From positions 62,001-126,000 of the forward strand of contig NZ_CP081962.1 in assembly GCF_019844075.1 (NCBI RefSeq): a DNA stretch of 64,000 nt, in the 5' to 3' direction. Positions 1 through 64,000 of this stretch are shown piece after piece. Position numbers and translations under genes: made by a program. Source of the DNA: Curtobacterium sp. TC1 (GTDB lineage: Bacteria > Actinomycetota > Actinomycetes > Actinomycetales > Microbacteriaceae). Below the pieces are notes generated by a model. The model was not told the DNA's origin. It ran no database searches and saw only the letters and a list, made by a program, of their open reading frames with translations. How positions within the stretch are numbered: the stretch's first letter is position 1; each line of letters starts with the position of its first letter.

Positions 1-366
1 GTCTCGCCCTGATACTTGTCTCCCGGGCGGTGCTCGGGATCCGTGCTGGCCGGCGGCAGGCATGGATGGACCAGGAACGCCTCTGGAGACACCTCCCTAC
101 CGAAAATCAGGCGCAGCGAGCGTCGAAGGGGCAAGCTCAAACACGCCAGCGAACAGCTTGATCGATCCTCGGTACGGGGACGCTCCAGCGCTTTCAGCCA
201 GGCGCTGACCGTCTCGATGGGGCACCAGCCGGTGTCGCCATTCGGTACTGCGGCTACCCGGCGAAAGATCCTCCAGAGCGCCAAGTAACAGCACCGTGCT
301 GCCAAGGCCAGGTATCGACTGTGATGTACAGACTGACCTGCGGGCGACGTCCGGCTGGCAGCGCCG
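1..366. other. left-edge stretch with no supported gene
   Basis: I see no reading frame here with convincing protein composition, start site or family resemblance. The frames that stay open are Arg- and Pro-rich shadows typical of high-GC DNA. Confidence 0.4.
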
Positions 367-552
367 GTGTGGGCATGGATCCGCACCTACTGCGGTGTCG
401 ACCGGCGGGTGGAGGCGAAGGCGATCGCGGCGACTGGTGACGCGGTCCTGGTCGAGTGGGGGAGCGGTCAGGCGGCGACGGCTGCGTGGGTGTGGCGGAC
501 TGCGGTGAAGCATCGAGCGGAGTCTCAGCAGCCTCATAACGTGTCGGGGTGA
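367..552 (+). CDS. small hypothetical protein, WAWIRT family copy 1
   Basis: A 61-residue protein starting at GTG with WAWIRTYCGVDRRV and continuing through AIAATGDAVLVEWGSGQ to WVWRTAVKHR. The same blocks (WAWIRT, AIAAT-DAVL-EWGSGQ, TAAWVWR-AVKHR) occur in the reverse-strand gene at 24735-25019, so two diverged copies are conserved at protein level. That argues it is coding despite its size. The reading frame is open upstream only back to a stop near 336, so little N-terminus can be missing; the other copy has about 35 extra residues there, so this one may be truncated. Function unknown; no metal-binding or membrane motif is visible. Confidence 0.55.
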   Translation: MWAWIRTYCGVDRRVEAKAIAATGDAVLVEWGSGQAATAAWVWRTAVKHRAESQQPHNVSG

Positions 553-700
553 CTCGCTAGGCGCTCTAGCGATACCGTGGAGTTGCGTTCGGGCTGTTCC
601 CCCCAACACGTTCGAGCGCGGCCGTTCGGATCTGCCCCCAATTTGGTCCGAGCAGCACCGGCCCCGGTCCTGCTGTCCCCCCTTGCAGGCCGGGGCCGCT

Positions 701-922
701 TCACGTCTGTGGTCGGTACACCGCGATCGGCGGCCCGCCGGCGCCGTCGTGTGCCTCGGCGGTGGTGGCCCAGACGCGGCCGCCCTGCTCGAGCGTGTGG
801 GGCAGCGCGCCGCGGATCAGCAGCCGGGTCGCTGGCCGGGTGTCGTCGACGACGAGGTCGACGCCGTGCGCGTCGCGATTGTCGGGGTTCCGTCCCGGGC
901 TGGTCCGCACGAACTCGCTCAT
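701..922 (-). CDS. small hypothetical protein (73 aa)
   Basis: Begins MSEFVRTSPGRNPDNRDAHG and ends GGPPIAVYRPQT. The centre (VDLVVDDTRPATRLLIRGAL, then GGRVWATTAEAHDG) has balanced composition and alternating hydrophobic and charged residues, as expected of a small beta-rich protein. ATG at 922 was preferred; an in-frame TTG lies three codons upstream. No family recognised. It stands alone, transcribed leftward, away from the structured element and the 1341 gene. Confidence 0.5.
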   Translation of the reverse strand: MSEFVRTSPGRNPDNRDAHGVDLVVDDTRPATRLLIRGALPHTLEQGGRVWATTAEAHDGAGGPPIAVYRPQT

Positions 923-1100
923 ACCGTGCAATCAGCACGGCTTGACGGGGGAGCGGCCCGGTGTTGCTGCAGCTCGCGGTAAGAGACGTGAGCGGGCCGC
1001 CGTGCCGGCTGTTCTGGTCTGAGCTGCCCCGCCTGCGGCGGCCTGTCCTGACTGATGTGAGCCGGCAAGCCGGCCAGTGCTTGTTGAACCCTGCCGGGTT

Positions 1101-1320
1101 CGTTGTTTGCCCGGGAAGCCTTCGGCGATTGTACGGACGAGGTTCCGGGCCGCAAGCCGTCGCCACCGCCGCACGCGAGAACTTTCGACCGGCCCCGTCA
1201 GCTGGATCTCCTACGTCGGCGGGACGGGGCCGGTCGAAACTTCTCGGAGCGTCGCCGCTTTGGGCTTGCACCCCGGCTCCTCGTCCTATCGGCACTACGT
1301 GCCTTCCCGGGCAAACAACG
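1101..1320 (+). ncRNA. nested-stem structured element, copy 1 (leader of the 1341 gene)
   Basis: Outer stem: a perfect 18-bp inverted repeat, 1101-1118 against 1303-1320 (left arm CGTTGTTTGCCCGGGAAG). Inner stem: a perfect 17-bp repeat, 1183-1199 against 1223-1239. Between them GTACGGACGA (1131-1140) can pair with TCGTCC on the right side, and a small hairpin GGCAC..GTGCC sits just before the outer right arm. Element 7561-7724 has the same layout with different stem sequences. The right arm runs straight into the Shine-Dalgarno region of the gene at 1341, so a cis-regulatory leader is likely. RNA rather than DNA function is inference. Confidence 0.55.
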
Positions 1321-1340
1321 AAAGGGAGAGGAAGAAGGAA

Positions 1341-1733
1341 ATGAAGATGATGGGTATCCGAGCGACCGCAGATGGTGCGGTCGAGGGCGTCGTCGTGAAC
1401 GCGGCGCAGTCCACCCTGCAGGGCACCAGGGAGCAGATCGGTTGCCGGATGGTGGACGTGGTCCGCCTCGACGGCCGGATCGACGCGTGGATCGATGACG
1501 AGGGCATGTACGCGGGGGACCGCAACGACCTCGCCACCGTCGCAGCGGTTGCCCTGGGCCGGTCGCGGGCGGCGTCGCCGCTGTTCGGCACGGTCCTGTT
1601 CCTGACCTACGACGACGCCGGGGATACCCGGTCCCTGTCGCCGGATCAGTACACGGCCGTCATGACCGCATTCCAGCACGCCCGTGCGGCGCTCACCCGG
1701 GCCGAAGCGCTCACCGCGGCGCTCCACCAGTAA
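1341..1733 (+). CDS. DUF3846-like protein
   Basis: A 130-residue protein starting MKMMGIRATADG behind a purine-rich Shine-Dalgarno (gggagaggaagaagga). The middle, VVRLDGRIDAWIDDEGMY, followed by a conserved Asn, AT-rich-in-alanine helix and SPLFGTVLFLTYDD, matches the DUF3846 pattern common in actinobacterial phages and plasmids: a short N-terminal strand, an RLDG..W.DDEG block and a P.FG..lf loop. Function of the family is unknown; members sit among early accessory genes of mobile elements. The open frame extends upstream to 1077 but that part lies in the structured leader and is not protein-like, so the start at 1341 is preferred. Confidence 0.6.
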   Translation: MKMMGIRATADGAVEGVVVNAAQSTLQGTREQIGCRMVDVVRLDGRIDAWIDDEGMYAGDRNDLATVAAVALGRSRAASPLFGTVLFLTYDDAGDTRSLSPDQYTAVMTAFQHARAALTRAEALTAALHQ

Positions 1734-1763
1734 CACCCGCAGCAGCACCCACGAAATGAAACA

Positions 1764-1816
1764 GACCGGGTGCGGAATTCCCGACAATTCGTACTTGCCA
1801 GGACCCGCACCCGGTC
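1764..1816 (+). terminator. hairpin between DUF3846 and parB-like genes
   Basis: Perfect 12-bp inverted repeat GACCGGGTGCGG (1764-1775) against 1805-1816 with a 29-base loop. There is no U-tract. It could be a terminator for the gene at 1341 or an attenuator for the gene at 1841. Confidence 0.5.
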
Positions 1817-1840
1817 ACTACCGGAAAGCGTAGCAAACCA

Positions 1841-2929
1841 ATGAGCATTGCAGAACACATCGCCGTCACCCACCTGACGGACGAGCCCCAGCCCGACACG
1901 ATCACCGAGGACAGCACCACAAAGGCCCCGGCCGACGCGGCTCCCGCCGCGACCGGCGTGGACCTGGTACACGTCCCCGCCGCGGACGTCGTGATCGAGG
2001 ACAACGTCCGCACCGCCGCCGACCTCGACCCCGCGTTCCTCGCGTCCGTGAAGCGCCACGGGGTGCTCCTGCCGACCATCGGCTACCGCAACGCGGATGG
2101 GGCCGTGGTGGTCCGTGACGGGCAGATGCGCGTCCTCGCCGCCCGCGAGGCCGGACGCGACGTGCCGGTGTTCGTCACCGAGCGTGGCGACAGCGCCGCG
2201 GCGCGGATCGCAGAACAGTTGGTCGCGAACGAGCGCCGCACCGCCCTGACGGACGGTGACCGCCTCGCCGCGTACCGGCAGTTGGAGATCGAGGGCTTGT
2301 CGGTCACCGCGATCGCTCGCGAGACCGGGACGAAGCGGGACACGGTGAAGCAGACCCTGACCGTGGCGAAGTCGGACACGGCGTCCGCCGCCGTGTCCAG
2401 TGGTCAGGCGACGTTCACGCAGGCGTTGCTGCTGGCCGAGTTCGACGGTGACGCCGACGCCGTCACCGAACTGACCGAGTGCATTGCGGAGGGGTACGGC
2501 GACGACGAACTGACCCACACCGCCGCCCGGCTCCGCCAGGACGCCGAGCGCCGCCAGGCCCGCGTGCAAGTGCGCGCGGACCTCGTGAAGGCCGGTCGCC
2601 GGGTGGTGGGGGAGGACGACGACTACGAGTCGTTGGATCGCCTCACCGATGCCGCCGATGACGTGACCGATTACCAGGAGCGGCACGGCCTCGACCCGGA
2701 GGCGCACGCGGAGTGCGCGGGGGCTGCGTGGCACGTCCGCGAGTGGGGGACGCCGGAGCCGGTGCAGGTGTGCACCACGCCGGACGCCCACCATGCCCGC
2801 TACCAGTCGTTCCGCCAGGCCATCCCGGTCGGCGGAACGCCGGAGGCGGAGAAGTCCGACGAGGACCGCGCAGCCGAGGCTGCGGAACGCAAGGCCGCGC
2901 GCCGGATCCTGGTCGCCAACAACAAGACC
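1841..2929 (+). pseudogene. ParB-like nuclease-domain protein, 5' part (split by insertion)
   Basis: N-terminal and central part of a ParB/Spo0J-type protein. After a Thr/Ala-rich lead, residues about 45-125 carry the ParB/Srx fold (VVIEDNVRT, KRHGVLLPTIGYR, VVRDGQMRVLAAREAG), then a partner-switch block (QLVANERRTALTDGDRLAAY), a HTH (SVTAIARETGTKRDTVKQTL) and a long charged helix. Reading stays correct to AERKAARRILVANNKT at 2929, then turns into unrelated residues. The missing C-terminus resumes in the same sense at 6287. Usual role: plasmid partition or plasmid gene regulation; no parA is visible nearby. In its present state the product would be a truncated protein of up to 378 residues. 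Confidence 0.75.
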
Positions 2930-3083
2930 TTCCACGTTGCTAACGTGTCAAGCCCTCGACCCCTGGCCGCGCGCTAGTCCGGTCCGGATACTCGCATCGG
3001 GCGACTTCCGAAGGAGCCACTCTCGGTGTACCGCTCTTACGGTGGTGCTCTAGCATCGGGCTCATGGGCCAGTTGACTCGTTC

Positions 3084-3266
3084 TTGCTGATCCTGATCGT
3101 CGGCGCCGCCGTCGGCACAGGGCTCTTAGTCGTTGCCGTGCTCAAGACCGTTCGGTACCACGGGTGGGGCCAGCAACGATGGGCGCCGCCTGAAGTCCCG
3201 TGGTTCGTGGAGGGCTTCATCGTGCTGGTGCTGACGCTTGTGGCGGCGTCCCTCTTCATCAACTAG
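3084..3266 (+). CDS. small membrane protein (60 aa)
   Basis: Two transmembrane helices: residues 1-20 (LILIVGAAVGTGLLVVAVLK) and about 43-58 (FIVLVLTLVAASLFI), separated by a basic, Trp/Pro-rich loop (YHGWGQQRWAPPEVPWF). The only in-frame start is TTG at 3084. An ATG at 3064 opens a frame that stops after eight codons; a one-base change would join it to this gene, so a start-proximal frameshift is possible. Function unknown; cargo of the parB insertion. Confidence 0.5.
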   Translation: MLILIVGAAVGTGLLVVAVLKTVRYHGWGQQRWAPPEVPWFVEGFIVLVLTLVAASLFIN

Positions 3267-3276
3267 TCCTGGGCGA

Positions 3277-3296
3277 CTAGGGCGTGTCTTGTAATC
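3277..3296 (+). repeat. solo IS5-type terminal repeat
   Basis: CTAGGGCGTGTCTTGTAATC. Its first 15 bases are the reverse complement of the outer end (60464-60478) of the truncated IS5-family element near 60.2 kb. No transposase adjoins it here, so it looks like a leftover end. Confidence 0.4.
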
Positions 3297-3355
3297 GGGC
3301 CTGGCGATCGTTGGACGCCCTTGTCTCAATGTGCTCATCTGCGTAGCTTGTCCCC

Positions 3356-3598
3356 ATGCATGAACTCACCTACGAAGATCAAGCACTGCGGCTCGACGGG
3401 CACGACCTCAGGCTCTCTTTCGATGGCGAGAAGGGATGGGTCGTAGCCGTCGACGGGGAGCGCACGGGAGTGTTGCGAGAGGTGACGGCTCCTTCGGCGC
3501 AAGTGCGCCCTCGCTACATCGCGACCCGCTCCTCTTCGAATGCCGACCCCTACGAAGTCGAGGACTGGCCCGAAGCGCTGCGCTGGTTGATCGTCTAG
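3356..3598 (+). CDS. hypothetical protein (80 aa)
   Basis: Starts MHELTYEDQALRLDGHDLRL and ends EVEDWPEALRWLIV. Composition is acidic with alternating strands (FDGEKGWVVAVDGERTGVL), suggesting a compact soluble beta domain. No family recognised. It lies between a small membrane protein and a secreted protein inside the parB insertion; 147 bases separate it from the secreted gene, so co-transcription is uncertain. Confidence 0.55.
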   Translation: MHELTYEDQALRLDGHDLRLSFDGEKGWVVAVDGERTGVLREVTAPSAQVRPRYIATRSSSNADPYEVEDWPEALRWLIV

Positions 3599-3745
3599 TC
3601 GAAACAGCTGTTCCCTTCGGGACTGAGGGTTCTGCCAGATTCGTTCCGTCCCTTGACTGGGGTGCGACAGGCTGCTTACGGTCTGGCACAAGGGCTCAGG
3701 TCCAATCGGGGTAGGGGTCCGAGGCTGAGTGAGTAGGGGAGAAGT

Positions 3746-4390
3746 ATGCGCAAGCGGAACACACTCATCATGGCGGCGGGGATCGGGGCGATAGCGTCGC
3801 TAGTTTTCGTGCCGGCGGCAAACGCCGATACCGTGACGCCCACACCGACGCCGGAAACAACGACGAGCGTCGGCACTATGACGGTAGCGGGCTACGACCC
3901 AGCGGTGGCGGAAGCACACGGTTTCAAGATCGTCACCGCAGCAGACGGCTCGCAATCGAGCGTGCCGATCACCGCGGCCGCAAAGGCAGAGGCCGCGAAG
4001 GCAAAGGCTTTCGACGCAACCGCCGCTGCCAAAGCGCTCGGCGCAAGCGCAGACGCAGTTACACCCCAAGGCACAAAACCTGGCAACTGCGGAATCAGTG
4101 TGCTCACCGGCAGTAAGGGCGCGAACGACATGGTGAACTTCAAGACAGGATTCACCGTCCGACTGCCCTACCAGGAGTTTAACTGGCGGGTCCAGGCCAA
4201 CGGGTTCATCACCGGAGGTACGAAAAACTGGCACGGTGGTGCCGGGGACGGTTACTGGCGCAAAAGCAGTTCCATCAAGGCGGTGGGGCCCGGCACCGCG
4301 CTTGTACCGGCGCTCAATTCTGCCGCTCGTAGTGTTCTGGAGGATGGAACTATCTGCTATTCAGACGGGCCGGACTTCTCGTTTGGGTGA
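3746..4390 (+). CDS. secreted hypothetical protein (214 aa)
   Basis: Classical Sec signal peptide: MRKRN, a hydrophobic core of about 15 residues, and an Ala-X-Ala site at VPAANA (residues 22-27). The mature part has a Thr/Pro linker (TVTPTPTPETTTS), an Ala/Lys-rich helix (about 75-110), and a C-terminal domain with two cysteines (NCGIS and TICYSDG) that may form a disulphide. Good Shine-Dalgarno (ggggagaag) seven bases before ATG. No family recognised. A hairpin terminator follows, so it is probably a single transcription unit. Possible secreted antimicrobial or surface protein, but nothing in the sequence fixes this. Confidence 0.65.
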   Translation: MRKRNTLIMAAGIGAIASLVFVPAANADTVTPTPTPETTTSVGTMTVAGYDPAVAEAHGFKIVTAADGSQSSVPITAAAKAEAAKAKAFDATAAAKALGASADAVTPQGTKPGNCGISVLTGSKGANDMVNFKTGFTVRLPYQEFNWRVQANGFITGGTKNWHGGAGDGYWRKSSSIKAVGPGTALVPALNSAARSVLEDGTICYSDGPDFSFG

Positions 4391-4405
4391 TCTGAAACAG
4401 TCGAT

Positions 4406-4440
4406 CTGAAGGGTCGTCGCATGCCGCGGCGGCCCTTCAG
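4406..4440 (+). terminator. terminator after secreted protein gene
   Basis: CTGAAGGG (4406-4413) pairs with CCCTTCAG (4433-4440), extended inward by G-C and G-U pairs. It lies 15 bases after the stop codon; no long U-tract. Confidence 0.55.
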
Positions 4441-4645
4441 TTCATCCTGATCCGGTCAAGGCGTATGCAGCGCTTACTGCTGAGTTGATGACCCCGAGGC
4501 TGGATCTGCGTCAGAGGAGGGACATGACGCGCGGTGGAGCGGGGTCACGTATCGCACACTCACGATGCAGCGCTACGAGGTAGTTAGAGCCTCGCGACGG
4601 CACACCCACACGATCCTTCCACGGCGAGCAGCTCGTCTGCGGCAG

Positions 4646-4660
4646 CTAGGGCATGTCTTG
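4646..4660 (+). repeat. second solo IS5-type end
   Basis: CTAGGGCATGTCTTG, one mismatch from the ends at 3277 and 60464-60478. It lies in a 276-base gene-free stretch (4441-4716) just downstream of the IS110 transposase, where I see nothing else recognisable. Confidence 0.3.
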
Positions 4661-4716
4661 TTGGCGGAGCGGAAAACGAGCCTTCTCGATAGCTGGTTGA
4701 TCGACGATGCACGAGG

Positions 4717-5994
4717 CTATGCGGCCGCTTCCACCGCGGGGAGAGGAGCGGTAGCTGCATGGCCGAATGCTGCTTCTTCGTCGAAGTGCGTTCGAGTTTG
4801 GATGCAGTGGAACAGCATGCCGAGGAAGCGGTTGTAGAGGTTGCGTTGTGCTGCGCTGTGGCGGTCGCCGAGGGCTCTGCGGCGGTCGTAGTGGCTCCGT
4901 GCGCCAGGGGAGTTACGGAGCGATGCGAGGGTCCAGTTGTAGCCAGCGTCTGCGAGTCGATGGTTCTTTACTCGGCGTCTACTGACGAATGAGCTCTTGC
5001 CGCTTGCTCGCGTGATTGGCGCACTGCCGGCGTAGGCCTTGAGGCCGCGAGCATCGATAAAGCGTGTTCGGTCGTCCCCGATCTCGCCGAGAACTCGTGC
5101 CGCACTGATGCCAGCCATGCCCGGGAAGCTCGTGAGGATCTCGGCGTCGGGGTGAGTGTCGAACGCGGCGAGGAGCGCCTGCTCGAGCTCTCTCGCACTG
5201 ACTGCGGCGGCATCAAGCTGTCGCAGGAGAGCCAAGCACTGGTGTCCCATAGCCAGTTCGATGTCGCTCGCTTGCCGCATCTGCTGTTCCCGGAACGTGC
5301 GTTGGACGCGGTCGACTTCAGCTTCGATTCCGCGCTGTCGTCCAGCTCGGCGAAGAGCGGCACGGAGTTGGGCCTTCGTCACGCGGGACGCCGCAGCAGG
5401 AGTGGAGGCAATCGCCAACACGGCTCGAGCGTCCGGTCTGGAGAGACCGCCTGATGCCTTCTCGTAGGCGTCGAGGAAGCCGGGGAAGTACTGACGCAGA
5501 TGCGCTCGAAGCCTGTTCTGCAGCTGCACCCGGTCCCAGACCGCATCCTGCTGAGCTCTGGCCAGCACACGGATCGACTGCACCAGAGTGGTGTCTTCCG
5601 GTAGCGCACGATGCTCATGCCGATCCGTCCGAAGGATGTTCGCCAGCGTGCGGGCATCGAATGCGTCGGACTTGCGGCCGGCGACGGAGGACCGGTCGCG
5701 GTAGCGAGCTACGGCCATCGGGTTGATGGCGTAGATGGGGCGTCCTGTTTCTCGAAGGCAGGCAACGAGCAGTCCGCGGCTCGTCTCGATCGCAACCGGG
5801 ATCGGGTTTTGAGGTGTGTCCCCGTAGGTTGCGAGCACGTCGAGTAGGTCTGCGAGGCCGGCTGCGGTGTCATCGATGCGTTTGGTCACCAGAACGGTGC
5901 CGGCTTCATCGATGACCGCGACGTCGTGGTGGTCATCAGCCCAGTCGATTCCGCAGAACCGTACCGAAGGCGTGGTTGTAGTGAGTTGATTCAA
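4717..5994 (-). CDS. IS110-family transposase
   Basis: A 425-residue DEDD transposase of full family length. N-terminal RuvC-like domain: CGIDWADDHHDVAVID supplies the first Asp, VAIETSRG the Glu, and KSDAFDARTLAN the last two Asp. C-terminal Tnp_20 domain: FPGMAGISAARVLGEIGD with the GLKAYAGSAPITRASGK block holding the catalytic Ser. IS110 enzymes are DNA recombinases guided by a structured bridge RNA from the element's noncoding end and leave no target duplication, consistent with the clean junctions around it. No frameshift or stop seen, so it could be active. A 3' tail rich in Ala ends at the element's short right side. Confidence 0.9.
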   Translation of the reverse strand: MNQLTTTTPSVRFCGIDWADDHHDVAVIDEAGTVLVTKRIDDTAAGLADLLDVLATYGDTPQNPIPVAIETSRGLLVACLRETGRPIYAINPMAVARYRDRSSVAGRKSDAFDARTLANILRTDRHEHRALPEDTTLVQSIRVLARAQQDAVWDRVQLQNRLRAHLRQYFPGFLDAYEKASGGLSRPDARAVLAIASTPAAASRVTKAQLRAALRRAGRQRGIEAEVDRVQRTFREQQMRQASDIELAMGHQCLALLRQLDAAAVSARELEQALLAAFDTHPDAEILTSFPGMAGISAARVLGEIGDDRTRFIDARGLKAYAGSAPITRASGKSSFVSRRRVKNHRLADAGYNWTLASLRNSPGARSHYDRRRALGDRHSAAQRNLYNRFLGMLFHCIQTRTHFDEEAAFGHAATAPLPAVEAAA

Positions 5995-6195
5995 GTGGTG
6001 TCCCTTCTTCGGTCATCGGGGATCGAGACCGGGAGGATCACGCGTGCACCCTAATGGCAGGGCTCTGGGCCCGACCTTCCACTAGCCGTTCGTGATCCAG
6101 CTGACTGCAGATGTCGCTGTCCTAGTGAAGAGTTCGCACTCGCGCGTTATTCGAGCGGTGTCATCTGCAGCGGGCTCAACCACGAACGTTCTACC
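5995..6195 (-). ncRNA. candidate bridge-RNA region of the IS110 element
   Basis: About 200 bases upstream of the transposase start contain no gene. In IS110-group elements this noncoding end encodes the bridge RNA that pairs with target and donor DNA. Position and length fit; I did not verify the two-loop fold. Confidence 0.3.
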
Positions 6196-6275
6196 GCAAC
6201 GTCGGCGGAGCAGCCCGTCTTGTTGAGAGGTCTGGTCGACTCGAGCGTGGGAAAGGCTTCCTCCGCCGACGTTGC
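6196..6275. repeat. 15-bp perfect inverted repeat at the insertion's right edge
   Basis: GCAACGTCGGCGGAG (6196-6210) pairs exactly with 6261-6275, 50-base loop. It ends 11 bases before parB sequence resumes, so it may be part of an element end or a terminator. Confidence 0.45.
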
Positions 6276-6286
6276 ACACCCATTAG

Positions 6287-6718
6287 GCGTGGGACGCCGC
6301 CGACGATGTCCGCCGCGAGTGGATCGCGGGCCTGTTGCAGCGGAAGAACGCACCGAAGGACGCCGCCCGGTTCCTCGCGGTCGCGCTCACCCGCCACGCC
6401 ACCACCCGGTACACGTCCGGTCTGGTGACCGCCCGCGGCCTGCTCGGCATCGAGACCACCGGGTGGGACGGTGACACGCTCTCCCAGTGGGTCGAGGAAC
6501 ACCCCACGAAGGGGCTGCACCTGTCCCTTGCGGTCGTGTTCGCCGGGTTCGAGAACACGGCGAACCGTGAATGGTGGCGCACCCCCGACGCGGAGTCCCG
6601 CGGCTACCTGAACCAGTTGGCCGCGTGGGGGTACCCGCTCAGCCCCGTCGAGCAGTTGGCCGCAGGCATCCAGCCCGACCCCGACCAGGTGGACGGCGAG
6701 GACGCGGCAGCCGAGTAG
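6287..6718 (+). pseudogene. ParB-like protein, 3' part
   Basis: Continuation of the gene begun at 1841: AWDAADDVRREWIAGLLQRK, NAPKDAARFLAVALTRHAT, then GLLGIETTGWDGDTLSQWVE and a Pro/Asp-rich end. This all-helical C-terminal domain is typical of the plasmid ParB-like family. No ribosome-binding site or good start opens it (first ATG 6335 is internal to the domain), so it is probably not translated as a separate functional protein. Confidence 0.7.
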
Positions 6719-6905
6719 GTGAACCGGTGTGGGGGTCGCAGCCAGTGGCCCTCACGCCCACCCGGCACCGGTTCGTGTGTCCCGTCGCGGGCCGGAAATG
6801 TCCCATCGGGCCGTTCTGGTGTCCGTGGGCTGCGTCCCGGCTGCGCCGTGACTCGAAGGGGCTTCGCCCCCTCGAAGCACCCCGGAGCCGCTCGACGGAG
6901 CTCGC
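6712..6905. repeat. conserved noncoding element A, copy 1
   Basis: Starts at the parB stop. Blocks such as AGGTGAACCGG, CACCCGGCACCGGTTCGTGT, TGTCCCATCGGGCC and GTCCGTGGGCTGC recur in reverse complement at about 23765-23985. It contains hairpins, for example around GAAGGGGCTTCGCCCCCTC. Conservation without a reading frame suggests a structured RNA or replication/partition site. Confidence 0.5.
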
Positions 6906-6910
6906 GGCTG

Positions 6911-7045
6911 TCACAGCCTCCGGCGGCTGAGCGGCCACCACGGCGATGCCGGCGGGGTGCTCCGCTCGATGGTGTCGCGGTCCTCAATGAAGTCCTCGAA
7001 CACCCACTCAAGGTCATCCAGGTCCGGGTCGTCGCGATCACGCAT
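6911..7045 (-). CDS. small acidic protein (44 aa)
   Basis: Starts MRDRDDPDLDDLEWVFEDFI and continues EDRDTIERSTPPASPWW to a basic end. Strongly acidic helix with Trp/Phe at regular spacing. It follows the 55-residue gene on the same strand by 51 bases, so the two are probably an operon. Function unknown; acidic size and context would suit an adaptor or DNA mimic, which is speculation. Confidence 0.4.
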   Translation of the reverse strand: MRDRDDPDLDDLEWVFEDFIEDRDTIERSTPPASPWWPLSRRRL

Positions 7046-7096
7046 ACCCGTGAGCGTGACCCTGCCCGCCTCCGGCAGTAGCCAGGTCCGCCCGGA

Positions 7097-7264
7097 TCAG
7101 GATGGCGGGAACCCGGCCGCGGGATCCCCGCCCCGGGCGACGGCGTCGTACCGCGCCCATGACTCCACCTGCAGCGGCGACGGCGGCTCGCCGCTGTGGA
7201 CAGCAGCAGCGATCTCGTTCGCGTACATGTCACGCATCTCTTCAGCATGCTTCTGCAGCAACAT
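7097..7264 (-). CDS. small hypothetical protein (55 aa)
   Basis: Starts MLLQKHAEEMRDMYANEIAA behind a Shine-Dalgarno (gagggga), then VHSGEPPSPLQVESWARYDA and a Gly/Pro-rich end. Predicted helical N-terminus. The open frame extends upstream to 7363 but that part is Arg/Cys-rich and unlike protein. First gene of a likely two-gene leftward operon with the 44-residue gene. Confidence 0.5.
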   Translation of the reverse strand: MLLQKHAEEMRDMYANEIAAAVHSGEPPSPLQVESWARYDAVARGGDPAAGFPPS

Positions 7265-7560
7265 AGGCCGGCTCCCCTCGGGTCGGAAACGGCAGCATCG
7301 ACGATGCGCCCCCTCAGAGCGCTGAGCTCGCATCGTCGATGCGCTCGCATGATTGTGCCTCACTTCGTGCGGTCTTGCACAAAGTCTCGGCTTCGAGCAT
7401 GCCGAACGCGCGGAACAGGCACCGGCATGGCCGCGTGACTGGGCGTCCTGCGTGCTCGTTCATGGGGTGACTAGCCCAGGGCTTCCGGCCAGGGCCGGGA
7501 GTCGCTGCGCTCCGGGCGGAACCGGCTGCGCCGGCACTGTTTGGGCCTGTGGCCCGTTGG
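7265..7560. other. gene-free stretch before the second nested-stem element
   Basis: No convincing gene. It contains G/C-rich hairpins, including the run around 7490-7550. It may hold the upstream part of the structured leader and the promoter for the leftward small genes. Confidence 0.35.
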
Positions 7561-7724
7561 TTTGCCGTGAAGCCTTCGGCAGCGTACGGACGATCACCCG
7601 GAATGCAACCGGCTTTCGCGGCATAAACGGCCCCTCCCCGCACGCGGGTCCCCTCCATATATTCCACGACCGGTTGCATTCCGGGCGCTCGTCCTAGCGG
7701 CGACAAGTCGCCTTCACGGCAAAA
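7561..7724 (+). ncRNA. nested-stem structured element, copy 2 (leader of the 7749 gene)
   Basis: Outer stem TTTGCCGTGAAG (7561-7572) pairs exactly with 7712-7723. Inner stem CCCGGAATGCAACCGG (7597-7612) pairs exactly with 7670-7685. GTACGGACGA and CTCGTCCTA blocks are kept from copy 1, as is the trailing AACAACGA before a purine-rich ribosome-binding site. The small hairpin is GGCGAC..GTCGCC here and GGCAC..GTGCC in copy 1, a compensatory difference. Likely cis-regulatory RNA. Confidence 0.55.
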
Positions 7725-7748
7725 CAACGAGAGGGAAGGAAAAAGCAC

Positions 7749-7952
7749 ATGCAGCACATCGACACGGTTACCACCATCGTCCCGGTCGTGGACGAGAACG
7801 ACATTCCGCGGCAGTTGGCGAAGATCGCCGAGCGGGACGAAGACCTCCGGGTCCGCGCCTGTCAGGGCTACCAGCTGACCCATACCGCATCGGTGGCAGG
7901 TCCGCACTTCACCACGTTCGTCGACACCTTCACGCACGACCGCGGGGAGTGA
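7749..7952 (+). CDS. small hypothetical protein (67 aa)
   Basis: Starts MQHIDTVTTIVPVVDENDIP after gagggaaggaaaaag. Contains QLAKIAERDEDLRVRACQGY then AGPHFTTFVDTFTHDRGE. Mixed alpha/beta composition, one cysteine, no family recognised. It directly follows structured element copy 2, just as the DUF3846 gene follows copy 1, so both may be under the same control. A strong hairpin closes the unit. Confidence 0.6.
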   Translation: MQHIDTVTTIVPVVDENDIPRQLAKIAERDEDLRVRACQGYQLTHTASVAGPHFTTFVDTFTHDRGE

Positions 7953-7956
7953 GAAA

Positions 7957-7991
7957 GCGGCCGGGACCAACACCAATTTGGTCCCGGCCGC
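7957..7991 (+). terminator. terminator hairpin
   Basis: GCGGCCGGGACCAA (7957-7970) pairs exactly with 7978-7991, a 14-bp stem with a 7-base loop, starting 4 bases after the stop at 7952. Confidence 0.65.
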
Positions 7992-8038
7992 CCCTAATCA
8001 CTCTTCCCACAACCGATCCCGAAGGAACCGGTACCACT

Positions 8039-8590
8039 ATGACTACCACCATCGTCCCCACGAAGGCCGTCGCGGCCTTGCTCCGCAAGGAACTGCGCAC
8101 CCGGTTTCCGGGCGTGAAGTTCTCCGTGCGCTGTTCCACCGGCACTGCGGCTGCGTGGATCGACGTCTCCTACGACGACGGCCCCACCCACCTGCAGGTC
8201 CAGGCCATCACCGGCCGGTTCGAGGGGCGTTCGTTCAACGGGCAGACCGACTCCTACGACGACAACGGCACGACCCTCGTTGCGGGTGACGGTGACGAGA
8301 TGCCGACCGCGGTTCGGTACTCCTGTGACGGCATCATCATCACCCGGGGCTACTCGCCTGCGGGACACCTCGCCGCGCAGCGGATGATCCGCGAGGACAG
8401 CAGCATGCGGCACCTGGTCCTCTGCGACGAGCACGGCACCCTTAACGGCCACCACGATCTCACCGACGGCCGAGCCGAGGACTTCAGCGCCGGCGGCCGC
8501 TGCTGGCCGTACCCGAACCTGTCGGCGTGGTCCGCGGTCCGGTTCGTGCTCGAACGCGTCGACCTCACCCCCACCCCGGCCCACCAGTAG
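8039..8590 (+). CDS. LPD29-domain protein
   Basis: A 183-residue protein starting MTTTIVPTKAVAALLRKELR. The N-terminal 60 residues, with LRTRFPGVKFSVRCSTGTAA followed by a W.DVSYDDGP strand and Q..TGRFEGRSFNG..D, match LPD29 (large polyvalent protein-associated domain 29), which in actinobacterial plasmids and phages occurs alone or inside polyvalent proteins injected with DNA. The remainder (RYSCDGIIITRGYSPAGH) is typical of stand-alone members. Exact function is unknown; roles in countering host defences during transfer have been proposed for polyvalent proteins. It is flanked by strong hairpins on both sides, so it is monocistronic. Confidence 0.65.
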   Translation: MTTTIVPTKAVAALLRKELRTRFPGVKFSVRCSTGTAAAWIDVSYDDGPTHLQVQAITGRFEGRSFNGQTDSYDDNGTTLVAGDGDEMPTAVRYSCDGIIITRGYSPAGHLAAQRMIREDSSMRHLVLCDEHGTLNGHHDLTDGRAEDFSAGGRCWPYPNLSAWSAVRFVLERVDLTPTPAHQ

Positions 8591-8597
8591 CCAGGAG

Positions 8598-8632
8598 GGC
8601 CGCGCCACTTCGAGGAGGAAGTGACGCGGCCC
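8598..8632 (+). terminator. terminator after LPD29 gene
   Basis: GGCCGCGCCACTTC pairs with GAAGTGACGCGGCC (one wobble) around a short GAGGAG loop. Confidence 0.55.
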
Positions 8633-8640
8633 AGACAGCA

Positions 8641-8681
8641 GCGGCGGGGATGTCCCGTACCCATACGTGCATCCCCGCCGC
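8641..8681 (+). terminator. second hairpin, ahead of the 8711 gene
   Basis: GCGGCGGGGATG (8641-8652) pairs exactly with 8670-8681. It lies 29 bases before the next start, so it may act as attenuator rather than terminator. Confidence 0.5.
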
Positions 8682-8710
8682 CCCAACCAGCCTAGAGAGA
8701 AGCGCACCCC

Positions 8711-9172
8711 ATGTTCATCACCTACGAACGCCCCGAGACGCTCGATGACGACCAGACCGACCCCGCCGCGCCGCCCGCGGATATGGCACCCGGCGCGGAC
8801 GTCGATCCCCGCGTGCCCGTGTGCGGTGCGACGACCTACGACGTCGACGGCACCCGGTGGACCTGCACCCGGCGGCCGCAGCACACCGACGATGAGCACC
8901 GGGCCGTGTTCGACCGGTACCACGGTGGCCCCGTCGGACAGGTCGCGTTCGCGTGGCAGTACGAGTGGGGCGGAGCCGGCCACGGCCCGTCCTCCACCGA
9001 CCCCATGACCACGGTCACCGTCACCGTGTCGTTCCCGTCGACGGCATGGACGAACGAGCAGCTGCCCGACGCGATCGCCGACGAGATCCGCTCCGTGTTC
9101 TGGGAGTGCGACCACGACGACGTCACCGTGGCCACCACCGCGACCAGCACCCCGCACCCCGTCACGGGCTGA
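8711..9172 (+). CDS. hypothetical protein (153 aa)
   Basis: Starts MFITYERPETLDDDQTDPAA. Acidic Pro-rich N-terminus, then a small cysteine/histidine block (VCGATTYDVDGTRWTCTRR, PQHTDDEHRAVFDRYHG) that could bind zinc, then a C-terminal strand-rich part (TTVTVTVSFPSTAWTNEQLP) ending with a Cys/His pair. Shine-Dalgarno agagaa. No family recognised. It is the last member of a series of single genes with hairpins between them. Confidence 0.6.
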   Translation: MFITYERPETLDDDQTDPAAPPADMAPGADVDPRVPVCGATTYDVDGTRWTCTRRPQHTDDEHRAVFDRYHGGPVGQVAFAWQYEWGGAGHGPSSTDPMTTVTVTVSFPSTAWTNEQLPDAIADEIRSVFWECDHDDVTVATTATSTPHPVTG

Positions 9173-9211
9173 CCCGCCGGGGCGGTGGCAGTCGGCGACA
9201 TGGTGAAAAGC

Positions 9212-9527
9212 GCCGGGATGACACAGTTAGAGAATGCGCAGCCCACTATCCCTAACGGCTTCCGGTGATTGCATTACCGGTTTAAAGCTCCTGGGGATTC
9301 CCGGCCCTCCCGCTGTTATCGATGCCCCAGCCGTACGTTCGTAAACGTCATGCCCTGGTGCCAAACAATGCAGATGCATAGGCTGGCAACAGGTGTGCCG
9401 ACCGGCAGAAAAAGGTTCAAAGAATGTGCGGAAACGACTACCCATATAGGCCCGCGCGTTATAGAATAGAAGCATGCAACGGGGGAGGGGCCCCCACCGC
9501 ATCACAATCTTTCGGAAGGTGATTTCG
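9212..9527 (+). promoter_or_regulatory. conserved leader of nrdH operon, copy 1
   Basis: About 315 bases conserved with the inverted copy at 22966-23280. Conserved blocks: ACACAGTTAGAGAATG, CTCCTGGGGATTCCC, TTCGTAAACGTCA, GCCAAACAATG, AACAGGTGTGCCG, GAATGTGCGGAAA, and a promoter-like GCGTTATAGAATAG (TAGAAT at 9462-9467). The segment just inside the first block differs between copies but is a hairpin in both (CCGGT..ACCGG here). Candidate structured RNA, or a replication or regulatory site followed by a promoter. Confidence 0.55.
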
Positions 9528-9776
9528 ATGAGCATCACGGTTTACACCAAGTCTGGTTTCTGCGGCATGTGCCTGGCCACCGAGCGTGCCCTCGACTCCG
9601 CCGGCATCGAGTACACCGAGGCGATCCTCGACGACGTCGACCAGGCGCAGATCGAGGAGTGGAAAACCACCCTCGGCATGAACGCCCCGATCGTCGTCAC
9701 CGACACGGAGACCGGATCGTGGAGCGGGTTCCGCCCCGACAAGATCGGCGAACTCGCCTCGAGCGCGGCCGCGTGA
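9528..9776 (+). CDS. nrdH: NrdH-like glutaredoxin/redoxin, copy 1
   Basis: An 82-residue thioredoxin-fold protein: MSITVYTKSGFCGMCLATER with the redox motif CGMC (residues 12-15), a cis-Pro loop NAPIVVTDT and the C-terminal GFRPDKIGEL seen in NrdH. NrdH donates electrons to class Ib ribonucleotide reductase; none is visible here, so this plasmid-borne form may serve the host enzyme or another target. ATG at 9528 follows ggaaggtga; the frame extends upstream into the conserved leader, which is not coding. Its stop overlaps the next start (TGATG). A near-identical copy lies at 22705-22965. Confidence 0.8.
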   Translation: MSITVYTKSGFCGMCLATERALDSAGIEYTEAILDDVDQAQIEEWKTTLGMNAPIVVTDTETGSWSGFRPDKIGELASSAAA

Positions 9777-10225
9777 TGACGATGACCCTCGAGCGTCCGA
9801 CCACCATCCGCCCCGACGTCGTGCAGCAGTCCACCCGCGACGCCGTCGACAAGCTCTACGCCGGCGACACCGTCGCAGCGTTCCGAGCCATCGACGCCGC
9901 CACCGCCGACCCGACCGAGCACGTCCGCGAGTGGGAACTCACCGACGAGCAGCGCCAGGTCTACGAGGCTGGGTTCATGGTCGGGTTCCAGATGGCCGCC
10001 CCGGAGCTCCTGGCCGAGGTCCTCGAACTGCGGGCCCGCCTCGAGCAGGCCGAGCACGACGCAGACCGGTACTACGCCGAGATGTGCCGCCGACCCGCCC
10101 CGACCGAGCCGGACCGTCACACGTTCGCGGAGATCTCCCGCGCCCGCGGCGAGGACAACCGCGCCGCCCGCCACGAAGCGACGATGGACCGCATGTTCCC
10201 CCAGTACGCCAGCGCCCGCGCCTGA
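9776..10225 (+). CDS. nrdH-coupled hypothetical protein (149 aa)
   Basis: Starts MTMTLERPTTIRPDVVQQST, overlapping the nrdH stop by one base, so translation is coupled. Mostly helical and acidic: DAVDKLYAGDTVAAFRAIDA, ELTDEQRQVYEAGFMVGFQM, ELRARLEQAEHDADRYYAEM. The second nrdH copy is coupled to a gene with the same MTMTLER start and a DADRYY motif but otherwise strongly diverged. Function unknown; partner of the redoxin by context. Confidence 0.65.
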   Translation: MTMTLERPTTIRPDVVQQSTRDAVDKLYAGDTVAAFRAIDAATADPTEHVREWELTDEQRQVYEAGFMVGFQMAAPELLAEVLELRARLEQAEHDADRYYAEMCRRPAPTEPDRHTFAEISRARGEDNRAARHEATMDRMFPQYASARA

Positions 10226-10243
10226 CCGGAGGAAACTGAAACG

Positions 10244-10849
10244 ATGAACTGGGAGCGGAACCAAACAACTGCCGGGCAGCCGTCAGCCGCCTCAGTTCGG
10301 GCCGGCACAGCCTTTGGCGGCGGAGCAGGGAGAGCACTCGCCGGGACGGTTGTTGTGCTCCTGCTCGTCTATCTCGGCGCAATGGTGTGGTCGGTTGTTG
10401 CCCCTGGTGTCGGCTCGCTGATCCTCGTGCTGAGTGTGTTGCCCCTGCTTCTCATCGGGGTAGCGCTGGTTCCGTGGGTGTGCGGCGGGTACCGACTCCT
10501 CGGGGCGAGAGATACGGCGTCGTTGATGTCCGGATCGGTGTGGCACGCCACCGCGCAGGACTGGGCCGTCGGTGACATGGTCACGCTCGAGCAGGCTCGG
10601 TGCCGACGGAGCGCCCGCATGTTCCGATCCGATCGCCCGTTCACTCGCTCGCAGCAAGCGGTCTACCTGTTCGCCGAGCCGCCGTCTCGACATCACGTCA
10701 ACGGCAACGTGAAGGGTGCTCGCGCGAGATACCTCTACACACTCACCCCAGTACGCCTCGACGGGCCGGTCTATCGCCGAGAGACTGCGGCCGCGGTGGC
10801 GGGGAACGTCGTAGCGACCGCGACTAGCCGAGACGCTTGGATTCGTTGA
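10244..10849 (+). CDS. membrane protein (201 aa)
   Basis: Starts MNWERNQTTAGQPSAASVRA behind cggaggaaac. Two transmembrane helices at about 31-52 (ALAGTVVVLLLVYLGAMVWS) and 57-80 (GSLILVLSVLPLLLIGVALV), then a cytoplasmic domain of about 115 residues (WHATAQDWAVGDMVTLEQAR, then AVYLFAEPPSRHHVNG). It lies 18 bases after the nrdH-coupled gene, so it is probably the third gene of that operon. No family recognised. Confidence 0.6.
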   Translation: MNWERNQTTAGQPSAASVRAGTAFGGGAGRALAGTVVVLLLVYLGAMVWSVVAPGVGSLILVLSVLPLLLIGVALVPWVCGGYRLLGARDTASLMSGSVWHATAQDWAVGDMVTLEQARCRRSARMFRSDRPFTRSQQAVYLFAEPPSRHHVNGNVKGARARYLYTLTPVRLDGPVYRRETAAAVAGNVVATATSRDAWIR

Positions 10850-10922
10850 TGAACGCCGCCGGAATGAGTGAGGGGCCCGGCACCATCCTCAGCATGCTCG
10901 TTCGTTGTGCACTGAGCGACTG

Positions 10923-11423
10923 ATGCCCGGACGGCAGCCGACCCCCGCGGAGGAACGCTTCTTCTCGCACGTCGTGCGGGGGCCAGCGCTCAGTGACTGC
11001 TGGATCTGGACCGGTGCCATTGGCGACGACGGCTACGGCCGCTTCTGGGTTCCACAACCCGACGGGGGCCAGCGCGCGATGCGGCCGCAGCGGTGGCTGT
11101 ACGAACACCTCACCGGCACGGCGCTGCACCCGACGGTGCTGCTGCTGCATGCGTGCGATATCCCGTTGTGCGTCCACGTCGACGTCGACGACTCGGTGTC
11201 GCACCTGGCACCGGGCACGCATCGGGGGAACATGCTCGAGCGTGTGCAGCGCGGCCGTCACCGCAACGGGGCGACCGCGGTTCGGATGGCCGGCCTGCAG
11301 CGCAGCGAGCGTGTGGCGCTGTCGCGTGAGCTCCGCGAAGCGTTCCGCGATCACGGGTGGGACCAGGCAGCGATCCGTGCGTGCCGCACAGGGATCGCGC
11401 CGGACACCCCGACGCTCTGGTGA
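10923..11423 (+). CDS. HNH endonuclease-like protein
   Basis: A 166-residue protein with DCWIWTGAIGDDGYGRFW, then RWLYEHLTG, LLLHACDIPLCVH and APGTHRGNMLERVQRGRH. This is the signature of small HNH endonucleases of the homing/phage type: a C-W-W-G-GYG-F strand pair, an H.CD.P.CV hairpin and a GT..N...R.RGRH helix. The C-terminal helices (about 120-150) resemble a HTH. Such enzymes nick or cleave DNA and are often selfish. ATG at 10923 was chosen; TTG at 10905 is possible. It is convergent with the leftward gene at 11434. Confidence 0.65.
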   Translation: MPGRQPTPAEERFFSHVVRGPALSDCWIWTGAIGDDGYGRFWVPQPDGGQRAMRPQRWLYEHLTGTALHPTVLLLHACDIPLCVHVDVDDSVSHLAPGTHRGNMLERVQRGRHRNGATAVRMAGLQRSERVALSRELREAFRDHGWDQAAIRACRTGIAPDTPTLW

Positions 11424-11433
11424 CCACCGACAC

Positions 11434-11673
11434 CTAACGGCCAGAGGCCCCAACCTGGCCAGCGGTCCGAGCGCCGGCGCCGCCGGCATGGGCGGGACAG
11501 GTGTCGGTCCAGCTGGGGGAGCGGTCGGCGGTCGTCCACCCGTTGGCGCGGGCGTAGGCGCGTGCTTCGGTGCGGCTGCTGTTGTCGTCGGGTCCGGCTA
11601 CCGGGACGATGACTTGGTCGCAGCCAGCGACGTCGCAGGTGATGACCATCGCGGCTCGTGCACCCATACTCAC
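11434..11673 (-). CDS. small zinc-binding-like protein (79 aa), paralogue of 25120 gene
   Basis: MSMGARAAMVITCDVAGCDQ, then ARAYARANGWTTADRSPSWT and DTCPAHAGG. Pattern: a C-X4-C pair, a central helix ending in Gly-Trp, and a C-terminal C-P-X-H/C. The gene at 25120 has the same plan (ITCD/LTCD, HAESYGW, DWCPSC). Two Cys plus C/H are enough for one zinc ion. Family is frequent on actinobacterial plasmids; function unknown. Confidence 0.6.
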   Translation of the reverse strand: MSMGARAAMVITCDVAGCDQVIVPVAGPDDNSSRTEARAYARANGWTTADRSPSWTDTCPAHAGGAGARTAGQVGASGR

Positions 11674-11728
11674 TCTTCTACATCACTGAGTACTGCTAAC
11701 GGCCAGCAAGCAGTCCTCGCCTTGGTTG

Positions 11729-11926
11729 TCACGCGACCTCGTCGGGCTCGACTCTGACTTCGACCTTCTTGTCGCCGTGCCATCGCTCGATGGTGAAGAG
11801 CACCTTGTACTCGCCCCACGACGCCTTCGTAACAACACCCTTCGAGCCCTTCGGGACGTGCTCGCGCAGTAGCCCGCCGATGTCCTTGACCGCGACCACT
11901 GTGTCGCCGGCGCTCATTTTCGCCAT
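11729..11926 (-). CDS. small SH3/KOW-like protein (65 aa)
   Basis: Starts MAKMSAGDTVVAVKDIGGLL, then VPKGSKGVVTKASWGEYKVL and KKVEVRVEPDEVA. The G-D-X-V, P-X-G-X-X-G-V and WGEYKVLF strands fit a small beta-barrel of the KOW/SH3 type. Probably a nucleic-acid or protein adaptor; exact role unknown. It sits between the 79-residue gene and the mobilisation accessory genes on the same strand. Confidence 0.6.
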   Translation of the reverse strand: MAKMSAGDTVVAVKDIGGLLREHVPKGSKGVVTKASWGEYKVLFTIERWHGDKKVEVRVEPDEVA

Positions 11927-11972
11927 GTGTCCCCCTCGTTTCGTACTTCTATCGGACGCGGTCTGCCCCGCG

Positions 11973-12686
11973 TCACACGCGTTCGATCTCAGCGCTCGGG
12001 ATCCACCGGAAGACGGTGCGTCCGGTCATGACTCCGTCGACACGGCCGGGGTGCCCGAACGACGGGAATGGCTCCGCAGTGAGGGCGACGAATGCTCCGC
12101 CGGCGGCGTCGATACCGGCGCCGAGCCGCGGGTTGGCATCGGAAGTGAAGGTGTCGACGAGGATCGTCGCAGACACCTCGTCCCGCGCTAGCCGCACGGT
12201 CACCGGTAGCGCCTTCTCGTCAGCAGTGTCGGCCCCAGCGATCGCGTCGTCGAATGGGCGGAACCCGCGGGTCTCGTAATACGCGAGTGAGTCACCCCAA
12301 CCGCCACCGACCCGGCTCAGTGAGAAGACGTCGCAGCTCGGCTTCACGACGATGACCGGTAGGTAGGCGCGTCGGTTGAAGAGCTTGTTCAGGAGGCCCG
12401 GTGGGCGGCCGTCGATAACGAACGCGCCCGCCAGCCAGGTCGCCGGCGGGACGATGAGCACGCCCGTGTCGGGGAGCACCCCGCCACCGCATGTCGCGTG
12501 GATCGCGGCGACGACCGGATTCAGTTCTGACTCCTGCGCACTCAGTCGAAGGGGCCCAGCGCCGAGCTGGTTGCCGCACATGAGGCAGTCGCCGACCGGT
12601 TCGACGGTCCGTTCCAGCGAAGCACGAGTCTCTTCGCCGATCAGTCGTTCGATAGCCGGGTCCTGCACGAACCGTGCGGTACTCAT
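11973..12686 (-). CDS. hypothetical protein (237 aa) coupled to mobilisation accessory gene
   Basis: Starts MSTARFVQDPAIERLIGEET, overlapping the upstream stop by four bases (ATGA). It has a Cys pair (GDCLMCGNQLG), a short H/C element (AIHATCGGGV), strands LIVPPATWLAGAFV and VIVVKPSCDVFSLSRVGGGW, and the block ATILVDTFTSDANPRLGAG. Cys/His spacing suggests a zinc site near the N-terminus. No family recognised. Being in an operon that faces away from the relaxase, it may help conjugation or belong to its regulation. Confidence 0.55.
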   Translation of the reverse strand: MSTARFVQDPAIERLIGEETRASLERTVEPVGDCLMCGNQLGAGPLRLSAQESELNPVVAAIHATCGGGVLPDTGVLIVPPATWLAGAFVIDGRPPGLLNKLFNRRAYLPVIVVKPSCDVFSLSRVGGGWGDSLAYYETRGFRPFDDAIAGADTADEKALPVTVRLARDEVSATILVDTFTSDANPRLGAGIDAAGGAFVALTAEPFPSFGHPGRVDGVMTGRTVFRWIPSAEIERV

Positions 12687-13066
12687 GCTGCCTCCTTGTC
12701 ACGATCGTCTCGCTCGATGTCGTCAGTCGTGGCGGCCTCGTTCCCGTTGGTCTCCGCGGCTGGTACCGGTGTCTCGCCCGCTCCGAGCTCGCGCAGCCGG
12801 CGCACTTCCGCTGCCGGAATGTCGAGCAGCTGCGCGATGCGCGGGTTGGTTTCCTTCAGTTCCACGAGCGACTGGACCGCGAGGGCGCGGTCCACGTCGA
12901 TCGCGTCGAGCTTGGCGATGAGTTCTTCCCGGTCGTCGTTGGCGTCGAAGAACGTCGAGGCGGCTTCTTCGATCGCGGCGTCACGTCGGGCTCGTTCCGC
13001 GTCGAGTTCTGCCCGGCGCTGACGTGCTCGTTCTCGGTTGTCCTTCTTCGTGCTGGTTCGAGCCAT
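12683..13066 (-). CDS. mobilisation accessory-like coiled-coil protein (127 aa)
   Basis: Starts MARTSTKKDNRERARQRRAE: a basic head followed by a long charged helix (ELDAERARRDAAIEEAASTF, EELIAKLDAIDVDRALAVQS) and a HTH-like end (NPRIAQLLDIPAAEVRRLRE) with an acidic tail. Such small basic coiled-coil proteins divergent from MobF/TraA relaxases are common on actinobacterial plasmids and probably bind oriT as nicking accessory factors; this is inference from position. ATG at 13066 is favoured over the longer frame because MARTSTKK is the natural basic start. Confidence 0.5.
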   Translation of the reverse strand: MARTSTKKDNRERARQRRAELDAERARRDAAIEEAASTFFDANDDREELIAKLDAIDVDRALAVQSLVELKETNPRIAQLLDIPAAEVRRLRELGAGETPVPAAETNGNEAATTDDIERDDRDKEAA

Positions 13067-13251
13067 GGTTGGTTCCCTCTCGCTGGTCCCCTCAACGAGT
13101 TCCGACGATCGCAACGACAGCTTTGGTAGGTGCTGACGCAGTCTGACCGACCGCCCGACATCACACTATCGAACTTACACACCTCTTGCACTAACAGTAT
13201 GTGGCCCTCCAAAAGCCGCTACGGTGGGGGTGTGGGAGGAGGTGATCGCTC
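13067..13251. other. probable oriT / divergent promoter region
   Basis: A 185-base space between the divergent accessory operon and the relaxase gene. oriT of MobF relaxases usually lies immediately upstream of the relaxase. It includes the only AT-richer stretch nearby (about 13150-13200, with ACTTACACACCTCTTGCAC) and GCCGCTACGGTGGGG, plus a strong Shine-Dalgarno (ggaggaggtga) for traA. No nick site can be assigned by eye. Confidence 0.4.
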
Positions 13252-16200
13252 GTGATGACGGTGCACGTCCTGCACGCAGGTGACGGATACTCATATCTGA
13301 CGAACCAGGTTGTGGCGGGCGATCAGCAGGTCCGGCGGAGCGAAGAGCTCACGGACTACTACACCGCCGAGGGCGCCAAGCCCGGCCAGTGGTGGGGCAA
13401 CGGGCTAGTCTCCCTGGGGGTGTCCGGGCAGGTGTCCGCAGAGCAGATGCAGGCTCTCTTCGGCGAGGGGCTGCGGCCGGACGCGACCGCGTTCATCCAG
13501 GAGCAGATCGCCGCCGGCGCCTCCGCTTCTGAGGCGATCGACGCTGCCCGGCTGGGGCGTCGGTTCATGACCACGAACGACCCCGACACCGAGTGGCAGG
13601 TGCAGATCCACGCCGCGTCCGTCGCGTTCGAACGGGGCCACCAGCGCGCCCCCGCGGATGCCGAACTGTCCGGCATCAAGGCCGACGTCGCGGCCACCAT
13701 GCTGCAGAAGTCGCTGCGTCGACCCGCCACGTCGGACGAGGTCTCCTGGTTCGTCGCGCTCCGTGTTCCGGACTGGAAGCAGCAGGTCTCCCGCGGCTAC
13801 CAGGGGTTCCGTGACGAGGTTGGCCGGAACCCCGAGACCGGTCCGGAACGCGACCTGGTGAAGTACAACCTCGCCGCCGATCACCTCCGCGCATCGCTCG
13901 GCCGTGACGCCACCACCGGTGAGGTTGCACGCTTCCTGACCGAGCGCGGCACCCCGCCGCGTCAGCCCGTCGCGGGCTACGACCTGGTGTTCAGCCCGGT
14001 CAAGTCGGTCTCCTTGCTGTGGGCATTGGCGGACCGCAACGACCCCCGTGAGGCGCACATCGCACGTGAGGTGCACGCCGCCCACGAGGCTGCGTGGCAG
14101 GGTGCGATGACGTTCCTGCAGGAGGAAGCAGCGTTCACCCGGACCGGTGCCGGCGGCGTCGCGCAGGTCGAGACGAAGGGCCTCATCGTCGCTGCGTTCG
14201 AGCACCGCGATTCCCGCACCGGCGACCCGGACCTGCACACCCACGTCGCCGTCTCGACCAAGGTCGAGGGCGTCGATGGGAAGTGGCGATCGCTCGACGG
14301 GCGCATGCTGCACCGCCTCGGTGTCGCTGCCTCCGAGCGGTACAACTCCCTCGTCGAGGAAGAACTCCGGAGCCGTCTCGGCGTGCAGTTCGTCGAAGAG
14401 TCCCGGGGTGCCGGCAAGCGTGACGTGCGCGAGATCATGGGCGTCGATCGCGGCCTCCGCGAGGGCTTCTCGTCCCGCCGCGTCGGGATCGAGCAGGCGT
14501 ACGCCGAGCTCGTCGACGAGTACGTGGCCTCCCACGGCCACACCCCGCCGAAGAACATCCAGCACCGCCTCTACGAGCAGGCGAACCTCTCCACCCGCGA
14601 CCACAAAGCACCGCCGTCGTCGGAGCAGGACCAGGTTGCCGAGTGGCGTCGTGCTGCCTCCGAGAGGGTGCGTGTCGACGGCTGGGCGGCGGGCATCGTC
14701 GCGCAGTCGAAGGCGATGCCTGCGCAGGATCTGCTTGCTGGGCTGGGCGTGCAGCAGCTCGGGAATCTCGTCGTTACGCGGGTCGAGCAGGACCGGTCGA
14801 CGTGGAAGGACTCGCATCTGCAGGCCGAGGCAGAGCGCGTCGCGCGTCGTGTCGCGCAGGCCACCGGGCAGGACGTCCAGGCCCTCACTCGCGACATCAC
14901 CGCCGCGGCGGTGCAGCGGTCGATCTCGCTCACCCCGCCGGAGCTGAACCCCACGCCGGCGCAGCTGCAGCGCAGCAACGGTGAGAGCGTCTTCCGGATC
15001 CACCGTGCCGAGGAGTTCACCTCCGAGAAGACCCTTCGCACCGAAGAAGCGATCCTCGACGCCGCCCGCACCCGGGGCGGTTTCGCGATGGAGCAGCGGG
15101 CGTTCGACGACGCGATGCGTCGGTTCAACGACCGTGCGATCGCCGACGGGCACCACGAGCTCAACGCTGGCCAGGTCGAGCTGGCACGCCGGTTTGCGAC
15201 CGGTGGCCACCGGATCGAGACCGGCATCGGACCGGCCGGCACCGGGAAGACCACCGCCATGCGCGCCACGATCTACGCCGTCGAGGCTGGCGGTGGTCGG
15301 ATGCTCGCGCTTGGCACCACCGGTAAGGCGGCGGAAGTTCTCGGCCGCGAGCTCGGCACGGCGGCGGGCACGGCCGACATGCTCCTGCAGGCGCACGCGA
15401 ACGCGAAGCGCAGCGGGCAGCCGGTGGCAGAGCAGCACCGCATCGACGCGAACACGCTCCTCCTCGTCGACGAAGCGTCCATGGCGGGCACGCCGCTCAT
15501 GGGACGTCTCCTCGCCCTCGCTGACGAGCACGGTGCCGCCCTCCGACCCCTCGGCGACCCCGCACAGCACGGCTCCATCGGCGCCGGCGGCGTCCTCCGC
15601 CTCCTCGAGCGCGAGACCACCGTCACCCGCCTGGAAGAGGTGCACCGCTTCACCGGCGAGCACGCCACCGCCGAAGCCGCGGCCTCCTTGAAGCTCCGCA
15701 CCGGGGACGCCACCGGGCTCGACTTCTACATCCAGCGGGGCCGTGTGTTCGCCGGCACCCGCGACGAAGTCATGGACCGGATCTACACCGACTGGCACGC
15801 CGACACGACCGCCGGGAAGTCGTCGCTGATGATCGCCGGCACCAACGAGGAAGTGTCCGCCCTGAACGCCCGGGCCCGCGCCGACCGCGTCGCCCAGGGC
15901 CAGGTGCAGGAGGACGGACGGCTGCTCGCGGACGGGAACACTCTCGGCACCGGAGACGTGATCCTGACCCGCAACACGGACCGGTCGCTGCGGATGAACC
16001 AGGGCAAGGACTGGGTCACCAACAACGCCATGTGGACCGTCACGGCGGTCGGCCCGTACGGCGTCATGGCGAAGTCGCACCTGCACGGCGGCACCGTCAC
16101 CCTCCCGCTCGAGTACGTCAACGAGCACGTGCAGCTCGGCTACGCCCGCACCAGTCACGGCACCCAGGGCGACACCGTCTCCACCGGCGGCGCCGTCATC

Positions 16201-17850
16201 GACCCGGAGCGCACCACCCGCGAAGAGCTCTACGTCGACAGCACCCGCGCGAAGGAGGAGAACCGCCTCTACGTCGTCATCGACAAGCCGCTGGACTCCT
16301 CCGGCCACACCGACGACGAGCGTGAGGACTCCATCCGCGGTGCCCTCGAGCAGATCCTCGGCCGCGAGGGCGCGACCAAGAGCGCCACGGAGGCCCTGCG
16401 GGCCGAGCAGGACAACGCGCACTCGCTCGCGACGCTGCTGCCGCAGTACGACCACGGCCGCGTCACCGTCCTCGACCCGAAGGCGATCGAGCGCGCCGAG
16501 CAGGCCGTCCGCGACGCGCTGCCCGCGGATCTCGCGAGCCGCATCGTCGACGACGAAGCATGGTCGACGTTCGCCGCACGCCTGGTCGACCACGATCTCG
16601 CCGGCACCGCCCTCCAGGACCGCCTGCAGGGCCTCGTCCGGCCGCGCGACCTCGACACCATCGACCCGATCGAGTCCCCGGCCCGCGTCTACTGGTGGCG
16701 GCTCGGCCCAGCGACCACCATCGGCACCGACCTCGAGCCGGTCGACGGCCTGCCGAAGTGGGTCACACCGTTCAACGACCGGATCGGCGACCCGGAGGTC
16801 CGGACCTGGCTCCACGGCCAGCAGGAGCTGATGCGCGACCGCATCATCTCCCTCGTCGACCAGGTCGTCGCTGAGCCGCCGGCGTGGGCGGAACCGTTCG
16901 GCCGGATCCCCACGGACCCCGCGCAAGCGGAGCAGTGGCGGGAGAACATGGGCCGCATCGTCGCGTACCGGGAAGCATTCGAGGTGCCAGCGAGCGAAGC
17001 GGTCCTCAGCGAGGAACCCCGCGGCTCCCACGCCGTCCATGCATGGCAGGACGCCCGCGCCGCAGGGCTCGACCTCCGCACCCAGCAGGAACGCCTCGCG
17101 CGTGAGCAGGCGTCCGCGGCCGTCCTCGAGCGGATGGGCATCGACCCGACCGCGCGCACCGTCGCGACGTCGACGGCCACGCTGCCCGAGACCGCCGCTG
17201 TAGTCGACGTGGACCGGCTCCTCGAGCAGAAGCCGGCGTGGGTGGCGCAGTACGGCGTGCAGCCCGCAGACGGCGACGCACGCGACACCTGGCGCGAGCA
17301 GATTGCCACCGTCGCGGCCCACCGCGACGTGCAGGGCGTCCCAGACGACGCCTACCGTCTCACTGACCCGGGCATGGTTGACCGGGACACTCGGCACGCG
17401 TTCGCGGCCGCGGAGCAGGCCCATGAGAACCTCCGCCGCACCGGGTGGATGCGCGATCGCGACGGTGCCGAACGGAACGCCCAAACGGCGGTGCCGACAG
17501 CCCCCGATGCGGCGAACCAGCCGGAGGCCGTGGCTGCCCTCACCGAAGCCGCTGACCCCCTCGCCGGCCGCCGGAGCGGGGCCGATCCTGAGGCCCAACC
17601 CACGATCACGGAGCTTCCGACGGAAGCCGCACCGGTCATCCCGGCGCCGCCGACCGCTGCTGCCGAAGTTGCGCGCCTCGCGGCGGAGCTGCGTGCCCGT
17701 GAAGTTGCCGCCCAGCAGGCCGGTCAGAGTGCGGCACAGGGCGACGTGGCCGCGGCCGAGGCGCAACAGCGGGCCGAGCAGATCCGGCGGCAGCAGGAAG
17801 CCGCTGACCGGCAGCGGCAGCAGGAACAGCGCCGCGGCCCACGCCTTTGA
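13252..17850 (+). CDS. traA: MobF relaxase-helicase (TraA-like)
   Basis: A 1532-residue conjugative relaxase fused to a RecD-like helicase. N-terminal TrwC domain (about 1-420): start MMTVHVLHAGDGYSYLTNQV, tyrosines in ELTDYYTAEGAKPGQWWG, GYDLVFSPVKSVSLLW, and the three-His metal site HRDSRTGDPDLHTH (about 318-331). Helicase (about 640-1020): Walker A GPAGTGKTT (about 660), Walker B LLLVDEASMAG (about 740), and a motif VI-like YARTSHGTQG. It nicks oriT, stays covalently bound and is pumped into the recipient. The C-terminus is an Ala/Gln/Arg helix ending RAEQIRRQQEAADRQRQQEQ, a plausible translocation signal that recurs in the 18400 gene. GTG start after ggaggaggtga; an ATG follows one codon later. 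Confidence 0.92.
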   Translation: MMTVHVLHAGDGYSYLTNQVVAGDQQVRRSEELTDYYTAEGAKPGQWWGNGLVSLGVSGQVSAEQMQALFGEGLRPDATAFIQEQIAAGASASEAIDAARLGRRFMTTNDPDTEWQVQIHAASVAFERGHQRAPADAELSGIKADVAATMLQKSLRRPATSDEVSWFVALRVPDWKQQVSRGYQGFRDEVGRNPETGPERDLVKYNLAADHLRASLGRDATTGEVARFLTERGTPPRQPVAGYDLVFSPVKSVSLLWALADRNDPREAHIAREVHAAHEAAWQGAMTFLQEEAAFTRTGAGGVAQVETKGLIVAAFEHRDSRTGDPDLHTHVAVSTKVEGVDGKWRSLDGRMLHRLGVAASERYNSLVEEELRSRLGVQFVEESRGAGKRDVREIMGVDRGLREGFSSRRVGIEQAYAELVDEYVASHGHTPPKNIQHRLYEQANLSTRDHKAPPSSEQDQVAEWRRAASERVRVDGWAAGIVAQSKAMPAQDLLAGLGVQQLGNLVVTRVEQDRSTWKDSHLQAEAERVARRVAQATGQDVQALTRDITAAAVQRSISLTPPELNPTPAQLQRSNGESVFRIHRAEEFTSEKTLRTEEAILDAARTRGGFAMEQRAFDDAMRRFNDRAIADGHHELNAGQVELARRFATGGHRIETGIGPAGTGKTTAMRATIYAVEAGGGRMLALGTTGKAAEVLGRELGTAAGTADMLLQAHANAKRSGQPVAEQHRIDANTLLLVDEASMAGTPLMGRLLALADEHGAALRPLGDPAQHGSIGAGGVLRLLERETTVTRLEEVHRFTGEHATAEAAASLKLRTGDATGLDFYIQRGRVFAGTRDEVMDRIYTDWHADTTAGKSSLMIAGTNEEVSALNARARADRVAQGQVQEDGRLLADGNTLGTGDVILTRNTDRSLRMNQGKDWVTNNAMWTVTAVGPYGVMAKSHLHGGTVTLPLEYVNEHVQLGYARTSHGTQGDTVSTGGAVIDPERTTREELYVDSTRAKEENRLYVVIDKPLDSSGHTDDEREDSIRGALEQILGREGATKSATEALRAEQDNAHSLATLLPQYDHGRVTVLDPKAIERAEQAVRDALPADLASRIVDDEAWSTFAARLVDHDLAGTALQDRLQGLVRPRDLDTIDPIESPARVYWWRLGPATTIGTDLEPVDGLPKWVTPFNDRIGDPEVRTWLHGQQELMRDRIISLVDQVVAEPPAWAEPFGRIPTDPAQAEQWRENMGRIVAYREAFEVPASEAVLSEEPRGSHAVHAWQDARAAGLDLRTQQERLAREQASAAVLERMGIDPTARTVATSTATLPETAAVVDVDRLLEQKPAWVAQYGVQPADGDARDTWREQIATVAAHRDVQGVPDDAYRLTDPGMVDRDTRHAFAAAEQAHENLRRTGWMRDRDGAERNAQTAVPTAPDAANQPEAVAALTEAADPLAGRRSGADPEAQPTITELPTEAAPVIPAPPTAAAEVARLAAELRAREVAAQQAGQSAAQGDVAAAEAQQRAEQIRRQQEAADRQRQQEQRRGPRL

Positions 17851-17911
17851 CGCACAAGGCATGGTGATCGTTGCCGATCACGAGGACACTGGACACGAAG
17901 GAGGTACGGCC

Positions 17912-18403
17912 ATGGCGTTCCAAGGTGAGGTGTTATCCGTCAGCGAGCTCATGCGCCGCTCGGACGCGCAGTCGCACGTCGTCCCGACTGATGCCGGCGT
18001 GCGCCACACCGCGGCGGCCAACGCCGCCCGCATCACCGACTTGCTGCGCGCGGGTGAGCCCGCCGCGGCCGCCTGGCGATTCGGAATCCTCCAGACCCTC
18101 GACGACTACCGCTCCACCCTCCGCCGCGGCGGCGCGACGGCCGCCGCGGGTGTCTTCGCTGACGAGCCCGCTCTCACCGGGTCGCAGGAGCTTGACGCCG
18201 CGTTCGCAGCACTCGCCGACCACCTCGCCGCGACCGACGGCTGGACGCCTCCCGAATGGGCCGCCCAACCTGCCCGGTCTCTGCCCGGAGCGTGGTTCGC
18301 TACGACGCCGGACCTGTTCCGCGACGAGGCTGTATCCGACAGCCCGCCGGCGTTCCGCAAGCGCGGAATCTTCATCACCCGATACGCCCTGTCCCGCGCA
18401 TGA
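17912..18403 (+). CDS. hypothetical partner of the nucleotidyltransferase (163 aa)
   Basis: Starts MAFQGEVLSVSELMRRSDAQ behind a perfect gaaggaggtacggcc. Helical first half (GVRHTAAANAARITDLLRAG, FGILQTLDDYRSTLRRGG) and an Ala-rich centre ending EWAAQPARSLPGAWFATTPD, then KRGIFITRYALSRA. It overlaps the nucleotidyltransferase gene by four bases (ATGA), as antitoxin-toxin pairs of the AbiE/MenAT type do. No family recognised, so an antitoxin role is inference. Its start lies 61 bases after the relaxase stop and may be read from the relaxase promoter. Confidence 0.6.
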   Translation: MAFQGEVLSVSELMRRSDAQSHVVPTDAGVRHTAAANAARITDLLRAGEPAAAAWRFGILQTLDDYRSTLRRGGATAAAGVFADEPALTGSQELDAAFAALADHLAATDGWTPPEWAAQPARSLPGAWFATTPDLFRDEAVSDSPPAFRKRGIFITRYALSRA

Positions 18404-19233
18404 GCGACCCGCACGGGGACGAGCTCGATGCCGACCGGCTTGGCGGGCTGTTCCAGGAGCTCTCCGATCGCCTCGCGAACGTCGGGGAGCACGCACAGCT
18501 GTTCGTGGTCGGTGGTGCCGCGATGGCGCTTGCCTACGACGGCAGCCGCGTCACCCGCGACGTCGACGCGCTGTTCGAACCCACCGGCGCGGTCCGCCAG
18601 GTCGCCGCTGAGATGAGCGGACCGCATGGCCTCGAACCGGACTGGCTGAACGACGCGGTGAAGGGCTTCCTCCCTGGCGACGTGCACGACACCCGTGTCG
18701 TGTTCGAGTCGGAGAATCTCCTCGTGCAGGTGCCGCCGCCGGAGTACCTGCTGGCGATGAAGATGCACGCCGCGCGTGATGATCGCGACCTTGACGACGC
18801 AGCGACCCTCTTCAACGCTGCGGGCCTCACGACTGCGGACCAAGGCAGGGAACTGCTGGAGAGCACCTACCCGAATAGGCAGTTGCTGCCTCGGCACCAG
18901 TACCTCCCGGACGAGGTCGCGGCGCGTGCTGCAGCACACCGCGAGGAATCCGCCGAGCAGGTCGGGAACCGGGTGCCGAGCGCCGCTGACCTGGTGCAGC
19001 AGTACGCCGCTGACGTCCGCCGGACCGGCCCCCGTGACCCTGCTGGGGCCGATGACGCCGCGCGCATGGCCACCGACCTGCGGGCGGGTCGTGCCGCCCG
19101 GCCGGACGAGGCAGCTCAGCGCGCCGCCTCGGACGTGGAGGCGCAGGAACGTGCCGAACAGGTTCGGCGTCAGCAGGCGGCCGCGGACGCGCAACGGGAG
19201 CAGGAACAGCAGCGCCGCGGCCTCTGCCACTGA
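18400..19233 (+). CDS. MNT-fold nucleotidyltransferase (DUF6036/AbiEii-like) with relaxase-like tail
   Basis: A 277-residue protein. Residues 34-60, LFVVGGAAMALAYDGSRVTR then DVDALFEP, form the polymerase-beta/MNT motif: GG for the helix turn and Asp54/Asp56 for metal binding. PPPEYLLAMKMHAARDDRDL (about 108-128) is the second conserved block, as in AbiEii and DUF6036 proteins, several of which are toxins that transfer nucleotides to tRNA or other targets. After an Arg/Ala linker the last 30 residues (EAQERAEQVRRQQAAADAQR, EQEQQRRG) almost repeat the end of the relaxase. ATGA overlap with the upstream gene shows translational coupling. Confidence 0.7.
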   Translation: MSDPHGDELDADRLGGLFQELSDRLANVGEHAQLFVVGGAAMALAYDGSRVTRDVDALFEPTGAVRQVAAEMSGPHGLEPDWLNDAVKGFLPGDVHDTRVVFESENLLVQVPPPEYLLAMKMHAARDDRDLDDAATLFNAAGLTTADQGRELLESTYPNRQLLPRHQYLPDEVAARAAAHREESAEQVGNRVPSAADLVQQYAADVRRTGPRDPAGADDAARMATDLRAGRAARPDEAAQRAASDVEAQERAEQVRRQQAAADAQREQEQQRRGLCH

Positions 19234-19658
19234 TTCGCCAAGGCAGGATGATGACCTGCCTTGCGGCCGCCGCGTCGTGATCCCAAGCACCCGACGCTGC
19301 CAGCTCCACGCATGCCGGCCCCACCAATTGTGGCAGTAGTGGTGTGGGGTGAGGCCGGGGCGGTACGCACGATCACTCGGAAAGAGTTCCCGCCCTGGCG
19401 CCGGCCCCAGGGGAGGGAAACCGGCACCAGCAACCATGCCCGACCAGTGAGTTCCACGTCTACCACTGCGCCCCTTCAAGAGCCCAATTTGCTGCCACCC
19501 CCGTCGGAGCCGACCGCGCCGACAGTCCTTTCGCGGCGGCTGGCCTGAGGGGACGCGGTCCGCAACAGTGAGAGAGGTCCCTGTTCCTGGAGCGGGGTTG
19601 CTGACAGCATGGCTGCAGAGCACTGCCATGGGGGCAGGCATGAAAGCAGGAGCACGCA
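19234..19658. other. gene-free 425-bp stretch with a leader-like block
   Basis: No supported gene. GTACGCACGATCACTCGGAA (about 19366) closely resembles GTACGGACGATCACCCGGAA inside structured element copy 2, so this may be a diverged or broken member of that family. The bases right after the 19233 stop (AAGGCAGGATGATG) resemble those after the relaxase stop (AAGGCATGGTGATC), suggesting the shared tails came with flanking DNA. Confidence 0.4.
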
Positions 19659-20165
19659 ATGACTGACACACCTCGGAATCCCGGCGACCACACATCGTCC
19701 GACGGGCAGCCCTCCCCACGGAACCCCGGTAGCCACACTCCTTGGACTGGCCAGCCAACACCGCAGAACCCGGGTGGAAGCACCCCGCCCGCAGGCGGTG
19801 GGCAGCCGCCCTACGGCGCGGGTGGGCCGCTGCAAGGCCCAGACGGCTGGCAGTCACCGCCGCCGCTGGGTGACCCGAAGGCAAAAGGGTTCTTCGGCGC
19901 TCTGTTCGACTTCTCCTTCAACCACTTCGTCACGCCGATCATCGTCAAGATCGTTTACATCCTCGTGCTTGTCGCGCTCGTGATTGGCTGGCTGATCGCC
20001 GTTATCACCGGCTTTGCCCAGAACGTCGGCATCGGCCTGGTGTTCCTGATCATCGGTGCCATCGGCGTCATCGTCTACCTGGCCCTGATCCGCATGACCT
20101 TGGAGCTATACCTGTCGATCGTCCGGATGAGCGAAGACATCCACCACCGGCTTCCCCGAGGCTGA
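19659..20165 (+). CDS. DUF4282 membrane protein
   Basis: A 168-residue protein. The first 70 residues are a low-complexity Gly/Pro/Thr/Gln tail with repeats of PRNPG-HT and GQP-PQNPGG units. From about residue 72, KGFFGALFDFSFNHFVTPII is the DUF4282 signature, followed by two transmembrane helices (YILVLVALVIGWLIAVITGF and IGLVFLIIGAIGVIVYLALI) and R.TLELYLSIVRMSEDI. DUF4282 proteins are small inner-membrane proteins of unknown function. Start follows agcaggagcacgca. A 16-bp hairpin terminates the transcript. Confidence 0.75.
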   Translation: MTDTPRNPGDHTSSDGQPSPRNPGSHTPWTGQPTPQNPGGSTPPAGGGQPPYGAGGPLQGPDGWQSPPPLGDPKAKGFFGALFDFSFNHFVTPIIVKIVYILVLVALVIGWLIAVITGFAQNVGIGLVFLIIGAIGVIVYLALIRMTLELYLSIVRMSEDIHHRLPRG

Positions 20166-20180
20166 CCCTTTGACCTCCGC

Positions 20181-20229
20181 ACGCATGTGTGGGCCTGGAC
20201 GGCCCAGCCGACGAGGCCCACACATGCGT
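20181..20229 (+). terminator. terminator after DUF4282 gene
   Basis: ACGCATGTGTGGGCCT (20181-20196) pairs exactly with 20214-20229; 17-base loop. Long stem, no U-tract. Confidence 0.65.
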
Positions 20230-20298
20230 CGCCGCGTGCAGTGCGCGACGACCGATGAGCAGCCGTTTGCTCCTGTCTCGAACGCAGACGCGGTGGGC

Positions 20299-20331
20299 AA
20301 ACGGAACCTTTTATTAGAATTCTGCTATAAT
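20299..20331 (+). promoter_or_regulatory. promoter of the AAA ATPase gene
   Basis: A perfect TATAAT (20326-20331) in an unusually AT-rich patch (CCTTTTATTAGAATTC upstream, TTGCCAATAATC downstream). It would give a leader of about 20 bases before GTG at 20358. TTATT and AATAA arms flank the -10, so a repressor may bind here. Confidence 0.5.
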
Positions 20332-20357
20332 TGCCAATAATCTGGTAGAGTTCGGGT

Positions 20358-21548
20358 GTGGATCCGCTTCTGAACCCGTTCCGGCCTGGCGCCGGCATCC
20401 GGCCGCCCGAGCTGGTCGGGCGGCAAGCTGAGATCGATCTTGTCGACCTCATGGTTGCGCACAGCCGTCGACAGCGGAATGACGGGGGCCTGATTCTGTA
20501 TGGCCTGCGCGGCGTCGGTAAGACGGTGCTGTTGTCACGGCTGCGGCAGATCGTCGAGAACGCCGGTTGGGTCACGGTTCAGCTAGAAGCTCGACCGGGC
20601 GAGTCCGGGAAGCTCATCGCCCGTCAGTCGCTCGCTCGGGGTGTCGCGATGGCTGGGCGGAAGATGAACCGTTTCCAACATGCCCTCGGTGAAGTACGTG
20701 AGGCACTTGCAAGCGTCACGTCCTTCTCTGCGACCATCGGCGGTACCGGGGTGTCACTCGGCGTGGATCCTTCCCCGCATCGGGCGAATTCCGGGCTGAT
20801 CGAAGTGGATCTCGAGGAGCTCGTCGCTGATCTCGCAGCCCCGCTGCAAAAGAACCAGAGCGCGTTCGCAATCTTCGTCGATGAGATGCAGGACCTCGAC
20901 CGGGACCTTTTGACCGCACTGCTTGCGGTCCAACACCGCGCGGGCCAGCAGGACTGGCCGTTTTACATCATCGGGGCGGGCCTGTCGACACTTCGCCGAA
21001 CCCTCGCCGAAGCACGCTCCTACTCCGAACGCTTCACCATCCGGGAAGTGGGCCCCTTGGCTGCTGACGCGGCTGCTACTGCTCTGGCAAAGCCTGCCGA
21101 GGAGTTCGGAGCCCGCTTCACCGACGAGGCCCTTGCCGAGATCCTCGGCGCAGCGAACGGCTACCCCTTCTTCCTGCAGACCTACGGGAAGGCGGTGTGG
21201 GAGCTCTCCACCGACCGCCTGATCGACGGGACCACCGCAATTGCTGGGATCGAGGAAGGCAATGCGGACCTCGATCAGGGCTTCTTCCCCGCTCGCTGGG
21301 ATCGGACCACGCCCCTTGAGCGTCAGTACCTGCGTGCGATCGTCGCCGTCAGCGGTAGCACCGCGAGCACATCCGCCATCGCTGATGCGCTCGGGAAGCC
21401 CGCCACATCGCTCAGCCCTGTGCGCCAATCGCTGATCGAGAAGGGCATCATCTTCGCCGAGCGCCGCGGGTACGTCAGCTTCACCGTGCCGAACATGGAC
21501 GCGTTCATCCGCCGTCAGAACGACCTCGACGACGTCGAAGATGACTAG
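20358..21548 (+). CDS. AAA/Orc-like ATP-binding protein
   Basis: A 396-residue single-protein ATPase. N-terminus LLNPFRPGAGIRPPELVGRQ is the usual lead of the ATPase_2/AAA_16 group; Walker A GLRGVGKTVLL (about 49-59), Walker B AIFVDEMQDLDRD (about 174-186), sensor region FYIIGAGLSTLRRTLAEARS, then a winged-helix C-terminus (SGSTASTSAIADALGKPATS, LIEKGIIFAERRGYVSFTVP). Related proteins are stand-alone NTPases on mobile elements, some in defence or plasmid maintenance; no partner is adjacent. It has its own AT-rich promoter. Ends in an acidic tail. Confidence 0.75.
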   Translation: MDPLLNPFRPGAGIRPPELVGRQAEIDLVDLMVAHSRRQRNDGGLILYGLRGVGKTVLLSRLRQIVENAGWVTVQLEARPGESGKLIARQSLARGVAMAGRKMNRFQHALGEVREALASVTSFSATIGGTGVSLGVDPSPHRANSGLIEVDLEELVADLAAPLQKNQSAFAIFVDEMQDLDRDLLTALLAVQHRAGQQDWPFYIIGAGLSTLRRTLAEARSYSERFTIREVGPLAADAAATALAKPAEEFGARFTDEALAEILGAANGYPFFLQTYGKAVWELSTDRLIDGTTAIAGIEEGNADLDQGFFPARWDRTTPLERQYLRAIVAVSGSTASTSAIADALGKPATSLSPVRQSLIEKGIIFAERRGYVSFTVPNMDAFIRRQNDLDDVEDD

Positions 21549-21783
21549 TCCGGCATTGCGCCGATAATATAGATTATGTCAGTAGAGGCGCGATGCGCGA
21601 CCGTCCGACTGTCCTCCGAATGGTGATCTCAGTGCACGTGCTCCTGCACCCCCGGATGCCTGCGCAACCGTGCCGATTCGGGAGGCTTCGAGCTGGGCGA
21701 CCCGACGCCGGCCGTCCCACCGCGACCACCCCAATATCGGCGCGGGCGTCCAAGCTGGCGACCGTTACGCCGCCCGGCCTGGC

Positions 21784-22152
21784 TTAGCGAGCTGAGGTTA
21801 CGCGTCGAGCAGCGCGTGAGGCGGACACCGCGGCCGCGACAAGAGCGCCCAAGGTGCACGCGAGCGAGAGCCCGATCAGGACCATGTAGAGGACCGGCAC
21901 CAGCTGGGCCGGAATTGATATGACAATGACGATAGTTGCCACGAGCAAGAACGGCCGCATAGCCTTCCGAGCCGCTTCATGACCGGCAACCCACGTCTCG
22001 TCACTTCGCATGACCACTGGGAGACGCACCCCCGCGACGTGGTTGCGGTCTAATCCGTCGGCTGCTACTGAGACCACTCCCCAGATTGCAGCGTTGACGG
22101 CCAAAATGAGGACAGCGCACGCGATTGCCGCGAACCAACCTGGATTGCTCAT
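21784..22152 (-). CDS. SdpI-family C-terminal domain membrane protein
   Basis: A 122-residue protein with three hydrophobic segments (about 7-30, 66-84, 89-110). The loop AGVRLPVVMRSDETWVAGHE, then AARKAMRP, is the SdpI/YhfL hallmark (G-R-P, S-D-E-W, H-A). Full SdpI is an immunity and signalling protein against the SDP toxin and also has an N-terminal DUF1648; this protein has only the C-terminal part. A complete sdp-like locus lies 13-16 kb to the right, where the matching DUF1648 protein is encoded, so an immunity link is possible but unproven. Shine-Dalgarno ggggaggcgg before ATG. Confidence 0.55.
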   Translation of the reverse strand: MSNPGWFAAIACAVLILAVNAAIWGVVSVAADGLDRNHVAGVRLPVVMRSDETWVAGHEAARKAMRPFLLVATIVIVISIPAQLVPVLYMVLIGLSLACTLGALVAAAVSASRAARRVTSAR

Positions 22153-22279
22153 GTCCGCCTCCCCCTCAACAACCTAACGCAGGACGGAGTTGAGTTTCCC
22201 GATCAGCGACCGGTCGAGCGGCAGATGCACTGAATCTCATAGTCGCGCCTGCCATTTGGATGATACGTCCAGAACCTGG

Positions 22280-22705
22280 TCAGGGATCGAGGGAATCGGG
22301 CTGGTCGGCGTCCACCCAGTGCAACAGTTTGGTCGCGGCGCCTTGGTATCGGCCTTTGTTCGCGTGGATGGCGCAGTCGTGGTTGTCGTGGTCGTATGCG
22401 GCTCGGTAGTAACGGTCGGCGTCGAAGTCGGCGGCGTTGTACGCGTTCCAGGCCGCGTCGACTTCGGCTTGGCGGGATTCGTACCCCCATCGCTGCCCTT
22501 GCCGGAAGATCGCCCACTCTCGGGCGGTGAACTCTCCCATTGGGATCTCGACCTCGCGGTGGTCGGCCGGTGGCGCAGCGAGCTCGTCGAGGTTCGCAGG
22601 CGCCGCGAACACATCAGCTACCGGCTCGCCTGCCGTCGCCGAGGCCCGGATGTCGCGTGCGAAGGTGAATCGGCGCTGATCATCCCGCTCGAGTGTCATC
22701 GTCAT
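22280..22705 (-). CDS. nrdH-coupled hypothetical protein, copy 2 (141 aa)
   Basis: Starts MTMTLERDDQRRFTFARDIR, overlapping the nrdH copy 2 stop (TGATG). It contains EVEIPMGEFTAREWAIFRQG and NAADFDADRYYRAAYDHDNH, then a His/Asp-rich end. Only MTMTLER and DADRYY are shared with the copy 1 partner, so this gene evolves fast while its redoxin and leader stay conserved. Function unknown. Confidence 0.6.
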   Translation of the reverse strand: MTMTLERDDQRRFTFARDIRASATAGEPVADVFAAPANLDELAAPPADHREVEIPMGEFTAREWAIFRQGQRWGYESRQAEVDAAWNAYNAADFDADRYYRAAYDHDNHDCAIHANKGRYQGAATKLLHWVDADQPDSLDP

Positions 22706-22965
22706 CACGCGGCCGTGCTCGAGGTGAGGGCGGCGGCGAGTTCGCCGATCTTGTCGGGGCGGAACCCGCTCCAGGAGCCGGTCTCCGTGTCGGTGACGAC
22801 GATGGGGGCGTTCGTGCCGAGGGTGGTCTTCCACTCGTCGATCTGCGCCTGGTCGACGTCGTCGAGGGTCACCTCGGTGTACTCGATGCCGGCGGAGTTG
22901 AGAGCGCGCTCGGTGGCCTTGCACATGCCGCAGAACCCAGACTTGGTGTAAACCGTGATGCTCAT
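22705..22965 (-). CDS. nrdH: NrdH-like redoxin, copy 2
   Basis: An 86-residue redoxin differing from the copy at 9528 at few positions (CGMCKATERALNSAGIEYTE). Redox motif CGMC at residues 12-15; APIVVTDTETGSWSGFRPDK conserved. It has a slightly longer C-terminus. Same ribosome-binding region (ggaaggtga) and same coupled downstream start as copy 1, in opposite orientation. Confidence 0.8.
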   Translation of the reverse strand: MSITVYTKSGFCGMCKATERALNSAGIEYTEVTLDDVDQAQIDEWKTTLGTNAPIVVTDTETGSWSGFRPDKIGELAAALTSSTAA

Positions 22966-23280
22966 CGAAATCACCTTCCAAAAGATTGTGATGCGGTGGA
23001 GGCCCCTCCCCCGTTGCATGCTTCTATTCTATAACGCGCGGGCCTAAGTGGGTACCCTTTTCCGCACATTCTGTGACCCGTTTCTGTCGGGCGGCACACC
23101 TGTTTCCAACCTATGCTTCTACATTGTTTGGCGCCCGAGCGTGACGTTTACGAAGGTGCGGCTGGGGTAGCGATAACAGCGGGAGGGCTGGGAATCCCCA
23201 GGAGCATTAACGCCGTGCTGCTGTTACTTTCACCCGACAGTAACAACAGGCCGCACATTCTCTAACTGTGTCGTCCCGGC
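22966..23280 (-). promoter_or_regulatory. conserved leader of nrdH operon, copy 2
   Basis: Reverse complement of the 9212-9527 leader with scattered substitutions. The promoter-like ATTCTATAACGCGC block is identical (TAGAAT as ATTCTA at 23026-23031). The diverged hairpin is here built from GCTGTTACTTT and its complement-like GTAACAACAG, different from copy 1 but again self-pairing. Confidence 0.55.
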
Positions 23281-23395
23281 TTGCCGCAAAGCGGCTTCGC
23301 ACCGTCTCGACTACCGGCGGCCGGCACGGGCGGGTACGTACCGTCCCGGCGGGTCCGGCACGGCGAGGCCCGGTGCTGCTGGCAGCATCCGGTGC

Positions 23396-23746
23396 ATGAG
23401 ATCTCGACGCGGCGCCCGGAAGGGCCGGCCCAGGAACCAGGGCAACCCGATCGACGTCCTGCTCGAGCACGAGGACACCACTCCCCCGGCATCCGCATCC
23501 GCCGACGTCGACCACATCCTTGGTCGGTCGATCGAGGTGGTGCACTCGTTCTGGGTGCAGCCCGCGGACCTGGTGCCCTGCGACGTCGACGGGTGCACCG
23601 ATCCGGCGGAACCGGAAGCATGGGAACCGGTCGACCTCGACACCGGCGACGAGCTGCCGGGCCGGTTCTGCGACGAGCATCAGCTCGCCTGGATCACTCG
23701 TCCCCGTGAGACGACGTCGACCACCGGGGATCTCGTCTCCCCCTGA
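23396..23746 (+). CDS. small zinc-binding-like protein (116 aa)
   Basis: Starts MRSRRGARKGRPRNQGNPID (basic head), then EHEDTTPPASASADVDHILG, and a C-terminal zinc-type block VPCDVDGCTDPAEPEAWEPV with GRFCDEHQLAW. The C-X4-C ... C-X2-H spacing suggests one zinc ion, and the final helix ends in a Thr/Asp tail. No family recognised. A noncoding inverted repeat of left-end sequences follows it. Confidence 0.55.
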   Translation: MRSRRGARKGRPRNQGNPIDVLLEHEDTTPPASASADVDHILGRSIEVVHSFWVQPADLVPCDVDGCTDPAEPEAWEPVDLDTGDELPGRFCDEHQLAWITRPRETTSTTGDLVSP

Positions 23747-23764
23747 GCGCTCTTGATCGCGGCG

Positions 23765-24135
23765 CCGCTCTGCGGTGTCGTCGCGCTGCGAGCTCCGTCG
23801 AGCAGCGCCGGGGTCAGGGAGGGGGCGGAGCCCATTGCCGCGGCGGCGGAGCCGTCGCGGCAGCCCACGGACACCAGGACGGCCCGATGGGACACCTGCG
23901 GGCCGGGAGGGGACACGAACCGGTGCCGGGTGGGCGTGGGAGCCGCTGGCTGCGACGCCGACGCCGGTTCACCTACTCAGAAGGAAGTGCCGAAAGTTCT
24001 CGCGTGCGGCGGTGGCGACGGCTTTCAGCCCGGAACCTCGTCCGTACAATCGCCAAAGGCTTCCCGGGCAAACAACGAACCCTGGGGGTTCGACAAGCAC
24101 TGCCCGCCTTGCCGGCTCAACTCAGACAACCGCAG
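23765..24135. repeat. inverted copies of element A and of half of the nested-stem element
   Basis: 23765-23985 is the reverse complement of element A (6712-6905) with substitutions. 23986-24135 is the reverse complement of about 1040-1188, i.e. the left half of structured element copy 1 plus 60 bases outside it (blocks CCGTACAATCGCC, GGCTTCCCGGGCAAACAACG, GGTTCGACAAGCACTG). No gene is visible in this stretch. The order shows this region was assembled from inverted pieces of the left backbone. Confidence 0.55.
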
Positions 24136-24142
24136 GCGGCCG

Positions 24143-24406
24143 CTATACGCGGACACGTCCGTCCTGGGCGTTAACCCACTGGGCTGAGTGGTCCACCTGC
24201 TGGCGGGACAGGCGCGTCGTCGTGCCGCAGTGGCCGCACTCGACGAAGTAGGACGTCTTGAGTGAGAACAGCGGAACGAAGAACAGCGTCACCTTCTGCT
24301 GCACACGCATGACTCGCTGCGCGGCCGCTACTCCGCAGTGGCCGCATACGAACGACACCACGAACAGGATCGCGTTGACTGCGCGGGATCCGAGGATGAG
24401 GAACAT
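24143..24406 (-). CDS. zinc-ribbon protein (zf-ribbon_15 type, 87 aa)
   Basis: Starts MFLILGSRAVNAILFVVSFV, followed by CGHCGVAAAQRVMRVQQKVT, LFFVPLFSLKTSYFVECGHC, GTTTRLSRQQ. Two C-X2-C knuckles (residues about 21-24 and 58-61) joined by the conserved LFF.PLF...Y segment define the actinobacterial zinc-ribbon family of small possibly membrane-associated proteins. Function unknown. The ATG lies inside a 35-base palindrome, with an in-frame stop 15 bases upstream, so no other start is available upstream. Confidence 0.7.
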   Translation of the reverse strand: MFLILGSRAVNAILFVVSFVCGHCGVAAAQRVMRVQQKVTLFFVPLFSLKTSYFVECGHCGTTTRLSRQQVDHSAQWVNAQDGRVRV

Positions 24407-24435
24407 GTATCGAGTGAATCACTCGATACATGTTC
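24401..24435. promoter_or_regulatory. 16-bp palindrome over the zinc-ribbon start codon
   Basis: GAACATGTATCGAGTG (24401-24416), AAT spacer, then its exact reverse complement (24420-24435). It covers the ATG at 24406. As DNA it looks like a dimeric operator; as RNA it would hide the start. Confidence 0.55.
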
Positions 24436-24436
24436 A

Positions 24437-24734
24437 CCAGCGATGCTTCTGGGCAAGACAACCAACCCCAGGAAGGCTCGACAAGTGCGCCGGAGTCCGG
24501 GCCCGTCAGACGCAACCGCCGGCCACCGGCGACCCACGTCCGCTGCCCGCCTGCGTGGAGCTCGCGCGCGACGGGTACGAAGAAGGCCTCGGCCTGTTGG
24601 GGGAACAGACCGAGGCCGACTGCACGGAGGTCTCGGGAGACCATCACGCGCATGGTGCTCGAGTGCGTTGGGGGGAACGACCCGAGCAAACCAACGATAG
24701 GTCCAAAATGTGCGACAGGTGTTGGATTTCGCTG
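24437..24734. other. gene-free stretch with a third partial repeat
   Basis: 24437-24510 resembles 24058-24130 and the reverse complement of about 1055-1118 (GGGCAA-ACAAC-AACCC, then GGCTCGACAAGTGC). No convincing gene; a leftward frame beginning MRVMVSRDLRAVGLGL near 24650 is possible but runs into the zinc-ribbon gene out of frame. Confidence 0.35.
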
Positions 24735-25019
24735 TCAGCTCACGGGGGTTGCCGCGGCGTCCACGCGATGCTTCACCGCCGCACGCCAGACCCACGCGGC
24801 GGTCTTCGCTTGGCCGCTTCCCCACTCGATCAGCACCGCGTCGTCGGTGGCTGCGATCGCAGCGCACCGCACCCGGATGTCGCGACCGTGGAGCGTTCGG
24901 ATCCATGCCCACACCGGTCGCGGTGGATCCACATCGACCGCTGGCCCGCGGCGTGCTTCAACGGGAAGCGACACTCCCTCCGGTGGCCGCCACCGGTCAG
25001 AACGACGCCGCGCCATCAC
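24735..25019 (-). CDS. small hypothetical protein, WAWIRT family copy 2 (94 aa)
   Basis: Basic N-terminus (MMARRRSDRWRPPEGVSLPV), then the conserved body VWAWIRTLHGRDIRVRCAAI, AATDDAVLIEWGSGQAKTAA, WVWRAAVKHRV shared with the gene at 367. Trp-rich beta composition suggests a small compact domain. No family name recognised. It lies between a zinc-ribbon gene and a Cys-rich small protein, in the segment that mirrors the left end. Confidence 0.55.
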   Translation of the reverse strand: MMARRRSDRWRPPEGVSLPVEARRGPAVDVDPPRPVWAWIRTLHGRDIRVRCAAIAATDDAVLIEWGSGQAKTAAWVWRAAVKHRVDAAATPVS

Positions 25020-25119
25020 TTTCCCGCTGCATCAAGCATCTCTGACAGCCCGGCACGCCTGCGACGACGTGTGCTGTGGGGTGCGAGTTGCATGCGGTTG
25101 AGGGTAGGGGTGTCCGCCG

Positions 25120-25338
25120 ATGTCGGCGGCCGTGAGGGACGATAGCGGCGTGGCTATTCATCCCGCGATCGTTCTCACCTGTGATGGGTATCAGTGCGGC
25201 GAGAAGCTTGCGTTGATCGGCCCGAACGCCGTGAGCTACCGCGGTGCGCGCAGTCACGCGGAGTCGTACGGTTGGGATTGCTCAGCCGAGCACGTGGACT
25301 GGTGTCCGAGCTGCCGTGCCGCGCAAGCATCGTTATGA
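25120..25338 (+). CDS. small zinc-binding-like protein (72 aa), paralogue of 11434 gene
   Basis: IVLTCDGYQCGEKLALIGPN, ARSHAESYGWDCSAEHVDWC, PSCRAAQASL: a C-X4-C pair, Gly-Trp helix end and a final C-X2-C, giving a likely single zinc site. ATG at 25120 was used; GTG at 25150 has a better Shine-Dalgarno (gaggga) and gives a 62-residue form that matches the paralogue's start more closely. Function unknown. Confidence 0.55.
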   Translation: MSAAVRDDSGVAIHPAIVLTCDGYQCGEKLALIGPNAVSYRGARSHAESYGWDCSAEHVDWCPSCRAAQASL

Positions 25339-25438
25339 ATCGCTCGTTTCATAACAGATCATCGCAACGGCGCGGGAACGCGGCCCCGCGGCCACCTCGC
25401 TGTGACGGCCGGGGGACGTCGTTCCGGCGCCGGCAGTT

Positions 25439-26212
25439 CTAGAACGCGCGGATGCCGAAGTGGCGGGTCGCGGTGAGGAAGTCGGGGTTGTCTAGCGTGA
25501 TCGACGCGGTGCCGGTGACCGTGAGGTCGCCTGCGGCGCGGTCGAGCCAGAACGCTCGGCACCACGAGCCGCCGAACTTGCTTCCGAAGTGGATGCCCAT
25601 CGGCTGGGAGCCATCATCGAGGGTGGCGTCGTGGACGATGTCGGCGATCGCGGTGGTGAGGGCTCGATCGTCGCTGCGCAGCGCGGCGGTCGTGAAGGTG
25701 GCGTAGCCGCCGACAAGGAGGTGCGTTGTGAGAATCGGCTCGAGTGCGCTGATCGATTCGGGATGCTCGACGTCGACCAGCCAGCCCGCCGCGGGCTGGC
25801 GGATCAGCAATGCGGCGCGGTCGTCTCGCCAGGATCGGGGCAGTGCACCGGTCTGCATGAAGGAGCGCTCCTCCCAGTCAGCCGCGACGTCGACAAGGAA
25901 CTCTTCGAGGGTGAGTCCTAACGCGCGAGCGTCGACCTCGAGAGCGCTTCCGGTCCCGAGCGGCAGCTTGAAGCTCGAGAGGACTTCGGCCAGCGCTCCG
26001 GCGCGAGAGCCGGCGGTGTAGAGCGTCTCGGTACCCACTGCGTCATAACGACCCCAGCTGGAGCGCTCAGTGTGGTTGTCACCGGCGTCGTGACGAGCCG
26101 GCGCTGATATCGGGGCGTAGGTGTTCTTCGCAATGCGGTGCCCGACGTCACCAGTGCAAGGAAGCAACCGCAGCCCGGTCGCGGTGCATGTCCGCGGTGC
26201 ACGGACGGTCAC
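25439..26212 (-). CDS. RES-domain toxin
   Basis: A 257-residue protein. The RES fold is visible from about residue 50: W.RYDAVGTETLYTAGSRAG, ALAEVLSSFK, then VDVAADWEERSFMQTGALPR, SWRDDRAALLIRQPAAGWLV, and the late R.FWLDRAAGDLTV strand. RES toxins such as MbcT degrade NAD+ and stop growth. GTG start overlaps the antitoxin stop (GTGA), so toxin is made after antitoxin. The first 45 residues are not conserved RES sequence and the real start could be slightly downstream. Confidence 0.7.
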   Translation of the reverse strand: MTVRAPRTCTATGLRLLPCTGDVGHRIAKNTYAPISAPARHDAGDNHTERSSWGRYDAVGTETLYTAGSRAGALAEVLSSFKLPLGTGSALEVDARALGLTLEEFLVDVAADWEERSFMQTGALPRSWRDDRAALLIRQPAAGWLVDVEHPESISALEPILTTHLLVGGYATFTTAALRSDDRALTTAIADIVHDATLDDGSQPMGIHFGSKFGGSWCRAFWLDRAAGDLTVTGTASITLDNPDFLTATRHFGIRAF

Positions 26213-26586
26213 GCGTCGACAGTGCCGTCGATGAAGGCCTGCGCGGCACGGCCGAGCTGAGCGGCATCGTCGTCACGGATCGCGGTCAAGGGCGTGCGCT
26301 CCCCGAGGAAGGGATTCGCGCCAATGAACCACGCCCGAGCAACGTGGGCTCCTTCGTGCTCGGCGACGACACCCCACGTCCTCGACATCAGACGCAGACG
26401 GCGTTCGAAGTCCGCGCCGGGACGAGGCCCATCGTCCTTGGCCCACTTGATCGGAAGCTTGCGATCCTTGCTTCCAGTCGCGGCCGCCACCAGAGTCGGA
26501 CCGAGCGCACCATTGAGCTCCCGGACGAGCTCGTGGATGTCAAGCCGCGTGACTCGACCGTGCTGCACCTCGGTTGCTACCGTCAT
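26209..26586 (-). CDS. Xre/MbcA/ParS-type antitoxin
   Basis: A 125-residue protein starting MTVATEVQHGRVTRLDIHEL. Helical DNA-binding part about 20-60 (ELNGALGPTLVAAATGSKDR), then the toxin-binding domain: RRLRLMSRTWGVVAEHEGAH, VARAWFIGANPFLGERTPLT, DAAQLGRAAQAFIDG. The ARAWF..NP.LG...P signature is diagnostic of antitoxins that cap RES toxins, with the C-terminus filling the NAD site. First gene of the operon; expected to autoregulate from the 26587-27021 space. Confidence 0.75.
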   Translation of the reverse strand: MTVATEVQHGRVTRLDIHELVRELNGALGPTLVAAATGSKDRKLPIKWAKDDGPRPGADFERRLRLMSRTWGVVAEHEGAHVARAWFIGANPFLGERTPLTAIRDDDAAQLGRAAQAFIDGTVDA

Positions 26587-27021
26587 GCCACCAGTCTTAC
26601 ACCCTTCGCCCCCTCGTGCCATAGGAGCGTCGCATCACTCCCGACGGGCTTCCCCCACACCCCGGCGAGCAGTTGTGCAACAGCCTGTTGCAGAAGCCGC
26701 TACCCCCGCCCAAGCCGCCGCAAGGGGCCCTTGGCGTCAGCGGCCCAGCCATCGCGCGACACCTCGAGACAGCCCCAGCGATCCCCCAGCAGCGACGGAG
26801 AACTTCCGTACTCACGGGACACCCGTGGAGCAGCCCGGGCAGCGCGCACCCAATAGTCCAGCTCAGCTAGAGCAGCGCCATGCCCCCGGATACGACCCAT
26901 GACGGATCAAACACTTCCGCCGAGTTCGCCTGACGATCCGGCGCGAGAAGAACCAGGTAAGCGCCTTACTGGATCAGCTATGCCAGGCTGGAGATGACCT
27001 CCGAGTGAAAGGCGACCTACC
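26587..27021. other. gene-free 435-bp stretch between TA pair and lsr2
   Basis: Presumably holds the promoters of the leftward RES-Xre operon and the rightward lsr2 gene. I see no convincing gene, hairpin or repeat in it. Confidence 0.4.
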
Positions 27022-27360
27022 ATGGCGCAGAAAGTCATCACGCATCTCGTCGACGACCTCACCGGCGACACCATCGAAGACGGAAGAGGCCACAGCGTAA
27101 CGTTCGGCTTCGACGGTGCGCACTACGAGATCGACCTCACCGACGACAACGCCGACGCACTCCGCGAAGCGTTCTCCGACTACATCGCCGCCGCCAGGAA
27201 GGTTAGCGGCCGCTCCGGTCGAGTCGGCGCAGCACCGAAGCGTGGAAACTCAGAAGAGCTCGCGAAGATCCGCGAGTGGGCCAACGCAAACGGCCACGAA
27301 GTCTCCTCGCGCGGACGCATCAGCCAGGCCGTCCGCGACGCGTACGACGCCGCGCACTGA
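27022..27360 (+). CDS. lsr2: Lsr2 nucleoid-associated protein, copy 1
   Basis: A 112-residue Lsr2: N-terminal dimerisation domain MAQKVITHLVDDLTGDTIED, VTFGFDGAHYEIDLTDDNAD, then the DNA-binding end AKIREWANANGHEVSSRGRI, SQAVRDAYDAA with the AT-hook-like RGR loop. Lsr2 is the actinobacterial H-NS counterpart that silences AT-rich foreign genes. Starting the defence island with it suggests silencing of the cargo. It is followed by a terminator and the 23-bp motif that also follow the two other lsr2 copies. Confidence 0.9.
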   Translation: MAQKVITHLVDDLTGDTIEDGRGHSVTFGFDGAHYEIDLTDDNADALREAFSDYIAAARKVSGRSGRVGAAPKRGNSEELAKIREWANANGHEVSSRGRISQAVRDAYDAAH

Positions 27361-27381
27361 CACCACTCCCCCAACGAAAGC

Positions 27382-27409
27382 AGCCGGTCACCCCTCGAGG
27401 TGGCCGGCT
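27382..27409 (+). terminator. terminator after lsr2 copy 1
   Basis: AGCCGGTCACC pairs with GGTGGCCGGCT (one wobble) followed by CTTCTCGTT. Confidence 0.6.
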
Positions 27410-27421
27410 CTTCTCGTTCAC

Positions 27422-27444
27422 GCCGATACGGCGGTGTTATGTCA
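27422..27444. repeat. island motif, copy A (after lsr2 copy 1)
   Basis: GCCGATACGGCGG followed by TGTTATGTCA. Recurs, with few changes, at 40961, 43489, 46195 and (shortened) 48875. Candidate recombination site; TGTCAGATA right after resembles the TGTCYGATA half-site of Tn3-type resolvases. Confidence 0.55.
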
Positions 27445-27543
27445 GATAGGCGCGTCCTTCGTGAACCTGAGGGTCTGCCGTGCGGCCTAACGACTTGCCG
27501 TAGTTGAGTTCGACTCGGCTGTTTGCGCTGATATAGATACCCC

Positions 27544-29990
27544 ATGGACTTCGACCAGCTGGCGAACGAGGTTGGGACAGCGCTTCCGACGGAACCTCGT
27601 GCTGTCTTTGACTCACTCCCCGGCAAAGCTCAGGGATATGGCTACCTTCGCGACGTCCAGGCACAAATCCTGACCGCCTGGCATGCACGCCGAACGGATC
27701 GCGACGTCATTGTCAAGGTCAATACGGGTGGCGGAAAGACCATCGACGGTCTGATCATGCTGCAGAGTTATCTCAACGAGGGCATCAAGCCCGCGCTCTA
27801 CGTCGCGCCGGATAAGTACCTCGTACAGCAGGCCGTGGACGACGCTCGTAACATCGGCCTCAAGGTTGTGACCGACCCTGAGTCCGGTGCGTACCTGGCC
27901 GGCGAGTCGATCGCCGTCGTCACTGCTGACCGACTCTTCAACGGGCACACGATCTTCTCCGATCACCGTCCGACGGCCGCTCGTGTGCCAATCGGAGCTG
28001 TCGTCATCGACGATGCTCACGCCGTGCTTGCCCGGCTTCGTCAAAAGTTTTCGATCACGGTGCCAAGGGATAGCGCGAGCTACCAAGAGCTCCTCGACCT
28101 ATTCACTGAAGACCTGAAGACACAATCTCCGGACACCCTTCTCGACATCATCGAACTGACCGGGTCGACTTTCGCCCGCGTCCCGTTCTGGTCAGTGAAC
28201 GGCAAGGCGGACGAGCTTCGAGTCATACTGCGAAAGTACAAATCGGACCCGATGGACTTCCGCTACGACGCGATCCGTGACGTGATCGCGTTGTCCCGCG
28301 TCGTCTTCACGCACCGCGAGGTCACCATTGTCCCGCCCTGTCCCCCTGTGTCCCGAGTGACAAGCTTCGTCGAGGCAAAGCATCGCGTATTCCTTACGGC
28401 GACACTGGCGAACGACAGTGTGCTGGTCACGGACTTCGATGCGGACCCAGCCCTGGTTACCACTCCTATTCAGCCACTTACCGCGGGCGACATCGGAGAG
28501 CGCCTCATCCTTGCCCCCGAGGAGATCAATCCGCAAATCTCCGACGAGGACGTCCGCTCGGCGGTCAAAGAGATGAGCCTGCAACACAACACTTTGGTAA
28601 TCGTGCCGAGTGATCGTGCAATGGAGCGGTGGAGCGGTGGAGCGGACCAACCACAACCCAGGCCACCGCCCGCAACCTCAAGGACACCGTTGAGCGGATG
28701 CGCAGCGGTGAGCATGTCGGTTTGGTCGTCGTCGCCAACAAGTATGACGGGATCGACCTCCCGCAGAACGCCTGCCGGATCTTGGTAATCGACGGCCTTC
28801 CGGAGTCCTTTGACGGCGACGATCGACTTCAAGCACTAATGCAACGGTCGGTCGGCGGGATTGACGATCGTCAGGTGCAGCGCATCGAGCAGGGCATGGG
28901 CCGCGGAGTTCGCAGCACCGAGGACTATTGCGCAGTGTTCCTACTCGGCAGGCGCCTGGCTCATCTCACCGTCGACCCGAGGACGCTCGACCGATTCAGC
29001 CCGGCCACGCGGAAGCAGCTCGAAGCCTCACGCAACGTAGCCAGGCGGATGTCCAACACTCCGTTGGCAAAGGTGCTTGAGACGGTTCAGCAACTACTCG
29101 ATCGAGATCCGGGCTGGGTGCGATTCGCACGTCTGCAGCTACAGGGAGTGCTTCCCGAAACTGCGCAGATTGACACAACCGCGATCGCGATGAGGAACGC
29201 GTTCGACACCGTGATGGCCGGTGACCACGCAAGCGCTGTCCTGCTGCTCGTGACCGCTGCAGAAGGATCAACCGACCCTCGACGTTCTGGGGCCCTGCTC
29301 GAGCAAGCAGCGGTGTATGCCGACCCGCACCAACCGGTCCAGGCCCAGGAGCTACTCGCTCAGGCTAGGAGCAAGAACGACTACGTGCTGAAGCCGCTCA
29401 GCGGCATCGCGTTCACACCGCTCGTGCACGAGGGCGCACAGGCCAACATCACGGCCACGCGTTTGACCTCGGTGTACGGCACCCCGCAAGCAATGCGTGT
29501 GGGAGTGGAGGCGATGCTCGAGAAGCTCAAGTTTGATCCTCTGGCAACCGATGACTTCGAAGAAGGGTGGCTCGAACTCGGCCACTTCCTCGGGCTGGGA
29601 TCGCAGCGACCGGAGCGTCAGCTCGGTCAAGGACCAGACAACCTCTGGGCCCTGGAGCCCGGTCGGTACTGGGTGGTTGAGGCAAAAACAGGTGCAACGA
29701 GTAGCTTCGTCGCGAAGAAGGACGTTGCTCAACTCGGCCAGTCAATGCTGTGGTTCGGCAACAAGTACGCGCCGGACCAGTCAGCACTACCCGTCATGAT
29801 CCACCCGGAGCGGAAGCTCTGGAAGGACGCGACCGCTCCCCATGGGATGCGCGTCATCGATCACCAGGTTCTCGGGGAACTCGTGGCGTCTGTCCGTCAT
29901 CTGGCAAGTGGCCTCGCTGCGGATGGCTGGAACGACCCCGCTCGAATCGCTTCGCTCCTCGAGGGGCACGGCCTCACGCCCGAGGGCTGA
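27544..29990 (+). pseudogene. DEAD-like helicase with C-terminal PD-(D/E)xK nuclease, frameshifted
   Basis: Two overlapping frames form one protein of about 812 residues. Helicase part: VIVKVNTGGGKTIDGLIMLQ (Walker A), GAVVIDDAHAVLARL (motif II, DDAH), FLTATLANDS (motif III), and in the second frame LVVVANKYDGIDLPQNACRI and QRIEQGMGRGVRSTEDYCAV (motifs V and VI). Near the C-terminus GPDNLWALEPGRYWVVEAKT fits the D...ExK nuclease core. The frame breaks at 28624-28645, where GAGCGGTG is tandemly duplicated; removing one 8-bp unit restores the fusion. Helicase-nucleases of this form are typical anti-phage proteins. Currently only a 414-residue helicase fragment would be made; a GTG at 28629 could start the rest. 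Confidence 0.75.
28624..28645 (+). repeat. 8-bp tandem repeat causing the helicase frameshift
   Basis: GAGCGGTG twice in a row (28624-28631, 28632-28639) plus a partial third GAGCGG. Loss of one unit gives the in-frame MERWSGPTTTQAT. Confidence 0.8.
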
Positions 29991-30201
29991 CGGCCCGCCT
30001 AAAGCCGACCATCGGCGGCACGAGCTGAACCGCGGACGCCAGGCGGGCCCGCCGGCCATCTGGATAGTCGTTCCCCCGTACCGCTTAGGTGGTGCGAGCA
30101 GAGCCTTTTGAGCACGCGGCATACTGACGTCACTGTCGCGCACAGAACAACCGGGCACCTCGGAACGTAGCTGCCCGTTCTCTTCTCGCCGGAGATCGTG
30201 T

Positions 30202-30663
30202 TCAGACCGTGAAAGCCTGCCCGCACAAAAGGCAGTGCACCGGCATAGCAGCGTCATCGGGGACCTTGACTGGCTCCCAGGAATGACAAGGCGGAGCGAG
30301 CATGGCCATGTCGTCAGGCTCCACCAGAGGATTCGGCTCGGCTGGGCCGTCTACCTTGCCCCGCTTGAGTGTCAGACCGCTGTTCCTGCTCGACTTAAAT
30401 TCCTGCTCGAGGGCGTCCGCAATGATCCCTGGAGCAGCTGCTGCGACCACAGCTTCTTGGTACGAGATTTGCTCCTGCGTGAACCACTGGTCAGGACCCG
30501 CGGCCCGGCCGCACCGAGGGCAGAAGTAGGTATCCCCATAGACAAAGTCCTCCGGCGCTGTGCCGGTCGGTCCGTTGTGCCATTTGAATTCTTGTTCACA
30601 GTGAGGGCACTCACGGCGAAGGAAACCGTCCGCGTCAAGCGGGAACTCGACTGGTATCTCCAT
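30202..30663 (-). CDS. zinc-ribbon partner of the TIR-like protein (153 aa)
   Basis: Starts MEIPVEFPLDADGFLRRECP. Two zinc elements near the N-terminus, ECPHCEQEFKWHN and YFCPRCGRAAGPDQWFTQEQ, and a third near the C-terminus (CHSWEPVKV and VHCLLCGQAF). The middle is helical. The upstream TIR-like gene's stop lies two bases before this ATG, so they form an operon. No family name recognised; it may sense a ligand or nucleic acid for the TIR-like protein. Confidence 0.65.
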   Translation of the reverse strand: MEIPVEFPLDADGFLRRECPHCEQEFKWHNGPTGTAPEDFVYGDTYFCPRCGRAAGPDQWFTQEQISYQEAVVAAAAPGIIADALEQEFKSSRNSGLTLKRGKVDGPAEPNPLVEPDDMAMLAPPCHSWEPVKVPDDAAMPVHCLLCGQAFTV

Positions 30664-30665
30664 AA

Positions 30666-31547
30666 TCAACCCACCGTATCAAAATAGACGTTTTGACTAA
30701 ACGGGGTTCCGTCGTCAAGCTGTGCAGTTAGAGTAAGTTCGAACTGGGCAGGCCCGGACGGACCCATTGTCTTTTGAGTTGTCCAGCCCCGCGCGGTAAG
30801 CGTCTTCCCGGCGGGAAGCTTCACGACCGGACCACTGTCGTGCAGCGTGACGTGTCTGGACAGCTCCTCCGGAACAATGAGTTCGACGTTGAAAAGATCC
30901 ACAGCACCATTGTTCGTGATCTGCACTAGATCAAGCTTGGTGCTACCCGACGCCCTCCATCGCCCATCGACGTGCGGACCTCGACGTTCCTGGCTCGGAA
31001 TTCTCTTTCCGACAGGAAGTCCATCTCCTAAAGCAGGAGGCGGCGTGAAATCTCCCTCGTGAAGCCAGTCGCCCCCCGTAAGGTCGACCTCGCATCCCGC
31101 CGTGATTAGCCGATCAGCAAGAGACTTCCGCAAACGTCCTTCATTAGAGATCCTGACCGCATGGCGGCCTCCCACGTCGCTGAATGGCCGTAGGTCCCCG
31201 AGTTCTACCAAAATTGTGTGCTTCGGATCTCGCCCCATAGCCATCCCTGCCTCGAAAAGAACGTTGGGGCGCGCTTGTCCTGCCGGGGCTAATTCAGGGT
31301 CACCGTCGCCATTGGCGTAATCAGTGCGAATGTAAGCGACATCATCCGGCGTGAGGAGAACGACGACCGCCTGCCCTTCGCTGAAGGCGACGTCAAGGAC
31401 TTCCCCGATGTAAGGAGAGCCCTGGCCCGTAAGAGCGACCGCCTGGTCCCACTCGATCGGCTTCAAACCGAGGGACCGGAGGAAAGAGAACATGGCGTCT
31501 CGGGCCGCGGCGTTGCGACCATGAACGACGAAGACTTTGCTTGTCAT
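30666..31547 (-). CDS. TIR-like nucleotide-binding protein
   Basis: A 293-residue protein. N-terminal domain (1-160) is the TIR-like predicted nucleotide-binding fold: TSKVFVVHGRNAAARDAMFS, LGLKPIEWDQAVALTGQGSP, IGEVLDVAFSEGQAVVVLLT, and the conserved RPNVLFEAGMAMGR with the glutamate expected for NAD+ hydrolysis. The C-terminal 90 residues form a strand-rich domain (LDLVQITNNGAVDLFNVELI, LPAGKTLTARGW). Related domains are effectors of CBASS and other abortive-infection systems. ATG at 31547 gives the natural TIR start. Operon with the zinc-ribbon gene downstream. Confidence 0.75.
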   Translation of the reverse strand: MTSKVFVVHGRNAAARDAMFSFLRSLGLKPIEWDQAVALTGQGSPYIGEVLDVAFSEGQAVVVLLTPDDVAYIRTDYANGDGDPELAPAGQARPNVLFEAGMAMGRDPKHTILVELGDLRPFSDVGGRHAVRISNEGRLRKSLADRLITAGCEVDLTGGDWLHEGDFTPPPALGDGLPVGKRIPSQERRGPHVDGRWRASGSTKLDLVQITNNGAVDLFNVELIVPEELSRHVTLHDSGPVVKLPAGKTLTARGWTTQKTMGPSGPAQFELTLTAQLDDGTPFSQNVYFDTVG

Positions 31548-31800
31548 GTCCACAGAGTATCCCTCAGATCCGACAACCCGTGCGAGGTCAGACAGCACCA
31601 CCAGTGCCCACCAGCTCGTGTTGCGCCGGGTATACCCCAGCGCCGCGGGATCGGCTGGTCGAATTGGCGTGGGGTTGGGGTCGGTGCTGCAGCTGGTGCA
31701 GCAGATGTGCCCGCGGGTCTACACCCGATGCGACACCCTCGAGGGCGACCGTTTCCGTGCCATGTGAGGTGGGACGGGACATCCGCGTACGGTGCCGGAT

Positions 31801-31917
31801 ATGACCGAGGACAGCACCACACCGGACGGCTCGACGACCATCTCCGAGGACCCCGGTCAGGACAGCGGCACCAACTCGGGCGGAGAGCCCACTTCCCCAG
31901 AACAGGAGGCATCATGA
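31801..31917 (+). CDS. tiny acidic protein 1 (38 aa)
   Basis: MTEDSTTPDGSTTISEDPGQ then DSGTNSGGEPTSPEQEAS. Disordered, Asp/Glu/Ser/Thr/Pro-rich. Its stop overlaps the next start by four bases (ATGA), which supports both as real coupled genes. Function unknown; composition resembles neither a toxin nor a membrane peptide. Confidence 0.4.
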   Translation: MTEDSTTPDGSTTISEDPGQDSGTNSGGEPTSPEQEAS

Positions 31918-32039
31918 GCAACCCTGAAGACTCGAACTACGACAAGCCCGACACCGATGACGTCGCCGACCCTAAAGACGTCGACCCGATCGACGGCACC
32001 GACGAAAACGACCGCCCGGTCGACAACCCCTCAGGCTGA
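31914..32039 (+). CDS. tiny acidic protein 2 (41 aa)
   Basis: MSNPEDSNYDKPDTDDVADP then KDVDPIDGTDENDRPVDNPS. Strong Shine-Dalgarno (aacaggaggcatc) seven bases before ATG. Highly acidic and disordered. Coupled to the 38-residue gene. Possible DNA-mimic or small adaptor, but no family is recognised. Confidence 0.5.
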   Translation: MSNPEDSNYDKPDTDDVADPKDVDPIDGTDENDRPVDNPSG

Positions 32040-32114
32040 CTCCCCGCTGCCGCGCGTCCTACCTGCCCGACCCACGACTGGGTCGCCACGCTGCTGCCGC
32101 GGTGGCGGAGCTCG

Positions 32115-32777
32115 TCAAGCTCCTGACTTACCGAGACCGTAGGTGTACTTGCCGGAGACCCAATTGACTGTGGCGTTGAAGAAGTAACCCGACTGTGTTC
32201 CGTCCGCGTTGTCCTTGTTTGCCGCGAAGCAGTCGAACGAGGTGGTGGTGTCGGTCAGGTCGTCAGTGGAGCCGCTGACTGGGTTGCACGATACGGACAT
32301 GATCGGACCATCGATGATGCCCTCCGTTGCATCCTCTTCCGCCATGGTCTTCACGGACGCCTCAACCTGCTTCACGGTTTCCGCTCGAGTCGAACGTTCC
32401 GCATCGTCAGCCGCCTCCTGAGCCGCTTGTTGTGCTTCACGTTGTTCAGCACGAGTGCGTGCGGCCGCTTCCTGCTTCTGTTCCGCCTTCTCCTCAGCAG
32501 CCGCCACCTGCCGCGCGTGGACCACAGCTACCGCCGTACCGCCACCAGCGATGAGCAGCACAGCGGCGATGACGAGCGCCAGAACAACGGGACGACGACG
32601 CTTCCGCCGGCGCCGAGACGGCTCTCGGGCTTGCTCCACACCCTCAGGGCCGCCGACTCCCTCGACAGGGGCGTCCGTTCGGCGAGGGCGCGTGAGGCCG
32701 GTCCACTGGTCCCCATCCCACAGCATCTCGCGCTCCGGGTCGGAGGGATCGGGAAACCAACCAACAGGCAAACTCAT
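32115..32777 (-). CDS. DUF2510 membrane-anchored protein (220 aa)
   Basis: N-terminal DUF2510 signature GWFPDPSDPEREMLWDGDQW, an Arg-rich stretch, one transmembrane helix (VVLALVIAAVLLIAGGGTAV, about 65-85), then an extracytoplasmic Glu/Ala/Gln coiled coil and a C-terminal domain with SVSCNPVSGSTDDLT and FDCFAANKDN, whose two cysteines may form a disulphide. DUF2510 sits on the cytoplasmic side of many actinobacterial membrane proteins. Single gene; role unknown. Confidence 0.75.
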   Translation of the reverse strand: MSLPVGWFPDPSDPEREMLWDGDQWTGLTRPRRTDAPVEGVGGPEGVEQAREPSRRRRKRRRPVVLALVIAAVLLIAGGGTAVAVVHARQVAAAEEKAEQKQEAAARTRAEQREAQQAAQEAADDAERSTRAETVKQVEASVKTMAEEDATEGIIDGPIMSVSCNPVSGSTDDLTDTTTSFDCFAANKDNADGTQSGYFFNATVNWVSGKYTYGLGKSGA

Positions 32778-32975
32778 GTGAACAGAATCTCAGCTCCTGG
32801 GGGAATCACGGTCGTGGACAGCACCGCGCGCGTCGTCGTCATCGCGGCACTCAGCGTCGTAATGAGGCCCGGGCCCGGTGGCCGGTGCGGCACTGCCGAA
32901 TCGCAGAGTTAGTGCGCTCACTCGATGACCGTGTGCTGGACTTAGCCGTCGTTGCGAAGGACCGCGACGAAACCC

Positions 32976-33006
32976 TTGACAGAAGTGCGCCCAGTAAAGG
33001 TAGGCT
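32976..33006 (+). promoter_or_regulatory. promoter giving a leaderless transcript
   Basis: TTGACA (32976-32981) and TAGGCT (33001-33006), 19-base spacer. Transcription would begin at about 33012-33013, on the ATG itself, and no Shine-Dalgarno is present. Confidence 0.5.
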
Positions 33007-33012
33007 TTACAT

Positions 33013-33621
33013 ATGTCGGATAGGTTGCGTGATGCCGCCGCAGCGCTGCATCAGCAGGTTGGAGCGATCCTCGCTGCTCCCGTGTTGGCGTCCGACAATG
33101 ACGTCTTGCTGCTACTCCGGTCGGCCACCATCGCGCAGACGCAAGCAACCACCCTGGTCGCGGCGGTGGTGGAGAGTGCGCGTGCGGAAGGCCGCACATG
33201 GCAGGAGATCGGCGAGGTTCTCGGTGTGAGTCGGCAGGCCGCGTTCCAACGTTTCGGACGTCCCATTGACCCACGAACAGGAGAGGCGATGCTCATGGAA
33301 CCCTTCGCGGAAGCAGGGGAGCTTGCTCGGACCGTGATCGATGAACTCGTACGAGCGGACTGGGATGACGTCGTGGCTCGGTTCGATCCTTCAGTGCGTG
33401 CGCGTCTTGGACCGGATGGCCTTGCAGCTGCGTGGGCGCAAGTCATCGCGACCGTTGGTGCCTTCGAGTCGCGTGGAGAGCCTGAGGTCACGCGGGCTGC
33501 TGACTTGACGGTCACGAACACAACATTGGCGTTCGAGGCGGGCGAGTTCGTTGCGCGGATCTCCTTCCGTGACGATGGCATGATCGGCGGATTGTTCATC
33601 CTTCCGCCTGGCACGGCATAA
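33013..33621 (+). CDS. DUF3887 protein with N-terminal HTH
   Basis: A 202-residue protein. Residues about 45-80 carry a sigma-like HTH (GRTWQEIGEVLGVSRQAAFQ, RFG). The C-terminal half (TVIDELVRADWDDVVARFDP, then GLAAAWAQVIATVGAFESRG, and TLAFEAGEFVARISFRDDGM) matches DUF3887, a NTF2-like domain. This HTH-DUF3887 arrangement is common in actinobacteria. It lies 11 bases before a CPBP protease gene, so the pair probably forms an operon in which this protein may regulate or bind the ligand. Confidence 0.7.
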   Translation: MSDRLRDAAAALHQQVGAILAAPVLASDNDVLLLLRSATIAQTQATTLVAAVVESARAEGRTWQEIGEVLGVSRQAAFQRFGRPIDPRTGEAMLMEPFAEAGELARTVIDELVRADWDDVVARFDPSVRARLGPDGLAAAWAQVIATVGAFESRGEPEVTRAADLTVTNTTLAFEAGEFVARISFRDDGMIGGLFILPPGTA

Positions 33622-33632
33622 CAGGTGCCGTC

Positions 33633-34604
33633 ATGACAGCACGGATTGGGCCAGCCGCAACCGGAACTGAGCAATTAGCTGGGACGGGCGTACGGTGGGG
33701 AGCCGTCGTGATGTTCTACGTCGTTGCGTGTGGGCTCGCTTGGTTGCTTGCCCTCCCGATGTGGCTAGGAGCCGGCATGGCGACGCCGGGCGCGACTGTT
33801 TGGATGGCGGTAATGATGTTCACGCCGACGGCCGCAGCGATCATCGTCGGCCGACTGTGGCAACGCCGCTCATGGCGGTCGTTGTGGGCAGACGTCGGTG
33901 TCTGGCCCGTGCGAAGCTGGCGTCGGGTGCTGTCATTCGCGGCAGGGGGCCTGGTCGGGATTGTCCTCGTGGTTGCCGCCGGCGTCGGTCTTGCGGTGGT
34001 GCTCGGGCAACTGGAACCGGATCTGCAATCCTTCTCCGGTTTCGCCGCGCAGCTGCGATCGGTGACCGGCGAAACCGACCTCGGCATCTCCGTGCGGATG
34101 TTGGTGCTGCTGCAGCTTGTCTCGATTCCGCTCGGTGCGGTGTTCAACACCTTCGTGGCGGTGGGGGAAGAGATCGGGTGGCGCGGATGGCTACTCGCGG
34201 AACTCCAGCCGATCGGAAGATGGCCAGCGGCAGCGCTCACTGGCGCACTGTGGGGCCTTTGGCACAGTCCCGTGATCTTGCTGGGCTACAACTTCGCGCG
34301 ACCGAACGCGCTCGGTGTCGGAGTCATGATCATCGGCTGCGTGCTGGTTGGGATGCTCCTCGCTTGGGTCAGATCCGCCTCCGATTCAATCTGGCCCGCT
34401 GCCGTAGCGCATGGTGCCCTCAACGCGTCCGCCGGCATGGCGTCACTTGTGGTCGCCGCTGGTACGAACCCTGATCCCGTCGCCGTTAGCCCGCTGGGGT
34501 GGGTCACGTGGATCGTTCTCGGAGCCTTCGTGAGCGCACTCGTCCTCACGACGCGCGGGATGCGACGAGGAGGCGGGAATCGTTTCCCCGCCTCCTCGTC
34601 GTGA
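33633..34604 (+). CDS. CPBP-family intramembrane metalloprotease
   Basis: A 323-residue polytopic protein with about eight hydrophobic segments. The CPBP (Abi) motifs are present: EEIGWRGWLL (about 176-185), LWGLWHSPVILLG (about 208-220), and a final HGALNASAG (about 259-267), giving the Glu-Glu, His and His/Asn metal site. These enzymes act in prenyl-protein-like cleavage, bacteriocin maturation or self-immunity. Next to an sdp toxin locus, an immunity or processing role is conceivable; adjacency is the only evidence. Confidence 0.8.
   Translation: MTARIGPAATGTEQLAGTGVRWGAVVMFYVVACGLAWLLALPMWLGAGMATPGATVWMAVMMFTPTAAAIIVGRLWQRRSWRSLWADVGVWPVRSWRRVLSFAAGGLVGIVLVVAAGVGLAVVLGQLEPDLQSFSGFAAQLRSVTGETDLGISVRMLVLLQLVSIPLGAVFNTFVAVGEEIGWRGWLLAELQPIGRWPAAALTGALWGLWHSPVILLGYNFARPNALGVGVMIIGCVLVGMLLAWVRSASDSIWPAAVAHGALNASAGMASLVVAAGTNPDPVAVSPLGWVTWIVLGAFVSALVLTTRGMRRGGGNRFPASSS
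34563..34601. terminator. bidirectional terminator between CPBP and sdpC2 genes
   Basis: CGACGAGGAGGCGGG (34563-34577) pairs exactly with 34587-34601 around a 9-base loop. It overlaps the last codons of the CPBP gene and lies just beyond the end of the convergent sdpC-like gene. Confidence 0.65.
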
Positions 34605-34610
34605 CTCGAG

Positions 34611-35195
34611 CTACTGGTCGAACCCGGCAGCAATCTTCGCCGCGAACGCCTCGTCCGTCAGCGGATCCGACGACTTCGGAGTCACAGCAGCCGGCACCCA
34701 GAGGACCACGCCGAGAACGACGTAGAACGCGAGGGCCACTGCGAGCACCGTGGCGCAGTCGCCCGTGTAGGTGCCGCCCGTCCGAACAGTGTTGGCCCGC
34801 GACACGGCGCTGGTGTCCTTCTCGACAGCCTTCACGGCGGCGAGGGTCTTGTACGGGTCGCCGCTCTGCAGCGGGATGGTCACGTTCTTGTGGAACTGCG
34901 GGTCGGCCTTCGTGAACAGCGCGAGGAGCTTGTCCAACTGCGCCGACGTCAGCTCGGATTCGGTGGACGGAACGTACTGCTGCAGCTCCGGTACCTGCTC
35001 GGCGAGCGGCCCACGGCCGGTGGCAAGGAACGACAGAACGTCCTTGTCCGAGTAGGTCAGCTTGCTGCTCGAGGTCGTCACCACCGACGTCTTCACAGGC
35101 GTTGGAGTCGCCGACGCGGGTGCCGTGGCTGCGAAGGTCGTCACCGCCGCTATCGCTGTTGCGAGGGCAGCGGTCAAGGCAATTGATTTACGCAT
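34611..35195 (-). CDS. SdpC-like toxin precursor, paralogue 2
   Basis: A 194-residue preprotein: Sec signal MRKSIALTAALATAIAAVTT ending ASA, then YSDKDVLSFLATGRGPLAEQ, a conserved PQFHKNVTIPLQSGDPYKTL, and a C-terminal hydrophobic segment after GTYTGDC (CATVLAVALAFYVVLGVVLW). This plan, with a spacer domain followed by a hydrophobic toxic core, is that of SdpC, the cannibalism toxin precursor of Bacillus. The paralogue at 37233 shares GDP-Y-T-AA, T-TGDC and the FLATG motif, but its core differs. It lacks its own sdpAB, so maturation probably depends on the neighbouring SdpA and SdpB. Confidence 0.7.
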   Translation of the reverse strand: MRKSIALTAALATAIAAVTTFAATAPASATPTPVKTSVVTTSSSKLTYSDKDVLSFLATGRGPLAEQVPELQQYVPSTESELTSAQLDKLLALFTKADPQFHKNVTIPLQSGDPYKTLAAVKAVEKDTSAVSRANTVRTGGTYTGDCATVLAVALAFYVVLGVVLWVPAAVTPKSSDPLTDEAFAAKIAAGFDQ

Positions 35196-35307
35196 AAAAT
35201 TCCCCTATTCATGCTGGTTGCGATGCGCGGAACCGCACATCAAGAACACCAAAGCATTACACTGTTTCAAAGTCAACCAGTGGCCAGATTTAACCTGGAG
35301 GGATTAC

Positions 35308-35775
35308 ATGGAAAAGCGGGCAGGGGGAACGGTCCGGCTGAGTATGAGAAGTCGGATAATAGGATCCGCAGTCGTAGCGCTGCCATTTACCGCGGCCGGT
35401 GCTGAAGGGGTGGTGGTCTGGCGCCACTTACCAGATCAGGTCGCCGTGCACTGGTCCCCCGACGGGCGCGCAAATGGATATGACTCCCCCTCTGGGCTGG
35501 CTGTCGGCGTTGGAATCTTAGCGGTCGCTTTCCTCGCTGCTGCTCTTCTTGCAATACTGCGTGGGTCGCCCGAAAAAGTTCCGGTTGGTGGCGGAATTCT
35601 CGCAGCGTTCGCTGGCGTAGTCCCCGCTGTCTGGGTGATGATCACGGTCGCCGCGCTACCGTCTCCTCCTCCCGCGGCGTGGGTGGTGCTGCCGGTAGGT
35701 GCGGCGTTCGGGTTGGTCCCGCCGTTGCTGTTGCGGCTTGGGGCGCGCTACGACGGGGCGACTGAAGCCGGTTGA
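35308..35775 (+). CDS. DUF1648 protein, candidate SdpI-like immunity
   Basis: A 155-residue protein starting MEKRAGGTVRLSMRSRIIGS behind ctggaggga. Residues about 35-65, WRHLPDQVAVHWSPDGRANG then YDSPSGLAVGVG, are the DUF1648 motif found at the N-terminus of SdpI. Four hydrophobic segments follow. In Bacillus, SdpI protects the producer against SDP. It is divergent from one sdpC-like gene and its 3' end overlaps the sdpB 3' end by 134 bases, head to head in antisense. Immunity function is inferred from domain and place. Confidence 0.65.
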   Translation: MEKRAGGTVRLSMRSRIIGSAVVALPFTAAGAEGVVVWRHLPDQVAVHWSPDGRANGYDSPSGLAVGVGILAVAFLAAALLAILRGSPEKVPVGGGILAAFAGVVPAVWVMITVAALPSPPPAAWVVLPVGAAFGLVPPLLLRLGARYDGATEAG

Positions 35776-36682
35776 TCCCGCGAGCCCAGAACTCTTTCGA
35801 TCGTTCTCGCTGAGTGACCGGTGTTGCCGCAACGACGACCGCACCGATCATGATGAGGCCGAAGCTCCAGAGCCCAATGGTCAGGATGATGAATCCGTGG
35901 AGGAAGAGGTCAGCGAGGACCGCGAACGAACGCGCGCGCGGTCCACACAAAATGAGAACAGCAACGGTGATCTCGATGATCATCGCCCCCCAGCTCATGC
36001 TGACGGTGACCAGTGCGGATCGTGTCATCCATTCGGCGGCCTGGCCGACGAAGCCGCTGGCGCCAAAGTATGGGTCGCGAAGGACGTAGTACTCCTCGGT
36101 TCCGTTAGCCCAGTGCGTTGCCCACACCTTTCCGACGGCGCTGTCGAGGTAGAGCGCTGCAACCTGAACTCGGAGCATCATTAGGCCGGCCAAGGCGACT
36201 TGTCGCCGCCAGGATGGCAAGGGTGCAGGTTGTCGTTGACCGATCCACCGCCGGTTGTCTCCGACACTGATTGCGATGATCAGTATGGCGAAGACGACTG
36301 CCGCTGAGTCCCCTCCGTCTGGCAGCGCGATGGAAACCGCGATGGAGAACGAGACCCATGCATGGAAAACAGACAACAGCGGCGGAAGCACCCCGAAGAT
36401 CACTGCGAGGAGCACCACAGTCATCAGCGTCGTCGGCACCCAATGGGGCGCGCTCTTTGTGATGCAGTAGATCGACGCCTGCTTGATCCCTGGGCAGGTC
36501 GGTGCTTGAGCCTGCCCAAGGAGGGTCTGCATCAGCGCGGAGTAGGGCGTTAGCAAGATCACCGACAGCTGAGCGGCCGCTATGAGTGATCGGCCCAACC
36601 AGACTTGCCTTGTCCGAATCTCGAAGGCATCGATGGTCCGCCGCAAGACCGGGGGCCTGAGCTCGCCGAAGATCAGCTGCAT
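35642..36682 (-). CDS. SdpB-like maturation protein (HTTM-type membrane protein)
   Basis: A 346-residue polytopic protein with about seven hydrophobic helices. Conserved blocks of the SdpB/HTTM group: RSLIAAAQLSVILLTPYSAL, CPGIKQASIYCITKS (Cys pair), DNRRWIGQ, RVQVAALYLDSAVGKVWATH, WANGTEEYYVLRDPYFGASG. HTTM proteins are related to vitamin K-dependent carboxylase; SdpB with SdpA converts the SdpC precursor into mature peptide. Starts 10 bases inside the sdpA 3' end, so translation is coupled. Pro-rich tail overlaps the DUF1648 gene on the other strand. Confidence 0.75.
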   Translation of the reverse strand: MQLIFGELRPPVLRRTIDAFEIRTRQVWLGRSLIAAAQLSVILLTPYSALMQTLLGQAQAPTCPGIKQASIYCITKSAPHWVPTTLMTVVLLAVIFGVLPPLLSVFHAWVSFSIAVSIALPDGGDSAAVVFAILIIAISVGDNRRWIGQRQPAPLPSWRRQVALAGLMMLRVQVAALYLDSAVGKVWATHWANGTEEYYVLRDPYFGASGFVGQAAEWMTRSALVTVSMSWGAMIIEITVAVLILCGPRARSFAVLADLFLHGFIILTIGLWSFGLIMIGAVVVAATPVTQRERSKEFWARGINRLQSPRRSAPQAATATAGPTRTPHLPAAPPTPREEETVARRP

Positions 36683-37236
36683 GCCAGGTCCAGCGTTGCG
36701 GTCCGAGTGATCGAGCTTGACTCATACCCAAAGCCTCTGAAGGCGAACGGCACAGGTTTCACCTCCGCTAACACCACTGCACCGCAGAGTGTCTGGTGTG
36801 CAGCGTCGTTCTTGACGGTTTGGGCAGACGACCCACGCGCGACAGAGAGACACGCACTCGGATCACCGGGACTATCGCACTTATTCCACGTCTTCACCTG
36901 AGGCGCCAGCAGGGCAAGTTCTGGACCCTGCGCTCGCTGGGTGCGACTCAACCCGAACAGGTTCTCCGCCTTCGACTGTGGCAGTTGCATCAGGCTGTCG
37001 AGCGAATCCTGCCTGTACGCGATGAGCACCGGCTTCTCCGGGCTGGCGGTGAAGAACTCCCACCGCTGGGGTGCGATCGCGACGATCGCACCCCGAAACG
37101 CGGCAGCGACTTTCGTGTGCTGGGTCAATGCGCTCGGCGCCAGTGACTCGAGCACACATACGGCCGTCCAGAGGAAGAGCACGACGAGCGTGATGAGGAA
37201 CACCCACGGCGGCCGACGGTCCGACCGTGCTGTCAC
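36673..37236 (-). CDS. SdpA-like maturation protein
   Basis: A 187-residue protein: short N-terminus, one transmembrane helix (WVFLITLVVLFLWTAVCVLE, about 11-30), then an extracytoplasmic domain with the SdpA-typical APQRWEFFTASPEKPVLIAY near residue 55-75, several cysteines (NKCDSPGD, SACLSV, TLCGAVV, LDLACS) probably in disulphides, and PVPFAFRGFGYE. SdpA cooperates with SdpB in toxin maturation. Start GTG overlaps the sdpC1 stop (GTGA). Confidence 0.7.
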   Translation of the reverse strand: MTARSDRRPPWVFLITLVVLFLWTAVCVLESLAPSALTQHTKVAAAFRGAIVAIAPQRWEFFTASPEKPVLIAYRQDSLDSLMQLPQSKAENLFGLSRTQRAQGPELALLAPQVKTWNKCDSPGDPSACLSVARGSSAQTVKNDAAHQTLCGAVVLAEVKPVPFAFRGFGYESSSITRTATLDLACS

Positions 37237-37808
37237 TGCTGGAAGCTTGTGGCGAGCGCGGCCGCGAACTCCTGGGTTCCATCGGTTCCCGTCGAAGAGC
37301 CCGCGTACCAGACCTTCGTCGCGACCGCGAGGTACAGGAGGACGCCGGCGGCGAGCACGACGAGGCAGTCACCAGTGAAGGTGCCATCGACGGTGCTGGC
37401 GTCAGTCCTCGCGAGCGCGTTGACGTCACTGCGGTAGGCCTGAAGTGCCGCTGCGGTCACGTACGGATCTCCGCTCTGCAGTTTGACGGTGATCCGCGAG
37501 TGCAGCTTGGGATCCACACCCTTCAGGAGCGTGGTCAGTTGGGTGATCTGAGCCCGAGTCGGTGCTTGCCCGTCCGCCACAGGGATGTAGGGAACGAGGT
37601 TTGGGAACTCGCGGGCGATGGCCCCGGTCCCCGTCGCCAGGAACCCAATCACGTCGACGTCCGAGTAAGAAGCCGACGAAGCGACGGCTCGGACAGTACT
37701 GCTGGACGCTGCCGGTGGCGTCGTTGCGGATGCCGGGACGGCAGTGACCGCCGTTGCCCCCAACGCGAGTGCCACCGTTGCTGCGGTCAGCGCGAACTTC
37801 TTGAACAT
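37233..37808 (-). CDS. SdpC-like toxin precursor, paralogue 1
   Basis: A 191-residue preprotein starting MFKKFALTAATVALALGATA after caaggggggtct, signal cleavage near VPASA. SYSDVDVIGFLATGTGAIAR and ITVKLQSGDPYVTAAALQAY are shared with paralogue 2. The C-terminal core after TFTGDC (CLVVLAAGVLLYLAVATKVW) is hydrophobic and differs in sequence from paralogue 2. First gene of the operon sdpC-sdpA-sdpB. By analogy the mature peptide is released from the C-terminus and collapses the proton motive force of sensitive cells. Confidence 0.75.
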   Translation of the reverse strand: MFKKFALTAATVALALGATAVTAVPASATTPPAASSSTVRAVASSASYSDVDVIGFLATGTGAIAREFPNLVPYIPVADGQAPTRAQITQLTTLLKGVDPKLHSRITVKLQSGDPYVTAAALQAYRSDVNALARTDASTVDGTFTGDCLVVLAAGVLLYLAVATKVWYAGSSTGTDGTQEFAAALATSFQQ

Positions 37809-38679
37809 GAGACCCCCTTGGTTACTGGTTTTGGGCCAGCATCGTCCAGGCGATCTGACGTTGTCAAGAGGCATTTGACCGACATGCGATTGATTGACGA
37901 AGGTCAGTCGCCTGAAGCGCGACAGCTCAAGTCTCGAAAGTTTACGGCTGCGAGACGTCTCGCAGTGCGACCCACTCCCCCAGAGCAGACCCAGCGTTGA
38001 CCATCTCGCAGCCATGTCTCGCAAGAGCTCGGTGGCTCTCGCGTCGTGGTGGTCGGTTACGAGACAGGACCGAAGCGGCTCCCGAGTGCGAAGTGGATAG
38101 CGTCGTCGTCGGCTACAGGAGCGCTGGTATCGGTGTCCGATAGCCGGTGTTGGGTTCAGCTGGTCGCACTGCATGACCCACTCGCCAGCTACCAACTCGA
38201 GGTCGCTTACTCGGGGATCACCTGGACCTGACTGAGAACGATCTCTGGCCATCGGGCGATCACAGGGCGCCCGCAGGAGCCCTCGCGCACGGCCTGACCC
38301 CGAAGGTCTCGTTGAGATGGCCGCGAAACCGGTACACCTGCGAGTCGCAGGCCTCTCAGGCCCGGCGCACGACCAGGCAGCCATGCTCCTCCCTGCGCTG
38401 CACACGTGTGCGATCAACCACGTGCGCAGCGACCGCCGATGCTCCGAAGACCACGGTCACTGCCGCGAGCAAGCTCACCACCGGTGTCGACGTCTGCGGT
38501 GAGCGATCGGCTGTCGGACATCATCGAGCGATGCTCTGATGAACGGCAGTTTCAGGTTGGGTCACCTCTTTCGAGCCCCGCACACGTTTTTTCCAACGTC
38601 GACGCACGAACACGTCGCTCCAAGCACTTTGCGGCCGGACCTGCCGATAGTAGGAGGTAGGCGCTATAGTTGACCTCGC
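37809..38679. other. gene-free 870-bp stretch upstream of the sdp operon
   Basis: Must contain the sdp promoter (leftward). No convincing gene. A leftward frame at about 38350-38490 reads as a short transmembrane peptide (VVSLLAAVTVVFGASAVAAH) but has no ribosome-binding site. Otherwise I see nothing clear. Confidence 0.4.
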
Positions 38680-38713
38680 AGACCCCCTCCGCGCACGCGG
38701 GCCAAGGGGGTCT
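38680..38713 (-). terminator. terminator after DUF3800 gene
   Basis: AGACCCCCT (38680-38688) pairs with AGGGGGTCT (38705-38713), with an inner CCGCG/CGCGG pair. It lies 15 bases beyond the end of the leftward DUF3800 gene. Confidence 0.6.
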
Positions 38714-38727
38714 AGCTGTGTCCGGAG

Positions 38728-39429
38728 TCAGATCTGCTGCGGCCCGCGAGCGGGATCACGCTCGGCAAGGTACTTCTCGTACCACTGCTGGGCAAACTGG
38801 TTGCTGTCGTGCTGATCGAGGTACGCGTTCGCGCTCCATGCGACCAGATCGGCCATCTGCTCCAGCTGCGACTGTTGCGAGTCAAGGTGGATGGCGTCCT
38901 CGATGACGCGACGCTTGTCCAGCTTGAGCGCTCGGTGCGTCGATCGGTATGTGGAGTCCGACCCATCGCCATCCATGAAGATCATCGCCAACGAGTTCGA
39001 CTGCTCGAGCTCATGCTCCACACGGGAAACTAAAGCCGTGTACGCCTGCTGCCGTGTCTGCGCGAACTCTTCCGGGAGACCGTTCCGGTAGACGGCGCCG
39101 ACGCGCAAGCCCTGCGCGCAGCGCAGGGTCTCGAGACACTCTTCCGCGACCTCGCGCCCAAAATCTTTCCAGTAGTCCACGCCGTTGTGCCTGTGTCGCT
39201 CTGGGAACTTGCGCGAGATCCTGCCACGGCCGTTGACGTAGTCGACCGTGTGTAGCTCTTGGGTGACCGGGATCCCCGACTCACGCCACAGCCGTTTCCG
39301 CAGCTCGAGCCAGTCCCGCAGAATCCCTGCCCATCGGTCTGGAGCGAACTCGATCCACCCGTAGACGACCAATCCCGACTGCGGCCGCCCCGAGTCGTCG
39401 ACGTAGATGAGGCGATCAAGTCCTGGCAC
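38728..39429 (-). CDS. DUF3800 protein
   Basis: A 233-residue protein starting (GTG) VPGLDRLIYVDDSGRP. DUF3800 signature: IYVDDSG at the start, a central helix set (KRLWRESGIPVTQELHTVDY), LAMIFMDGDGSDSTYRSTHR in the middle, and a late acidic motif IHLDSQQSQLEQMADLVAWS. The repeated aspartates form an RNase H-like active site in related proteins, and the domain is frequent in defence islands and near structured RNAs. Single gene with its own terminator. Upstream in-frame sequence is not protein-like, so the GTG start is preferred. Confidence 0.75.
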   Translation of the reverse strand: MPGLDRLIYVDDSGRPQSGLVVYGWIEFAPDRWAGILRDWLELRKRLWRESGIPVTQELHTVDYVNGRGRISRKFPERHRHNGVDYWKDFGREVAEECLETLRCAQGLRVGAVYRNGLPEEFAQTRQQAYTALVSRVEHELEQSNSLAMIFMDGDGSDSTYRSTHRALKLDKRRVIEDAIHLDSQQSQLEQMADLVAWSANAYLDQHDSNQFAQQWYEKYLAERDPARGPQQI

Positions 39430-39822
39430 GGCCCCATTCTTGCAACCTTCAAGCCCGGACCCGGAACGGCTCGGGCGTGCTGTACCACGCCGGCGCGATG
39501 TCTCGATAGCCGATCGGCTACCGCACGGCCCGGCGCCCGTGTCGGTGCCCTTGGAAGTCCGCGGACGCAGATGTCGCATCAGACCCGCCCGGTGACGTGC
39601 CCGGCTGGGGAGAGCTACGCGAGACATAGCGAGCATGATCGACCAGGTCATCAGGCACGGCAGCGTCCTCAACGGCGCCCTGGACTTCGCTGCAGAGCGG
39701 AAGTCCCCCGCCGAGCTAGCTGCCGAGCGACGCCCAGCGTAACGTGGCCGCCCTTGGGATCATCGAAACCTCCAAGAACCACAGCGACCCACGTTCAAGC
39801 ACGGCAGCCGTAGCGTGAACCC
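39430..39822. other. gene-free stretch between DUF3800 and GNAT genes
   Basis: Mostly empty. A 35-residue frame at 39635-39742 (MIDQVIRHGSVLNGALDFAA, ending LAAERRPA) reads like protein and could be a tiny gene or the remnant of a larger one; I give it low weight. Confidence 0.3.
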
Positions 39823-40428
39823 GTGGACGAGATCCGATCTGACCGCTACCCGTTGCATCCAGCCTTCGACCCTAGCCTCGCGGCATGGCTCACTTCGCTG
39901 GAGGAACTCACCTCATCCGAGTTCACGATCCGGGAGGCAACAGCAGGCTCCGCTGACGCTCGTTGGCTGAGATACATGCAGGGTGCCTGCGAACCGATCG
40001 ACCCCCAACCAGAGTCCGAAAACGACAAAACGATCGCCGGACAGTTGGTGCTCTTCGCGATGGTCGGGCAAACACCTGTCGGGTTCTGCGTCTCGATGAC
40101 CGACACCGCGGCATCGGACCCGATGTTCATCCAGACCGTGGGGGTCGTGGGAACCGCACGTGGCCGCGGCATCGGCCTTGCGCTGATGCACGCCGTCGCG
40201 GAGCAGGCCCCGGACCGCAACATTGCCCTTGCCACCCAGAATGACAATCTGGCAGCGCGACGCATGAACGAGCGCTTTGCAGCGTCGATCGGCGCTGAAC
40301 TCCGACGATTGAACCTCGGCACGTACAACGACGACAACCTCGGCATCCGACGCGGTCTCGGCTACCGTGCCTGGACGATCGACCGGTCTCACCCAACTGC
40401 AGACAGCCCGATAACGAGCATGGGTTAG
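39823..40428 (+). CDS. GNAT-family N-acetyltransferase
   Basis: A 201-residue protein (GTG start). GNAT core: strand FTIREATAGSADARWLRYMQ, AGQLVLFAMVGQTPVGFCVS, QTVGVVGTARGRGIGLALMH (acetyl-CoA pyrophosphate loop R-G-R-G-I-G), then IALATQNDNLAARRMNERFA and a late LGIRRGLGYRAW. It would acetylate an amine on a small molecule or protein; substrate unknown. Some GNATs in defence islands are toxins acetylating charged tRNA, but no antitoxin-like partner adjoins it. Confidence 0.75.
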   Translation: MDEIRSDRYPLHPAFDPSLAAWLTSLEELTSSEFTIREATAGSADARWLRYMQGACEPIDPQPESENDKTIAGQLVLFAMVGQTPVGFCVSMTDTAASDPMFIQTVGVVGTARGRGIGLALMHAVAEQAPDRNIALATQNDNLAARRMNERFAASIGAELRRLNLGTYNDDNLGIRRGLGYRAWTIDRSHPTADSPITSMG

Positions 40429-40555
40429 GCGCCCGGAGCCTAGCAGGCCTGTCCCCGGCTCATCCAAATCTGACTTTGCTCTGAATCTGCAAAGACGCGC
40501 GCCCGACGAGATATCTGTCACAGTAGAGGCAGCTCCCAATCGAAAGGTAAATTCC

Positions 40556-40900
40556 ATGGCGCAGAAAGTCACCACTCACCTGGTCGATGACCTCACCGGC
40601 GACACCATCGAGGAAGGCAAGGGGCGCACGGTGTCCTTCTCCTTCGACGGCGGGCACTACGAGATCGATCTCACCGACGACAACGCTGACGCGCTCCGCG
40701 AAACGCTCTCTGACTACGTCGCTGCCGCGCGGAAGGTCAGCGGCCGCGCCGGGCGTACCAGTTCCGGGGGCGCATCGAAGCGTGGGAACTCGGAAGAGCT
40801 CGCGAAGATCCGCGAGTGGGCCAACGCGAACGGCCACGAGGTCTCCTCCCGCGGCCGCATCAGCCAGGCCGTCCGCGAGGCGTACGACGCCGCACACTGA
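40556..40900 (+). CDS. lsr2: Lsr2 nucleoid-associated protein, copy 2
   Basis: A 114-residue Lsr2, about 85 percent identical to copy 1 by eye: MAQKVTTHLVDDLTGDTIEE, VSFSFDGGHYEIDLTDDNAD, AKIREWANANGHEVSSRGRI, SQAVREAYDAAH. The middle linker has two extra residues. Identical role as copy 1. It is followed by a palindromic terminator and the 23-bp island motif. Confidence 0.9.
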   Translation: MAQKVTTHLVDDLTGDTIEEGKGRTVSFSFDGGHYEIDLTDDNADALRETLSDYVAAARKVSGRAGRTSSGGASKRGNSEELAKIREWANANGHEVSSRGRISQAVREAYDAAH

Positions 40901-40920
40901 CGCGACTCCCCCACGAGAAG

Positions 40921-40948
40921 AGCCGGCTGCCCTCGAGGGCAGCCGGCT
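40921..40948 (+). terminator. terminator after lsr2 copy 2
   Basis: A perfect 28-base palindrome of two 14-bp arms (AGCCGGCTGCCCTC and its complement), followed by TCTTCTC. Confidence 0.65.
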
Positions 40949-40960
40949 CTTCTCATCGAG

Positions 40961-40983
40961 GCCGATACGGCGGTTTTATGTCA
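40961..40983. repeat. island motif, copy B (after lsr2 copy 2)
   Basis: GCCGATACGGCGG followed by TTTTATGTCA; one base different from copy A. Confidence 0.6.
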
Positions 40984-41009
40984 AGTGGCGATCCCGCTCG
41001 GTAACGGCA

Positions 41010-42065
41010 TCAGCGTGGCGCCATCCCGAGGAGCGAGCCCGCTTCGTCGAGGGCGGTCACGCGTGAGGATTGCACGCTCCAGAACAAGCCTTGCGCTGTG
41101 CTGATCTCCAGCCGACCGTATTGCACGACGGGAAGGGCGGGGTTGTTCTTGAAGCGCCGGTCCGGGCCGCCCTTGACGTTGACGTACTGCCAGGTCTCGC
41201 CGATGAGCTGTGTGTCTTTCGGCACGTGTCCCGGCTGTTCAACGAAGCGGGTCACTGACCGCCGTACGGTCAGATGCCGGTAGGCCACGTCCGAGTAGCG
41301 CTTGCCGGTGCCCACGAGAAGCCGGTCCGGCAGGAAGTAGAGCGTCTCGCTCCCCGCCCGGACGGTCGGGATGTCGATGTTCGTGGCGAGATACCTCGGC
41401 TGCTGAATGCGTGCCTCAGCGGAGACTCGTTGGACGATGGAGCCGACGCCAGCGTTCACCTTGTGTTGGTACGTGGTCTGGACTTGGCCCGACTGGACGG
41501 TTCGCCAGAGCTTGGCGCTGCTCGAAGTGGCATCCCATGAGGTGACGAACCGGTCGAACCAACGAGCTGCGTTGTCCTCGAGATCGTAGAAGAGAACGAC
41601 GTTCTTCCGGAGCCCGTCACGAAGGAACAGCCACCAGCAGCCCGGGATAGCGAGTGCCCAGACGATGAGTCCCCACGGCATGAGCACTGCCCCGATCCCG
41701 AAGGCGGCAATCGCAGCGATCCAGCCCCAGCGCGGTCGTCGTGCAGCATCGTTGAGCTGCTGCACGATGTCGTCGCCGCCGGTCGGCCGGAGCTCGAGCG
41801 CAGATAAGCCGCTGGTGTCATCCATGAGGACTTCAGCTGGGTTCCACGGCACGGACGCCACTGGCGGTGTCTGGACACTGGGTCTGCTTCGCGCGGGCTT
41901 CGATGAGAGATACATCACGCCGCTGGAACCGACCCGTACGTAGTTCCCGCGGGGCCCTGCGCCGATGCGAAGCCCTGGCACCCCCGCGCTAACACCGATA
42001 CCTGACTTCGACAGGTTGAACCGCAGCGGCCCAGCTTTCACACTCGTGCGGATCGAGATCCCCAT
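41010..42065 (-). CDS. DUF4236 protein with membrane segment (351 aa)
   Basis: N-terminal DUF4236 signature: MGISIRTSVKAGPLRFNLSK, SGIGVSAGVPGLRIGAGPRG. Then a Pro/Ser linker, two adjacent hydrophobic helices (WGWIAAIAAFGIGAVLMPWG, LIVWALAIPGCWWLFLRDGL, about 115-155), and a 200-residue domain beginning VVLFYDLEDNAARWFDRFVT that includes TLYFLPDRLLVGTGKRYSDV. DUF4236 proteins are widespread, sometimes in defence contexts, with unknown mechanism. Strong start ATG at 42065. Confidence 0.75.
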   Translation of the reverse strand: MGISIRTSVKAGPLRFNLSKSGIGVSAGVPGLRIGAGPRGNYVRVGSSGVMYLSSKPARSRPSVQTPPVASVPWNPAEVLMDDTSGLSALELRPTGGDDIVQQLNDAARRPRWGWIAAIAAFGIGAVLMPWGLIVWALAIPGCWWLFLRDGLRKNVVLFYDLEDNAARWFDRFVTSWDATSSSAKLWRTVQSGQVQTTYQHKVNAGVGSIVQRVSAEARIQQPRYLATNIDIPTVRAGSETLYFLPDRLLVGTGKRYSDVAYRHLTVRRSVTRFVEQPGHVPKDTQLIGETWQYVNVKGGPDRRFKNNPALPVVQYGRLEISTAQGLFWSVQSSRVTALDEAGSLLGMAPR

Positions 42066-42232
42066 GTGCCCCTCCTTTGGGTCTCGCTCATGATGCAGTG
42101 CCGAGAGCTCACGACGCGAGTGCTCGAGCATGTTCCGACGTCGTTGGCGCACCGCTCACCCCCGATCTGGGGGAAAGCGTTGAGCTGGGCAGCCCCGCAG
42201 ACTTGTGCGGTCCTCATCTCCAGGGAGCCGCA

Positions 42233-43030
<798 letters not shown>

Positions 43031-43169
43031 TTCGAATCTCGACGGAACACGCTCCCACGCCGATCCGCAAAACGAAACAGGCCACGGGCTCCCGCCGCCG
43101 CCATCGGGAGCCAGCCGTAGCATTCGAGCAAGCTCACGCTTGTGAGCGCTGATGGCAAAGGAGCCAATC

Positions 43170-43316
43170 ATGCGAGTTGCCGCGTACCACTCGACGAACG
43201 AGTCGGATCCTGACGTCCACCACGTGGACAATGACTGCCCTGTAGGCCGACAAATCCCGTCCTACAACAGGGAGCCCGGAACAAACGGCTGGCGCCGCTG
43301 CGAACGCTGCGAGTAG
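43170..43316 (+). CDS. small Cys/His protein (48 aa)
   Basis: MRVAAYHSTNESDPDVHHVD, NDCPVGRQIPSYNREPGTNG, WRRCERCE. Excellent Shine-Dalgarno (aaaggagccaatc). An H...NDC and a terminal C-X2-C give a possible zinc site, a layout seen in small actinobacterial proteins. Function unknown. Confidence 0.5.
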   Translation: MRVAAYHSTNESDPDVHHVDNDCPVGRQIPSYNREPGTNGWRRCERCE

Positions 43317-43488
43317 CAGCTGCCCTGGGTACAGGTGAGACCTCGCCTGCACCCAGAGGCTCTCGCAAAGACCGGCTTCTGGCGTGACGCACCGCGGGAC
43401 ACCCTCGCCCTTCCGCACGGAGCCGAATAGCGATCGCGAGGCAGCGAACTCCGGCAGCTCTAGAGCGTCCGACGGCTCCGGGAGACCA

Positions 43489-43511
43489 GCCGATACCGCG
43501 CTCTTATGTCA
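43489..43511. repeat. island motif, copy C
   Basis: GCCGATACCGCGC followed by TCTTATGTCA. It lies directly before the coupling-protein relic and not after an lsr2 copy. Confidence 0.5.
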
Positions 43512-43544
43512 GTTTAAGGTTCTAAGGACTCAAGGGCCGCCTCA

Positions 43545-43876
43545 GTGCTCGAATTGCTCGAAGGAGCGAGCGCACCCGGCGTGCGCCGGTTCGACGTCGA
43601 TGCATTCGTGCAGTCAAATAATCTGCTCGAGCTGCTGTCGAAGGACGACGTGGGCTCCGCCGGCGCGCTGCTGACCACGCTCATCGGTGCCATCTGCAAG
43701 TCCGGGAACAACAGGCGCAGCGCACCGCGCGCGGCCGGCTGACAGTGCCCGTCGTGACCGAGCTGGACAAATGCGCGAACATCGTACGGTGGCCGGAGCT
43801 GCCGTCCGGGTACTCGTTCTACAGCTCGCTCGGCATGCCGATCAACACGTACTTCCAGTCGCGCTGCGAACGCTGA
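43545..43876 (+). pseudogene. relic of a TraG/VirD4-like type IV coupling protein
   Basis: Two frames: FDVDAFVQSNNLLELLSKDD with GSAGALLTTLIGAICKSG, then after a frameshift RLTVPVVTELDKCANIVRWP, ELPSGYSFYSSLGMPINTYF, QSRCER. In intact homologues this is the segment around the Walker B motif: L-DE-AN-RWPELP-LYS-GSRGI-QS. Only about 110 of 500-600 residues remain and the DE is replaced. The coupling protein normally hands the relaxosome to the secretion channel; its decay suggests this transfer module is dead. Confidence 0.6.
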
Positions 43877-43933
43877 TCGAGCAGGACGACCCGGCGCCGA
43901 CCGCGGCTCCGCACGAGGTGCAGGCGGGCGCTC

Positions 43934-44455
43934 GTGGCTGACATCGAGGGCTTCGACCCCGCGAGAATGGACGACGCGGCCGCGGAGCTCACCGATCCCG
44001 AGCTCACGGACCCGGAACTCGCCGGCGAGGACGACGAGGACGTGGGGCAGGTGAGTATGCGTGCGGTGCTCCTCGATTGGGTAACGGCGCACTTCGCCGG
44101 CGTCGAGTACGTGCACACCGACGAGCGGGCTCCCTGTTGCCCGGAGTGGTGGAAGCGCCCCGAGGTGGTGTCCCGACTCTGAGCGCTCTGGCAAGCCCAG
44201 GAGCAGGCCGAAGCGGATGCTGCCGACGACCTGTCAGCGCCGTCTGACTGGTCGTTGTCGCACTGGGACCGTCGCGCGGCGGTCCTGTTCGACTCCAGCC
44301 GCGGACCGTTCCGCAAGTGCGACCGGTGGCTCGAACACCTGCACAGCAGCGACGGCCTGCACGAGCAGCCCGTGCCGGTCGACTTCCCCCACACAGCTGG
44401 CATTCCCTCCAGTGAGCGCCGCAAGGAGTCCCCGCGCCCTACGATGACCACATGA
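43934..44455 (+). pseudogene. DUF4913 protein, interrupted by a stop codon
   Basis: Acidic N-terminus (MADIEGFDPARMDDAAAELT), then HFAGVEYVHTDERAPCCPEW, WKRPEVVSRL, an in-frame TGA (44180-44182), and in the same frame ALWQAQEQAEADAADDLSAP, LSHWDRRAAVLFDSSRGPFR, KCDRWLEHL. The CPEWW..PEV..RL.ALW.AQE and W-DH-L-GPF-C order is diagnostic of DUF4913, a small protein encoded beside coupling proteins on actinobacterial conjugative elements. The last codons overlap the next start (ATGA). Confidence 0.65.
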
Positions 44456-45924
44456 GCCGTACTCGCGTTGAGGAAGTGTTCAAGACTTCCGGCATCCCAA
44501 CCCATACCTTCGTCCCCCCGGCGGCCTTCCCGAGGCTCAAAGTTGCACTTCGCACCCCGGGACGGGGTGTCATCGTCGAGGGGCCATCCGGAATCGGGAA
44601 GTCGACCGCGATCGACAAGGCCCTTCGAGAGCTTGAGATGGACGCGAATGTCACACGTCTCTCAGCACGCGAGCCCACTGACGTTGAGTATCTAGAGGCC
44701 CTGCCCGACCTCGGCAAGTTTGGTACCGTGGTAATCGACGACTTTCACCGCCTAGAGGAATCGGTCAAGGGGCGCATTGCCGACCTACTGAAGGTGACAG
44801 CGGACGCCGAGGACGAGCAGCGTAAGCTCGTCATTATCGGTATCAATGACGCTGGAAAATCCCTCATTGACACTGCCCCAGATCTGACAAATCGACTTGA
44901 AGTGGTCCGATTCGAAATCGAACTTCCTCAAAAAATTCAGGAGCTTGTAGAGGCAGGGGAGGGTGCTCTAAATATTACCCTCGCCGCCAAATCCCTAATT
45001 GTGGAACGCTCTCGCGGCAGTTTCTACATCGCTCAGCTTTTGTGCATGAACGCCTGCATTCAAGCCAATGTGCTCGAACGTCCGGTTTCACGTAAAGCCG
45101 TAAACACGCCTTATGCGGCGGTGCAACGACAGGTTGTGGAACGTCAGAGGGACCGATTTGGGGACGCGGTTCGAAGCTTCGCCCGCGGCACACGGTTCCG
45201 CCCCGGCGGGCGGGCACCATACCTGCACATTCTCCGATGGCTTGCGGAGTCGGATGCGTGGAGCATTTCGATCGAAGACGAAATGAGGCATCACCCAACC
45301 GAAAAAGCCAGCGTCTTCCTCGTCCTCGATCGCGGATACCTTGCTAGCCAGGTCAGCTCACCAGAGATCAGCAGGCTTCTCCACTTCAACGAGCATGGTT
45401 CCATTCTGTCCGTCGAGGACCCAATGCTGACCTTTTACCTGCGATCCATATCATGGCCAGACTTTGTGCGCGAAGTCGGTTTCGCTAAAGTCGACTACGA
45501 AGAGACGTACGACATCGCCTTGTCGTTTGCCGGAGAAGATCGCGCTTACGCTGATGCTCTACGCGACGGCTTGGAGGATCTCGGACATACAGTCTTTTAC
45601 GATATGGCCGAGCAGCACCGCTTCCTCGGGGAAGACATTGAAGCCTTCCTTGCGCCCATTTACGCCTCAAATTCAAGGTATGTGGTTGTGGTACTCGGCG
45701 AAATGTACGGGCGCAAGCGATGGACGCTATTCGAGGCGAGCAATTACAAAAGTCGAATTGATGAAGGGCAAGTAATCCCTGTTTGGTCCACGCGGGTTGC
45801 GGCAAGCCCATTCGACTCCACGCGAGACAGGGGCGGTCTCGACTTTGATCCTGATAAGGAAGCACTCCCCCAGGCTTTACAACACGCCGGGGTGATTTCA
45901 AAAAAGCTCGGCCTGATGGACTAG
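44452..45924 (+). CDS. STAND-like ATPase fused to a C-terminal TIR domain
   Basis: A 490-residue protein of lower GC than its neighbours. NTPase part: Walker A VEGPSGIGKSTAIDKALREL (about 43-60), Walker B GTVVIDDFHRLEES (about 91-104), a helical lid region, and a winged-helix-like part (YLHILRWLAESDAWSISIED). TIR domain from about residue 350: YDIALSFAGEDRAYADALRD, GHTVFYDMAEQHRFLGEDIE, SRYVVVVLGEMYGRKRWTLF then EASNYKSR, which carries the catalytic glutamate after W. TIR effectors hydrolyse NAD+ or make signalling nucleotides after an NTPase sensor detects phage. Flanked by an lsr2 relic, consistent with silenced AT-rich cargo. Confidence 0.8.
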   Translation: MSRTRVEEVFKTSGIPTHTFVPPAAFPRLKVALRTPGRGVIVEGPSGIGKSTAIDKALRELEMDANVTRLSAREPTDVEYLEALPDLGKFGTVVIDDFHRLEESVKGRIADLLKVTADAEDEQRKLVIIGINDAGKSLIDTAPDLTNRLEVVRFEIELPQKIQELVEAGEGALNITLAAKSLIVERSRGSFYIAQLLCMNACIQANVLERPVSRKAVNTPYAAVQRQVVERQRDRFGDAVRSFARGTRFRPGGRAPYLHILRWLAESDAWSISIEDEMRHHPTEKASVFLVLDRGYLASQVSSPEISRLLHFNEHGSILSVEDPMLTFYLRSISWPDFVREVGFAKVDYEETYDIALSFAGEDRAYADALRDGLEDLGHTVFYDMAEQHRFLGEDIEAFLAPIYASNSRYVVVVLGEMYGRKRWTLFEASNYKSRIDEGQVIPVWSTRVAASPFDSTRDRGGLDFDPDKEALPQALQHAGVISKKLGLMD

Positions 45925-45948
45925 TTCGGAATCAGCGGGCCCGCGGCG

Positions 45949-46137
45949 GTGGAAACGGTTCACTTCTCGTTCGACGGCAGTCACTACGAGATTGACCTGT
46001 CCGACAACGCCTAGCAGCTCCGCGAAGCGTTCTCCGACTGCATCGCCGCAGCTCGCAAGACCGGCAACCGCAGCGGCCGCGCATCCTCTGGCAGCGCCCC
46101 GAAGCGTGGCAACTCCGATAAACTCGCCAAGATCCAC
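45949..46137 (+). pseudogene. decayed third lsr2 copy
   Basis: VETVHFSFDGSHYEIDLSDN, then an in-frame TAG, then QLREAFSDCIAAARKTGNRS and APKRGNSDKLAKIH match Lsr2 from its middle strand to the linker. The first 25 residues and most of the DNA-binding end are gone. The gene's terminator hairpin (46157-46184, built on CGGCCGGTCACC) and the island motif survive after it. Confidence 0.75.
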
Positions 46138-46194
46138 TCCCCCACACGCAGCAACGGCCGGTCACCCCTCGGGTGCCCGGCCGCTGGTGTTTGC

Positions 46195-46217
46195 GCCGAT
46201 GATGGCGCCTTATTTCA
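46195..46217. repeat. island motif, copy D (after lsr2 relic)
   Basis: GCCGATGATGGCG followed by CCTTATTTCA: the most diverged full-length copy. Its place after an lsr2 terminator matches copies A and B. Confidence 0.45.
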
Positions 46218-46254
46218 GGACCACTCGGCCGCGGAAGCTCTGCGCTCCTTGAAC

Positions 46255-46533
46255 CTAAGCCAGTGCGTTGGCGCGGCGCAGGGCCAACACGTACTCTCGA
46301 GCTTGTTCGCGATCGCTATCGCGCTCTTGCTCGGTGAGGTCGGCGTACGCTGTCGTGGCCTGGTTTCTCCATCGGTCGACTAGGTGAGCGGGGATACGCA
46401 GGCTCCCGTCATCGAGCTGATCGCACTGACTGTGTAGATATTCCTGCCAATGCGCCCATCGTTCGTGCTCCACTGCGGCAATGGCCTCTAACGCAGCTGT
46501 CGTCTGCAAGAATTGGTCTGTCGAACCCGTCAT
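46255..46533 (-). CDS. RyR-like domain protein, third gene of the TIR-caspase operon (92 aa)
   Basis: [40 protein letters not shown], then SLRIPAHLVDRWRNQATTAY, ADLTEQERDSDREQAREYVL. The H-E-R-W helix, the P-X-LV segment and the L-X-E-X-E-R-D-X-D-R-X-X-A-R helix fit the prokaryotic RyR domain, which is predicted to bind nucleotide-derived ligands in immune systems. Its start overlaps the caspase stop by one base (TGATG), so it is translated with it. As a small stand-alone domain it could sense, sequester or transport the TIR signal; this is inference. Confidence 0.6.
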   Translation of the reverse strand: MTGSTDQFLQTTAALEAIAAVEHERWAHWQEYLHSQCDQLDDGSLRIPAHLVDRWRNQATTAYADLTEQERDSDREQAREYVLALRRANALA

Positions 46534-47525
46534 CAGATTAACCCCTTATGCACGAGGTTCCAGTAGTGCTCGCCAAGGACTGTAAGTTCACAAGCAGTAC
46601 TATTCATTGCGGCGAAATACATTGCCGAAGCATTTACCGGGCGGACTAGATTCACCTTCACATAGTTCTGTAGCACCCTGAAGGTCGCATTGTTGACCGG
46701 GTCGGGCTCGGGAATCGCTGGATCAGCAGCTTGTTCGGCGGACCGGTCAGGTTCGTACGACGGATCCAGCGGTAGCTGGTAATCCGGCTCCGGGAATATC
46801 TCGACCAGACGGTGAAGCTCGCCGAGGGAGATCGGTGGCGTCGCCTTCCTCAATGAAACGAAGGTTTTTACATTTGTCTTGAAGACCGGTCGTTGTTGCC
46901 AGGGGCCTAGAGATTGATCGATGTGCGCGTAAACACTTCCTGGGGTGATGTCCCCAACCAGGTTCGCTGCCGCACCGTTCAGAGCGTCGATGAGGAGGCC
47001 TGTGAACACACCGGACCCGCCCAACTCCATTGCGTACTGCTCCGCGGTTGATGCAGCCAGGATCGTGACGCCATTGTGAATCTGCGCTTGCCCGGCTGCT
47101 GCGGTGTTCGCCGCCGCCGCCCCACTGTGGCAGCTGTCGAGGACGATCACCTTGTTGGTCGCCGGAGACCTGCTTGCGAAGGTCACCACGTCCGCGAGAG
47201 CCACGCCGTCGTCACCGGATGCGGCGTCGCTGGTGCAGAGATATCCACCTGTGTCCTCAAGGAAACCGTGGCCTGAAAAGTAGAAGAGCGCGATTTCTGC
47301 GTCGTCCTCGAAGAGTTGACGGACCGCATCCTTCAGATCCCCTCGACTGATCGCCGTCTCTGCGTTAGTGGCCGTTATGAGCCGAGGGTTTGTGAAGTTC
47401 TTCGTGCCATCAGCGTGATGCTCGAGAACGCCTTCAACGTCATGCGCGTCGTTGACGCATCCGCGAAGGCTCTGTAGATGCTCGTAGTGATCGACTCCAA
47501 CGACTAGAGCCTTCCGCATGCCCAT
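46533..47525 (-). CDS. caspase-like protease of a type IV Thoeris system
   Basis: A 330-residue protein. Peptidase C14 domain in residues 1-200: [45 protein letters not shown] with catalytic His86, and [16 protein letters not shown] with catalytic Cys132. The C-terminal 110 residues ([36 protein letters not shown]) are a separate domain, probably the signal sensor. In type IV Thoeris a TIR protein makes an NAD-derived cyclic nucleotide that activates such a caspase, which then kills the infected cell. TGATG overlaps on both sides show a three-gene translational unit. Confidence 0.8.
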
Positions 47526-47896
47526 CAGAGCGAATCGATGAAGTCGCTGATATTCTTGTCGCTCCAAGTCTTGGTGGAGACGCCCGCAATCGTCGCCCGG
47601 TCATCCGTGTACGCCCAGATGCCCAGAATCGGCTTACCTTCCTCCTTGGCGCAGGCGATTTCCCACTTCTGCCCTGTCGAAGCAGCGGAGTTCTTGCTCA
47701 CAAGAACGATCACACCATCCGAGCGACGGATGCGCGTCCGCACCTTGCTCTGCCAGTCGGAGTCGTAAGCCTCCTTGACTGACATGTCAATGAACTCGTA
47801 AGGGGCTCGAGGGGACAGCGACTGCCCCTTGAGGAAGTCACGCTGGCGCTCGTCCTCGATCGCGAACGCTACAAATACGGTCTTCGTACTGGTCAT
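47525..47896 (-). CDS. ThsB-like TIR protein of a type IV Thoeris system
   Basis: A 123-residue single-domain TIR-like protein: [60 protein letters not shown], then [20 protein letters not shown]. This is the MTH538/ThsB form, with the active-site glutamate Glu79 in [11 protein letters not shown]. ThsB proteins detect infection and convert NAD+ to a cyclic ADP-ribose-type messenger. First gene of the operon TIR-caspase-RyR; Shine-Dalgarno ggagcccc before ATG. Confidence 0.8.
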
Positions 47897-48001
47897 TTGG
47901 GGCTCCTTTGCTCCGAGGTGGGTTTGATCACGAGTCTACCGACAAGACCCGACATCGGAGGCCTATGCTCGACGAGCAGGACTGCTCAGAAGGAGATGCG
48001 A

Positions 48002-48676
48002 GTGACGCTACCTGAGTCCATGTTTGGCGTTGTGGCCTTGGTCGCCCTGGTGATTCCGGGCGTCGTGTTCGCCGGAGTGCGATCCTGGCTCCGCGGCTTC
48101 AAATGGTCCGATCAGACGGCCTCGACGAGAATCCTCGACGCGCTCTTGGTGAGCGTCGTCCTCGATGCTGTCTATCTGTGGCTCTTCGGGAAGCTGCTCG
48201 TGCCCTTCCTCGCGAACCCTAGGCCTGAACTCGCTGCTCACCCTGCTCAAGCGGGGTTCTTGGCCACGCTACTCGGCGTCATCATTCCAGCGGCCCTAGC
48301 GCTCGGATGGCACGCGGATGTGGCCTGGCGCCCGTTGCGGTGGCACTGGTGGCCGTCTTGGATCCGGTTTCCTCGGCGTCGAACCGCGCACGAGAGCACG
48401 CCAACAGCTTGGGACAAGGCGGCGCCTCGCAAGACGGACGTTTGGGTGAAAGTGCTCTTGCCCAGCGGTGAACGTGTCGCTGGCTGGGTCAGTGGTGAGA
48501 GCTTCGTGTCGACCTACCCGCACTCTCGCGACATCTACATTCAAGAGCAGTTCGCCGTCGACGAGAGCGGCACCATTGGCGAACGTCTGGAGAACACGGC
48601 GGGTGTCTGGCTCAGCATCCCCGACGGGGCGATAGTTGAATGGCTCTACCCCAACAGTGAGGACGAATCCGCATGA
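48002..48676 (+). CDS. DUF6338 membrane protein (224 aa)
   Basis: Starts GTG (VTLPESMFGVVALVALVIPG) six bases after aaggag. N-terminal helix FGVVALVALVIPGVVFAGVR, two further membrane helices (about 45-66, 80-100), then a cytoplasmic domain of 100 residues: KTDVWVKVLLPSGERVAGWV, SGESFVSTYPHSRDIYIQEQ, WLSIPDGAIVEWLYP. This P-G-X-X-F...Y...G-X-S-X-YP-RD-Y pattern is DUF6338, found in many bacteria often near toxins and defence genes. Coupled by ATGA to a 52-residue gene, and divergent from the Thoeris operon. Confidence 0.7.
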   Translation: MTLPESMFGVVALVALVIPGVVFAGVRSWLRGFKWSDQTASTRILDALLVSVVLDAVYLWLFGKLLVPFLANPRPELAAHPAQAGFLATLLGVIIPAALALGWHADVAWRPLRWHWWPSWIRFPRRRTAHESTPTAWDKAAPRKTDVWVKVLLPSGERVAGWVSGESFVSTYPHSRDIYIQEQFAVDESGTIGERLENTAGVWLSIPDGAIVEWLYPNSEDESA

Positions 48677-48831
48677 ACGACCGACAGCCGAATCACGATC
48701 ACGTCACCGAGGGTGCCATCACCAGGGGCGCCGCTCCCACAGGCAACCGCCCGGCGCCCACCCGGGCCCCACAGACACCCTCCGGGGTTTACGTTCCTCC
48801 GAAGCCGTCCAACGACCAGCCGCGCAACTAG
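48673..48831 (+). CDS. small Pro-rich protein coupled to DUF6338 (52 aa)
   Basis: MNDRQPNHDHVTEGAITRGA, PTGNRPAPTRAPQTPSGVYV, PPKPSNDQPRN. Disordered, Pro/Arg-rich; start overlaps the DUF6338 stop by four bases. Likely a small partner of that membrane protein, since this tail-like gene is conserved only by position here. No family recognised. Confidence 0.5.
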   Translation: MNDRQPNHDHVTEGAITRGAAPTGNRPAPTRAPQTPSGVYVPPKPSNDQPRN

Positions 48832-48874
48832 CAACGAGCGGCAGAAGCACGCATCCCTCTCTAGGTCGCCGAGA

Positions 48875-48895
48875 TCGGATACGGCGGTACTGTCA
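48875..48895. repeat. island motif, copy E (before the resolvase)
   Basis: TCGGATACGGCGGTACTGTC then A: two bases shorter than copy A. It lies about 120 bases upstream of the broken resolvase gene, the usual place of a res site. Confidence 0.5.
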
Positions 48896-49013
48896 GCGTG
48901 ATCGCTGCCTCTCTGGGGTATACCCCAGCGCTACGGCCACGCTGCTGTTCGTTTCGCGTAGTTCTAGGGTGCCGTTCCGCTCTTTTGCCACAGGAGTGTG
49001 CGAGGGTCTAGGA

Positions 49014-49647
49014 GTGGTGCAACGCAAGACGCAGACCGTCGCCTACGTTCGGGTGAGCTCAATCGATCAGAACCTCGACCGACAGCTCTAGGCCATCGGC
49101 GACGTCGACCGACTGTTCGAAGAGAAGATCTCCGGCGGCTCCCGCACCGACCGAACCGCGCTGCTCGACTGCATCGGATACGTCCGCGACGGCGACCCCG
49201 TCCGATTCGCATCGATGGACCGGCTCGCCCGCTCCCTCGGTGACCTGCGGAACATCGTCGACGAGATCACCGCCAAGGGCGCATCGGTCGAGTTCGTCAA
49301 AGAGCAGCAGACCTACAGCCGCGACACCGACGACGCCATCGGCCGGCTCATGCTCAACCCTCGGCGCCTTCGCCGAGTTCGAACGCACCCTCATCCGCGA
49401 ACGCCAACGCGAAGGGATTCGTATCGCCAAGGCCGCCGGCAAGTACAAGGGCCGCTCGCGAAAACTCACCGACGGCCAAATCACCGAAGCACGCCGACTC
49501 ATCAGCACCGGTGTCCCCAAGACCACTGTCGCCCGTCAGCTCAGCGTCGACCGCACGACGCTCTATCGGATGCTCGCTACCTCCACCGCACTCTCCCCCG
49601 CGACGCCCACTGCTGAGCACCCCGAGGGGAAGCGCGAAACCGTGTAG
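49014..49647 (+). pseudogene. serine resolvase/invertase, broken by a stop and a frameshift
   Basis: TQTVAYVRVSSIDQNLDRQL (catalytic Ser in RVSS), an in-frame TAG (49089-49091) in place of the usual Glu, AIGDVDRLFEEKISGGSRTD, then RFASMDRLARSLGDLRNIVD and DDAIGRLMLN; the end LGAFAEFERTLIRERQREGI, then the HTH VPKTTVARQLSVDRTTLYRM, is one frame over. Full-length family size is about 205 residues. Small resolvases of this type recombine res sites of Tn3-like elements or invert DNA. It probably once acted on the motif family in this island. Confidence 0.8.
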
Positions 49648-49650
49648 CGT

Positions 49651-51510
49651 TTGGCGCCCCCCCGGATTCACTTGATCGACGCAACACCTTCCTCCGAGGT
49701 GTTGCCCTTGTACTTGTCCCTGTCGTCTCCGCAAGCTGTCCGGTTCCTCGCCCTGATCCGGGAGGGGCGCGGTCTCAAACCTTCCGCCCGAATCGCTGGC
49801 GTCGGCAAGGAGACCGGGTACCGGTTCCTTCGCGAGCGGTATCTGCAGCTGCGCCGTTCCGGTTCTGACCCTGCAGCAGCGTTGACCGTCGTCGGTGTGA
49901 CGAGCAGTCGCGTGGCCTCGTGGGAAGCGCGTCTGAACCTCGACGGCAGGCATCATCTGCGCGTCGAGCTGAGCGTCGAGGAGCGGTTCTGGTCGGCGTT
50001 TCACGCGGGTGCATCTGTCGAAGCTGCCGCGGCCGGAGCCGGGCTGGGCCGCGCGACCGGCTACCGGCTCGTCCGACGCCGATTCGACGAGCTCCGGGAG
50101 GGAAGCTCCGTCGCGTCTGTCGCCGTCACGCTTCGGCTGAGCGGGAAGCGCGCTGACCTGCTCGAACGGGAACGGCAGAGCAGACTCCGCCGCGACCAGA
50201 GCGCCGCCGCGGCGGCGCTGCGCAAGGCGTTGGCAGCGTCGGCGCGCGTTGCTGAGCTGTCACTGACGACGACGCGGCGAGGGCGAAAGGCCCGCGACGT
50301 TGAGGACGAGTACTGGCAGCTGATGCGGCAGGGCATGAGCAACACCGACGCCTGCAGACTGCTTGGCATGTCTCGACGCTCCGGCACCCTGATTCGCCAA
50401 CGAGCCGGCTACCGCATCCCGCCAGCGAGCCCTATCGAGCCGGCGTCGTCGGGACGTTACTTGGCGCTGCGGTAACGGCTCGAGATCGCCGACCTGCGCC
50501 GACTGGGACTCTCGATACGCCAGATCAGCGTCCGTCTGGGCCGGCACCCCTCGACGATCAGTCGCGAGCTCCGACGGCACCGGACGGGAAGCGGGGACTA
50601 CTTGCCGCATCTTGCTGACGATGACGCCAGGCGCCAACGCGCTCGTCCGAAACCGCACCGCCTCGTCGCCGATGCCGCGCTTCGGCGGCTGGTGCAGCGG
50701 AAGCTGAACCGGTTCTGGTCACCGGAAGAGATCAGCGACTGGCTACGAAAGACCTACCCCACCAACCCGGCCATGCGCATCTGCCACGAGACCATCTACC
50801 GAGCCCTGCTCCTCCGGGAAGATGCTGGCCTGCACAAGCGCTACACGGGCAAACTCCGCACCGGACGTCGAGTCCGACGCACCAGGTGGAACAACCCCAT
50901 CGGTCGAGGATCCCGGATCCGGAACATGGCCAGCATCACCGAGCGTCCCGCCGACGCAGCCGACAAGCAGACCGCCGGCCACTGGGAAGGCGACCTCATC
51001 GTCGGTGTCGGTTCCGTGTCCGCGATGGCCACCCTCCGTGAACGCACCACCCACTACGGCATCGTCCTGAACCTCCCGAACGATCACACCGCGCGCAGCG
51101 TCAACGCTGCGATCACGGAAGCGTTCGCCGCGATCCCCAACCACCTAAACGGTCGCTGACCTGGGATCAGGGCGTCGAGATGGCCGCCCACGAACAGCTC
51201 ACCGCCACGACCGGCGTCCCCGTGTTCTTCGCCGACCGTTCCAGCCCATGGCAGCGCGGCGCGAACGAGAACTTCAACGGGCTCCTCCGGCAGTACTTCC
51301 CCAAGGGCACCAACCTCGCCATCCACAGCCCCAGCCACGTCACCACCGTCATGAACGATCTCAACAACCGCCCGCGAAAGCGCCTCGACTACGACACTCC
51401 AACCCAACGATTCAACGCCGAGAAGCGCCGCAACACAGCCCTCCAGCTACCCCGAAACCAGCCCCAAATCGACCAACTGTTGCGTCGACCATCAGAATCC
51501 GCCGTGCCTT
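49651..51510 (+). pseudogene. IS30-family transposase, degraded
   Basis: Extended N-terminus with repeated HTH units (GVGKETGYRFLRERYLQLRR, GLGRATGYRLVRRRFDELRE), a stop codon TAA at 50473-50475 within RYLALR*RLEIADLRRLGLS, then HRTGSGDYLPHLADDDARRQ, WSPEEISDWLRKTYPTNPAM, GHWEGDLIVGVGSVSAMATL (first Asp). A one-base insertion near 51149 shifts the frame; in the next frame LTWDQG and the final NENFNGLLRQYFPKGTNLAI (Glu) complete the DDE triad. The mutations show that the element is inactive. Terminal repeats not identified. Confidence 0.8.
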
Positions 51511-51617
51511 CACCGGGCTTTTTTGCGGGACAGGCATACGGGAACCCCCTGGTCAGACAGCAGAAGACAACGGAGCGCTCTGAGGGCGACAGTTGGCGTG
51601 TAGCGGTGAACGACCGA

Positions 51618-52040
51618 CTATCGGGCGGCGTCGAACCGCGCTTGATGTGCTGAGACGTCATCGCGGTGGGTTTCGGACCATGTCTTGAGCTGCCGGACCG
51701 TCTGGTGCAGGGAGATCCCGAGGGCGGTGAGTTCGTACGTCACGGATACGGGGACAGTCGCGGTTGCTGTCCGGTCGACCAGGCCGTCACGTTCGAGCGA
51801 CTTCAGCGTCTGCGACAGCATCTTCGGACTCACACCCGCCAGGACCCTCGCCAGTTCGGAGTACCGCATGGGACGTGGTTCGCCGTCGCAGTCCGGCCCA
51901 CTCCCCAGAGCCGACAACACCAGAGTCACCCACTTGCCGGACACCTGCGCGAGCAACTGCTGGCTCGGGCATGCGGCGAGGAACGCGTTGTACTGCACCT
52001 TCGCTGCTGCCTTCTTCTCCGCCGCCGTGATAGTCGCCAA
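51618..52040 (-). CDS. HxlR-family transcriptional regulator
   Basis: A 140-residue protein starting at TTG after ggaggaaagc. CPSQQLLAQVSGKWVTLVLS, ALGSG, then MRYSELARVLAGVSPKMLSQ, TLKSLERDGLVDRTATATVP, VSVTYELTALGISLHQTVRQ. This is the HxlR winged helix (conserved N-terminal Cys, W-V-L-L, R-F-EL-R-GIS-K-L-L, Y-LT-G). It is divergent from an aldo-keto reductase gene across a 110-base space, the classic layout for a redox- or aldehyde-sensing repressor and its target. Confidence 0.8.
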   Translation of the reverse strand: MATITAAEKKAAAKVQYNAFLAACPSQQLLAQVSGKWVTLVLSALGSGPDCDGEPRPMRYSELARVLAGVSPKMLSQTLKSLERDGLVDRTATATVPVSVTYELTALGISLHQTVRQLKTWSETHRDDVSAHQARFDAAR

Positions 52041-52149
52041 GCTTTCCTCCTGGGTATCAACGCACTTCTGGGTAACTACTTCCGAATGGGAATCCCCGCG
52101 TCCAGGGTGGAGCACGGCACGTTGATCCGCAAGCACTGGAAGGCACACC

Positions 52150-53019
52150 ATGAGCACCACCACCGAACTGCCCGGCGGCACCTGGACCCTCGGCGACCGC
52201 ACCGTCTCGCGTTTCGGGTACGGCGGGATGCAGCTCGCCGGCCCCTGGGTCGTCGGCCCGCCGAGAGACCACGATGCCGCGATCGCCGTCCTCCGCGAGG
52301 CAGTGGCGCGCGGCATCACCCACATCGACACCGCCGAAACCTACGGGCCCCGCGTCGTCAACGAACTCATCCACGAGGCCCTGCACCCGTACGCCCCGGG
52401 ACTGTTCATCGCGACGAAGGCCGGCGGACGTCGGGACGCGCAGGGCGGTTGGCCTGCTGCACGCAAACCCGATGACCTCCGGGCGCAGATCGACGACAAC
52501 CTCGACACACTCGGCGTCGACGTCCTCGATCTGGTCCACTTGCGCCTGGGCGACGCGAACGGTCCGGTCCCTGAACGGATCGACGAAGCATTCGAAACGC
52601 TCGTCGACCTGCAACAGCAGGGACTCATCCGACACCTCGGCGTCAGCAACGCCACCGCCGAGCAGGTTGCACAAGCGCAGTCGATCGCGCCGATCGTGTC
52701 AGTACAGAACATGTACAACCTCGCCAACCGGTGGGACGACGCACTCATCGAGCGACTCGCCAACGAGGGGGTGGCCTACATCCCGTTCTTCCCCCTCGGG
52801 GGATTCACCCCGCTTCAATCCGGCGTACTCTCGGCCGTCGCAGGACGGCTTGACGCGACACCGATGTCGGTCGCGCTGGCGTGGCTCCTGCACCGCTCAC
52901 CAAACATCCTGCTGATCCCCGGCACATCCTCCGCAGCACACCTGCGAGAAAACATCGCCGGTGCCGGGCTCACCCTGTCCAGCGACGACCTCGCCGAACT
53001 CGACCAGATCGCAGGGTGA
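52150..53019 (+). CDS. aldo-keto reductase
   Basis: A 289-residue AKR. LGDRTVSRFGYGGMQLAGPW at the start, DTAETYGPRVVNELIHEALH with the catalytic Asp and Tyr, FIATKAGG with Lys, LDTLGVDVLDLVHLRLGDAN (His), IRHLGVSNATAEQVAQAQSI, VSVQNMYNLANR and the NADPH loop PGTSSAAHLRENI. It reduces aldehydes or ketones with NADPH. Complete and likely functional; controlled by the divergent HxlR protein. Confidence 0.85.
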   Translation: MSTTTELPGGTWTLGDRTVSRFGYGGMQLAGPWVVGPPRDHDAAIAVLREAVARGITHIDTAETYGPRVVNELIHEALHPYAPGLFIATKAGGRRDAQGGWPAARKPDDLRAQIDDNLDTLGVDVLDLVHLRLGDANGPVPERIDEAFETLVDLQQQGLIRHLGVSNATAEQVAQAQSIAPIVSVQNMYNLANRWDDALIERLANEGVAYIPFFPLGGFTPLQSGVLSAVAGRLDATPMSVALAWLLHRSPNILLIPGTSSAAHLRENIAGAGLTLSSDDLAELDQIAG

Positions 53020-53638
53020 CCAGCGAGTGGTGGGTGCATTCGGCAGCACCCACCACGCACCCGCTGAGCGATGCTTGAATCGGAACGCCGCCGGCTCGGG
53101 GCATGCCCGGCCGGTAGCCGATCCTCTTACGGGCCCCTCGCCGTTCCCAGGGAGAGAGCAACAGCGCGCGTTCGGCGGCAGCTTCCCTCAAGCCCCTGCA
53201 GCACATCGCGTCTCACAAATTGCCATGATCACGCGGCAGGACCCCCGCCAGGTCGAGACGACTTACCGAGACAGACCAACCCCGCCCAACTGCTGGCATC
53301 GTCAACGCGAAAATGTGTCTCACGCCGGCGTCTCGACCTGGCGGGGGTCTTGCCCGCAGTGACAGTCTCGGCGCCGTAGGCGTCGTAGGAGACCTGGTAG
53401 GCGTAGTAGGGACATTCCACGCGCACGAGCGGATCGGGAGGGCGGCTTCCACAGCCTCGATGCCTCGGCGCCTCGGTCCGGGTGCATTAAGACGGTGCGG
53501 CCGCGCCACGGACGGCCTATCGTGGGCGGCAGGTGACCGATGCCCCTGGCCGCCGGAACGATCGCATTGTCCGATGCCGGCCGGAGACAGACATGACCCT
53601 CAGCAGCAAACCGCTACTCGCACGATGGCGGCCCATCC
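53020..53638. other. gene-free stretch with a short inverted-repeat element
   Basis: Nothing convincing is coded. A leftward frame at 53229-53426 starts RVECPYYAYQVSYDAYGAET and might be a small gene, but it runs through both arms of the inverted repeat at 53240-53349 and I do not accept it. Confidence 0.35.
53240..53349. repeat. 110-bp element with 21-bp terminal inverted repeats
   Basis: The left arm (53240-53260, begins GACCCCCGCCAGGTC) is an exact reverse complement of the right arm (53329-53349). The 68-base interior has no frame. It could be a MITE or solo hairpin element. Confidence 0.5.
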
Positions 53639-53866
53639 ATGAGTGACGCGGATCTGCGTTGGAGCGTCCTCGATGCGGACACATGGGAAGCGCATGCCGG
53701 ACTTCAGCACGTTGGGAACGTGCGGCGCACGTCGGCGTATGCCGCCGGGTACGCCGTTCAGCTCGCGGAGGGTGACCTGATCGGGAGCCACACCAGTTTC
53801 GAAAGTGCGCAGGCGCAGCTTGACGCGTTCGCACGGTGGCAGTCTGGCGCTCAACCGGCACTGTGA
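53639..53866 (+). CDS. small hypothetical protein (75 aa)
   Basis: MSDADLRWSVLDADTWEAHA, GLQHVGNVRRTSAYAAGYAV, QLAEGDLIGSHTSFESAQAQ, LDAFARWQSGA. Alpha/beta composition typical of small Microbacteriaceae-type hypothetical proteins. Function unknown; stands alone. Confidence 0.55.
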   Translation: MSDADLRWSVLDADTWEAHAGLQHVGNVRRTSAYAAGYAVQLAEGDLIGSHTSFESAQAQLDAFARWQSGAQPAL

Positions 53867-53999
53867 CCGACGACGCTGAGCGCCCGCACGGGCGAAGCGC
53901 AGTGTTCAGGCAGGACAGAGCGAGGGTGGCTGCACTGTTGGTCGCTGGTCATCTCACTGCTCATGGCGCTCATCGGGGTCACGCTGTGCTGGTTGAGCG

Positions 54000-54218
54000 T
54001 CAGATCGGTGAGGGAGTGTCAGGGTCGTGGAGGAATGTCTCATACGTTGCGTCCTGTGGCATCCCGATGATGGGGTCGGGGACGATGTAGAGCACGTCGG
54101 TGTGGGTGCCGACTACGTCCCGCAGTCGGGTCACCGCCTCGATCGCTGAGGCTGCTTCCACACCAGCAACCGCTGGTTCGGCGTCATCGCCCGGCATGTA
54201 GCCCGCACTCCACCGCAT
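54000..54218 (-). CDS. small hypothetical protein (72 aa)
   Basis: MRWSAGYMPGDDAEPAVAGV, EAASAIEAVTRLRDVVGTHT, DVLYIVPDPIIGMPQDATYE, TFLHDPDTPSP. The central DVLYIVPDP strand and preceding helix look real. No family recognised and no operon partner. Confidence 0.45.
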   Translation of the reverse strand: MRWSAGYMPGDDAEPAVAGVEAASAIEAVTRLRDVVGTHTDVLYIVPDPIIGMPQDATYETFLHDPDTPSPI

Positions 54219-54357
54219 GCCTCATTGTGCGCATCTGTCTCCAGCTGAAGCAACACCGAAGGCGGGCGTTGGGCCTCTGAGCGCAGTTCTCGGACAGCTG
54301 CTGGGGCCCTGGATACGGTCGAACCCGATCCTCGCTACTACGTTGATGGGAGATGAC

Positions 54358-54510
54358 ATGAGCTTGTACGAGACCGATCCTGCTGCCGAACCGGCTCGCA
54401 TCCGAACGATCGCGCGGGCCCGGAAGCAGTGGAAGCGTGCCGGGACCACGAACTTCGCGATCGATGACGAAAACTTCTTCCGGGACGTGTCTCCGGAAGC
54501 CGTCGGATAG
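54358..54510 (+). CDS. small hypothetical protein (50 aa)
   Basis: MSLYETDPAAEPARIRTIAR, ARKQWKRAGTTNFAIDDENF, FRDVSPEAVG. A basic helix followed by an acidic end. Shine-Dalgarno gatgggaga five bases before ATG. Function unknown. Confidence 0.45.
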   Translation: MSLYETDPAAEPARIRTIARARKQWKRAGTTNFAIDDENFFRDVSPEAVG

Positions 54511-54543
54511 GCCGCAACGGCTTCGCTCGGCTCGGCTCGGTGC

Positions 54544-54822
54544 TTACCGTGTGTGGAGTGCGCGTGTTCGGCGGCTCAGGTCGGCAACGAACGACGCGTC
54601 CGGGCTTTCGAGCAGGTCGTCGTCTGCTCGCATCGACCGGAGCCGGGTAGCCGGCCCGACGAAGAGTCGCTCCCACATGAGGGCGCCGTCCTCGTCGACC
54701 GCTGGCAGCTCGACTTCGTCGGCGCACCACGCCAGCTCCAAGGATGCGAAGTACGCCAGCAGCGCTCGCGCTGCCGCGTCGCTGGTGAGCATCATCTGAG
54801 TGTCGTGGAAGACGTATTGCAC
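54544..54822 (-). CDS. hypothetical protein (92 aa)
   Basis: GTG start: VQYVFHDTQMMLTSDAAARA, LLAYFASLELAWCADEVELP, AVDEDGALMWERLFVGPATR, LRSMRADDDLLESPDASFVA. Good protein composition, with one helix and a beta segment. The frame extends upstream but is Pro/Arg-rich there. No family recognised. Confidence 0.5.
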   Translation of the reverse strand: MQYVFHDTQMMLTSDAAARALLAYFASLELAWCADEVELPAVDEDGALMWERLFVGPATRLRSMRADDDLLESPDASFVADLSRRTRALHTR

Positions 54823-55040
54823 GTTGGGCTCTTCGCTTGCAGCAGGGGCCGGGGAAGGTTCGACGGACTGCGGATGGAAGGCCGAAGTCCGGGGCCGCTG
54901 AAGTTCTGAGCATATCCCGTCGGCCGCGCGCTGAACACAGACACCGCGCCTCTCGCGCCACGGTGGTCGCGGACGGGAGCAAGCCCGCGTGACAGAACTG
55001 AACTGCGCAGTCCGGATGATCGCCCGAAACCTTTGGCATT

Positions 55041-56006
55041 GTGGAGGGTATGGCGGTGGAGGAGCATCGGGAAGCGATGTCGGGTCGTGTTGACGAGTTC
55101 GAGGCTCGACTCGCAACCGTGTTCGGGCGGGTACCGGATGGTGGCACGCATCGGCTTGAGCTGCGACGTGCTGGGGACGATGACGTGTCGATCACACGGG
55201 TGTTGTGTGATGCCGGCCGGGCGGGGAGCCTGGAGCAGCCAACACACCACCTCCTTGTCGCCGTTGGGGACGGTGACGTCACGTTCACCGCTGATGACGG
55301 TGAGGTGTTCACGGCGTCTCCTGAGGTCCCTGTTCTGCTGCGTGCGGGAACCCGGTACTCCTACGTCGTCACCGGAACGCGGCTGGCGTTACTGCAAATC
55401 TCCGACCAGCTGTTGCAGGCCGCCGGCACCTCCGCACGTGGTGCACGGCCGGATCGGGTGATGTTGTCGCAGCCACGAACCGAGGAGGACTGCCGGTCAC
55501 TGCTCGCGCTGATCCGCGACGCCGGTCACGTGATCGGCGGTCCGAGTATCAGCGTCCCCGCGAGGATCCGCCTCCACAACACCATCGCCAACCAGGTGCT
55601 GTCGGTGCTGACGGCCGACACCACTGCCGCCCCTTCCGGACTGTTCGGTCATGTCGCGACCGCTGACTCCTTGATTCGGCGACAGTTGCCGGCGCCGGTT
55701 GCGCCGGCGGAACTCGCTGCAGCGGCCGAGATCAGCCTTCGTACCTTGCAGCAAGCGTTCCAAGAACAACTCGATCAGACCCCCACGGAGTACGTCCGCG
55801 CGGCCCGACTCGACCTCGCACGCGACGCACTCGCCGGGGCGGACGCGGACGCGACGGTGACAAGCGTGGCGGTGGCGTGTGGGTTCCGGCACCTTGGCCG
55901 TTTCGCCGCCGCATACAGCGAACGATTCGGGGAACAGCCCCGAGAGACCCTCCGGCACGGCCGGCAGTCCGCAACACGTATCGAGGCCGCGCAGTCGCGA
56001 CGGTAA
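55041..56006 (+). CDS. AraC-family transcriptional regulator
   Basis: About 316-321 residues. N-terminal AraC-binding-like domain (HRLELRRAGDDDVSITRVLC, THHLLVAVGDGDVTFTADDG, VPVLLRAGTRYSYVVTGTRL). C-terminal double HTH: PVAPAELAAAAEISLRTLQQ, AFQEQLDQTPTEYVRAARLD, LARDAL, then VTSVAVACGFRHLGRFAAAY, SERFGEQPRETLR. GTG 55041, ATG 55050 and GTG 55056 are possible starts; 55056 has the best-spaced ggaggg. It is convergent with the dehydrogenase gene. Confidence 0.85.
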   Translation: MEGMAVEEHREAMSGRVDEFEARLATVFGRVPDGGTHRLELRRAGDDDVSITRVLCDAGRAGSLEQPTHHLLVAVGDGDVTFTADDGEVFTASPEVPVLLRAGTRYSYVVTGTRLALLQISDQLLQAAGTSARGARPDRVMLSQPRTEEDCRSLLALIRDAGHVIGGPSISVPARIRLHNTIANQVLSVLTADTTAAPSGLFGHVATADSLIRRQLPAPVAPAELAAAAEISLRTLQQAFQEQLDQTPTEYVRAARLDLARDALAGADADATVTSVAVACGFRHLGRFAAAYSERFGEQPRETLRHGRQSATRIEAAQSRR

Positions 56007-56025
56007 TCCGGTGCGCCTGTGCTCG

Positions 56026-56937
56026 TCACCGGCGGAGCTGCTGGTCCGCGCGCTCTTCGAGCAGCCGCACGGCAAGGAGCTCGCCGAGCCGGTCACCGTA
56101 CCGGTCCAGCGCTTCCCGGTGAAGCACCGCTGAGGCATCGAGCACCGGGCTGTCGACACCACTATCCGCCCGGAGGGACGCGACGATGTCGAGTTCCTCG
56201 ACGACACGGTCGATCCCGAAGGTGGTGAGGTAGTCCCCGTCCAAGAGCCGGCCGGCGTCGTGTTCGAGGAACTGGCTCGAGCCGGCACTGCCGCGCAGCA
56301 GCCGATGCAGGTGCTCGGTCGGGAGCCCCAGCTTGGTGCCGATCAGCATCGCCTCGGATGCGGCGGCGGCGTTCGCGAACCACAATGCGTTAGCGAGGAG
56401 CTTCACGATCTGGCCGTCCTCGACGCGATCGCCAACACGGCAAATCCCATTGGGAGCGGCAAGGCGCGCCAAGATCGGGAGTGCTCGCTCGACCGCGGCG
56501 CCGGTGCCACTGACGAAGAACCCCAACTCCGCAGCTGCTGCTTCCGCAGGCGAGCCGCCCATCGGCGCATTCACCACCTGCACGCCCCAAACGGCCGCCT
56601 CCTGCGCGAGCGACAGCGTCGTCTCCGGCGACCCGGAGGTGCAGTCGATCCACAACGACCCCGGCGCGAGCGATGGAAGCGCCAAACGGGCGACGTCGTT
56701 GAGTTCTCGAGGGCCTGGAAGCACGGTGACGAGGACCTCGCACGAGACCGCCAGGTCCTCGATAGAGTCGGCCCACTCGACGCCGTTGCCATCGAACGCG
56801 CGCATCCGGCCGCGATCGATGTCGTGGACCGCGATCGAAAACGAGCGCTGCAATGCACGTGCGATCGGCGCACCCATTCGCCCGACACCGACAACCCCGA
56901 TCCGCCCCAAGCTCGTTGCCGCTCGCGCTTCGTCCAT
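56026..56937 (-). CDS. 3-hydroxyisobutyrate dehydrogenase-like NAD(P)-binding oxidoreductase
   Basis: About 303 residues. Rossmann motif GRIGVVGVGRMGAPIARALQ, VLVTVLPGPRELNDVARLAL, WIDCTSGSPETTLSLAQEAA, then NAPMGGSPAEAAAAELGFFV (substrate-binding GG) and the catalytic Lys in DGQIVKLLANALWFANAAAA. Family members oxidise beta-hydroxyacids or reduce tartronate semialdehyde or imines. Start MDEARA at 56937 is favoured. Substrate not deducible. Confidence 0.8.
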   Translation of the reverse strand: MDEARAATSLGRIGVVGVGRMGAPIARALQRSFSIAVHDIDRGRMRAFDGNGVEWADSIEDLAVSCEVLVTVLPGPRELNDVARLALPSLAPGSLWIDCTSGSPETTLSLAQEAAVWGVQVVNAPMGGSPAEAAAAELGFFVSGTGAAVERALPILARLAAPNGICRVGDRVEDGQIVKLLANALWFANAAAASEAMLIGTKLGLPTEHLHRLLRGSAGSSQFLEHDAGRLLDGDYLTTFGIDRVVEELDIVASLRADSGVDSPVLDASAVLHREALDRYGDRLGELLAVRLLEERADQQLRR

Positions 56938-56972
56938 GCGCCCACTCTGTCCCATGCCGCGGGCCGCCGGCA

Positions 56973-57083
56973 CCGTTCCAGCTCACCGTGGACGACCTCG
57001 CCGCGATGGACGCCCTCGACACGGGCGGCCGTGGCAGCATCCCGGTCGACTTCATCAACCTCGAACGCAACAAGGAGTGGCGA
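56973..57083 (+). pseudogene. C-terminal relic of an aldo-keto reductase
   Basis: PFQLTVDDLAAMDALDTGGR then GSIPVDFINLERNKEW resembles the last 35 residues of AKR5-type reductases (F-L-DD-AA-D-LD-G-R). No upstream body is present, so it is a remnant. Confidence 0.4.
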
Positions 57084-57095
57084 CCACCGCAGACG

Positions 57096-57132
57096 GACGG
57101 GGCCCGGTGCACGACGTGCACCGGGCCCCGTC
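57096..57132. terminator. strong bidirectional terminator
   Basis: GACGGGGCCCGGTGCAC (57096-57112) pairs exactly with 57116-57132 around a 3-base loop. It lies just beyond the end of the leftward gene at 57146. Confidence 0.65.
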
Positions 57133-57145
57133 CATCTGCTGCCGA

Positions 57146-57469
57146 TCACCCGAGGCGATGGCCAGCCGCACCGACCATCATCACCGTCCCGGTATCCGTG
57201 TCATCCGCGCGCGGCGGGTTGAACAGGTTCCAGTAGGCACGGACGGCGCTCCAGCCCGCGATGAGCAGAACGGTGCCGACGACCGCCGCGACCCAGGGCA
57301 GGACGGGCGAACACTCCCAGAGCGAGGGAGCAGCGAGCCACAGCAGGAAGTTCCCCGTAAGGCTCCCGGTCGCGCCGAGCAGCGCCGCCGTGCGCCGGGC
57401 GAGGCTGGACAGCGTGAGCGCGATCGTCACCGTGGCCATCGCTGCGAAGGCGTTGACCATGTCGAACAC
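57146..57469 (-). CDS. membrane protein (107 aa)
   Basis: Three hydrophobic helices (MVNAFAAMATVTIALTLSSL; AALLGATGSLTGNFLLWLAA; VLPWVAAVVGTVLLIAGWSA) and a polar tail (YWNLFNPPRADDTDT). Start 11 bases after hsp20's stop, so it may be cotranscribed with hsp20. No family recognised. Confidence 0.6.
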   Translation of the reverse strand: MFDMVNAFAAMATVTIALTLSSLARRTAALLGATGSLTGNFLLWLAAPSLWECSPVLPWVAAVVGTVLLIAGWSAVRAYWNLFNPPRADDTDTGTVMMVGAAGHRLG

Positions 57470-57480
57470 CGCTGCGGCTC

Positions 57481-57912
57481 CTACTCCCCGGTGCCGACGG
57501 CGAGCTGCTCGCGACCGCCACCCGTGGTCACCGCGACCTTGCGCGGCTTCGCAGACTCCTTCACCGGGATGGTGACGCTCAGCACACCATTGTCGTAGCC
57601 GGCCTCGATGCGCTCGGAATCCAGCCCGTCACCGAGGGTGAGCTGGCGGACGTAGGTGCCCGGCTGCCGCTCCCTCGTGAGCCACTGCGACCCCTCCGGT
57701 GCGCCGAGGGTGCGCTCTGCACGGATGGTCAGGACAGAACCGTCCACGTCGATGTCGACAGAGCCCGGGTCGATGCCGGGCAGGTCGACGTCGAGGACGT
57801 AGTGGTCCCCCGTGCGGTACAGGTCCAACGGCATCGAGCGCGGCCCCGTGGACCCGAGGAGGGCACCAGCGAGACGGTCGAGCTCGCGGAACGGGTCGAG
57901 GTTCATCGTCAT
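57481..57912 (-). CDS. Hsp20 small heat-shock protein
   Basis: A 143-residue sHSP starting MTMNLDPFRELDRLAGALLG behind gaaggagttga. Alpha-crystallin domain: MPLDLYRTGDHYVLDVDLPG, DPGSVDIDVDGSVLTIRAER, FVRQL-like YVRQLTLGDGLDSERIEAGY, DNGVLSVTIPVKESAKPRKV. It is an ATP-independent holdase that binds unfolding proteins. Upstream HAIR and CIRCE boxes show double heat-shock control. Confidence 0.9.
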   Translation of the reverse strand: MTMNLDPFRELDRLAGALLGSTGPRSMPLDLYRTGDHYVLDVDLPGIDPGSVDIDVDGSVLTIRAERTLGAPEGSQWLTRERQPGTYVRQLTLGDGLDSERIEAGYDNGVLSVTIPVKESAKPRKVAVTTGGGREQLAVGTGE

Positions 57913-57937
57913 GGAAATCAACTCCTTCGTGTCTGCT

Positions 57938-57958
57938 GTTGAGTCCCCTCGACTCAAC
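57938..57958 (-). promoter_or_regulatory. HAIR box (HspR operator)
   Basis: GTTGAGT-N7-ACTCAAC, one base per arm from the HspR consensus CTTGAGT-N7-ACTCAAG. It lies 26 bases upstream of the hsp20 start. Confidence 0.75.
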
Positions 57959-57968
57959 TGCCAACGTT

Positions 57969-57995
57969 CTAGCACTCGACCCTTGAGAGTGCCAA
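57969..57995 (-). promoter_or_regulatory. CIRCE element (HrcA operator)
   Basis: CTAGCACTC-N9-GAGTGCCAA against the consensus TTAGCACTC-N9-GAGTGCTAA. Eleven bases upstream of the HAIR box. Confidence 0.75.
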
Positions 57996-58424
57996 AAACT
58001 CGCTCGGAAAATGCTCGGAACACCTCCGCAGGATCTCTCCCTGCGGCGACCAAAGGCAGGCGCTCGAGACAACGAGTTAGCTCGCCACCGTGCTGGGCGC
58101 CCGGTGATCGATCGGCTACCGGAACGAGATCACGACACGGAGCGCGGCGAGAACGACGACACCAGACGAAGCTGCTCACAGACTGTTCGTCACCGGCGAG
58201 TAGGTCATAACTCATGCTCTCGCACCACGCCGCCCGGTCAGGGATCGGTTACCGAGACAACTTGAGCTCGGACGGCGGCGCTTCGGTCCCCAGGGCTGAC
58301 GTCCGAGATAGCGTGCGTATTGAGTCGTTTGCCCGGACCTAGCACTGAGCTCTGAGCAGGGGAGGTTCGTGATGGCTGTGTCACCGTCCGGTTGGAGCGC
58401 GACCTGCGGCTGCGGGTTCGGGCG
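57996..58424. other. gene-free 430-bp stretch between hsp20 and GAF-ANTAR genes
   Basis: I see no gene or strong hairpin. GGTTCGTGATGGCTGTG near 58367 opens a short frame only. It must carry the promoters for both directions. Confidence 0.35.
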
Positions 58425-59129
58425 ATGAGCGACGAGGGGTTCATCGACGCGGTCGCTGCGCTGTACGGCGCCGGCGATCAGGATGACCTGTGCGCACCGT
58501 TCCTGTCGGCGTTGCCGGTGACCGGCGTTGCTATCTCGACGCTTGGTGAGCCCTTCGGGCCTGAGACCGTGTGTGCGAGCGACTCGACGGCAGTCCGGTT
58601 GGATGAGATCCAGTTCGACCTGGGGGAAGGTCCGTCCTGGGACGCGATGCGGTCTCGGCTGCCGGTGCTCGAGCCGGATCTGCAGGCATCGACGTCGGAG
58701 CATTGGCCGGTCACGTTGATGGCGCTCCAGGTCATTCACCTCGGCGCGGTGTTCGCGTTCCCGATGCATGTCGGCACGCTCAACATCGGCACTGTTGACC
58801 TGTACAACCGAGCCGCTACTGCCCTTGCCGGAGACGTCGTCGCAGATGCGGCCGCGCTCACTGAAGCCGTCAGCCGGCAGGTGCTGCATCGTGCTCTCGC
58901 CCGCCGCGAAGACACCGGTGCCGGCGCCCACGATGTCAGCCGTTACTCCCGGCGCGAGATCTACCAGGCCTCGGGCATGGTCGCCGCGCAGACCGGCGCG
59001 GACGTGAACGACGCCCTGCTGCTCCTCCGCGCGTCCGCGTACACCGCCGGCCGCACCGTCCGTGACCTCGCAAACGACGTGATCCACCGCACGGTCGACT
59101 TCACCGACCGCGACGGCTCCGGCTTCTGA
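58425..59129 (+). CDS. GAF-ANTAR protein 1
   Basis: About 234 residues. GAF domain: FLSALPVTGVAISTLGEPFG, AVRLDEIQFDLGEGPSWDAM, AVFAFPMHVGTLNIGTVDLY. C-terminal ANTAR (SRREIYQASGMVAAQTGADV, NDALLLLRASAYTAGRTVRD, LANDVIHRTVDF), which binds two-hexaloop RNA and prevents transcription termination. GAF senses a small ligand. Start MSDEGF at 58425 was chosen. It lies 14 bases before a second GAF-ANTAR gene. Confidence 0.8.
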   Translation: MSDEGFIDAVAALYGAGDQDDLCAPFLSALPVTGVAISTLGEPFGPETVCASDSTAVRLDEIQFDLGEGPSWDAMRSRLPVLEPDLQASTSEHWPVTLMALQVIHLGAVFAFPMHVGTLNIGTVDLYNRAATALAGDVVADAAALTEAVSRQVLHRALARREDTGAGAHDVSRYSRREIYQASGMVAAQTGADVNDALLLLRASAYTAGRTVRDLANDVIHRTVDFTDRDGSGF

Positions 59130-59143
59130 GGAAGGAAGCAGCC

Positions 59144-59911
59144 ATGGTCAGAACCCGAGAACAGCAACTCGTCGAAACGTTCGTCACCCTCACCGACACA
59201 CTCGTCGCCGACTACGACATCGTCGAACTGTTGCAGTCCCTCGTCGACAACGCAGCCGAGCTGTTCGACGCGACTGCGGCCGGGATCTTGCTCGTCAACC
59301 AGTCGCAGGACCTGGAAGTGGTGGTCTCCACCAGTGAGCGCAGCGCGCTCGTCGGGTTGCTGCAGCTCGAAGCCGGGGAGGGGCCGTGTGTGGAGGCGTT
59401 CACGACGGGGTCACCGGTGTCCGTGCAGGACGCCGACGAGATGCGTCGACGGTGGCCACAGTTCGCGGCAGCGTCGCAGGAAGCCGGCTACACCTCCGTG
59501 CACTCCATCCCGCTGCGGCTGCGCGACACCGTCCTCGGATCGATGAACCTGTTCCGCGAGACACCCGGCGCACTCAACGAAGACGACGCGATCGCGGCAC
59601 GGGCACTCACCGACGTCGCAACGATCAGCATCCTGCAACAACGCACCACCGAACACGCGAACCTCGTCGAGACGCAGCTCCAGCACGCACTCAACAGCCG
59701 CGTCGCGATCGAGCAAGCCAAAGGATTCCTCGCTCACACCCACCAGGTCGACATGGACACCGCGTTCACCCTGCTGCGCTCCTACGCCCGCACACACCAA
59801 GCCCGAATCGCCGACACCGCCCGCGACGTCATCGCCCGCACCATCACCATCCCCACCCCGGACACCGCCGCGTCCGCGGGACCCCTCGGCAGCGGGAAGC
59901 ACCGACCCTGA
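59144..59911 (+). CDS. GAF-ANTAR protein 2
   Basis: A 255-residue protein starting MVRTREQQLVETFVTLTDTL behind gaggaaggaagc. GAF: ELFDATAAGILLVNQSQDLE, ALVGLLQLEAGEGPCVEAFT, TSVHSIPLRLRDTVLGSMNL. ANTAR: LNSRVAIEQAKGFLAHTHQV, DMDTAFTLLRSYARTHQARI, ADTARDVIARTI. Same type as protein 1, so the two may form a heteromer or act in series. Transcriptional antitermination role inferred from the domain. Confidence 0.85.
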   Translation: MVRTREQQLVETFVTLTDTLVADYDIVELLQSLVDNAAELFDATAAGILLVNQSQDLEVVVSTSERSALVGLLQLEAGEGPCVEAFTTGSPVSVQDADEMRRRWPQFAAASQEAGYTSVHSIPLRLRDTVLGSMNLFRETPGALNEDDAIAARALTDVATISILQQRTTEHANLVETQLQHALNSRVAIEQAKGFLAHTHQVDMDTAFTLLRSYARTHQARIADTARDVIARTITIPTPDTAASAGPLGSGKHRP

Positions 59912-59978
59912 CCCCGTACCCGCAAGGAACTCCACCAGCCGGGGCTAACGCGTCTTCCGTTGGACACGGCTGAGTAGC

Positions 59979-60179
59979 ATGGCCATCATGGGACGTATGT
60001 GGACACGGCGGCCGCATCGACTCGTGCTTCCCGCCGCTGCCGCCTGCCTGCTGCTCGGCATCGGATTACTCCTGAGCCCCTGGGATGGCCTGGTCACCAT
60101 CGCCGCCTGGATCCTCATCCTCGTCGCCTGCATCGGCGGGACCCTGACCCTGTTCCTCATGCGAACACCCAGCAGCTGA
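59979..60179 (+). CDS. small membrane protein (66 aa)
   Basis: MAIMGRMWTRRPHRLVLPAA then two hydrophobic helices (AACLLLGIGLLLSPWDGLVT; IAAWILILVACIGGTLTLFL). ATG at 59979 or 59988. It ends at the edge of the IS5 fragment, so its natural C-terminus may have been replaced by the insertion. Confidence 0.5.
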   Translation: MAIMGRMWTRRPHRLVLPAAAACLLLGIGLLLSPWDGLVTIAAWILILVACIGGTLTLFLMRTPSS

Positions 60180-60478
60180 ACAACCGAAATGGGTCCACGT
60201 CGGCGAGGGGACCATTCGAGGTGCTATCGCCCGCGAGCTGGCGATGCCACGCCCACACCGTCTGCCACGGAGCGAACACCTCGGGTAGGTCCGGCCTCGC
60301 GATCCCGGTCCGATACCGGAAGATGATGCCCTCGACCATGCTCCGCGCGTCCGAGAAAGGCCGACCCTTCCGATCCGTCCGACCAAGCGGCAGCTCAGCG
60401 ATCAACGCCCACTGCGCATCCGTATGCAACTGAAACCGAGACACCCCACAAGCATCCCCGACGCAAGACACGCCCTAG
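60180..60478 (-). mobile_element. truncated IS5-family element
   Basis: Leftward fragment of an IS5-type transposase: VSRFQLHTDAQWALIAELPL, GRTDRKGRPFSDARSMVEGI, IFRYRTGIARPDLPEVFAPW, QTVWAWHRQLAGD. This is the N-terminal DUF4096 domain; the DDE catalytic part is missing. The outer end CAAGACACGCCCTAG (60464-60478) is the terminal repeat that also occurs alone at 3277 and 4646. Confidence 0.7.
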
Positions 60479-60521
60479 GTGTTGTACGCCCCGAACCGCC
60501 GTCGCTTCACGCCCCGCTTGC

Positions 60522-61148
60522 TCAGGTCGTTCCAACCTCCACGGTGAGTCCTCGGATGATGCCAGTGACGACCACGAGCTGTGTTCGTGAGGCTTGGCCA
60601 TCGATCGCCGCCTCACTGACGGCTCCGGTATGCGCGGCGACAATCGCTTTCGCGAAAAGGGCGACGTCGACGATCGGCTTGCGACCGTAGGCGGCTACCA
60701 AGTCCTCGAAGCGCCCACCTAGCTCAGCGACAAAGGGGTTCTCGTCGAGTTGCAGGCTCTGCGCGAAAGCGGAATCCGCGGAAGCTCGTGCGAGGAGCAC
60801 CGCCCGGAGGGCGTACCACTTGCGCTCAGGCGGCAGCGCCTCGAGGAGCCGCTCCACCCCGTCTTCGAGGGCGTCCCCGCGGGTTGCATTGTCGATCTGG
60901 CTGTCGAGGGCGATCAGCAGCCGCTCCCAGACGCCCGCGGCCTGCTCGTGGTGCAGGGCGAGGTAGAGGTCGTCGACGCTGCCGAAGTTCGAATAAAACG
61001 CACCACGCGTGTAGCCAGCACGCGTGCAGATGGTCTCGACGCTCTGGCGAATTGTGCCTTGCTCGTCGAAGAGCTCGGCGGCGGCCGAGAGGAGCCGTCG
61101 CCGCGTCTCGAAACGACGACGCAACGGCCGCTGCTGGACATTGCTCAT
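60522..61148 (-). CDS. TetR-family transcriptional regulator
   Basis: A 208-residue protein. N-terminal HTH: RRRFETRRRLLSAAAELFDE, QGTIRQSVETICTRAGYTRG, AFYSNFGSVDDLYLALHHEQ. C-terminal ligand domain with AYGRKPIVDVALFAKAIVAA. Divergent from the carboxylesterase gene over 93 bases, so it probably represses that gene in the absence of ligand. Confidence 0.85.
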   Translation of the reverse strand: MSNVQQRPLRRRFETRRRLLSAAAELFDEQGTIRQSVETICTRAGYTRGAFYSNFGSVDDLYLALHHEQAAGVWERLLIALDSQIDNATRGDALEDGVERLLEALPPERKWYALRAVLLARASADSAFAQSLQLDENPFVAELGGRFEDLVAAYGRKPIVDVALFAKAIVAAHTGAVSEAAIDGQASRTQLVVVTGIIRGLTVEVGTT

Positions 61149-61241
61149 CCTCCAAATGTAGGGCCGAAGGGGTCTATGCAGCTCATTCCCAGGATCCTTC
61201 GATTTTAATACACATCGCATCGAACTGCATGAAGGAGGCGG

Positions 61242-63071
61242 GTGGCCATGGCGACGCAGCGAGCAGGTTGGCAGCGAGCACGGTGGCGGCGAGCACGGTG
61301 CTGGGTTCCGCTCGTGCTCGTAGCTGCATCCGGCGGAGTGCTCGTCTGGCTCAATCAAGGGCGCTGGTGGGCGTGGCTCATCGTCGGTGCCACCGCGGCA
61401 ACACTTGGGGCGGTAGCGCAGGTGTGGGGCCGCCGACGGTGGTTCGTACAGGTTCCAGCGTGGATCCTTTCCGCCTGCCTCATCGGAGGGGTCGCGATCG
61501 CCGCCGGCCCACCGCTGACAACGCGAACAATTGACGGTGCGCACACTGCGGCCGTGCGGACCGAGCAGGGCGACGTGGTCGGCATTCGCGACGAGAGCAA
61601 GACGGTCGACGTATTCGCTGGCATCCCCTACGCGGCGCCACCTGTCGGCGATCTGCGCTGGGCAGCACCCCACCCTGCGTTACAGCGGGACGCGACGCTG
61701 GTCGCGGATGACTTCGGTCCTGCTGCCGTCCAGTCCGAGTCGAGCTTCGCCACCCGTGCGGCGACCCGCCTACTGGATATGCCGCTCGAGCACACCTTGC
61801 TCAACCCCTATCCCACGGACGAGGACGCGCTGCGACTCAACATCTGGCGGAGCAGCTCACTGCCTCCTGCACAGAAGTTTCCCGTGCTCGTCTACGTGCA
61901 CGGCGGCGCGTTCACAAGCGGGTCGGGGGCGTTGCCAGCCTACGACGGCACCGCTCTGGCCGCACGTGGCGAAGCCATCATCGTCACCATCAACTACCGC
62001 CTCGGCGTGTTCGGCTTCCTCGCTGACGACGAGCTGGAAGACACGGTCGGCAACCAAGGCCTCCGTGATCAGATCGCTGCGCTGCAGTGGTTGCAGGACA
62101 ACATCGCCGCTTTTGGCGGTGATCCCGACCGGGTCACAGTCGCCGGCCAATCGGCGGGATCGGGGAGCGCCTGCATCCTGGGGGCATCACCGCTCGCGGC
62201 GGGGCTCGTGCACGGCATCATCGGCGAGAGCGGGGGCTGCCTCGGGACGGCCGGCGATCGAGACGCTGGCGATCTCTACGACACCATGGAGAACGCCCGC
62301 GATGCTGCCACCGCGCTCAGTAAAGCTCTCGGCGGCGCAAGCCTCGCCGAGATGCGCGCCATGCCCGCCGAGCGCATCCAAACAGCTGCCAAGTCGCTCA
62401 CGATGCACTGGTGGCCCACCATCGATGGAGCAGTGCTCCCCGCCACCCCCGCCGAGATCTATGCAGCCGGCGAGCAGAACGACGTGCCGCTACTGCTGGG
62501 CAGCAACGCCGACGAGGCATCGCTGAACCTGATCGCCGGGATGGACTCCGACCCTGATGCGTACAAGGCAGAGATCCGCGATACCTACGGTGAGGATGCG
62601 GGCACCTACCTCCAGCTCTACCCAGGCCACGATCCGGATCAGGTGCTCGAATCTCGCGTGCGCGCCGAAACCGACCGATCGATGACCAGCGCAATGCGCG
62701 TGTGGGGAACGACCGCGGCAGCGACCGGGAACTCGAACGTCTACACCTACTTCTTCACACGGACGCCGCCCGAACCCTCACTCGAGCGCTTCGGCGTCTA
62801 CCACGGCGCGGAGGTGATGTACGCATACGGCAACCTCGGTGCCGACGGAAAGGCCAGCTACGGTGCAATCGATCGTCGGCTAGAGGCAGAGATGACCGGC
62901 TACTGGCTCGCGTTCATCAAGACCGGAGACCCCAACGGCGGGAGCCGCTCGCCTTGGCCCACCATGCAGGAATCCCCAGAACACGTCCTCGAACTCGGCG
63001 ACACCACCACAATCTCCCCTCGCCCCCGCGCGCACGCGGTGGACTTCTGGCTGCACCAGCTAGGCACATGA
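61242..63071 (+). CDS. type B carboxylesterase with membrane anchor
   Basis: A 609-residue protein (GTG start). Three N-terminal transmembrane helices (CWVPLVLVAASGGVLVWLNQ, WAWLIVGATAATLGAVAQVW, VPAWILSACLIGGVAIAAGP) precede an alpha/beta hydrolase: VDVFAGIPYAAPPVGDLRWA, PVLVYVHGGAFTSGSGA (oxyanion hole), VTVAGQSAGSGSACI (nucleophile Ser), and YHGAEVMYAYGN with the catalytic His. It hydrolyses esters outside the membrane. Controlled by the divergent TetR gene. Confidence 0.85.
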   Translation: MAMATQRAGWQRARWRRARCWVPLVLVAASGGVLVWLNQGRWWAWLIVGATAATLGAVAQVWGRRRWFVQVPAWILSACLIGGVAIAAGPPLTTRTIDGAHTAAVRTEQGDVVGIRDESKTVDVFAGIPYAAPPVGDLRWAAPHPALQRDATLVADDFGPAAVQSESSFATRAATRLLDMPLEHTLLNPYPTDEDALRLNIWRSSSLPPAQKFPVLVYVHGGAFTSGSGALPAYDGTALAARGEAIIVTINYRLGVFGFLADDELEDTVGNQGLRDQIAALQWLQDNIAAFGGDPDRVTVAGQSAGSGSACILGASPLAAGLVHGIIGESGGCLGTAGDRDAGDLYDTMENARDAATALSKALGGASLAEMRAMPAERIQTAAKSLTMHWWPTIDGAVLPATPAEIYAAGEQNDVPLLLGSNADEASLNLIAGMDSDPDAYKAEIRDTYGEDAGTYLQLYPGHDPDQVLESRVRAETDRSMTSAMRVWGTTAAATGNSNVYTYFFTRTPPEPSLERFGVYHGAEVMYAYGNLGADGKASYGAIDRRLEAEMTGYWLAFIKTGDPNGGSRSPWPTMQESPEHVLELGDTTTISPRPRAHAVDFWLHQLGT

Positions 63072-63262
63072 CCGGTTAGCTGTGGTGTCCGGGGAGGTCG
63101 GAGCATCTGCTGAGGGGGGATCCGACGGCCCGGACACGCACCCGGCTCTCCCGTTTCCCGGAGAAAGAGGGACTGCTGCAGGTTTGGTTGACTCTGACGT
63201 GCCCCACGGTTTGGTTACCCGCAATCCTCTGCGGATCGGGCCCGTTTTGAGAGGCTCCAACC

Positions 63263-63559
63263 ATGCCACGACCGTTTCCACCGGAGTTCCGTCGACGGGC
63301 CGTCGCGCTCGTCCGCGCCGGCAAACCGATCACGACCGCAGCAGTCGAGCTCGGCGTGAGCGCAGCAGCCATCCATAACTGGGTTCGTCAGGACCAGATC
63401 GACCGCGGGGAACGGCCCGGCGTCACGACACCGGAGAGCATCGAGCTCGCAAAGGCGAAGAAGCGGATCCGGCAGCTCAAGGAGGAAGTCGCGATTCTGA
63501 AGAAGGCATCGAAACTGCTCGGGGAAGACCGGCCCGGCCCAAAAGGATCCACCCGGTGA
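63263..63559 (+). CDS. IS3-family transposase OrfA
   Basis: A 98-residue HTH protein: MPRPFPPEFRRRAVALVRAG, KPITTAAVELGVSAAAIHNW, VRQDQIDRGERPGV, then a leucine-zipper-like helix (ELAKAKKRIRQLKEEVAILK, KASKLLG). Ends with a slippery AAAAGG at 63541-63546; its stop overlaps the OrfB start (GTGA). Confidence 0.85.
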   Translation: MPRPFPPEFRRRAVALVRAGKPITTAAVELGVSAAAIHNWVRQDQIDRGERPGVTTPESIELAKAKKRIRQLKEEVAILKKASKLLGEDRPGPKGSTR

Positions 63560-64000
63560 TCGACCGTCTCCTCGAGGACGGTCACCGGGCCAAAGTCTGC
63601 TGCCGGCTCCTGGGCGTGAGTAGCCCCGGCTACTACAAGTACCGGAACCGGCCGCTCTCGCCCACGCAGATGCGACGGCAGTGGCTGACCGGTCTGATCC
63701 GGGAAGTGCACGCCGCGTCCCGGCAGACCTACGGTTCCCGGCGCGTGCATGCCGAGCTGACGCTCGGGATGAGTGTGACGGTGAGCGAGCGGCTCGTCGC
63801 GCTGCTGATGTCCCAGGCCGGGATCGTCGGCCTGCCGGGTCCCGGCAGGGTGAAGCGGCTCTCCGGCGTCGCGACCGCCAACGATCTCGTGCACCGGAAG
63901 TTCCACCGACTCGCGCCGAACGAGCTGTGGGTCACCGACATCACCGAGCATCCGACGCGGGAAGGGAAGGTCTACTGCTGCGCGGTGATGGACACCTTCT
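63556..64000 (+). CDS. IS3-family transposase OrfB, cut by the window end
   Basis: VIDRLLEDGHRAKVCCRLLG, VSSPGYYKYRNRP, then REVHAASRQTYGSRRVHAEL and PNELWVTDITEHPTREGKVY with the first catalytic Asp, and CCAVMDTF with the second at the edge. It is made mainly as an OrfAB fusion by -1 frameshifting. The element continues beyond 64000. Confidence 0.85.
   Translation, partial: MIDRLLEDGHRAKVCCRLLGVSSPGYYKYRNRPLSPTQMRRQWLTGLIREVHAASRQTYGSRRVHAELTLGMSVTVSERLVALLMSQAGIVGLPGPGRVKRLSGVATANDLVHRKFHRLAPNELWVTDITEHPTREGKVYCCAVMDTF

Follow-up and report, generated by a model that had tools for sequence, protein, structure and literature searches.

A RyR-like third gene coupled to a type IV Thoeris-like TIR-caspase operon, with stand-alone relatives in phages

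Why would a bacterial TIR-caspase operon carry a third gene, for a small protein that resembles part of the ryanodine receptor (RyR)? The question is raised by a locus of Curtobacterium sp. TC1, contained in a 64,000-nucleotide stretch of contig NZ_CP081962.1 (the window). Three genes lie there on the minus strand, in the order TIR, caspase, third gene:

47525..47896, minus strand: TIR gene of the ThsB type (ORF, PF08937, PADLOC ThsB); 123 residues with the putative catalytic Glu79; predicted maker of an NAD-derived signal.
46533..47525, minus strand: gene for a caspase-like protease (ORF, PF00656, phrog_18397, NF047832); 330 residues with His86 and Cys132.
46255..46533, minus strand: RyR-like third gene (ORF, PF02026 below the cut-off, family profile); 92 residues with H23-E-R-W26 and Y63..L66..E70..S73-D74-R75.

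Both junctions are one-base TGATG overlaps. The ORF starts of the caspase frame include an in-frame TTG further upstream; the coupled start is the ATG at 47525. The first-pass annotation had described three leftward genes joined by such overlaps and encoding a TIR, a caspase and a 92-residue protein, and the ORFs, residues and profile matches bear this out. Glu79 lies in KWEIA, His86 in SGHG and Cys132 in DSCHSG, and the third protein contains the HERW and LTEQERDSDRE stretches. A profile search of the source genome found one PF00656 caspase and one member of the third-gene family. Operon signals in a promoter and terminator scan were no better than chance level.

The TIR protein matched PF08937 (ThsB_TIR) at 8.8e-11, with 42.5 bits against a cut-off of 21.2, and the PADLOC ThsB profile at 9.5e-08. 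The caspase matched PF00656 at 7.5e-18, above the curated cut-off, and phrog_18397 over its full length at 1.5e-80; with NF047832 (caspase_w_EACC1) it scored 107.8 bits, below the cut-off of 140 for that profile. Because the TIR and the caspase each exceed the curated cut-off of their Pfam family, the operon is not a chance arrangement of reading frames, and homologues of the third gene adjoin homologous caspases across many genera. Passages in PMC12847820 and PMC13373217 that cite Rousset et al. 2025 describe type IV Thoeris as a TIR protein plus a caspase-like protease, with N7-cADPR as the signal. By gene content, the operon is a type IV Thoeris-like pair, as the annotation had proposed: a ThsB-type TIR is followed in one operon by a protease with the His and Cys residues of a caspase. 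Unlike the system portrayed in those citing passages, it has an additional, coupled RyR-like gene. We found no report of such a gene in TIR-caspase operons in open-licence PMC papers.

The description of the third protein as RyR-like held for its family by sequence, but not for the window protein at the Pfam threshold. Against PF02026, the R12 domain of the ryanodine receptor, the window protein scored 14.9 bits (E = 0.031), under the cut-off of 27.4. A PDB sequence search with this protein alone gave no matches, and PADLOC, PHROG and NCBIfam searches yielded nothing useful for it. PF02026 matched 81 of 91 family members at E ≤ 0.05. When the family profile was run against the PDB, ryanodine receptors accounted for 16 of the 17 matches (best E, 4e-7), and both conserved blocks of the family, HxxW and Y..L...EK..DR, aligned in order with the receptor sequences. 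The family profile search recovered 3,865 proteins; of the named entries listed, most are called "hypothetical protein." Among 120 relatives listed, 23 had PF02026 and none had another Pfam domain. An AF2 model of the third protein is a confident single small domain without a long disordered linker (mean pLDDT, 94.6). Uncalibrated searches with this model by Foldseek and VIA-align 2 returned no RyR or other ligand-binding fold among their matches. By sequence, then, the family is RyR-related, and the third protein would be a diverged RyR-type domain; this relation, together with the conserved H, W and D residues, points to ligand binding.

To what extent is the third gene a regular partner of the caspase? 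Genome and viral loci were fetched with sequence patterns built from words conserved in the family itself, and 80 of 104 genome relatives were kept. A caspase is present in 76 of these 80 loci with a close third-gene homologue, and the remaining four are cut at contig ends; in L021, L067, L070 and L080, the third gene starts at the end of the contig or locus, or no more than 170 nt from it. The caspase lies on the same strand and at most 300 nt upstream of the third gene in 73 of the 80 loci, and on the opposite strand in three (L032, L053 and L085). Over 76 measured pairs, from hosts, plasmids and two virus-labelled loci, the gap between caspase and third gene ranges from −4 to +49 nt, with an overlap in 32. 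A TIR was found in 70 of the 80 genome loci, and in L047 and L024 a caspase stands next to the third gene with no TIR found. The caspase and RyR-like gene of L047 (4304-5915) follow a gene for an 8xMP membrane protein (PF24838, 3.1e-42).

The survey was extended to whole genomes and plasmids. Two samples of 396 Actinomycetota genomes, which overlap, contained the caspase in 8 and 9 genomes and the third gene in 4 and 4; with both samples combined, the third gene was present in 5 of 15 caspase-positive genomes. Its presence followed caspase identity. When the window's own genome was left aside, the third gene was found in all four genomes with a caspase identity of at least 61% (the match in one of them, G140, being partial) and in none of the ten at 33 to 55%. 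Each of the host-type copies in these samples (five genomes) was accompanied by a caspase match. Among the 40 plasmid records listed of 74 found, 19 had the third gene. All 20 plasmid records with the third gene were compared with the caspase matches by coordinates or examined by script: in 17, the third gene adjoins a listed caspase; in CP155753 and MK318989, a caspase lies in or beside the operon; and in AP017657, the third gene adjoins a caspase fragment.

A caspase tree of 92 rows, which leaves out near-copies, duplicates and caspase ORFs shorter than 200 or longer than 420 residues, placed the window's caspase in a clade of 50 (SH-aLRT, 99) drawn from Actinomycetota, Pseudomonadota, Acidobacteriota and Bacillota. 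The third gene is adjacent in 49 of these 50, most of which had been fetched via the third gene; the remaining row, scored "far," reflects an overlap of reading frames. The five rows of the clade that had been fetched by their caspase (L002, L111, L130, L134 and L135) all have the third gene, and no caspase locus without it falls in the clade. Outside the clade, what follows the caspase gene varies: it may encode a second TIR, a weakly SLOG-like protein with a TIR after it, or an unknown protein, and in some loci we found nothing in this position. Second TIRs in loci without the RyR-like gene lie at L119:4448-4924, L124:4697-5188, L125:4500-5072, L141:4517-4993 and L142:4512-4988; in L129, the weakly SLOG-like protein (PF06908, E = 0.0023, below the cut-off) and then a TIR follow the caspase. 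The survey of TIR-caspase loci for the coupled gene, which the annotation had suggested, thus gave a divided answer: the third gene is a conserved operon component that is near-constant in the window's caspase clade, but it is absent from many other loci and is not general to TIR-caspase pairs. Over 73 loci, distances between third proteins correlated with those between caspases (r = 0.47) and between TIRs (r = 0.27), and TIR distances with caspase distances (r = 0.83); for each comparison, none of 2,000 permutations gave a correlation as high.

The family also occurs in phages, where its setting is different. For 22 of 23 homologues on viral contigs, no TIR or caspase was present in the locus, although two of the 22 have little upstream room; the exception is L088, in which a caspase adjoins the third-gene homologue. 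Ten large neighbouring ORFs from ten viral contigs were compared with protein families: five matched phage tail, lysis, primase, head or portal families, one matched a PHROG of unknown function, and four had no match. Microcystis phage LMM01 (gp44) and eight relatives have a copy of the third gene. In a weakly resolved tree of the third protein (100 short rows, with 15 loci left out as near-copies), 19 of the 22 phage rows cluster (SH-aLRT, 89). G206, a bacterial genome with no caspase match, has a phage-like copy between ORFs that by eye are lysozyme-like and small membrane-like, and this copy is therefore probably in a prophage. A record labelled as a phage, MT835687, contains TIR, caspase and third gene; in both trees, its proteins fall together with those of Sphingomonas guangdongensis as identical sequences, and the record is more likely to be bacterial DNA than phage.

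If the third protein acts on a nucleotide signal, its conserved residues might be compared with those of a characterized phage protein. According to PMC13232231, phage proteins with RyR domains act on cADPR isomers by cleaving or sequestering them. RyDEP, gp78 of mycobacteriophage DyoEdafos, is described there as having an H75/D117 dyad, with W78 stacking on the adenine and H100 coordinating phosphate. The same text reports that six of eight other phage homologues bound the signals and that the others tested did not cleave them, which makes one cleaver among nine. In an alignment with RyDEP (MN234187 gene 78), H23 of the third protein corresponds to H75, W26 to W78 and D74 to D117. The phosphate-binding His is not kept: H100 falls on N57, and at this position R or K is found in 48 of the 71 distinct host rows and 19 of the 21 distinct phage rows. 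H23, both W residues and D74 are invariant in all 33 rows of an alignment (A1) that came from an unfiltered search and was not chosen by motif. In the larger sets, the conservation of H23, W26 and W29 is partly built in, because loci were fetched by pattern and the conservation and tree scripts selected rows by an H..W..W motif; L080 lacks the motif since a contig end cuts the gene. D74 is replaced by Asn in one of the 21 distinct phage rows (L096).

The third protein shares with RyDEP and the phage RyR-domain sponges a small size, the RyR relation, the matching H, W and D residues and phage-carried kin, but it differs in being encoded inside a host defence operon. Between W26 and Y63, the third protein has ten residues more than RyDEP has in the corresponding segment. 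A direct profile comparison with the RyDEP subfamily was not significant, although its 14 aligned columns are in a register that places D74 opposite D117, and the RyDEP-subfamily profile reached at least 5 bits in 1 of 92 family members compared with 7 of 920 shuffled sequences. We therefore rejected direct kinship with RyDEP. The nonsignificant profile match, the longer segment and the loss of His100 suggest that the family is related to RyDEP no more than distantly and differs from it in part of the pocket.

The annotation had supposed that the third protein tunes, senses or sequesters the signal, and this remains the best-supported idea as a prediction from sequence. In the mechanism that we propose, the TIR, on sensing phage, would turn NAD into a cADPR-type signal that activates the caspase-like protease and so leads to cell death or arrest. 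The third protein would bind this signal and leave less of it free, acting as a sponge or perhaps as a glycosidase; leak or a weak trigger would then not set off the protease. Free-standing phage kin would serve as counter-defence. Because the family is nearly always beside TIR-caspase genes in hosts and alone in phages, it could act on a shared signal as a brake in the host and an antidote in the phage. A signal-directed protein is the simplest and most likely account of this pattern, and the operon together with the lone phage copies suggests a signal damper built into immunity and reused by phages. Third genes on the opposite strand fit an autonomous regulator. We give roughly even chances to the whole reading, an abortive, type IV Thoeris-like defence operon that includes its own signal regulator, with phage kin acting in counter-defence. 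A narrower version is doubtful: the third protein would be a host-encoded eraser, a RyR-superfamily enzyme cleaving the cADPR-type signal of the TIR and thereby timing or gating caspase-driven death, and phages would have taken or given the module and would use it on its own against Thoeris. Cleavage, although possible, is a less likely activity than binding, since PMC13232231 has a single cleaver among nine phage RyR proteins.

The tight translational coupling beside the caspase, and distances that track the caspase more than the TIR, could speak for a positive co-factor, which would bind the signal or a phage trigger and help the caspase or TIR to fire, with phage copies as dominant-negative decoys. 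We consider this unlikely, since the many related TIR-caspase loci without the third gene indicate that the basic circuit does not need it, and its absence there and the opposite-strand copies in three loci speak against an essential co-factor. The loci that keep a caspase beside the third gene where no TIR was found would suit a direct, antitoxin-like inhibitor of the caspase or TIR that uses a RyR-derived surface and no ligand. The stand-alone phage copies also fit such an inhibitor, but the conserved residues appear to be those lining the RyDEP ligand pocket rather than a variable interface, and we rate this reading as quite unlikely. Bacterial immune systems are known to include gene pairs of a protease and its substrate (PMC12799240), and the third protein might by analogy be a caspase substrate or a second effector freed by cleavage; its model as one confident small domain, with no long linker, argues against this, stand-alone phage copies would be hard to explain, and the chance is slim. 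That loci are often plasmid-borne, and that transposase-like or HTH genes lie near the operon in the window, would agree with a passenger in a mobile defence cassette. The constancy of the caspase in the genome loci, the narrow range of gaps and the conserved active site-like residues make a passenger highly improbable.

A signal damper would have parallels elsewhere. Ring nucleases of type III CRISPR systems are encoded by the host and switch off a nucleotide alarm signal, and they have phage-borne kin that act in anti-defence; the analogy is functional only, since their fold, signal and chemistry differ from those of the third protein. In animals, the link between RyR and cADPR has long been debated. 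If our preferred reading, a built-in signal regulator, is true, a bacterial TIR pathway would have its own signal brake, with kin of the brake used by phages as counter-defence. One could then test directly whether Thoeris is tuned from within, and the RyR fold would be linked to a natural cADPR-type ligand in a single operon. Judging by its title, Chen et al. 2026 describes a phage sponge that likewise sequesters a TIR-caspase signal, and that protein may or may not belong to the third-gene family.

The operon's neighbourhood contains further genes of interest. At 44452-45924 on the plus strand, a convergent gene encodes a P-loop/AAA NTPase with a C-terminal TIR (PF13676, 2e-12; PDC-S59, 7.8e-13), a predicted defence gene; we considered it as part of the operon and rejected it, as it was not found in the other loci examined. 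A divergent DUF6338 gene lies at 47960-48676 on the plus strand (PF19865, 2.1e-44), and relatives of it occur near TIR-caspase genes in L018, L055, L115 and L126 and, by annotation, in L002. Resolvase-like and transposase-like ORFs with HTH domains follow at 48636-51653 on the plus strand, which suggests that the operon sits beside mobile DNA. In two other loci, L088 (4950-7604) and L005 (3995-6383), a metallophosphoesterase gene comes after the caspase operon. In a Sphingomonas locus (L003, 2001-6246), genes for a TIR-like protein, a caspase, an S8 peptidase, a CHAT-like protein and a TIR, and the RyR-like gene, are consecutive.
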